Positions 1-24,754 of a stretch of 24,754 nucleotides of DNA are shown piece after piece (positions within the stretch are counted from its first letter, which is position 1; each line of letters opens with the position of its first letter). Source of the stretch: a virus; the IMG/VR virus record IMGVR_UViG_3300025601_000113, positions 1-24,754 of that record, one strand, 5' to 3'. Made by a program: the position numbers and the translations under genes. The notes below the pieces were generated by a model, which saw only the letters and a list, made by a program, of their open reading frames with translations, did not search any database and had not been told where the DNA came from.

Positions 1-198
1 AGGATTCTTGCGAATGGCAACGTCGGTATCGGGACGACAACACCAGCAATGAAACTTGATGTATACGGACAAATCAGAGCAACAAGCCCTACAAAACCAA
101 CGTGTACAGCTAGTCTTAGGGGTGCAATCCAATATGATGAATCAGATGACCATTTTTATGGTTGTAGAACGGCTGGGTGGGCTCAATTAAACAATTAA
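1..198 (+). CDS. Tail fibre/tail spike C-terminal fragment (partial, 5' end outside window)
   Basis: The frame is open from base 1 to a TAA at 196-198, giving 65 residues. It contains NVGIGTTTPAMKLDVYGQIR, the VGIGT..P..KLDV type of repeat seen near the C-termini of phage tail fibres and of many surface proteins, where it often precedes a chaperone-like or trimerising end. The last residues (YGCRTAGWAQLNN) are typical of the end of such fibres, which finish in a W-x-x-L type strand. The true start and length lie outside the window. Its place just before the lysis genes fits a tail-module end. The role in adsorption is inferred from this family resemblance. Confidence 0.65.
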   Translation, partial: RILANGNVGIGTTTPAMKLDVYGQIRATSPTKPTCTASLRGAIQYDESDDHFYGCRTAGWAQLNN

Positions 199-218
199 AG
201 AGAAGTCTGCAATGACTT

Positions 219-227
219 TGTTATATA
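219..227 (+). promoter_or_regulatory. Extended -10 promoter for the 132-aa gene (predicted leaderless)
   Basis: TGTTATATA is an extended -10 (TGn plus TATATA at 222-227). The start codon at 235 lies only 7 nt past it, so the transcript should begin at or beside the ATG. No good -35 hexamer is visible, which is usual for extended -10 promoters. Confidence 0.4.
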
Positions 228-234
228 TAAAATT

Positions 235-633
235 ATGGATACATTAAAAAACACAGGAATAGCAGTAGCAATAGCAGGAGCATCATTTGCAGGTGGTATG
301 GCCACATCTGATACAAAAGAAGTTATCGTGTATCAAGATGACCCTACACGAGTAGTAGAAGTCTTATCACAAATGTCAGTATCTCAAGAAGACTTTGACA
401 GGCTTGTCATCACAATACCTATAGCAGAGAAAGTACAAAGAGTACTTGACCCTAAAAAGTCTGATATAGAAAACCTTATGAAGCAGAAAGTTTTAGATGG
501 TGAAAAGTATGTTGGCACAGGTATTTTGCGTGCGGATGAAGTTGCTCAATTAAAGTTGAAAGTAGCAGAAAACAAAATCACTGATGATTTGAAACTTTCA
601 GGGTTTGATTTAGACGAACTTATTAGACAATAG
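235..633 (+). CDS. Hypothetical protein with N-terminal membrane anchor
   Basis: I do not recognise this 132-aa protein. Residues about 7-24 (GIAVAIAGASFAGGMA) form a small, Ala/Gly-rich hydrophobic segment after a short K-containing start, which suggests a membrane anchor or signal peptide. The rest is soluble, charged and helix-prone, with a region about 75-132 rich in Lys, Leu and Glu. The start has no Shine-Dalgarno sequence, but an extended -10 lies 7 nt upstream, which supports a leaderless ATG. It is the first gene after the tail fibre and precedes the lysis genes, so a structural or lysis-accessory role is possible. That is context only. Confidence 0.7.
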   Translation: MDTLKNTGIAVAIAGASFAGGMATSDTKEVIVYQDDPTRVVEVLSQMSVSQEDFDRLVITIPIAEKVQRVLDPKKSDIENLMKQKVLDGEKYVGTGILRADEVAQLKLKVAENKITDDLKLSGFDLDELIRQ

Positions 634-653
634 AATAGTGAAAATGTTATAAT
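624..653 (+). promoter_or_regulatory. Promoter TAGACA-18-TATAAT (predicted leaderless)
   Basis: The -35 TAGACA is at 624-629 and a perfect -10 TATAAT at 648-653, with an 18-nt spacer. The ATG at 662 follows the -10 by 8 nt. The same TAGACA hexamer is the -35 of the small-terminase promoter at 12124. The promoter overlaps the 3' end of the preceding gene. Confidence 0.55.
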
Positions 654-661
654 TAAAATAC

Positions 662-892
662 ATGATGCCATTAACACTAAAAGAAGTAGCTCTAGGAATT
701 GGAATATGTGGTTCTTTGGCTTACCCTCTAATTTGGGGAGGTCAAGTTAACAGTGTTAATGCGGTTCAGGGTGTTAGAATAGATAAAAATGAAGCTACTA
801 TCGAAAAACTAGATGTTAAACTTCAAACACTAGACAACAAAATGAACGCCCTTTTAGTACAATCAGGGATAGACCCACAAAAAATTAAATGA
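662..892 (+). CDS. Small membrane protein with coiled-coil tail (possible lysis accessory)
   Basis: This 76-aa protein has one hydrophobic segment at about residues 8-27 (VALGIGICGSLAYPLIWGG). A helical, heptad-like C-terminal part with regularly spaced Ile, Leu and Met residues (about 37-68) follows. One membrane anchor plus a short coiled coil, directly before an endolysin and a holin-like gene, resembles phage inner-membrane lysis accessories, but no specific family is recognised. There are two adjacent ATGs (662, 665); the first fits the leaderless promoter. Its stop overlaps the next ATG by 4 nt (ATGA), which suggests translational coupling to the lytic enzyme. Confidence 0.7.
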   Translation: MMPLTLKEVALGIGICGSLAYPLIWGGQVNSVNAVQGVRIDKNEATIEKLDVKLQTLDNKMNALLVQSGIDPQKIK

Positions 893-1884
893 AAACAATA
901 AAGTTAAAGATTATTGCAAACAATAGTCAGTGGGCAACATTTGATACAAAAATAACTAGAATGAAAGAATGGTTTTCTTCTGCTATTAAGTTAGAAATAG
1001 ACCTTGAACATACTGCTCACTCAACAATACCTTTTTCACAATATACAAATGTGGAAGGGGCTGTTTATTATGGAATAGAGTCTAAATGGTATGACAAGAA
1101 TGTGTCTATCAATGCTGTAGGTTACGATATTGTGATGTTCGTTGTAAATCATGACCAATGGAAGGAGAATAATAGAGCTAGAGGCTGGAGAATGGACAGG
1201 ACATTCGGACCTGTAGAGTTACAGATATGTGCAGATGAGAATAGAACAGCAGCTGTTGGGACTAGTGGAACATTGGATGATGAATTTTTTGGCTACGGAA
1301 GACATGAAATAATGCACGCTCTCTATATGCTAACAGGACAGGAAGATAGAACACACTATCTCTGGGACAGAAATGAACTTGAACTAGGACTAAAAGAGAT
1401 TAAGTTTCCAGAGCCTAAAGGTAGTATCGAAAGAACTATTTATTTTGCACCTGGCGTATTACAGTGGTTTATAAACTTACTCAAAAGTTATATGACAACA
1501 TCAAAATTAGATAACTGGGCAGAGGCTATCAAAGAACACGAAGGATGGTTCTCACCCTCAACGAGTTATCCTAACGGTTCTAAATCTTTCAGGAATAATA
1601 ATCCTGGGAACTTAAGATATGTTGGGCAACTCTCTGCAACAGGTGCAGATAAAACAGGCTTTTGTATATTCCCAGACTATGCAACAGGTCTCGAAGCGTT
1701 GAAAACAATGCTAAGGAATGCTGGCTCCGGTAAGTCTCGTGTTTACCATAAGGAAATGACCTTGTTAGATTTCTTTAAGGTTTACGCACCATCTTTTGAT
1801 GACAACAACCCAGAGAGGTATGCTGGGTTTGTTGCAGAAAGAATCGGGGTCTCTATTAACACGCAAATTAACACACTAATATAA
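889..1884 (+). CDS. Two-domain lysis protein: HEXXH zinc metalloprotease-like plus lysozyme/transglycosylase-like domain
   Basis: The protein has 331 aa. The N-terminal part (about 1-190) carries HEIMH at 139-143, a zinc-binding HEXXH motif with H139, E140 and H143, and further His/Asp residues just after (H156, D160) that could complete the site. The C-terminal part (about 205-331) has an EAIKEHEGW segment (E216, E218 as candidate catalytic acids), RNNNPGNLRY (235-244), a later F-x-x-Y-A-x-G repeat-like segment and a YAPSFDDNNPERYAG segment. This pattern is typical of lysozyme-like muralytic domains of phage endolysins and virion lysins. No signal peptide is evident, so export through the adjacent holin-like protein (which overlaps by 1 nt) is plausible. 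The combination suggests cleavage of both glycan and a protein layer, or a Zn-peptidase acting on cross-links. Activity is inferred. Confidence 0.75.
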   Translation: MKTIKLKIIANNSQWATFDTKITRMKEWFSSAIKLEIDLEHTAHSTIPFSQYTNVEGAVYYGIESKWYDKNVSINAVGYDIVMFVVNHDQWKENNRARGWRMDRTFGPVELQICADENRTAAVGTSGTLDDEFFGYGRHEIMHALYMLTGQEDRTHYLWDRNELELGLKEIKFPEPKGSIERTIYFAPGVLQWFINLLKSYMTTSKLDNWAEAIKEHEGWFSPSTSYPNGSKSFRNNNPGNLRYVGQLSATGADKTGFCIFPDYATGLEALKTMLRNAGSGKSRVYHKEMTLLDFFKVYAPSFDDNNPERYAGFVAERIGVSINTQINTLI

Positions 1885-2087
1885 TGTCAGAAAAATATAA
1901 ATTGAACGCTATTGATTGGAAAAAAGTAGGTAACGGTGCCTTGATTGCAACTGTGGGTGCATTGCTTACATACGGAACACAGTTCGTAACTAGCGTAGAC
2001 TTCGGTCAATACACTCCTATTGTTGTAGCGGTTCTTTCAATCGTAACAAACCTAGTTCGCAAGTGGATGTCTAAGCCTGCGGTATAG
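1884..2087 (+). CDS. Holin-like small membrane protein
   Basis: This 67-aa protein has two hydrophobic stretches, about residues 16-33 and 44-58, separated by a short polar turn, with a Lys-rich N-terminus and a charged C-terminus (VRKWMSK). Size, topology and position one base into the end of the lytic enzyme gene are those of class II phage holins. The start ATG overlaps the upstream stop (TAATG). Other tiny bitopic phage proteins look alike, so the name rests on context. Confidence 0.72.
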   Translation: MSEKYKLNAIDWKKVGNGALIATVGALLTYGTQFVTSVDFGQYTPIVVAVLSIVTNLVRKWMSKPAV

Positions 2088-2165
2088 GTTAGATATGCTG
2101 GAAACATCCACAAGTGGACTTTCTGGAGGGTGAAATCCTAAAAGAATATACTAAAAACAAAAGTT

Positions 2166-2195
2166 AGGGGAGCAGTAATCTTTGTCCCCTTTTTT
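2166..2195 (+). terminator. Rho-independent terminator after holin
   Basis: AGGGGA (2166-2171) pairs with TCCCCT (2185-2190) around a 13-nt loop, followed by a T run to 2195. It closes the lysis transcript. The 2088-2338 gap otherwise holds only small hairpins (for example ACCAGTC with GACTAGT at about 2285-2306) and no convincing gene. Confidence 0.6.
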
Positions 2196-2338
2196 GTTCT
2201 TGCACGATATTCCCTATGTGATACCATTTATACATACTTTATTGCTGTGCGAGGCACAACTGAAACTGCAACCTAGCTACAAGACCAGTCGTCTTGAATG
2301 ACTAGTGAGAATCCTCCGAACGACATTACAATAAACAT

Positions 2339-2809
2339 ATAAAAACATTCTTATTTGCTATACCATTCTTATTTGGTTCTAGCACAACAATAGCTCCTAC
2401 ATTGCCCTTTGAACCCGTAGTAGCTACTTATATCGCAAATGACAGTAACAACGCACCAGCAGGCGTTTTTGACGGTATACAGCTCACATCTAAGGCACAG
2501 ATAGAGGATTGGATTGTACATCGTGCTATGGCATACGATTTACCCGTTGATAAGGTTCTTGCTACCGCACAATGTGAGAGCAATCTTATTCCTAATGCAA
2601 AAAGTAAAACTTCTTCTGCTACAGGAATTTTCCAATTTATTATTGGAACTTGGGAATGGACAATGAGTGATATGGGATTACCTAAAGACTTGGATAGAAC
2701 TAATCCTGCGATAAATATCGAGGCCGCTATGTTTCTTATGAAAAACTCTGGTATACACCACTGGGATGAAAGTAAAGCCTGTTCAGACCGCCTCATTGGA
2801 AAACACTGA
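2339..2809 (+). CDS. Secreted lytic transglycosylase (SLT/lysozyme-like), ATA start proposed
   Basis: The core reads DLPVDKVLATAQCESNLIP then a SATGIFQF segment, the E-S ... G-x-x-Q-F signature of SLT/lysozyme-like transglycosylases, with the Glu of CESN as catalytic acid. They cleave the MurNAc-GlcNAc backbone of peptidoglycan. The first standard in-frame start is TTG at 2402. The 21 codons before it, however, encode K-T-F-L-F-A-I-P-F-L-F-G-S-S-T-T-I-A-P, a textbook signal peptide. No ATG, GTG or TTG occurs between the in-frame stop at 2306-2308 and 2402. ATA at 2339 gives (M)KTFLF..., and a TACAAT box ends 6 nt before it. If TTG at 2402 is used, the protein is 135 aa and unexported. The gene ends at a terminator. 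Confidence 0.72.
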   Translation: MKTFLFAIPFLFGSSTTIAPTLPFEPVVATYIANDSNNAPAGVFDGIQLTSKAQIEDWIVHRAMAYDLPVDKVLATAQCESNLIPNAKSKTSSATGIFQFIIGTWEWTMSDMGLPKDLDRTNPAINIEAAMFLMKNSGIHHWDESKACSDRLIGKH

Positions 2810-2865
2810 GGCACCACTATCCTTACAGGTCGAGTAGTATTCGACACACTACTTTGTAAGAGCTG

Positions 2866-2892
2866 AAAAAGCACCTTAACAGGTGCTTTTTT
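2866..2892 (+). terminator. Rho-independent terminator with promoter -35 in its loop
   Basis: GCACCT (2871-2876), loop TAAC, AGGTGC (2881-2886), with A5 before and T6 after (2887-2892). It is a strong, compact terminator for the transglycosylase transcript. The loop and stem edges carry TTAACA, the -35 of the next promoter. Confidence 0.85.
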
Positions 2893-2904
2893 ATATAGTA
2901 TAAT
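2876..2904 (+). promoter_or_regulatory. Promoter TTAACA-17-TATAAT
   Basis: The -35 TTAACA (2876-2881) lies in the terminator loop and the -10 TATAAT is at 2899-2904, with a 17-nt spacer. Transcription should begin near 2911. AAAGGAG (2914-2920) then serves the GTG start at 2927 with 6-nt spacing. Confidence 0.7.
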
Positions 2905-2926
2905 TAAATACTGAAAGGAGTTCATT

Positions 2927-3142
2927 GTGAAAAAATGTGTATGGATTACGAAACATCACAGAAAACCTAGCTCACTTGGTGGTGATAGTTCTAGTAGAAA
3001 CATTTCACATCTACCAGAGAATCAACATCGAGCGTGGCACGTTCTGTTTTCTAATTTAACGCCCGAAACTATTTGTGCGTTAATCAACGAAAAATATATT
3101 GACCCTGATTATAGGTTCGTATGCAAAAGGAGTTACAAATGA
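2927..3142 (+). CDS. Small His-rich conserved protein (KHHRKP...HRAWHVLF family)
   Basis: This 71-aa protein starts with GTG, preceded by AAAGGAG. It contains KHHRKPSSLGG, then N-x-S-x-x-P-E, HRAWHVLF and a DPDYRFV end. From memory, small proteins with this HHR...GG...N.......HRAWH.LF layout are frequent in Patescibacteria genomes and their phages. The spaced His/Asn residues resemble a degenerate HNH-type fold, but a nuclease function is not established. It overlaps the next gene by ATGA, so the two are translationally coupled. Confidence 0.75.
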   Translation: MKKCVWITKHHRKPSSLGGDSSSRNISHLPENQHRAWHVLFSNLTPETICALINEKYIDPDYRFVCKRSYK

Positions 3143-3348
3143 CATCTGCAATCTGCTCACACTGCCACGAAGCTTTTCAAGTTCTTGGCATTCAACCCTC
3201 AGGGCAGTGGTTCTGTTCAACACGTTGTGTCAAAGGACACTTCTCGGAAGATGAAGATATTGCTGTGAGAACACAGACACATCATAAGATTCCGCATCAA
3301 ATAACGTTCGCCGAATTCCCTTTCCGTAAAAAGGAAATAAGTCGGTGA
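3139..3348 (+). CDS. Small zinc-ribbon protein
   Basis: This 69-aa protein has CSHC and CSTRC knuckles (Cys near residues 6, 9, 26 and 30) separated by about 16 residues, a treble-clef/zinc-ribbon layout seen in small phage DNA- or RNA-associated proteins. I chose the ATG at 3139 over the in-frame ATG at 3121: AAAGGAG at 3126-3132 sits 6 nt upstream of 3139, and the start then overlaps the previous stop as ATGA. The tail after residue 45 is basic and low in structure. The function is unknown. Confidence 0.65.
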   Translation: MTSAICSHCHEAFQVLGIQPSGQWFCSTRCVKGHFSEDEDIAVRTQTHHKIPHQITFAEFPFRKKEISR

Positions 3349-3470
3349 ACACCACACTACAGGATATAGAACAAATGTTAAGAATACAGAATCTAGTTTA
3401 CTGGTATCTGTATCTTCAACCAAGAAAGGAGAGTGATTCCAAACTCGTCTTGGGCCTACCCCTCAAGTGA
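3345..3470 (+). CDS. Short hypothetical protein (41 aa)
   Basis: A GTG start overlaps the previous stop (GTGA at 3345-3348), and AAGGA lies about 9 nt upstream, so coupling supports translation. The peptide begins MNTTLQDIEQMLRIQNLVYWYLYLQP, an amphipathic helix rich in aromatic residues, and ends at TGA 3468-3470. A 34-codon frame starting with GTG at 3433 overlaps it, but its Shine-Dalgarno spacing is too short. Evidence is positional only. Confidence 0.4.
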   Translation: MNTTLQDIEQMLRIQNLVYWYLYLQPRKESDSKLVLGLPLK

Positions 3471-3485
3471 TGGCCATAAGTGGCT

Positions 3486-3511
3486 AAGCACGATTAAATT
3501 CGTGCTTTTTT
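3486..3511 (+). terminator. Terminator between convergent genes
   Basis: AAGCACGA (3486-3493) pairs perfectly with TCGTGCTT (3500-3507) over a 6-nt loop, followed by T6 on the plus strand. It ends the plus-strand operon. The stop codon of the minus-strand gene (3494-3496) lies inside its loop. Confidence 0.85.
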
Positions 3512-3652
3512 CCTTTCTAAAGCTCTTCTATTATTAAAAAGTCTCGTACATACTTCACAGCGTTTCCATATCGGAACGCATAAAATTTTCCTGCAATCTA
3601 GGCATCTTCTATCAAGATTATCCCCTAGTGATTTTTGATACTTACTTTTCAT
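3494..3652 (-). CDS. Small zinc-ribbon protein, last gene of the minus-strand operon
   Basis: The minus-strand frame from ATG at 3652 to TAA at 3494-3496 encodes 52 aa. It has RRCLDCRKI (Cys 17 and 20) and RCEVCTRLF (Cys 32 and 35), a clean CxxC...CxxC zinc ribbon, and a basic C-terminus (RRALERKKARI). Such mini zinc ribbons are common in phages as nucleic-acid binders or transcription accessories. It starts immediately after the 41-bp repeat that also forms the 3' end of the upstream gene, and it stops inside the convergent terminator loop. No Shine-Dalgarno sequence is visible. Confidence 0.6.
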   Translation of the reverse strand: MKSKYQKSLGDNLDRRCLDCRKILCVPIWKRCEVCTRLFNNRRALERKKARI

Positions 3653-3665
3653 CTTTATCTATTAC

Positions 3666-3950
3666 TTAATAATCTCTTTGTCTAGGGAGGAGAGGTAAGA
3701 ATGCACCATCTAGTGTTTTAACTTCTCTTATCCATCCGTATACTTGATTGTTTATATCAGCCATATTTTTGGCAGGATTATTAAGGTGTTTAAGTGCAAT
3801 GTCTAATAACTCATCGTGCCTATCTTTAGCAACACCTGTTTCGTCAGAATTATCTTTTTCGTGTAATTCCCTTAATGCAAAGAATATCTTTAATAACATT
3901 TGGTTTTTAATCTCTGTTAGTTGTTTTGTTGTATATATTTTCATATTCAT
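3666..3950 (-). CDS. Hypothetical helical protein (94 aa)
   Basis: I do not recognise this protein. It is mostly helical and charged (TTKQLTEIKNQMLLKIFFALRELHEK, then DRHDELLDIALKHL) and has no membrane segment. Two in-frame ATGs lie at its start (3950 and 3944). Its last eight residues (LLPRQRDY) come from the 22-bp repeat shared by three other gene ends, but in another reading frame, so this C-terminus is probably not conserved for its protein sequence. It lies between the cytosine methyltransferase and the small zinc ribbon in the distal part of the operon. Confidence 0.6.
   Translation of the reverse strand: MNMKIYTTKQLTEIKNQMLLKIFFALRELHEKDNSDETGVAKDRHDELLDIALKHLNNPAKNMADINNQVYGWIREVKTLDGAFLPLLPRQRDY
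3671..3692 (-). repeat. 22-bp gene-end repeat, copy 1
   Basis: Core aatctctttgtctagggagg plus ag (plus strand), part of a 41-bp block (3652-3692) identical to 4938-4978. Here the overlapping gene reads it as LLPRQRDY-stop, a different frame from the other coding copies. Confidence 0.85.
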
Positions 3951-3987
3951 ATTATTCTTTAATGTTAATCTCTTCCACTAATAATGG

Positions 3988-4701
3988 TTACTTTGTGGTG
4001 GAGTTCGCTTCATAAAATGCTTGGGCGAATCCTGCTGGTGTAATACTTCGGCGTGTCTGTCTGTCAAACTTCCCGAATGCTTCGGGGTGTATATCCTTAC
4101 TTTTAAGATAGTCAAACTTTACCCCAAGGGTGTGAATGTGACTGTTTGTTTTGGCTTTGGCTTCTTTTGTCATCGGTATAGGTGTTTTTATTGGCTCTTT
4201 GAAGTGTCCCCATAGTGCCGTTCGCTTCTGATACCCATCTCCGAACTCCCAAGGGTCAAAAGTAAATACTGGTTTTCCTAGAAACTTTGAGAGAAATCCG
4301 TAATAAGGATTTTCTAACGCCCAGAATTCGAGTGGTATTGTTTTTTTACCTGTCACTTGTACCACTTCCATAATTCTCCAAATAATGTCTAGGCAAGCAC
4401 GGACACATTCCATTCCTTCTCCCAAATCTCTTGGCTTCTTCGCATAAGTGCGAGCGAACGAGAACATTGTGCAAGGCGGCGCGGCGAGAACTCCAACAAT
4501 ATCTTTTATCTTAATTCCAATTACTTTTTTATCAGTGATTGAATGAAAAGCGAGATATTTTCCATCATACTTATAGTCTAAAACACTATAATCAGGCAAG
4601 GTAACTGTTATCACCGTATATCCATTCTCTGCCCACGGTTTTGCCCACGAACCAGTGCCACCACATAGGTCAAGTATTATTTTGTGTTTGTTTTTATTCA
4701 T
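3988..4701 (-). CDS. C5-cytosine DNA methyltransferase-like protein
   Basis: This 237-aa protein has motif I LDLCGGTGSW (10-19, SAM binding), AAPPCTMFSFAR with the PPC catalytic Cys motif (Cys 77), ENP (130-132, in place of the usual ENV), GYQKRTALWG (156-165) and a C-terminal RRSITPAGFAQAFYEAN (motif X-like). These match the compact phage branch of cytosine-5 DNA methyltransferases, which use SAM to methylate cytosine in DNA, probably to protect phage DNA from host restriction. No restriction enzyme is next to it, so it is an orphan. It is shorter than typical Dcm enzymes, with a small target-recognition region. The sequence before its start shares the TTAACCCTAAA element with the neighbouring genes. 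Confidence 0.85.
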   Translation of the reverse strand: MNKNKHKIILDLCGGTGSWAKPWAENGYTVITVTLPDYSVLDYKYDGKYLAFHSITDKKVIGIKIKDIVGVLAAPPCTMFSFARTYAKKPRDLGEGMECVRACLDIIWRIMEVVQVTGKKTIPLEFWALENPYYGFLSKFLGKPVFTFDPWEFGDGYQKRTALWGHFKEPIKTPIPMTKEAKAKTNSHIHTLGVKFDYLKSKDIHPEAFGKFDRQTRRSITPAGFAQAFYEANSTTK

Positions 4702-4738
4702 TGGTCTAGTTTAGGGTTAATAATTCAAGATAGACTTG

Positions 4739-4899
4739 TGGTGTGGAGTAAGGGAGTTGAACCCTTTATTGCCTGTCATACCATTATATGTCGGTAATGC
4801 CTACATATACGGCAGTAAGTCCTTATTTAGAAGACATAACTTGTATTTTAATAACATTTATGACCTTCCGTATTACCATAAGATATTCTTACACCCCAC
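4739..4899 (-). ncRNA. tRNA-like RNA with T-arm, acceptor stem and encoded CCA (161 nt)
   Basis: On the minus strand, GTGGGGT (4893-4899) can pair over 7 bp with ACTCCAC (4743-4749), followed by ACCA (4739-4742). A perfect T-arm, AAGGG-TTCAACT-CCCTT (4750-4766), sits exactly where a tRNA T-arm should. Between them are about 126 nt instead of the usual 50-75, with no normal D-arm. They can fold as a TAAGA/TCTTA hairpin and a long arm (GGTAAT with ATTACC, ACGG with CCGT), and GTCTT-CTAAATA-AGGAC could mimic an anticodon arm. Options are a tRNA with a large insertion or intron, or a viral tRNA-like structure. It lies in the operon between two protein genes; the 246-nt gap 4702-4947 has no convincing protein gene. 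Confidence 0.45.
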
Positions 4900-4947
4900 C
4901 ACTAATCTACCTTGGTTGAGTTTATAGACTTCGTTGGTCTTTATCTA

Positions 4948-5343
4948 TTACTTAATAATCTCTTTGTCTAGGGAGGAGGATATTCTCTGCCGTTCGTGGT
5001 TTAAGATTTTTACAATTTCATCCCGCACTGTCTCGGAAGTCTTTGAGTCGAAATTCATAGGTTCGTTTATAATCCCCACCACCCTCGCCCTCTCCTCTGC
5101 GAGGATATACTTAGCAAATTCATCTAGTCCCGCCTCAACTTCTCTCAAGTCGTCAATGGAGTCAATGTTGATGAATTTATCTATTGTTGCTTTGCGTCTT
5201 TCTGTGTAGGTCATAGCGTTGATTTCAATAATACCTTCTGTAGCTTCTATTTCTTTCATTTTCGCTTCATAGACTTCCAATGCTGGGATACTGATTGCTT
5301 CGTAGGCTTTCAATGCTTCATCTTTTTGTTCTTGTGTGGTCAT
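4948..5343 (-). CDS. Hypothetical protein, fused member of a duplicated repeat-protein family
   Basis: This 131-aa protein starts MTTQEQKDEALKAY, identical to the N-terminus of the 93-aa protein at 5883-6164. It has two to three 11-residue A-x-x-A-Y-E-A units, then EAKMKEIEATEGIIEI and MTYTERRK, which corresponds to the start of the separate 91-aa gene at 5611-5886. This gene is therefore the fused form of what is two reading frames in the other copy. The C-terminal half (about 45-131) is helical, with DDLREVEAGLDEFAKYILAEE. The last residues come from the 22-bp repeat. No enzyme motif is seen, and function is unknown; a coiled-coil scaffold or decoy protein is possible. Confidence 0.6.
   Translation of the reverse strand: MTTQEQKDEALKAYEAISIPALEVYEAKMKEIEATEGIIEINAMTYTERRKATIDKFINIDSIDDLREVEAGLDEFAKYILAEERARVVGIINEPMNFDSKTSETVRDEIVKILNHERQRISSSLDKEIIK
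4957..4978 (-). repeat. 22-bp gene-end repeat, copy 2
   Basis: Identical to copy 1 within a 41-bp block (4938-4978). On the minus strand it encodes the SSLDKEIIK end of the 131-aa protein. Confidence 0.85.
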
Positions 5344-5347
5344 ATCT

Positions 5348-5563
5348 TTATTCTTTAGGGTTAATCTCTTTGTCTAGGGAGGAGAGGAGGTTTTTCTTTA
5401 ATCTATTTCTATCAAAGTATGTAGGGAAAAAATCAAATTGCTCTATCTCCCCCACCACCCTCTTCCACATCTCTTGCTTGCCAACCTTCATACCATCTTC
5501 AAAGGCTTGTCCTAGTTGAGCTTCGTTGTCGGTAATTGCTTTGTTTATTTCATTGTCAGTCAT
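5348..5563 (-). CDS. Hypothetical small protein (71 aa)
   Basis: I do not recognise this protein. It is acidic-helical at the N-terminus (MTDNEINKAITDNEAQLGQAFEDGMKVGK) and ends FFPTYFDRNRLKKNLLSSLDKEINPKE, the tail being encoded by the 22-bp repeat. Four nucleotides separate it from the next gene, in an AAAGAATAAAGATATG context that also precedes the start of this gene, so the leader was copied along with the repeat. Confidence 0.55.
   Translation of the reverse strand: MTDNEINKAITDNEAQLGQAFEDGMKVGKQEMWKRVVGEIEQFDFFPTYFDRNRLKKNLLSSLDKEINPKE
5363..5384 (-). repeat. 22-bp gene-end repeat, copy 3
   Basis: Identical 22-bp core. It extends into a block of over 40 bp shared with copy 4 (including ctttattctttagggttaat), which covers the end of one gene and the leader of the next. 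Confidence 0.85.
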
Positions 5564-5584
5564 ATATCTTTATTCTTTAGGGTT

Positions 5585-5606
5585 AATCTCTTTCTCTAGG
5601 GAGGAG
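5585..5606 (-). repeat. 22-bp gene-end repeat, copy 4
   Basis: It differs from copy 3 by one base (tctc for tgtc). It lies just after the stop of the Gly-rich gene (5611), so here it is untranslated in that frame, although another frame reads it as SSLEKEINPKE. Confidence 0.85.
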
Positions 5607-5610
5607 AGGA

Positions 5611-5886
5611 CTATATCCATTCTATTGAGGGCTTTCCGACATAACCCTTTTCCCACACGAACCATGCGCCTCCAGCCCCTCCTGTTCCTGCGCCTCCAGC
5701 CCCTCCTGTTCCTGCGCCTCCAGCCCCTCCTGTTCCTGCTACTCCTCCTCCACCCATATCCTCTACATCTTGACTTCCTAGCCAAGAGTCAAAGAAGTCG
5801 GGCATATCATCATCTAGTACGCTTGGATTAGCTTCAAAGCATATTGTCTCTAAATAATCTTCAAATCTTTTTTCTGTGTAGGTCAT
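5611..5886 (-). CDS. Gly/Ala-rich repeat protein (91 aa)
   Basis: It starts MTYTEKRFEDYLETICFEANP. An acidic DDDMPDFFDSWLGSQDVEDMGG stretch follows, then three exact 8-residue GTGGAGGA-type repeats encoded by 24-bp direct repeats, and it ends WEKGYVGKPSIEWI. The MTYTE start matches an internal segment of the 131-aa paralogue, so this is the second half of a split copy. Its start codon overlaps the stop of the upstream gene. A second frame over the same repeats is Arg/Trp-rich and keeps the SSLEKEINPKE tail of the family, so a frameshift between the two may have changed the C-terminus. Confidence 0.5.
   Translation of the reverse strand: MTYTEKRFEDYLETICFEANPSVLDDDMPDFFDSWLGSQDVEDMGGGGVAGTGGAGGAGTGGAGGAGTGGAGGAWFVWEKGYVGKPSIEWI
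5665..5736 (-). repeat. Three perfect 24-bp tandem repeats
   Basis: Units at 5665-5688, 5689-5712 and 5713-5736 are identical. Because 24 is a multiple of 3, copy number can change without shifting frame. In the gene's frame they encode Gly/Ala/Thr octapeptides. Confidence 0.9.
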
Positions 5887-6164
5887 ATTTTTTTATACTT
5901 TACACCCTTGATTTCAATAATACCTTCTGTAGCTTCTATTTCTTTCATTTTTGCTTGATAGGCTTTATATGCTGGGTTACTGATTGCTTCGTAGGCTTCC
6001 AATGCTGGGATACTGATTGCTTCGTAGGCTTTATATGCTGGGTCATTGATTGCTTCGTAGGCTTTCCATGCTGGGTCTCTAATTGCTCTGTAGGCTTTCC
6101 ATGCTGAGTCATTGATTGCTCTGTAGGCTTTCAATGCTTCATCTTTTTGTTCTTGTGTGGTCAT
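5883..6164 (-). CDS. 11-residue (hendecad) repeat protein (93 aa)
   Basis: This 93-aa protein has six 11-residue repeats, residues 10-75, with consensus A-x-K-A-Y-[RE]-A-I-x-[DN]-P. Such A-x-x-A-Y spacing favours a long hendecad coiled coil. It shares its first 14 residues and a 44-bp DNA block (5302-5345 and 6123-6166) with the 131-aa gene, as well as the MKEIEATEGIIEI segment. After GIIEI, inserted bases change the frame and the protein ends GVKYKKI, four bases into the ATG of the next gene. Function is unknown. Repeat number differs from the paralogue (six against two to three), indicating slippage-type expansion. Confidence 0.65.
   Translation of the reverse strand: MTTQEQKDEALKAYRAINDSAWKAYRAIRDPAWKAYEAINDPAYKAYEAISIPALEAYEAISNPAYKAYQAKMKEIEATEGIIEIKGVKYKKI
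5940..6137 (-). repeat. Six 33-bp imperfect tandem repeats
   Basis: Each 33-bp unit encodes one 11-residue repeat of the 93-aa protein (codons 10-75). The plus-strand unit looks like gctttccatgctgggt..., repeated with a few changes. Confidence 0.85.
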
Positions 6165-6208
6165 ATATTTTTATTTATCTAGTAACACCGCTTTATAAGT
6201 CTTGCTAT

Positions 6209-6433
6209 TTATTTGAAAATTAGGTTAACCACTTCTTTGTATAATTCGGGCTCTTTTCTTTGTAACTGTCGCATACCAACAATAAAGTCCAGTCCTCTGT
6301 TTACCACGCTGTCGTAACTAATCGTTCTTGATGAGATTTTCTTTTCAATTTTAATTTCATTTTTCAACGCAACAACTGTGTTGTTTTTTACTTTTATTCT
6401 TTGTGGAATAAGTTTGTTAATTTGTTTGTCCAT
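6209..6433 (-). CDS. Hypothetical basic protein, first gene of the third minus-strand operon
   Basis: This 74-aa protein is Lys/Ile-rich at the N-terminus (MDKQINKLIPQRIKVKNNTV), then helical (DSVVNRGLDFIVGMRQLQRKEPELYKEVVNLI). I do not recognise it. A TATAAT -10 ends 6 nt upstream of the ATG, so the mRNA should be leaderless; there is no Shine-Dalgarno sequence. As first gene behind a DnaA-box promoter and basic in charge, a regulatory role is possible but not shown. Confidence 0.6.
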   Translation of the reverse strand: MDKQINKLIPQRIKVKNNTVVALKNEIKIEKKISSRTISYDSVVNRGLDFIVGMRQLQRKEPELYKEVVNLIFK

Positions 6434-6439
6434 AACTAT

Positions 6440-6484
6440 ATTATATATTATATTTTAATGTGTACAAGTGCCACCTGTGGATAA
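6440..6484 (-). promoter_or_regulatory. DnaA-box promoter module, copy 1
   Basis: On the minus strand, TTATCCACA (6476-6484) is followed by GG, then the -35 TTGTAC (6462-6467), a 16-nt spacer and the -10 TATAAT (6440-6445). The -10 begins 39 nt after the first base of the box, as in copies 2 and 3. The predicted start falls on the ATG at 6433. Confidence 0.75.
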
Positions 6485-6880
6485 CTATTTTATATTCTTG
6501 TATTGAATAAGTAGCAGTACATAATGGTCATATGCTTTAATTGTTTTCTGTTTATCTTTCAATATCTCATCAACATATTTATCACCTTCAATTCTACGCA
6601 TATTATCAATAAACTCTGCACCACGACCACCACAATTTATGTTACAAAAATAACATTGAGGGCGTAGTATTCGCAGGTCATATTTCAAGTAAGCTGATAA
6701 AGAAACTTTTGCTAACATATGTCCAGTGTGCCAATTAGAGCCTTCTAAACCTTTTCTGCCACAGGTATAACAAGTGTTCCTATACTTTGCTCTGATAATT
6801 CTTTTACATTCAACCCATATCTGCCGTTGGATTTTTGATATAGGTTGTTTGCTGACCTTTTTTAGTTTTGTTTTTTTCAC
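6485..6880 (-). CDS. ninG: NinG/Rap-like recombination protein
   Basis: This 131-aa protein has a basic N-terminus, CYTCGRKG (Cys 37, 40), NWHTGHM (His 51, 54), LRPQCYFCNINCGG (Cys 76, 79, 83) and a helical C-terminus. This Cys/His layout with the HxxGH and CxxCN elements is that of phage lambda NinG (Rap), a recombination endonuclease that acts on branched DNA. It lies at the end of the operon with an annealase, an exonuclease and an SSB-like protein, which fits recombination-dependent replication. It is shorter than lambda NinG (about 200 aa). The start overlaps the upstream stop by 4 nt. Confidence 0.85.
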   Translation of the reverse strand: MKKTKLKKVSKQPISKIQRQIWVECKRIIRAKYRNTCYTCGRKGLEGSNWHTGHMLAKVSLSAYLKYDLRILRPQCYFCNINCGGRGAEFIDNMRRIEGDKYVDEILKDKQKTIKAYDHYVLLLIQYKNIK

Positions 6881-7089
6881 TGGAACAATGTTAATTCAGG
6901 TTTTTTAATAACTGTGTACTGAAAGTTTTTTGTACCATCGATATATTTTCTGTCGAATTGCCACCCTTCGTTCTTTAACATATTGATATAACTTCCAAGT
7001 CTTAAGGTTATTTTGTTGTCTACGCAGTAGAAGTTATCTATCTTTCTTTCCTTGTTTAATTTTTCAATTATTATTTTTTTTTGAGTCAT
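6877..7089 (-). CDS. Small winged-helix/HTH-like protein
   Basis: This 70-aa protein reads KKIIIEKLNKERKIDNFYCVDN then ITLRLGSYINMLKNEGWQFDRKYIDGTKNFQYTVIKKP. The order helix, then R-L-x-x-Y-I-x-x-L-x-x-E-G-W recognition-like helix, then a beta wing is that of small phage helix-turn-helix domains used for DNA binding. I cannot say whether it is a regulator or a recombination accessory. It overlaps NinG by ATGA and lies 6 nt after the 173-aa gene. Confidence 0.6.
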   Translation of the reverse strand: MTQKKIIIEKLNKERKIDNFYCVDNKITLRLGSYINMLKNEGWQFDRKYIDGTKNFQYTVIKKPELTLFQ

Positions 7090-7095
7090 AACACT

Positions 7096-7617
7096 TTAGT
7101 TTAATCTACTAAACTCTAACCACTTCATAGATTTCGCATATTCAAAGTAGTCTTCATATTCTATTGTCATAGAATACTTATCACGCCAATCTTTATAGTT
7201 TTGAGGGTCTAAAACTTCTGATGTGTATTCCATTCCGTAATCCTCCACAAGATAAGTTATAAACGCATCAGTTACTCTTTTAAGTATTCCTTTTGAACTT
7301 TTACCCATCACACAAATCTTTCCGTTTCTTTTAATTACTTCTGGAAACATTTCTTCCATAAAAGTATCAAAGTAAAACGCACACACCTTGCTATCTTTGT
7401 AATCGTTTCCGTCAAGTGCGATTTGTAAAGGTATCAATCCACCATGAAAGAAACCCCGTTGATTGCGACTATCGGTAGCCAAAGGAATTATGTGAGAGTT
7501 TATCGGGTCGTTGCCATTGTCGGTCAATAACTTGCTCAACATGGTTTGCCAGTATTCAGAAATCTCAAAGCGTATTCCTTTATCTCGTCTATGGATTTTT
7601 AATGGTACTGGTCTCAT
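7096..7617 (-). CDS. Conserved hypothetical phage protein (173 aa)
   Basis: I do not recognise a named family. It starts MRPVPLKIHRRDKGIRFEISEYWQ; the middle has QRGFFHGGLIPLQIALDGNDYKDSK and CVMGKSSKGILKRVTDAFITYL, and it ends in DWRDKYSMTIEYEDYFEYAKSMKWLEF-type segments (stated here in parts). Similar middle segments are, from memory, common beside YqaJ and SSB-like genes in metagenomic phages, so a part in DNA recombination is inferred from context. It follows the SSB-like gene after 3 nt. Confidence 0.6.
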   Translation of the reverse strand: MRPVPLKIHRRDKGIRFEISEYWQTMLSKLLTDNGNDPINSHIIPLATDSRNQRGFFHGGLIPLQIALDGNDYKDSKVCAFYFDTFMEEMFPEVIKRNGKICVMGKSSKGILKRVTDAFITYLVEDYGMEYTSEVLDPQNYKDWRDKYSMTIEYEDYFEYAKSMKWLEFSRLN

Positions 7618-7620
7618 GGT

Positions 7621-7944
7621 TTAAAAAGGCAAGGTCTCCTCTGCACCTAAGTCTATGTCGTTTGGGTTAATATCTTTTGATATATCTTCTTCAGGGGCAT
7701 TAACTTCTTCTTTTTTCATAAAGTCAGGCTTTTCAGGTTTCCATGTACTAAGTTCTGCATAACCTTTTCCAGCTTTTGAAACTTTAAGGTCAATTCTAAT
7801 TTTATTATTCAATCCTTGCTTTGAAAGGAACGCTAGGAACTCTGGTATCTCGATTGATATTTGTCCCTTTACAAAATCAGGTGCTTTTTCACTTGGTAAA
7901 TTAAAGTACATTCCACTGATAAATATTTTTTCTTGTTTTTCCAT
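7621..7944 (-). CDS. SSB-like single-strand DNA-binding protein candidate
   Basis: This 107-aa protein has a beta-rich N-terminal part (EKIFISGMYFNLPSEKAPDF, IRIDLKVSKAGKGYAELSTW) and a disordered, strongly acidic C-terminal tail ending GAEETLPF. An acidic tail with a final Pro-Phe is the hallmark of bacterial and phage SSB proteins, whose last residues recruit partner enzymes. The position, directly after the exonuclease and annealase, supports this. The OB fold itself is not proven from sequence reading. It lies 2 nt from the neighbouring YqaJ stop. Confidence 0.6.
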   Translation of the reverse strand: MEKQEKIFISGMYFNLPSEKAPDFVKGQISIEIPEFLAFLSKQGLNNKIRIDLKVSKAGKGYAELSTWKPEKPDFMKKEEVNAPEEDISKDINPNDIDLGAEETLPF

Positions 7945-7946
7945 AA

Positions 7947-8573
7947 TTATTTTAATTTAGTTTCTATTTCTTTAATAAGTTTCTCCCCCATCACCAACCC
8001 CTTCTTTATTTTTTTCTGCATTACCTCGTCTTTCATTACCCTTTTTATGAGTAGTGAACGCTGATAATTTGGATTAAATGCAACGAAGTCCACGAAGTCC
8101 CATCCCATAAACAGCATTTGTTGTTGCATTTGCCATACATAAACGCTCTCAATGGCGAAGTCTTGCTCTAAAGATAATCTGAAATGTTTTTTATCTTCAA
8201 AGCATTTAATCTCAACTCCACCATTTTGTCCGATGATAGCTCCATCAGGCGAAATTCCACCGACTTTTGAAATCTCATCATCAGTTACAAAGCCTATCTC
8301 CTCCACCTCGTTACCTGTTTCAAGCTCATATAACGCTCTGGCTTGTGGTTCTAGCTCTTTTCCACGCTCTAAGTCTTTGTTTGAATACTTCTCATCATCA
8401 TACTTGCTGTATTTGGCACTTAAACGCTCGTATACGAGGGTTTCAAGCCCCGAGCCTTGATTTCCTATTGCTTGAGCTTTAGAAGCCGTCAGTGGGTATT
8501 TTAAGCGTAATGCGTGCCATTCAGGTGTGCCTTGCACTATTTCAGTGTGGATTTTACGCATTTTCTTCTTCAT
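7947..8573 (-). CDS. YqaJ-type viral recombinase exonuclease
   Basis: The protein has 208 aa from the chosen start. It carries QGTPEWHALR, LTASKAQAIGNQGSG, GKELEPQARALYE, GGISPDG and GVEIKC: the R-x-x-x-x-T-A-S, E-P-x-A and GxSPDG...EIKC pattern of YqaJ/lambda-exonuclease enzymes. Asp of SPDG and Glu-x-Lys are the metal-binding PD-(D/E)xK residues. It resects double-strand ends so that the neighbouring annealase can pair them. An in-frame ATG at 8609 would add 12 residues, but AAAAGG sits 6 nt upstream of the ATG at 8573 and the family homology begins after it. It overlaps the annealase end by 20 nt. Confidence 0.88.
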   Translation of the reverse strand: MKKKMRKIHTEIVQGTPEWHALRLKYPLTASKAQAIGNQGSGLETLVYERLSAKYSKYDDEKYSNKDLERGKELEPQARALYELETGNEVEEIGFVTDDEISKVGGISPDGAIIGQNGGVEIKCFEDKKHFRLSLEQDFAIESVYVWQMQQQMLFMGWDFVDFVAFNPNYQRSLLIKRVMKDEVMQKKIKKGLVMGEKLIKEIETKLK

Positions 8574-9261
8574 GTCTAACCTTTTGTAAGAAATCCTTAT
8601 GGTCTGCAATCAATTTACTGAACTCTTTTCCAAGTCCCTTGTTTTTGTCCCATATCGCTTTCAATTCATTTTCGTTCTTACAATCGTTTACCTCCTTTCG
8701 CAATTCTTCGGAGATACTAGGATTGTTAGAAGTTTCTGCTCCGTCAATCATGGCGTAAATTCTGTCGTAGCTTATGTTGTCTTTTCGGTTCAAATCTTTT
8801 CCGAAGATACGCCCGAACTTTTCACAAGCGTCTTTGATTGCGAAACTTTCAGAAGCAGGAGCACCAATCTGAATAGCCGAAGTATTCATTTTTTCAAAAG
8901 CAATCGCACTTCCTGCGTCTTTTGATATTTGAATTGGCATAGCACCGATTCCGTCTTGATAATCCCATTCTCCTGTCAAAGGGTCTTTCACATGAACTCG
9001 CACTGTTGTAACAATACTGTTTGCGAGCAACTTAACTTCTTTAACCTCAACACGCCATTTTGAAAAGATAACAGTTAGAAGATACTCAACACGCTCGATA
9101 GGGAGGTAGTTTAGATTTTTAACGAAAGGGTGTTGTTTAATCCATTCCTTTTTTGGTTCTGCGTTTAGAATAAGGTTTAGTTTATTCTGTTTGTTTACCG
9201 CTTCAACATTTCCGTATAGCTCGGCAAGTGTTGGAAGTTTTGTTTTTATTTCTTTAAGCAT
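8554..9261 (-). CDS. Rad52-family single-strand annealing protein (Sak-like)
   Basis: This 235-aa protein's core (about 55-165) reads ERVEYLLTVIFSKWRVEVKE, then VRVHVKDPLTGEWDYQDGIG and SAIAFEKMNTSAIQIGAP, then ESFAIKDACEKFGRIFGKDLNRKD. The order hotdog-like W-x-V-E-V, V-x-V-x-V-x-D-P, D-G-I-G, then A-x-K-D-A-x-x-x-x-G-x-x-x-G-x-x-L matches phage Rad52/22-type annealing proteins. The C-terminal 60 residues are charged and may contact the SSB-like protein. It forms the classic pair with YqaJ in the same operon. The exact subfamily (Sak, or a related annealase group) is uncertain. Confidence 0.75.
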   Translation of the reverse strand: MLKEIKTKLPTLAELYGNVEAVNKQNKLNLILNAEPKKEWIKQHPFVKNLNYLPIERVEYLLTVIFSKWRVEVKEVKLLANSIVTTVRVHVKDPLTGEWDYQDGIGAMPIQISKDAGSAIAFEKMNTSAIQIGAPASESFAIKDACEKFGRIFGKDLNRKDNISYDRIYAMIDGAETSNNPSISEELRKEVNDCKNENELKAIWDKNKGLGKEFSKLIADHKDFLQKVRHEEENA

Positions 9262-9265
9262 AGTT

Positions 9266-9433
9266 TTATTTAGTTATAAAATCTCTTTCAAAATCAATGC
9301 AACCATTTCCGTCTGAAACTGCGTATTCAACTTGTCTTGTCATTGGCACATAGTTTTCTTTTGAGTCTGACTTTACTTTCAGCTTGTATCCAAGCTCATT
9401 TCTCCAATCTTTTGCTGTAAAAATTAAGTTCAT
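9266..9433 (-). CDS. Small hypothetical protein (55 aa)
   Basis: The minus-strand frame runs from ATG at 9433 to TAA at 9266-9268. The peptide reads MNLIFTAKDWRNELGYKL, then a Lys/Ser-rich part, VPMTRQVEYAVSDGNG and DFERDFITK. It fills the gap between the 53-aa membrane protein (1-nt spacing) and the annealase (4 nt). Codon use and tight packing support translation. No family is recognised. Confidence 0.55.
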   Translation of the reverse strand: MNLIFTAKDWRNELGYKLKVKSDSKENYVPMTRQVEYAVSDGNGCIDFERDFITK

Positions 9434-9434
9434 A

Positions 9435-9596
9435 TTATTTAATTAACATTATCGCAACTGCTAAAAAGTATCCGAGAGGTATCGCTACAAACGCCCACAA
9501 CCAATCATACTTATCCGATTCTAGGTTTACGCTCTCGTGTATTTCGTATGGATAATGGGAGTATATTCCTGTATCTAGTATTTCGTGCTTTTTCAT
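9435..9596 (-). CDS. Small single-pass membrane protein (53 aa), first gene of recombination operon
   Basis: The minus-strand frame runs from ATG at 9596 to TAA at 9435-9437. A polar N-terminus (MKKHEILDTGIYSHYPYEIHESVN) is followed by one clear membrane helix at about 31-51 (DWLWAFVAIPLGYFLAVAIML) and ends IK. It lies about 25 nt downstream of the predicted start of the second DnaA-box promoter. Function is unknown; it could be a host-membrane effector or exclusion protein. Confidence 0.6.
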   Translation of the reverse strand: MKKHEILDTGIYSHYPYEIHESVNLESDKYDWLWAFVAIPLGYFLAVAIMLIK

Positions 9597-9627
9597 AAAA
9601 AATTGTTGATTAAACTCTTACATCTAA

Positions 9628-9672
9628 AGAATAGCACATCTACAGAGGAGTACAAGTACCACCTGTGGATAA
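9628..9672 (-). promoter_or_regulatory. DnaA-box promoter module, copy 2
   Basis: On the minus strand, TTATCCACA (9664-9672) precedes the -35 TTGTAC, a 16-nt spacer and the -10 TATTCT (9628-9633). Box and -35 sequence match copy 1 except for one base between them. It drives the recombination operon 9596-6485. Confidence 0.75.
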
Positions 9673-9717
9673 CTTCACATCAACATATAAAACTATACAT
9701 ACAGCCGTATAAACGAA

Positions 9718-9849
9718 TTACAAATAATTTTCGTCATAATAATCTTCAGCTTCTCGTATAGCTTCGTCTTCCGTTAGCCCTAAATCTATAAGGCATTGAA
9801 CGGCATATTCTCTTTCACTTTCTGTTTGTCCTATTGGTTCTTTTTCCAT
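9718..9849 (-). CDS. Small acidic protein (43 aa)
   Basis: The minus-strand frame runs from ATG at 9849 to TAA at 9718-9720. The peptide is MEKEPIGQTESEREYAVQ, then CLIDLGLTEDEAIREAEDYYDENYL, very acidic and helical, with a UBA-like L-x-D-L-G-L-T-E-D-E-A-I pattern. Its start overlaps the upstream stop as TAATG. Small, acidic, DNA-mimic-like proteins are often phage inhibitors, but nothing here proves that. Confidence 0.5.
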   Translation of the reverse strand: MEKEPIGQTESEREYAVQCLIDLGLTEDEAIREAEDYYDENYL

Positions 9850-10262
9850 TATTGTAATTTTAATATGTCTGAAATGCTTTGTACTTCATCACTTCTTTTT
9901 GAAACTTCAATTTGTTTAATATCTAAAGGTTCAAGTGTTCCAATCAAATTATCTTTTCCAGTTTGAATCAAATCACGCACCCTGTCGGTATAAGCTTCTA
10001 GTACACCATCAAAATTTGGGCAATCTCTTTCTATTTGGAAAAAGTCATCTGGTTCTTTAGGTTCGTATGATTCATTCCAACCTGTGTATTTATGATGAAG
10101 TGGTGTGATTGAAATTATATTACTTCCGTTCACGAAAGAATTACCTAAACGAACTGAAACCCTTTTGAGTTGTGCGTAAATAGCTTTCTCTAATTCAGAG
10201 CCTTCAACGGAAACATAGTCTTGTGTTCCAAAACCGAATTTAACTTTGAAAAAATACTTCAT
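9849..10262 (-). CDS. Hypothetical protein (137 aa)
   Basis: I do not recognise this protein. It begins MKYFFKVKFGFGTQDYVSVEGSE, predicted beta strands; a middle IISITPLHHKYTGW and a helical acidic second half with DRVRDLIQTGKDNLI follow. It overlaps the replisome organiser by ATGA, so it is co-translated with it. A helicase-loader or replication-accessory role is possible from position only. Confidence 0.6.
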   Translation of the reverse strand: MKYFFKVKFGFGTQDYVSVEGSELEKAIYAQLKRVSVRLGNSFVNGSNIISITPLHHKYTGWNESYEPKEPDDFFQIERDCPNFDGVLEAYTDRVRDLIQTGKDNLIGTLEPLDIKQIEVSKRSDEVQSISDILKLQ

Positions 10263-11032
10263 AAAATTACTGTTTGATTATTTTTGGTTTTTTGTAATGC
10301 ACTAGCTAGTTTCATCCATTTTTCCTTTAGGTCGTAAGGAGAAGTTATGTTTGGATAAAAATCTTTTCCATTTGTTTGTGGAATTAGTTTTATAACTTTA
10401 AGGACTTTGTCTAATCCATACTCATCAACAAGAAAGTCTGCACAAGCTCTTTGAGTTTTGTTTGCGTAATATGTTTTATTCTTAGCATCAACTTCTTCAA
10501 AGGCTTTAATGACTTCTGCTCCTAAAACATTAAAGTTCTTTACCCGCGATTTATCGCTCTTCTTATCCTTTACTATACTTACCTTCCCTTCCCTTACCTT
10601 ACCTAACCTAGGTTGACGAGACGTTAACGTAACGTCAACGCTCTCCAAAGTGAAGTGTCCTTTGGGTATTTCGACAGAACGGTCATTATCTGTGGTTGTA
10701 TAAGAACCATTACTTCTGATGAATAAAGATTGCTTTAAATTGAGGTATTGAGTCTCTTTGTAAATGTCTTTTCTTATAAAATTATTGACCCTCCAATGCT
10801 TAATAACACACACGCCATCTGTGAAAGGAATTATAAATTTTTTGGCTGATAATAATTTCAAATCGTCATCTTGTGAACCAATACTTCTTGCTATTCTTTT
10901 TGGACTAGACACAAAACCATCATCATCAGCTCTTGCGTTCAAATGAAAGTACAAGAGTTGAGAACTTTGTGGCATATCAAGAAACGCATCTGTATCTATC
11001 ACATCCAAGCTAGTCATTCTTCTTTGAGCCAT
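10259..11032 (-). CDS. Phage replisome organiser / replication initiator
   Basis: The protein has 257 aa from the chosen start. The N-terminal domain (about 1-95) reads MAQRRMTSLDVIDTDAFLDM, SSQLLYFHLNARADDDGFV, KRIARSIG then DDLKLLSAKKFI and CVIKHWRVNNFIRKD. This is the winged-helix N-terminal domain of phage replisome organisers, which bind the origin and load the host helicase. The C-terminal part (about 175-257), with QRACADFLVDEYGLDKVLKVI and a YPNITSPYDLKEKW segment, looks like a helicase-loading DnaD-type tail. The frame is open to an ATG at 11128, but the family starts at MAQRRM, and 11128 lies within a hairpin. I therefore chose 11032, leaving a structured leader of about 130 nt. There is no Shine-Dalgarno sequence; a small hairpin (11041-11057) sits just before the start. 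Confidence 0.8.
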   Translation of the reverse strand: MAQRRMTSLDVIDTDAFLDMPQSSQLLYFHLNARADDDGFVSSPKRIARSIGSQDDDLKLLSAKKFIIPFTDGVCVIKHWRVNNFIRKDIYKETQYLNLKQSLFIRSNGSYTTTDNDRSVEIPKGHFTLESVDVTLTSRQPRLGKVREGKVSIVKDKKSDKSRVKNFNVLGAEVIKAFEEVDAKNKTYYANKTQRACADFLVDEYGLDKVLKVIKLIPQTNGKDFYPNITSPYDLKEKWMKLASALQKTKNNQTVIL

Positions 11033-11074
11033 TTGTTTTACGATTAACTTATAATCGCTGTTGTTATCTTTTTC

Positions 11075-11153
11075 TGTGCATAGAACGGAATTGAATGAGT
11101 GTTTGCGACAACTCATAGCTTTCGCCATTCCATCCTATGCACAAAACGCAAAC
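11075..11153 (-). ncRNA. Structured 5' leader with pseudoknot, replisome-organiser mRNA
   Basis: On the minus-strand RNA, three nested stems form one long hairpin: TGTGCATAG (11135-11143) with CTATGCACA (11075-11083), GGAAT (11127-11131) with ATTCC (11087-11091), and ATGAGT (11111-11116) with ACTCAT (11095-11100). The apical loop holds CGCAAAC (11101-11107), which is fully complementary to GTTTGCG (11147-11153) just 5' of the hairpin, giving a 7-bp pseudoknot. It lies between the promoter (11172) and the start at 11032. A regulatory or replication role is inferred. Confidence 0.6.
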
Positions 11154-11171
11154 TATTTTTCCAGCAAAGAT

Positions 11172-11216
11172 ATTATACTACTTTCAAATAAAAAGTAATT
11201 ACCTACCTGTGGATAA
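11172..11216 (-). promoter_or_regulatory. DnaA-box promoter module, copy 3 (replication operon)
   Basis: TTATCCACA (minus strand, 11208-11216) is followed by GGTAG, a weak -35 (ATTACT) and a perfect -10 TATAAT (11172-11177), whose first base lies 39 nt from the first base of the box as in copies 1 and 2. The box also lies just upstream of the divergent plus-strand promoter. Confidence 0.75.
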
Positions 11217-11240
11217 ACTACTATGCGTATGATACACAAG

Positions 11241-11249
11241 TGCTATAAT
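11241..11249 (+). promoter_or_regulatory. Extended -10 promoter, plus strand
   Basis: TGCTATAAT is a perfect extended -10 (TGn TATAAT). No strong -35 is seen. It points to a start near 11256 and transcribes the structured leader and the small genes from 11400. Confidence 0.65.
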
Positions 11250-11264
11250 AGTTATACAGGATGT

Positions 11265-11388
11265 TAAGAGCTAGGGTTGTTCTTGTGCATTTAAGCACAG
11301 TAGGTCTCAACGCATATAAAAAACGAAAATTTGATTAAATTCCCTCGCTAAGCAATCGGTCATACCCTAGTACCGACCTTAGCTCTTA
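11265..11388 (+). ncRNA. Structured leader RNA upstream of 11400 gene
   Basis: A perfect 9-bp closing stem joins TAAGAGCTA (11265-11273) and TAGCTCTTA (11380-11388). Inside are GTTG/CAAC (11276-11279, 11308-11311) capped by a TGTGC/GCACA hairpin (11284-11299), and a TCGGT/ACCGA hairpin (11356-11376). The loop of that hairpin contains CCCTAG (11365-11370), complementary to CTAGGG (11271-11276), so an alternative pairing or pseudoknot is possible. It ends 11 nt before the ATG. A 25-codon frame (11261-11338) overlaps it, but the pairing is more convincing than the peptide. Confidence 0.6.
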
Positions 11389-11399
11389 GTATCTTGAAT

Positions 11400-11612
11400 A
11401 TGTTAAACGAAATATACATAGTAATAACGGACCAAGCAGGCGATTCAATCGTTAATGTTAAAGCTACGATAGGTTCAGAAGAATGTAATGAGCTACTCGC
11501 CGAACCATATTTGCTACAAAGACTCGTAAGAGATGCAAAGGAATCAATAGAGATGGGAATAGAATTACAAAAGAAAGTGCCTTTAAACTTGGATGTAGAT
11601 TTAGATAACTAA
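11400..11612 (+). CDS. Hypothetical acidic protein (70 aa)
   Basis: The peptide starts MLNEIYIVITDQAGDSIVNVKATIG, then helical with ELLAEPYLLQRLVRDAKESIEM, and ends LNLDVDLDN. I chose the ATG at 11400 rather than the in-frame TTG at 11394. There is no Shine-Dalgarno sequence; the structured leader ends 11 nt upstream. Family unknown. As first gene of the plus-strand transcript it may be an early regulator. Confidence 0.55.
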   Translation: MLNEIYIVITDQAGDSIVNVKATIGSEECNELLAEPYLLQRLVRDAKESIEMGIELQKKVPLNLDVDLDN

Positions 11613-11616
11613 AAAG

Positions 11617-11733
11617 ATGGTTAAAAACTGCCAATACTGCAAAAAGGAAAAGTACCACGAGCCAGCACATAAACTACTGGGCATATACATTTGCTTGAAG
11701 TGTATTGATAGGATGATAAAGAATTTGATATGA
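11617..11733 (+). CDS. Mini zinc-ribbon protein (38 aa)
   Basis: The ATG at 11617 follows the previous stop by 4 nt. The peptide has NCQYCKKEK (Cys 5, 8) and YICLKCIDRM (Cys 26, 29), a CxxC-17-CxxC zinc ribbon, and a hydrophobic/basic end. Cysteine spacing this regular in so short a frame is unlikely by chance. Function is unknown. Confidence 0.5.
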   Translation: MVKNCQYCKKEKYHEPAHKLLGIYICLKCIDRMIKNLI

Positions 11734-11744
11734 CATTTCACACT

Positions 11745-11873
11745 ATGAAAATACTAATAGACTTTTCAATACTGGTCTTAATGGTCATGAATGTATTTTT
11801 TATGAAGGATACAAGGAAATCAAGGGTAATTACTATGATGATAATGGTCTTACTTTGGATATTGGTACTATAA
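11745..11873 (+). CDS. Tiny two-helix membrane protein (42 aa)
   Basis: It starts at ATG 11745 and ends at TAA 11871-11873. Two hydrophobic helices (about 3-20, LIDFSILVLMVMNVFFM, and about 29-42, ITMMIMVLLWILVL) flank a basic turn (KDTRKSR), so the loop should be cytoplasmic. Its size and topology resemble very small phage holin or membrane-effector proteins. It is far from the lysis genes, so that role is not assumed. Confidence 0.45.
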   Translation: MKILIDFSILVLMVMNVFFMKDTRKSRVITMMIMVLLWILVL

Positions 11874-12038
11874 ATGTTACAATTAGAATAATAATATCAG
11901 AGGAATTAACACCGCCCTCCTATCGAGCCTAGCCAGGCCTAAAGGATAAACGTATCGAGTTACTAGATAGCCTACGATAAGCTGATATGAATAACTCCAA
12001 TCCAATAGCTTCCCCTACCCCTACCCGGTGTTCAAGCT

Positions 12039-12104
12039 TTACGCGTAGGCAAGTTATAGGCAATCCGTAGGTAATCCGTAGGTAAGTTATAGGTAAGTTA
12101 TAGA
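12039..12104 (+). repeat. 11-bp iterons upstream of small terminase
   Basis: Five to six head-to-tail 11-bp units follow the pattern YAAKYYRTAGG: caagttatagg (12050), caatccgtagg (12061), taatccgtagg (12072), taagttatagg (12083), taagttataga (12094), with a partial unit before. Repeats of about one helical turn would line up protein sites on one face of DNA. The rest of 11874-12159 has short inverted and direct repeats (for example TATCGAG twice) but no gene. Confidence 0.8.
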
Positions 12105-12123
12105 CAAGTTGTCTTTAATGAGT

Positions 12124-12152
12124 TAGACAGTTAACTTACTATTAGGTATAAT
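12124..12152 (+). promoter_or_regulatory. Promoter TAGACA-17-TATAAT for terminase genes (predicted leaderless)
   Basis: The -35 TAGACA is at 12124-12129 and the -10 TATAAT at 12147-12152, with a 17-nt spacer. ATG 12160 begins 7 nt after the -10, so the mRNA should start at the codon. The iterons end 20 nt upstream. Confidence 0.7.
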
Positions 12153-12159
12153 ATACGGC

Positions 12160-12630
12160 ATGGCAAGTTCACCTATGAGGTATAAGAAGTTCTTAGAAGT
12201 ATTACCAAAGCATAATTATGTGGTTACTAAGGCAGCTAAAGAGGCAGGGTTTTCAGAACATACCTCTAACACACAACAGAAAAGGATATTAGCATCGGCT
12301 TTAAGGTATGAGTTAAATAGTAGAGAGGAAGAAGCAAAGGCTAAGTTAGTAGATACAAGTAAGTTAAATATCAAGGAAGTTAAGACAATGGCAGAACGTG
12401 TCGGAATTAGTAAGGATGATTTGATGGAGAACATTAAATGGCTAGCACAACAGGAAAAAGACCTATCTACAAGGTTAAAAGTAGTTAAGGCACTAGCAAA
12501 GGAATACTCAGTTGATTTAGGTGATGAAGAACAAGGTAAAACAGTTGTACCTATATTGAATGTAACTGTTAAGGAACGCAACGATGGCTCAACCAAGCCA
12601 CCATATGACATACCACAAGAGAATGATTAG
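12160..12630 (+). CDS. terS: Terminase small subunit
   Basis: The 156-aa protein's N-terminal part (about 1-55) has RYKKFLEVLPKHNYVVTKAA, KEAGFSEHTS and a QQKRILASALRY helix, the helix-turn-helix of phage small terminases (resembling HTH domains that detect tandem sites). A helical middle (LDTSK-to-LSTRLKVVKALAKEY) for oligomerisation follows, with a disordered tail ending KPPYDIPQEND. It lies directly before the large terminase. TerS recognises the packaging site; the 11-bp iterons 60 nt upstream are a natural candidate. There is no Shine-Dalgarno sequence; the leaderless promoter supports ATG 12160. Confidence 0.78.
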   Translation: MASSPMRYKKFLEVLPKHNYVVTKAAKEAGFSEHTSNTQQKRILASALRYELNSREEEAKAKLVDTSKLNIKEVKTMAERVGISKDDLMENIKWLAQQEKDLSTRLKVVKALAKEYSVDLGDEEQGKTVVPILNVTVKERNDGSTKPPYDIPQEND

Positions 12631-12782
12631 CCCGTGTCGCACAATATACATTGTCGGTAGTTAAACGAGGGCTATACGGGGGGGGTACGGTATCACCACT
12701 TATTCTGTGGCGAATTAGATATAAATAGCCCCCTCCCCAAAATCACCAAAATCACTTTTTATAACACAATACAAACAATATC
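12631..12782 (+). other. Intergenic region with G8 tract and C-rich tract (cos candidate)
   Basis: A run of eight G (12678-12685) and a C5-T-C4 tract (12729-12738) can pair across a loop of about 43 nt that holds a smaller CCAC/GTGG hairpin. Both tracts are unusual in this AT-rich genome. Cohesive-end sites often lie beside terminase genes, so this is a possible cos, or a structured terminator-like RNA. Unproven. Confidence 0.3.
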
Positions 12783-14231
12783 ATGTCAAACAACAACGAA
12801 TGGTCAGCATGGGAAGCACTAGGAAAGAGATGGCTTGATGGAGAGGTTGATATTGAGGATTTTAATGGTGTGAAGTTAAATGCTAAGCAGTTAGATTTCG
12901 TTAATTCTAAGGAGAGATATACTTTGGTTTGTGGAGGGTTTGCTTCTGGTAAGACTACTGGGTTTATTATTAAGTTATATTTATTGAGTGTATTCTTTCC
13001 TGGTAATCGTATCCTGTTAGGGAGGAAGAGTAGGCAGGATGTTGAGAGGGCTACTTTGCCGGATATTATGGATATATTTCCTTCTGGTACTTTTATTCAT
13101 AAGGTTGGTCCTGGAAAGATTGTGTTTGCTAATGGTAGCGAGATTATATTTTTTGGGCTGGATGCTTTGCAGGCTGGGGCAGGGCAGGATATTAAGAAAG
13201 CGGAACAGGCGATTAAGTCTTTGAACTTAGGAGCTGTGTTTATTGACCAGTTGGAGGAGATTGAGATGAGGGTGTTTGATGGGTTGTCGGGTCGTCTAAG
13301 AAGGAATGTACCTTTTCAGCAAATGAACTTCACTACTAACCCAGCCAATTTCTGGGCTTATGATTATTTTAAGGTTAATCCAAGACATGGGACTAAGCTG
13401 ATTGAAACCTCTATGCTGGATAATAAGGAGAACCTTAGTCCTGATTTCATTACGGATATGTTATCTAAGCCGAAGAGGTATGTGGATAGATATGTTCATG
13501 GTATTTGGAGTCCTGATACTTTGGTTGAGGGTGGGGTATTTGATGATGAGCATATAAAATATCAAGATTTGCATACTAGGAAGGCTGTTAGGGTATTGGA
13601 TGGGATTGAGATATGGGAAGAGCCTAAGCTCAATGAGTATCAGATAGGGGTAGACCCATCTACTGGAGCTAATGACCCATGTGGTATTAAAGTAGTCAAT
13701 AAGGATACCGGGGAGCTTGTAGCGTCTTATAAAGGCTATGTACCGACTAATGTACAGGTAGAGAAGACCGTTCAGTTGGCTATGATGTATTCTTTATCTA
13801 AGAAGCCTTTAGTTGTCCCTGAGATTACTGGGATAGGGGAGGCGTTTGTAAATGATTTGAAAAAAATCTACGATAGGATTTACGAAAGGGAAATATTTGA
13901 CCAGAGAGAACGAAAGAATACCAAGAAGCTAGGATTCTCTACAAACTTTTCATCTAAGAATCTTTTGATTGAACACATGAGGACATTGTTTGATAAAAAG
14001 TTCCCAGTTATTAGAGATTCTGTAACTGTAGATGAAATGAAAGTGTTTATTTATTCTAATGAGGCTCAGAAAAAAGGTGCGGGAGCTCAGAATGGTTATC
14101 ATGATGACCAGTTGATGTCCACGATGCTCGCTTACTGGAATATTCAACCTATCACTGTTCGAGAGAGGAATATGCTTGACAGGGAAGTTAGACAAAAAAA
14201 GACAAAGGTGGTAAAATATATTTACAATTAA
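12783..14231 (+). CDS. terL: Terminase large subunit
   Basis: This 482-aa protein has Walker A GGFASGKTT (51-59), Walker B VFIDQLEEI (152-160, Asp 155 with catalytic Glu next to it), and TTNP (184-187, coupling motif). Its C-terminal RNase H-like nuclease carries IGVDPSTG (Asp 291), VVPEITG (Glu 347) and GYHDDQLMSTMLAYW (Asp 441/442). These are all the parts of a DNA-packaging motor: the ATPase pumps DNA into the prohead through the portal and the nuclease cuts the concatemer. Length is usual for the family. The gene is flanked by small terminase and portal. The 85 nt after its stop hold no clear gene. Confidence 0.95.
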   Translation: MSNNNEWSAWEALGKRWLDGEVDIEDFNGVKLNAKQLDFVNSKERYTLVCGGFASGKTTGFIIKLYLLSVFFPGNRILLGRKSRQDVERATLPDIMDIFPSGTFIHKVGPGKIVFANGSEIIFFGLDALQAGAGQDIKKAEQAIKSLNLGAVFIDQLEEIEMRVFDGLSGRLRRNVPFQQMNFTTNPANFWAYDYFKVNPRHGTKLIETSMLDNKENLSPDFITDMLSKPKRYVDRYVHGIWSPDTLVEGGVFDDEHIKYQDLHTRKAVRVLDGIEIWEEPKLNEYQIGVDPSTGANDPCGIKVVNKDTGELVASYKGYVPTNVQVEKTVQLAMMYSLSKKPLVVPEITGIGEAFVNDLKKIYDRIYEREIFDQRERKNTKKLGFSTNFSSKNLLIEHMRTLFDKKFPVIRDSVTVDEMKVFIYSNEAQKKGAGAQNGYHDDQLMSTMLAYWNIQPITVRERNMLDREVRQKKTKVVKYIYN

Positions 14232-14316
14232 AAAAAGAGTTCTTCAAGAGCCTTAATTCCATCTGAGTTACACTTCAACAAGAAAAAACATACAAGCTTA
14301 CTACTCTGATGTAGAA

Positions 14317-16011
14317 ATGCCGGGGGGTTATTCACATAATATACCTGAGACACTTAAGCTAATAGACCTATATTACAACTCTCAATTTAAGACTGGTAAG
14401 TATGACGACCTAGGATTCCGCAAATTCTTCTTTAATGTAGTTAAACCAGCTTGTGATATAGCAACAAAGTTCGTAGATTTAGACACTAAGGACATTATTT
14501 TGACACCTGAATCTGACCAGTCAGAGTTTAAGGTGTGGTTTCTACAGAAAAAGCTAAAGCAGTATCTAAAAAATGAGAATTTCGGAACTTTATTAAACGA
14601 AATCTCTTTTGACTATCCTAAATATGGTTCAGTAATAATTAAAAAGGTAAAAAACACCTGGGAAAAGGTAAATATCCAAAATATCCGTATACACCCTAGT
14701 GCAAAGAGTGTCGCAAAATCTCCTTTTGTGTATGAACTCATAACAATGTCTCGAGGAGAGATTGAAAACATGAAATGGGAGAAAGATTCTGTTAAAGAGT
14801 TGCTTAATTCATCAGATGATGAGGATTTTGTAGTTTACGACTGCTATGCCCGTAACGGTTCTAAATGGGAACGCTATATTACAGGAAATCTTTTTGATAG
14901 AAAGACCAAAGGAGGTACTGTTCGTGGTACAGAAGCAGATTTGAATGACGAATCTAACGATTTTATTGATGGAATTACTTTGTTTGAGGAAGAAGATGCT
15001 AAATTGCCATATCGTGAGCTTTCTTGGGAGAAAGTACCAGGTCGCTGGTTAGGTTTTGGTTTTGTTGAGTATCTTGAGGAAAATCAGGTAGCCATTAACG
15101 AAGCTGAGAACCTGGAGCGTGCCGGATTGAAATTCACTTCACTAAAACTATATCAATCACGAGATAGTGACCTCAAAGGTGCTAACCTCCTAACAGGAAC
15201 ACAGAACGGGGATATATTAACCCCTAACTCAGAAATCACTGCAGTTGCTATGGAAGAAAGGAATCTTGGTGCATTTAATAATACAAGAAACAACTGGTCT
15301 ACAAATACAGAGCGAAAAACATTCACATCTGACATAACATCTGGTGCAAACCTCCCTTCTAGAACTCCATTAGGTGTAGCAAACCTCCAAGCTTCATTTG
15401 CGACATCATATTTTGAACTTAAGCGTGAAAACTACGGTCTTTTCATAAAAGAATTAACTCTAAATGACCTTTTGCCTGACTGTGTCAAACAATCAGCAAA
15501 AGAACACACACTCACCTTCTCCGGTTCAGAAGCTGATGGAGATAAGCTAGATAAAGCAGTTGCAGAAATCCTAGTAGCAGATGCAACAATAAACTATGCA
15601 GAGAAACATGGCTTCTATCCTGACAAGGCTCAGAGAGATGAAGCGAAAACTCGTATTCTCTCAGAACTAGGTAAAAAACAGAATCGTTACTACGATATTC
15701 CAAAAGACTTCTACAAGTCAGCTAAATATACGGTTGATGTGAACATTACAGGAGAATCTATTGACAATGGTACTCGCTCTCAGATTGTACAGCTTGCTTT
15801 GCAGATTGTAGGTCAGAATCCTGGAGTATTACAACCTAACTCCCCTTCTCGTTCACTTCTCTTCTATCTTCTATCACTTGGAGGAATCTCCCCTGCTGAA
15901 CTTAACCTAACTGAGGACCAGCCACAGCAAGGACAACAGCCACAGGTCGGAGGGTCTCTGGCTTCCCCACAAGCGGTTCAAGGACTTAGTCAAGTATCAC
16001 AAACAGTATAA
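14317..16011 (+). CDS. Portal protein
   Basis: This 564-aa protein lies between large terminase and a scaffold/capsid pair. It has the mixed helical layout of portals (for example KLPYRELSWEKVPGRWLGFGFVEYLEENQVAINEAENL, given in parts, around 230-265, then helices with TRNNWSTNTERKTFTSDITS near the crown/wing) and a Gln/Pro-rich C-terminal tail (EDQPQQGQQPQ). The portal ring is the DNA entry channel and head-tail joint. The start is uncertain: the frame is open back to a stop at 14254, and those codons (SYTSTRKNIQAYYSDVE) look natural, but no ATG, GTG or TTG occurs. The stop overlaps the next ATG (TAATG). Confidence 0.85.
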   Translation: MPGGYSHNIPETLKLIDLYYNSQFKTGKYDDLGFRKFFFNVVKPACDIATKFVDLDTKDIILTPESDQSEFKVWFLQKKLKQYLKNENFGTLLNEISFDYPKYGSVIIKKVKNTWEKVNIQNIRIHPSAKSVAKSPFVYELITMSRGEIENMKWEKDSVKELLNSSDDEDFVVYDCYARNGSKWERYITGNLFDRKTKGGTVRGTEADLNDESNDFIDGITLFEEEDAKLPYRELSWEKVPGRWLGFGFVEYLEENQVAINEAENLERAGLKFTSLKLYQSRDSDLKGANLLTGTQNGDILTPNSEITAVAMEERNLGAFNNTRNNWSTNTERKTFTSDITSGANLPSRTPLGVANLQASFATSYFELKRENYGLFIKELTLNDLLPDCVKQSAKEHTLTFSGSEADGDKLDKAVAEILVADATINYAEKHGFYPDKAQRDEAKTRILSELGKKQNRYYDIPKDFYKSAKYTVDVNITGESIDNGTRSQIVQLALQIVGQNPGVLQPNSPSRSLLFYLLSLGGISPAELNLTEDQPQQGQQPQVGGSLASPQAVQGLSQVSQTV

Positions 16012-16250
16012 TGAAACTAACAGAACAAGACATAAAGGTATTTAAGTCAATTTCAGGTACTGAAACAGGTAACTGGCTAGTTGATTATTCAGAAAGACTC
16101 GTGTCTCATATCTGCGATGCAAGAAATATGACCGATGAGGATTCAAAAGAATCAGTCGTTAAAGCATCTAAGATAATCGAAGAACATCTGATAAACAAGA
16201 TTAAAAATACAAGCAAACCAAAGTCAGTAGAAGTGAATCCGTACAATTAA
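16011..16250 (+). CDS. Small hypothetical protein between portal and scaffold (79 aa)
   Basis: The protein is helical and charged: KLTEQDIKVFKSISGTETGNWLVDYSERLV, then KESVVKASKIIEEHLINKI, ending KSVEVNPYN (stated in parts). I recognise no family. It is coupled to the portal stop (TAATG). Small genes at this place often encode head-assembly accessories, but that is context only. Confidence 0.65.
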   Translation: MKLTEQDIKVFKSISGTETGNWLVDYSERLVSHICDARNMTDEDSKESVVKASKIIEEHLINKIKNTSKPKSVEVNPYN

Positions 16251-16309
16251 AAAAGCAGAGGCAGGCAAACCTCTATAAAAACCTAGTTATAAATATAAGG
16301 ATAAAACCT

Positions 16310-16882
16310 ATGAATGAAAATAAAGTACAGGAAGTTGTCCCTGATGTAGAAAATGACAATGACGACATTATTGTAGTCGATGAATTTGATACAGAAGCTC
16401 TAAAGAGCAACCTAAAAACAACCATCGCAAAAAAACAACAGTGGCGAGAAAAAGCAAGGAAAAAAGACGATGAAATTGCATCTCTTAAAGCCGAGCTGGA
16501 AAAAAGTAAACCAACATTAAAAGAAGAGGAGAAGCCTAAGGAAACAGTGCCACAAGCATTGGACTCAGACATTATCGCTGATAACCTAGATGTTTTGCGT
16601 AATCTATCTTCGGAAGAATACAGTGAGCTTCGTTCAGAAGCCAAAGATTTAGGAGTTGACCCTATTAAATACATTAAAAGTAAATCAGGTCAATCTCACC
16701 TTAAAGAGTATCGCGAAGTGAATAAGTCAAATGAAGCGACTCCGTCACCATCTGGAAGAATCCCAACATACAACGGCAAACCTGTTCATGAAGTTCTAAA
16801 AGACTCCAACGCCTCAGCAGAGGACAAACAGAAAGCTTTTGAATCAAGATTCCGAAAGACTGGTGTTAATTCATCACAGTAA
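16310..16882 (+). CDS. Capsid scaffolding protein
   Basis: This 190-aa protein is highly charged, with an acidic N-terminus (VPDVENDNDDIIVVDEFD), a long coiled-coil-like Lys/Glu helix (about 48-85, KKQQWREKARKKDDEIASL, KAELEKSK), an acidic middle and a basic C-terminal end (RFRKTGVNSSQ). This composition, its size and its place directly before the major capsid gene are those of phage scaffolding proteins, which shape the procapsid and leave before packaging. AAGGA lies about 8 nt before the ATG. No protease is visible near it, so it is presumably released intact. Confidence 0.75.
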   Translation: MNENKVQEVVPDVENDNDDIIVVDEFDTEALKSNLKTTIAKKQQWREKARKKDDEIASLKAELEKSKPTLKEEEKPKETVPQALDSDIIADNLDVLRNLSSEEYSELRSEAKDLGVDPIKYIKSKSGQSHLKEYREVNKSNEATPSPSGRIPTYNGKPVHEVLKDSNASAEDKQKAFESRFRKTGVNSSQ

Positions 16883-16914
16883 CCCCCGAATAAATAAAGG
16901 GCTACTAAACCATT

Positions 16915-17844
16915 ATGGCTGTTACCACAGACCCATTCACAAGTACAGATTTAGCCTCAGTTATTAGCGAAACTTGGACAACTATTGTTAACGAAAAAAC
17001 TTTCGATGACGCAGTTCTCTCAAACTTCGTAACTGACCTATCATCTTTCGCTACAGAAGGCTCAGACATTTTTCATGTACCTGACTTCTATACCAACGCT
17101 TTGACAGTTTCTACTCAGTCGACACAAGGAGCTGAAATCACTACTGCAGGACCTGCAACAGTTGATACAACTCTAGCTATCAACACACATGAGTATGTAG
17201 CTTGGATTATCGGAGATAAAGACTTGCAGCAAATTGCTTCTAAGTACAATGTAAACGAAGTTTACGCTCGAGAAGCAGTTAGTTTGCTCGTTGAATCATT
17301 GGAGTCAGCTATTGCTGGACTCTGGTCAAGTGTTACAACTAACACTATCGGAGATACTGCAACAGTTCTTGCCGATGCTGAAATCCGTCAGGCGATTGAA
17401 TCACTTGAATCATTGAAATACCGACTATCAGAGTGTGCGTTCTTCGTTCACCCTTATATCTTCTGGAATCAACTTCATGCAATTACTAAGTACTACCAAC
17501 AGTATTCTGTTTCTTCAACAGGAGAAGGTATGGTAATGACTGGTAACTTCGGAAGTACTTCAGGATATAAAATGAACTACAAAGGAACACTTTATGGTAT
17601 TCCAGTATTCACAACTACTGTTATCGTTTCAGGTCTTCAGACATATCGAAACCTTTTGCTCCATAAGAGTGCATTTGGCTTCGCTGTTCAGACTAAGGGC
17701 GGAAACAGAGTTCGAGTTCAGATGGAAAATCAACTTCGCAACCTCGGTATGCTTGCAGTCGTAGACATGATTTACGGTGTAGCTGTATTGAGAGAAGAAG
17801 CTGCTGTTCTATTGAACGGTTCGTCTGCTTTCATCGGTTCATAG
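16915..17844 (+). CDS. Major capsid protein (HK97-fold family)
   Basis: This 309-aa protein has an N-arm (TDPFTSTDLASVISETWTTI), DDAVLSNFVTDLSSFATEGSD, an AINTHEYVAWIIGDKDLQQ segment (E-loop to P-domain), a long spine-like helix (EVYAREAVSLLVESLESAIAGL), AFFVHPYIFWNQLH, a YGIPVFTTT element and C-terminal RVRVQMENQL...VVDMIYGVAVLREEAAVLL. The order of segments, V-H-P-x-x-F/W and G-I-P-V-F-T-T-T are common in HK97-type capsid proteins of metagenomic phages. It follows the scaffold by 32 nt and is closed by a strong terminator 26 nt after its stop, which fits high, separate expression. Confidence 0.9.
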   Translation: MAVTTDPFTSTDLASVISETWTTIVNEKTFDDAVLSNFVTDLSSFATEGSDIFHVPDFYTNALTVSTQSTQGAEITTAGPATVDTTLAINTHEYVAWIIGDKDLQQIASKYNVNEVYAREAVSLLVESLESAIAGLWSSVTTNTIGDTATVLADAEIRQAIESLESLKYRLSECAFFVHPYIFWNQLHAITKYYQQYSVSSTGEGMVMTGNFGSTSGYKMNYKGTLYGIPVFTTTVIVSGLQTYRNLLLHKSAFGFAVQTKGGNRVRVQMENQLRNLGMLAVVDMIYGVAVLREEAAVLLNGSSAFIGS

Positions 17845-17860
17845 TCTTAACTTTAAAAAG

Positions 17861-17906
17861 TTATCAACAGCCACCTCTTGCGAGGTGGTTTTTGATTATG
17901 TATAAT
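17861..17906 (+). promoter_or_regulatory. DnaA-box-like promoter module, copy 4 (plus strand)
   Basis: TTATCAACA (17861-17869) sits 17 nt before the -35 TTGCGA (17878-17883), as the DnaA box does in the three minus-strand modules; the spacer is 17 nt and the -10 TATAAT is at 17901-17906. ATG 17915 follows the -10 by 8 nt, so the mRNA is predicted leaderless. Confidence 0.7.
17871..17893 (+). terminator. Terminator after the capsid gene with promoter -35 in its loop
   Basis: CCACCTC (17871-17877), loop TTGC, GAGGTGG (17882-17888), T5 (17889-17893). The loop and the first bases of the 3' arm form TTGCGA, the -35 of the following promoter. Confidence 0.88.
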
Positions 17907-17914
17907 GTATATAT

Positions 17915-18262
17915 ATGAATCCTAAAGGAAGACCTAGAGTCTCGAGCAGAATCTATTTTTTTGAAAAGGAAGACGGTGCTATATTTCCTATAGACGGAGA
18001 TAAAGAAGCATGGAAGCAGTACGCACATCCACGCTGTCTTTATGTTGGAGAAAAACCTCCAAGACTAATAGGAACATCTGACGGTAAACAGTTCAATACC
18101 AAAGTGGCTGAAGCTAATCTGGTGGCAAAGACAGATATGGAAGGAGCAAAGAAAATAATTTCTGATGCTATGTTGGAAGAAATAGAAATTGCACGCAAAA
18201 CAGTTGTTCCTCCACCGAACCATGACCGAATGGATAATCGTGGGAATCCATCACAATTCTAA
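17915..18262 (+). CDS. Small virion-region protein (115 aa)
   Basis: It starts MNPKGRPRVSSRIYFFEKEDGAIFPIDGDKEAWKQYAHP (in parts), basic then with a W-x-x-Y segment and RLIGTSDGKQF, and a helical acidic region before a Pro-rich end. I do not recognise the family. As the first gene after the capsid terminator it could be a head-decoration or head-completion protein, or an RNA-binding regulator. The end overlaps the next start as TAATG. Confidence 0.65.
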   Translation: MNPKGRPRVSSRIYFFEKEDGAIFPIDGDKEAWKQYAHPRCLYVGEKPPRLIGTSDGKQFNTKVAEANLVAKTDMEGAKKIISDAMLEEIEIARKTVVPPPNHDRMDNRGNPSQF

Positions 18263-18603
18263 TGACACAAGAACAAGTAAATAAAGTTTTAAGAGAAATA
18301 CAAGCTAGTGTTCCAGAAAATCTAAGGAAGGCTGTTTATCATGAAGAAGAAGCAACTCCGACAATGAAAATGGTTATGGAGGAAGCTTTAACTTCCGATA
18401 AAGTCCGCCCTGAGTTAAAAGAAAAGATACAAAACCTTTACGATGCTGGCGAATTTTCAAGAACCAAAACTATTGAAAATCAAAAGGTCGCAAAGCAGAT
18501 TGATAATTATGTTAATCGAGAGATTAAGAAAGCTATCAAAGCCGGGCGTTTACCAAGAAAATTATATTTAAATGATGAAAAAACCAATACAAAAGAAGAT
18601 TAA
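18262..18603 (+). CDS. Small hypothetical helical protein (113 aa)
   Basis: This all-helical, charged protein reads EQVNKVLREIQASVPENLRK, a HEEEATPTMKMVMEEAL segment, then LKEKIQNLYDAGEF and IDNYVNREIKKAIKAGRLPRK. It has no membrane segment and no motif I can name. It is coupled at both ends: TAATG with the previous gene and a 32-nt overlap with the next. Possibly virion-associated. Confidence 0.65.
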   Translation: MTQEQVNKVLREIQASVPENLRKAVYHEEEATPTMKMVMEEALTSDKVRPELKEKIQNLYDAGEFSRTKTIENQKVAKQIDNYVNREIKKAIKAGRLPRKLYLNDEKTNTKED

Positions 18604-18790
18604 GGAAGTTATAGAAGACCTTGAGAATAAATATGCTACTAATTATGTGGCTAAAAAAGAACTCGATGCTGTATTAGAACCTAATGGAGAACAAAGAAAA
18701 CAAATAGATGCTTGTACTCGTAACATGGAAAAGGCTTTAGAGAAAATAACATGGTACAAAGAACTTCTGAAATTAGAATCATCGGAATAG
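18572..18790 (+). CDS. Small coiled-coil protein (72 aa)
   Basis: It starts at two tandem ATGs (18572, 18575). The sequence (KPIQKKIKEVIEDLENKYA, then QRKQIDACTRNMEKALEKIT and KELLKLESSE) is mostly helix with heptad spacing. Overlaps of 32 nt upstream and 40 nt downstream mean dense packing. No function is assigned. Confidence 0.6.
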   Translation: MMKKPIQKKIKEVIEDLENKYATNYVAKKELDAVLEPNGEQRKQIDACTRNMEKALEKITWYKELLKLESSE

Positions 18791-19512
18791 GTGTCTGTGG
18801 TGGTGGTGAATCACTAAGATACATGAGAAAGACATTAGATGAGTTTAAAAGACTCTGTGATGATGTTCTTATTGCCCTCTGTAATGCCACACAAGCCGAG
18901 AAAGACCTACTAGACAAGTATTGCTTCAAATACTACGAAGACAACCGAGAATGGGGCGTATATCAGCCCGATATAAAAACAGACTTATTAACTAAGGCTG
19001 GAGAAATGAATCCTGATTGGATTGTAGCTTTAGATATGGATGAGGTGTTCGCACCTGAGTTCACACGGGAAGAAGCTGAGAAATTAACCATGTCAGACGA
19101 AATAGCGTACAACTTCCTTGTTGTTAATCTTTATAATGACGAAAAACACTTTGCTCATGATGTTGGGATACAGAGATTTTGGAATATACGCTTTTATAAG
19201 TTTCTACCAGAATATGGGCTCCAATTTTTAAGGAAGTCTTTACACTGTGGACTTGCACCTCCTATATATTATAAATATGGCTGGCACGCCCCTTACTATC
19301 TTTTACATTACGGACTAATGAACCCAGAAGACAGGGCAAAGAAAGTTAAAAGGTATCAACAGTTTGACCCTAACAAAAGATTTAAAGCAGGCGAGTACTA
19401 TAATGACTTGCAAAGGGAATTAACTATGCGTAAATGGAATCCTAAGGAACTTTTAAACAAACTTAGCGTTTCACAAGAAACACAACCTAGGAAAACACCA
19501 AAACTCAAATGA
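18751..19512 (+). CDS. Glycosyltransferase family 2-like
   Basis: This 253-aa protein's N-terminal nucleotide-sugar domain has IRIIGIGVCGGGESLRYMRK and DVLIALCNAT, then DWIVALDMDEVF with a DxD motif (Asp 95, Asp 97) that binds the metal and nucleotide sugar. A His-rich middle (NDEKHFAHDVGIQRFWNIRF, in part) and HYGLMNPEDRAKKVKRY follow, as in GT2-type transferases that decode glycan substrates on surfaces. It opens a glycan locus of seven genes overlapping by 4-67 nt. It has no signal peptide, so it works in the host cytoplasm or at its membrane. Confidence 0.78.
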   Translation: MVQRTSEIRIIGIGVCGGGESLRYMRKTLDEFKRLCDDVLIALCNATQAEKDLLDKYCFKYYEDNREWGVYQPDIKTDLLTKAGEMNPDWIVALDMDEVFAPEFTREEAEKLTMSDEIAYNFLVVNLYNDEKHFAHDVGIQRFWNIRFYKFLPEYGLQFLRKSLHCGLAPPIYYKYGWHAPYYLLHYGLMNPEDRAKKVKRYQQFDPNKRFKAGEYYNDLQRELTMRKWNPKELLNKLSVSQETQPRKTPKLK

Positions 19513-20330
19513 GAATCGTATACATAGGAAAACATGGTAATAGAATGTCAGATAATACAGAAGGACATATTACACGTGCTTTAGAATCATTTGGGCATAA
19601 TGTTTTACGCATACACGAGGACAATGTTTTTGTTGAGGACTTTGAAAGTTACGATATGTTGCTTTTCCATAAAGGAGGAAAAAAAATAAGAGAAATACTA
19701 AAAGTTGCTAAGTGTAAAAAGGTTTGCTGGTATTTTGACAAGATATGGGATTTAAGAATTAAATGGTTTAACGATATATACCCTCTTACAGATACAATAT
19801 TCATGACAGATGGAACTTGGGCAAAACAATATCCAAAATGTAAAGTTTTAAGACAGGGTATAGGTAACGGGTTTGTCGGTAACAAAAAGGAGATAGGCAG
19901 TGAGGTTGGATTTATAGGTTCTTTGTATAAAGATAGAATACAATGGTTTAAAGACCTAAAAGATAAGTTCGATATACATAATTATTTTGGTTACTATAAT
20001 GATGACCTTAATGACCTGTGTGCATCGTTAAAAATAATAGTAGCTCCAGACTTCCCTTCAGATAATGATTATTGGTCTAATCGTGTATATCTTTTGGTTG
20101 GCTCTGGTGGGTTCCTTATTCACCCGTATTTAAGAGGTTTATATGAGGAATGGGGAGACAATCTTGTTTATTACAAGAGTACAGAGGAGTTGCATCAAAA
20201 GATTCAGTATTACTTAGATAATCCTAGTGAGTTAGAAGTTATGAGGAGAAAGGGTTATAATTTATGTAATAGTAAGTTCACTTATAAAGACAGGGTTAAA
20301 GAACTATTAAATATATGTCAAAACCAATAG
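19509..20330 (+). CDS. Glycosyltransferase, GT1/CgeB-like
   Basis: This 273-aa protein begins MRIVYIGKHGNRMSDNTEGH, a Rossmann start with a glycan-acceptor-type loop, and has EVGFIGSLYKDRIQWF. The C-terminal half (about 188-270) has YWSNRVYLLVGSGGFLIHPY, GLYEEWGDNLVYYKSTEEL, and YYLDNPSELEVMRRKGY. This G-G-F-L...E.G..LV.Y....EL pattern is that of GT-B transferases with a CgeB/Glyco_trans_1_2 C-terminal domain. It overlaps the upstream gene by 4 nt (ATGA). Confidence 0.78.
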   Translation: MRIVYIGKHGNRMSDNTEGHITRALESFGHNVLRIHEDNVFVEDFESYDMLLFHKGGKKIREILKVAKCKKVCWYFDKIWDLRIKWFNDIYPLTDTIFMTDGTWAKQYPKCKVLRQGIGNGFVGNKKEIGSEVGFIGSLYKDRIQWFKDLKDKFDIHNYFGYYNDDLNDLCASLKIIVAPDFPSDNDYWSNRVYLLVGSGGFLIHPYLRGLYEEWGDNLVYYKSTEELHQKIQYYLDNPSELEVMRRKGYNLCNSKFTYKDRVKELLNICQNQ

Positions 20331-20788
20331 ATAGATTAGATTTTTGGAAAAAGAGGATTGATGAGGCTAGTAAAAGTAGAGAACATTATTCTGTATATGT
20401 TACAAAGCAAGACCATTGGGATTTGATAAACAAAACACATAAAGAGATATTATTAAATAATTGCTCCGGTAAAGTTTTAGATGCTGGGTGTGGGTATGGT
20501 CGTTGGAGTGAACTATTTGAAGATTATACTGGAATAGATTTCAGCCCCGATTTTATTGCTAAGGCAAAATCATCATATCCTGATAAAAACTTTATTGTCG
20601 GTAATTTAAAAGAACTACCATTTAAAGACGAGGAGTTTGATTGGTCTTTTTGTGTATCTATTAAAAAGATGGTTATGGATAATCTAGGAGAAGCAGAATG
20701 GAACTTAATGCAGAAAGAACTTGAGAGAGTATCAAAGAAAGTAATAATTCTAGAGTATGAAGACCCGGAACCATTTGAAATCATTTAA
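20315..20788 (+). CDS. Class I SAM-dependent methyltransferase
   Basis: This 157-aa protein carries GKVLDAGCGYGRWSELF (motif I, SAM-binding), YTGIDFSP (motif II acidic residue), and LKELPFKDEEFDWSF (motif IV region). It matches small Methyltransf_11-type enzymes. Within a glycan locus it probably methylates a sugar or an intermediate, though protein or small-molecule substrates are possible. It is shorter than most (often about 200-250 aa), ending soon after motif V. It overlaps both neighbours (16 and 32 nt). Confidence 0.8.
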   Translation: MSKPIDRLDFWKKRIDEASKSREHYSVYVTKQDHWDLINKTHKEILLNNCSGKVLDAGCGYGRWSELFEDYTGIDFSPDFIAKAKSSYPDKNFIVGNLKELPFKDEEFDWSFCVSIKKMVMDNLGEAEWNLMQKELERVSKKVIILEYEDPEPFEII

Positions 20789-21731
20789 AGTTGGCTCAAT
20801 CGTATTAGCTACAGAGCAAGGTCTTGGTTATCTAGCTAAGTCTTTTTATGACAATGGAATCATAACTGATGTGTATGTTCACCCTCATAGTTCTAGGACC
20901 AATCATTATGAATGGTATCCTGACAGGTTAATAAACATTGATAGTCTATTGGAATGTGATGTACTGTTCTTCTTCGAAGAAGTGTTTAACTGGAAGCTTA
21001 TTGTTAGAGCCAGAGAGAAAGGAATAAAGACAATACTCATGCCAATGTATGAATGTACTCGCTCTCCCCTCCCCTACTCCCCTGACCTTATTTTAAGCCC
21101 ATCCGAGCTAGATTATGACTACTACGATAGGGTAGGGGAGAGGTTGAATGTTCCTGTTGATGTTAAATGGAAACTAAGAGAAAAGGCTATAACCTTTGTT
21201 CATAATGCGGGTAATGGTGGTCTTGGTGGTAGAAACGGGACAAAGGAGTTACTAGAGTCTATGAAGTATGTTAAAAGCCCTATTAAACTAATCATAAGAA
21301 GCCAAGTTCCAATAAAAGAGATTAAAGACAATAGGATTGAATATCGTATAGGTACTTTTAATGATATATGGGATGAGGGTGATGTATTTATTTTTCCCGA
21401 GAAGTTTAATGGTTTATCACTTCCCTTGCAGGAAGCTTTTGCCAGTGGAATGCTTGTTATGGCTGGAGACCGTTATCCCATAAATACATGGCTACCGAAA
21501 GAACCTTTAATAAAAGTTGATTCGTACAAGAAAGAAAGACTAGCTGTTTCGTTTGATTCTGCTATTTATAAACCAACAGATATAGCCAAGAAGATTGATG
21601 AGTGGTACAATAGAGATATAAGAGCATACTCACAACAGGGTCAATTATTTAACCAATATAATTCATGGGAGAACCTAAAAGAAAAATATATAAAAGTAAT
21701 GTCGCAGTTATTGGAGGGGCAGGATTTCTAG
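20757..21731 (+). CDS. Glycosyltransferase, GT4/GT-B-like
   Basis: This 324-aa protein has an N-terminal Rossmann-like part (SIVLATEQGLGYLAKSF, DVLFFFEEVFNWKLI), FVHNAGNGGLGGRNGTKELL (nucleotide-binding loop), and DVFIFPEKFNGLSLPLQEAF-ASG with the conserved E-x-F/N-G-x-x-L-P-x-x-E-A-x-A-x-G pattern of GT4 donor-binding sites. It transfers a sugar from a nucleotide donor, specificity unknown. The start ATG lies 32 nt inside the methyltransferase gene; the epimerase starts 67 nt before its end. Confidence 0.78.
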   Translation: MKTRNHLKSFKVGSIVLATEQGLGYLAKSFYDNGIITDVYVHPHSSRTNHYEWYPDRLINIDSLLECDVLFFFEEVFNWKLIVRAREKGIKTILMPMYECTRSPLPYSPDLILSPSELDYDYYDRVGERLNVPVDVKWKLREKAITFVHNAGNGGLGGRNGTKELLESMKYVKSPIKLIIRSQVPIKEIKDNRIEYRIGTFNDIWDEGDVFIFPEKFNGLSLPLQEAFASGMLVMAGDRYPINTWLPKEPLIKVDSYKKERLAVSFDSAIYKPTDIAKKIDEWYNRDIRAYSQQGQLFNQYNSWENLKEKYIKVMSQLLEGQDF

Positions 21732-22639
21732 GAAGTCATCTTGTTAAACATCTAATAGAAGACCGAAAATGTAATGTGGTTGTTATTGACAATCTAATAT
21801 CAGGACAAAAGTCTTTCGTACACGACAAAGCAAAGTTTACATACCACGACATCACACAGTCAGAGTCCACACTAAGAAGGATTTTTACAGACAACAAGAT
21901 TCAGTATGTGTTTAATTACGCAGCTGAGCCTTATATACCTGTTTCATTTGAAAGACCACTTCATGTATTTGATATAAACGCTAGAGGAGCTTTAATGGTC
22001 CTTAACGCAGCACAAGAAGCAGGAGTGAAAGGTATCCTACAAGTTTCGTCTGCTGAAATATACGGGAAAGTAGATGGAATGATTAAAGAAACAGATGTCG
22101 CTAGCCCTCATTCAACTTATGGAGCATCAAAGCTTGCTATAGATACGCTTATACAAGCAAGGTGGAAAGAAGCAAAAACACCAGCTATCGCACTTCGCCA
22201 ATTTAACTGTTACGGAGAAAATGAAACACATGAATATGTTATCCCTGTAATCATAGAACAGATTTCGAATATAAAAGGTAAAAAAGGAAAGATATATCTT
22301 GGTAATAATTCATCAAGAGATTTTCAGTATGCCAATGATGCAGTAAAGATGGCAACAGAGCTATTAGAGAAAGGACAGTTCGGAGATGTATATAATATGG
22401 GTTCCGAGTCTACTATATTGATGTATGACCTAGCGAGTATAATAGGTAAATTGATGGGGAAAGATATTAAAGTTGTTCCTGATAAAAAACGAATGAGACC
22501 ATGGGAAATATGGCATCTTCAATCAGATAACACAAAGCTTTATAAAACAATCAAAGCAAGACCATCGATGAAACTTGAAAACGGTTTAATAAAAACAATT
22601 AAAGACTATGAAAAAAATGGCTGGTGCTACAAAATATAA
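21665..22639 (+). CDS. NAD-dependent nucleotide-sugar epimerase/dehydratase (extended SDR)
   Basis: This 324-aa protein has AVIGGAGFLGSHLVKHL with GxxGxxG (17-23) for NAD binding, VIDNLISG, VSSAEIYG (Ser 128/129) and the catalytic YGASK (Tyr 152, Lys 156). These are features of extended SDR enzymes such as UDP-glucose 4-epimerase or GDP-mannose 4,6-dehydratase. Length is normal. The acceptor is not decided from sequence; with the aminotransferase next to it an amino-deoxy sugar is likely. The start at 21665 overlaps the transferase by 67 nt, the largest overlap in the locus; no other in-frame start exists before the NAD motif. Confidence 0.88.
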   Translation: MGEPKRKIYKSNVAVIGGAGFLGSHLVKHLIEDRKCNVVVIDNLISGQKSFVHDKAKFTYHDITQSESTLRRIFTDNKIQYVFNYAAEPYIPVSFERPLHVFDINARGALMVLNAAQEAGVKGILQVSSAEIYGKVDGMIKETDVASPHSTYGASKLAIDTLIQARWKEAKTPAIALRQFNCYGENETHEYVIPVIIEQISNIKGKKGKIYLGNNSSRDFQYANDAVKMATELLEKGQFGDVYNMGSESTILMYDLASIIGKLMGKDIKVVPDKKRMRPWEIWHLQSDNTKLYKTIKARPSMKLENGLIKTIKDYEKNGWCYKI

Positions 22640-23477
22640 AGAGTTTGAATCAAAGTTCTCTCAGTATGTACAGCATAAATATGCTGTTAGTTGTAACACT
22701 GGAACTTCAGCACTTCATTTAGCTTTACTTGCTCTTGATATTAAAAAAGGTGATGAGGTAATTGTTCCAGACTTTACAATGGCTGCGTGTGGATTCGCTA
22801 TAGCATATACAGGAGCTAAACCTGTTTTTGTAGATTGTGATGACACTTTAAACATGGATGTATCTTTGTTAGAGAAAAAGATAACAGGGAAAACAAAAGC
22901 CATTATGGCTGTTCATATTTATGGAAGGCTTTGTAATATGAAAGAAATTATGAGGATTGCCAGCAAATATAAACTCAAGGTTATAGAAGATGCTTCTGAA
23001 GCTCATGGTGCTGTATTTAATTCAAAAGCTGATATAACTTGTTTCTCCTTATACCAAAACAAAATAATAAACGCTGAGGAGGGCGGTGTATGTACAACAA
23101 ACAGTAAAAAGTATTCTGAGCTAATGAATTACTATAAGAATATGTGTTTCAATAAAAAGCATAACTATTTTCATTCACATATAGGATATAACTACAGGAT
23201 GCCAGAATCGCAAGCAAAACTAGCGATTAAATCTTTGGCTCGTGTAGATAAGGAGATTAAAAGAAGAAGAAAGATGGAATCTCTTTATATTAAAAAGTAC
23301 GGGGAAACAATGCCAGAAAGAGATGTTGTTTGGGTCTTTGATAGTTTAAATAAAATCAAAGGAGAAGATACTAGACCTTTCTTTAAACCTTTATCGAGCT
23401 TCCCTATGTTTGGTGGTAAATGTAAATCACCTAAAGCACTTTATTATTCAAAGAAAGGTAACTATATAAAAATATGA
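22608..23477 (+). CDS. DegT/DnrJ/EryC1/StrS-type PLP sugar aminotransferase
   Basis: This 289-aa protein has GTSALHLALLAL (cofactor phosphate loop), GDEVIVPDFTMAA, VIEDASEAHGA (Asp 128 holds the PLP pyridine nitrogen) and SLYQNKIINAEEGG with the Schiff-base Lys 152. Then RMPESQAKLAI. It transfers an amino group to a keto-sugar nucleotide made by the epimerase/dehydratase. It is shorter than usual (typically 360-400 aa): the region after the catalytic domain is compact. The PLP and Lys motifs are intact, so activity is likely. It overlaps the upstream gene by 32 nt and the next by 4. Confidence 0.87.
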   Translation: MKKMAGATKYKEFESKFSQYVQHKYAVSCNTGTSALHLALLALDIKKGDEVIVPDFTMAACGFAIAYTGAKPVFVDCDDTLNMDVSLLEKKITGKTKAIMAVHIYGRLCNMKEIMRIASKYKLKVIEDASEAHGAVFNSKADITCFSLYQNKIINAEEGGVCTTNSKKYSELMNYYKNMCFNKKHNYFHSHIGYNYRMPESQAKLAIKSLARVDKEIKRRRKMESLYIKKYGETMPERDVVWVFDSLNKIKGEDTRPFFKPLSSFPMFGGKCKSPKALYYSKKGNYIKI

Positions 23478-24157
23478 AACAAATAATTGTAGGTTTTGGA
23501 GAAATAGGTCGGGGATTACATAAAGTAATAAAAGGAGACTACTATGATGTACATGGTGAGACTTCTGACAGAGTAGAGTACAGTTACGATGTAATGCACA
23601 TCTGTTTTCCCTATTCAGACACATTCATTCAAGATGTTGAGATGTATGAGGACCTTTGGGATACAAAATTAACTATCGTACATTCTACTGTTCCAGTTGG
23701 AACTTGTGATTCACTTGGTGTAGTTCATTCTCCTGTTCGTGGAGTTCACCCTAATATAGATAAAGGAATCAAAACATTTACAAAGTATTTCGGTGGTAAA
23801 GGAGCAAGAAAAGCATCTAAGCTATTTGAAGCTCATGGTATAAAAACAGTTGTTACTCAATTCGCCCGTACAACAGAAGCTCTTAAATTGTGGGATACAA
23901 CACAGTACGGGGTTATGATTTTACTCAACAAATATATGAAAAAGTGGTGTGATGAGAATGATGCTGATTTTGACCTTGTCTATACAGATGCAAACAAGAC
24001 CTATAATGAGGGCTACAGGAAATTAAAGCGTGATGAAGTTATGAGACCTTATTTGAAATATGTGGAGGGTAAAATAGGTGGGCATTGTGTAGTACCTAAT
24101 GCTCGTTTATTTAAAAGTATTCCATCAACACTTATAAAATGGTTCAACAAGATATAA
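23474..24157 (+). CDS. Short UDP-sugar dehydrogenase-like protein
   Basis: This 227-aa protein has IIVGFGEIGRG (Rossmann GxGxxG, 7-14), VMHICFPYSDTFI, IVHSTVPVGT (70-77), VHSPVRGVHPN, and GGHCVVPN (202-209), whose Cys corresponds to the catalytic Cys region of UDP-glucose/ManNAc dehydrogenases. It is about half the usual length (about 400 aa) and lacks the C-terminal UDP-binding domain. From memory, proteins of this shape occur as a compact family next to sugar genes, so it is probably not broken. Substrate is unknown. Confidence 0.75.
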   Translation: MKQIIVGFGEIGRGLHKVIKGDYYDVHGETSDRVEYSYDVMHICFPYSDTFIQDVEMYEDLWDTKLTIVHSTVPVGTCDSLGVVHSPVRGVHPNIDKGIKTFTKYFGGKGARKASKLFEAHGIKTVVTQFARTTEALKLWDTTQYGVMILLNKYMKKWCDENDADFDLVYTDANKTYNEGYRKLKRDEVMRPYLKYVEGKIGGHCVVPNARLFKSIPSTLIKWFNKI

Positions 24158-24327
24158 GAAAATCATTCAGATGTTTTGCTTGCGGAAAGAAACAGTTTAT
24201 ATCTGTTGGCAAGGTATCTGGAACAATAGAGGTCAAGTGTAAATGTAAAATGATAAATACATTCTCTTTGACTAATTGTAATATAAGTGATAAAATTATC
24301 TCAATAGAGAGCCATGAGCTTCCATAA
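24139..24327 (+). CDS. Com-like zinc-ribbon protein
   Basis: This 62-aa protein has FRCFACGKKQFISVGKVSG (Cys 12, 15) and EVKCKCKMINTF (Cys 34, 36), resembling the Mu Com family (C-x-x-C ... G-x-x-x-I-K-C-x-x-C-x-x-x-N). Com acts as a translational activator of the Mu mom gene by binding its mRNA; in other phages Com-like proteins have unknown targets. It overlaps the dehydrogenase by 19 nt. Its TAA (24325-24327) is in frame with the following gene, which starts 6 nt later. Confidence 0.6.
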   Translation: MVQQDIRKSFRCFACGKKQFISVGKVSGTIEVKCKCKMINTFSLTNCNISDKIISIESHELP

Positions 24328-24333
24328 TATATA

Positions 24334-24754
24334 TTGGTATTTAGTGATACATCAGGAAAACAAGGTCTAGTTGAGGACACAGATTATATTTGTGGAACAG
24401 ACTCAACATCATATCCATTAGCAGACAAAGCTAGGAACGCTAACCGTCATTATTATAAGGCGGTTATTGACATACTTAAAGTTTCAGGTCGTGTTCAGTT
24501 TGATGATTCTAATCATACAACGCTACCAGAATACACTTTCACACTTGTTGATTCTCAAAAAGATTATTCACTACCAACAAACCTTTTAAAATTATGGGCT
24601 ATTGAAGTTAAGGATACCGCAGGAAACTGGACAAAACTATCAGAGGTGGACATAGACGATATGAAAACCACTATTACAGACTTTGAGGATACTCCTAGTA
24701 TTCCAAGAAGGTATGATTTGAGAGGTGATTCAGTCTTTCTATATCCAGCTCCGG
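24334..24754 (+). CDS. Head-tail connector/neck protein (partial, 3' end outside window)
   Basis: The frame is open from TTG at 24334 to the window edge (140 codons). It reads VFSDTSGKQGLVEDTDY, YPLADKARNANRHYYKAVI, RVQFDDSNHTTLPEYTFTLV, KDYSLPTNLLKLWAIEVKD, and DLRGDSVFLYPAP at the end, as in phage neck or head-completion proteins that follow capsid genes. An ordinary ATG is absent near the start. The -10-like CATAAT (24323-24328) ends 5 nt upstream, so this may be another leaderless start, but the -35 is poor. Its place after a glycan locus shows that the cargo sits inside the morphogenesis operon. Confidence 0.7.
   Translation, partial: MVFSDTSGKQGLVEDTDYICGTDSTSYPLADKARNANRHYYKAVIDILKVSGRVQFDDSNHTTLPEYTFTLVDSQKDYSLPTNLLKLWAIEVKDTAGNWTKLSEVDIDDMKTTITDFEDTPSIPRRYDLRGDSVFLYPAP

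Follow-up and report, generated by a model that had tools for sequence, protein, structure and literature searches.

Leaders in which a hairpin loop is complementary to another leader segment are known from IncI/IncL plasmids, where pseudoknots of the repZ type control the replication initiator; the loop partner lies further along the leader, close to where the initiator begins, and has an antisense RNA as its competitor. The HK022 put RNAs and the EAR element are RNA structures at or near the start of a phage or operon transcript and can precede any downstream gene. The put RNA consists of two separate hairpins with conserved loops that bind RNA polymerase; to our knowledge it has no foot-to-loop pairing, and it is set apart from the phage leader treated here by this description and not by sequence. 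Covarying metastable helices have been discussed for hok and MS2 (PMC6733600). In the hok family (plasmid R1, metastable 5' hairpin) and in the leader of the MS2 maturation gene an early hairpin gives way to a more stable fold, which controls translation (PMC6733600). The tisB mRNA has a pseudoknot near its 5' end, and its start region cannot be reached by the usual route (PMC7708055).

The phage leader resembles hok and MS2 in its alternative 5'-leader helices that covary and, according to the predicted energies, in an early and less stable helix. It differs in that there is no sequence relation, the genes are different and the predicted early helix pairs the foot of the late helix with its apical loop. 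The tisB system is bacterial with a sequestered binding site, whereas most genes behind the phage leader are without one and the stem lengths vary greatly. Unlike in the repZ type, the loop partner is upstream and no antisense promoter was found. No Rfam 15 family matched above its curated threshold (the best weak match, E 0.43, is not meaningful), in agreement with the earlier note, which had recognized no riboswitch class, and literature searches gave no description of such an element. Since unrelated phages, whose genes mostly have no normal ribosome-binding signal, retain the layout in altered letters, the element has the look of a novel RNA control built into the transcript. The change of letters under a constant layout also makes sequence searches for it difficult and leaves it absent from Rfam.

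The window, meaning the whole 24,754-nt stretch of viral DNA analysed (IMG/VR record IMGVR_UViG_3300025601_000113), carries the element on the minus strand at 11153-11070. It is a long hairpin with a main stem, P1, two side hairpins, P2 and P3, and at its foot a segment, X, that can pair with the apical loop (X'). The features are, in order of transcription:

11208-11216, minus strand: DnaA-box-like site TTATCCACA, identical to the consensus, a short way upstream of the promoter region
11172-11177, minus strand: -10-like TATAAT with its end 18 nt upstream of X; transcription is predicted to begin near 11165
11147-11153, minus strand: X, GUUUGCG, the 5' strand that can pair with the apical loop (pairing search and covariation)
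11127-11146, minus strand: 5' arm of P1, UUUUGUGCAUAGGAUGGAAU (minimum-energy fold)
11117-11126, minus strand: P2 hairpin, GGC-GAAA-GCU (minimum-energy fold)
11095-11116, minus strand: P3 hairpin, AUGAGU-UGUCGCAAAC-ACUCAU, with X' in its loop (minimum-energy fold)
11101-11107, minus strand: X', CGCAAAC, apical-loop strand, 7-nt complement of X
11070-11091, minus strand: 3' arm of P1, AUUCCGUUCUAUGCACAGAAAA, no T run after it (minimum-energy fold)
11033-11069, minus strand: A-rich stretch without Shine-Dalgarno sequence, with a 7-bp hairpin (CGATTA..TAATCG), reaching the start codon
10259-11032, minus strand: DnaD-like helicase loader or replisome organiser, 257 aa, first gene of a minus-strand operon

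P1 starts directly after X (11146-11127 paired with 11091-11070) and encloses P2 and P3. The nested stems described in the earlier note are all present, with 9 bp (UGUGCAUAG at 11143-11135 with CUAUGCACA at 11083-11075), 5 bp (GGAAU at 11131-11127 with AUUCC at 11091-11087) and 6 bp (AUGAGU at 11116-11111 with ACUCAU at 11100-11095), and so is the 7-bp pairing of the loop (CGCAAAC, 11107-11101) with the 5' flank (GUUUGCG, 11153-11147). Two parts were absent from that description, a U4:A4 extension of P1 and P2 (11126-11117), which creates a three-way junction in the window leader. The minus-strand fold has an energy of -42.4 kcal/mol against -24.7 +/- 3.3 kcal/mol in shuffles (z -5.4, 0 of 200 as good); the plus strand of the same stretch gave a z of only -2.0. 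The folding program cannot score pseudoknots. The combination of X:X' and P1 outscored 200 of 200 dinucleotide shuffles, and a chance fold is ruled out by these two shuffle tests. There is very little doubt that this is a real, conserved leader RNA.

The replisome organiser starts at 11032, as had been proposed. The phrog_5708 match to replisome organiser (E 1.1e-61) begins at residue 33 of the 289-aa open reading frame, PHROG profiles align from this residue, and in-frame stops are found 1-20 codons upstream of the initiator start in seven relatives. These stops and the profile start exclude a coding extension of the 289-aa frame, which is not conserved upstream of 11032; conservation there was one of two grounds on which the leader was to be rejected, the other being a lack of compensatory changes in relatives. 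The structured and conserved leader precedes a DnaD-like replisome organiser. The TATAAT at 11177-11172, accompanied by no convincing -35 hexamer, makes a transcript start near 11165 likely and gives a leader of approximately 133 nt, close to the 130 nt estimated before. In most members a -10-like box ends 18-34 nt upstream of X, so X is likely to lie near the 5' end. The argument is the consistent spacing and not the score, since promoter scores of single members are unexceptional compared with shuffles. When sites with no more than one mismatch to TTATCCACA were counted in the 200 nt ahead of X, a DnaA-box-like TTATCCACA or TTATCCCCA was found in 14 of 22 leaders, compared with 1.2 expected by chance. 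These sites, which lie a short way upstream of the promoter region, may indicate DnaA-controlled early promoters or a nearby origin. The DnaA-box-like site, promoter and leader form a frequent module on early operons, which could reveal how such phages link replication to the host.

On the plus strand of the window, the divergent start region at 11258-11395 folds as a rod (z -3.0) in which a 22-bp terminal stem encloses a 90-nt interior. A TATAAT at about 11246 stands immediately before it, and the rod is possibly a second leader or a small RNA belonging to the plus-strand operon. Ahead of the gene at 12160, the plus strand has short tandem-like repeats (CCGTAGGTAA / GTTATAGGTAA) at 12020-12110.

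The search with the initiator protein gave 34 loci. Where the initiator is inside an operon there is coding sequence upstream and no leader, while several loci with a leader before the initiator have the same layout (X, P1 and a loop complementary to X) in other letters. L002 and L003 are near-identical to the window and add no variation. The pairs of the other loci are:

L004, found by protein search: X GCCUUGCG, X' CGCAAGGC
L011, found by protein search: X GCUUUGCG, X' CGCAAGGC
L024, found by protein search: X GUCUUGCG, X' CGCAAGGC
L013, found by protein search: X CCGCCAA, X' UUGGCGG
L005, found by protein search: X CUUUCC, X' GGAAAG, looser fit
L280 (the same as L060), recovered by profile search: X ACCUUGCG, X' CGCAAGGU
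L338, from the search with a different initiator family: X GCUUUAC, X' GUAAAGC, near-perfect stem of 17-18 bp

A further pair of differing letters among the relatives is GCCAGCGAC/GUCGCUGGC. L338 was found through protein homology only, and it too has both X:X' and P1, in yet other letters. L336 from the same search has no such leader, nor does Tenacibaculum phage JQ ahead of its initiator homologue. In most other initiator relatives (gut and lactic phage types) the gene is internal to an operon and is preceded by coding sequence instead of a leader, and two protein searches from other carriers gave only self or duplicate matches.

The seven pairs nearest P1 were compared in seven loci (the window, L004, L011, L024, L060, L013 and L338). 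All 49 cells are standard pairs and two-sided changes are found at all seven positions, so that the compensatory changes looked for in relatives do exist. When X' was exchanged among the seven loci, 34.6 cells were paired on average and 24 of 5040 permutations reached 49; this is the number expected if, as it appears, the only exchanges to do so are those between the three loci with identical X' and the window, whose X' is GU-compatible. In ten simple members a tool count found 97.5% of cells paired (0 of 500 shuffles), with two-sided change in four pairs; slid registers of this alignment were at most 60% paired. Most of its rows were picked by the pattern CTTGCG..ACTCGCAAGG and independent weight is therefore restricted to L338 and the outer pairs; the table of protein-found loci is the cleaner evidence of covariation. 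The window itself was noticed through its complementarity; the scan from which L241b and L247b first came has complementarity as a requirement. Compared with dinucleotide shuffles of the upstream sequence of each locus, the combination of X:X' and P1 had a p of 0.005, the smallest attainable, in the window, L024, L060, L241b and L013, and of 0.01 in L004. An explicit search for X:X' and P1 misses L011 and L005 as it demands an exact complement and a short linker.

The pattern CTTGCGN15-45ACTCGCAAGG was found at no fewer than 120 viral loci. Among the matches listed, approximately 14 have a strong stem that is bounded exactly by the two arms (z -4.6 to -8.5); all others are at z -2.8 or weaker. 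A narrower pattern gave 27 viral loci with one additional member, L163. A pattern of this kind matched 40 sites in 84,980 cellular genomes, and the stem is absent from all of them. The element precedes several early operons, including some that do not begin with the initiator, and some phages have two copies with different pairings. In one phage (G007) the copy with GCCAGCGAC precedes the initiator and the copy with CCCUUGC a different operon; in a second (G012) the copy with ACACUUACGC precedes an initiator from a different family and the copy with CCCUUGCG a further operon. Where a phage has two copies, each pairs with itself at -8 to -17 kcal/mol and the two pair with each other at -2 to -6 kcal/mol, which argues that the leader acts in cis, and this is very probable. 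In L117, L114 and L065 the copy ends in a terminator-like T run with no obvious early gene after it.

The carriers make little use of Shine-Dalgarno sequences. Their excess over chance is mostly between -0.12 and about +0.15 (G010, G014 and G011 have a modest excess), compared with a median of +0.28 in loci with chance matches to the pattern and +0.36 to +0.61 in initiator relatives with other leaders. In the window and contigs G002-G024, Shine-Dalgarno sequences are found on 3-12% of genes in most, near chance. The low use points to a host with unusual translation initiation, for which Bacteroidota or Patescibacteria would be plausible guesses.

X:X' has 7-10 bp and P1 has 16-28 bp or more. 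In simple members X is 0-1 nt from P1 and X' begins approximately 3 nt into the loop. An A-form helix of 16 bp is about 45 Angstrom long, and by this geometry the foot strand would not reach the loop with P1 fully formed. Because X abuts P1, X:X' and the full P1 should largely exclude each other in simple members, for which the word pseudoknot may be a misnomer; we consider such mutual exclusion in vivo rather probable. The linkers of junction-type members (L005, possibly L013) are longer or weak and would let both helices form; coexistence is possible only in members of this type, such as the window. There both helices might coexist briefly or as a strained pseudoknot. The predicted energies are -8 to -27 for the X:X' hairpin and -21 to -56 for P1, and the predicted minimum is X:X' until 5-19 nt of the 3' arm exist and thereafter P1, by approximately 2 to 25 kcal/mol.

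The steric exclusion and the predicted energy order together lead us to prefer a bistable leader. The tentative reading is a cis-acting 5' leader of phage early operons in which two interlocked, competing pairings time the access of ribosomes. X:X' would form once the loop has been transcribed while P1 would wait for its last-made 3' arm; X:X' would first delay P1, and the much more stable P1 would later replace it. As long as X:X' is held, the 3' arm of P1 just upstream of the start codon would be single-stranded and would admit ribosomes, which in these phages would enter mostly without a Shine-Dalgarno sequence. Closure of P1 would remove this landing stretch and the leader would cap the amount of initiator made per transcript. 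Blocking of translation, suggested in the earlier note, is plausible; the timing of ribosome access as such is put forward with some reservation. P1 ends about 0-45 nt before the start codon across members, and the effect on ribosomes may therefore differ among them. The element gives a concrete RNA in phages that translate mostly without Shine-Dalgarno sequences and bears on how the doses of early proteins are set. More speculatively, and rather doubtfully, it may represent an undescribed virus-only leader class, restricted to phages whose host group makes little or no use of Shine-Dalgarno sequences. The foot-to-apical-loop helix and the long stem would then be a folding timer that meters early proteins and is tied to the host DnaA via the promoter box.

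A stable pseudoknot, with X:X' and P1 present together, could instead be a platform for S1 or 30S standby or a shield against decay of the 5' end, without any switch. The tisB mRNA requires its 5' pseudoknot for binding of S1 and 30S (PMC7708055), the carriers are mostly without Shine-Dalgarno sequences, and the junction or linker in the window, L005 and L013 could permit both helices. The three-way junction of the window could fold P3 back so that X:X' lies beside P1, and the platform, although unlikely, is therefore a serious rival. However, a stem of 16-28 bp with a linker of 0-1 nt leaves no room for X:X' in simple members, and the length of P1 varies widely with no matching change in the linker.

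An element acting on transcription, either an attenuator or a processive antitermination RNA that opens early operons, is less probable. In its favour, the element opens various early operons, as many as two in one phage, a T run follows P1 in some copies, and distant initiator relatives in Shine-Dalgarno phages have another leader with a terminator-like end and a covarying loop pairing. Against this, the window leader has no terminator-like site (a G+C-rich hairpin followed by a T run), most gene-proximal members lack the T run, and no unpaired letters of the kind read by RNA polymerase are conserved across all members.

The frequency of DnaA-box-like sites and the initiator being often the first gene might suggest a part of the replication origin, with the transcript as primer or a DNA hairpin beside the box. 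This is improbable, as some phages have two copies, the element also precedes recombination or unknown operons, and the leaders of rep genes in L060, L039 and L144 have no box. Still more unlikely is regulation by a trans-acting antisense RNA that targets the leader in the manner of plasmid copy control, for which the frequent replication initiator downstream and the loop CUCG/CUUG could be counted; we take the latter to resemble the YUNR U-turn of antisense target loops, which would be the contact point. No consistent opposite-strand promoter was found among 21 members, and two copies in one phage share no sequence. A riboswitch or other ligand sensor, the latter suggested in the earlier note, has a structured leader and a complementary loop to its credit but is not supported and very unlikely, since no unpaired core is conserved as ligand binding would require and the only recurring sequence, the pairing itself, is replaced wholesale in some members while pairing stays.

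Other structured leaders are found in distant relatives of the initiator, and no homology to the window RNA is claimed for them. In twelve loci from Shine-Dalgarno-using phages (L256, L257, L258, L262, L263, L269, L271, L273, L275, L278, L279 and L289) a different leader occupies approximately 130 nt before the initiator. Its hairpin loop pairs with a junction and is followed, just before the start codon, by a terminator-like stem and a T run. Covariation supports the loop pairing, as 17 cells have two-sided change (0 of 500 shuffles), no Rfam match was found for this leader, and it looks like an attenuator. In L260, L264, L270 and L255/L286 the loop of an upstream hairpin forms a kissing pair with the apical loop of a terminator-like hairpin (GGUCAAG/CUUGACC, GAGCAG/CUGCUC and GUGCAAG/CUUGCAC). 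In L274 an int-alpA RNA of Rfam (2903-2984, plus strand, 44 bits) is found directly upstream of the DnaD-like initiator.
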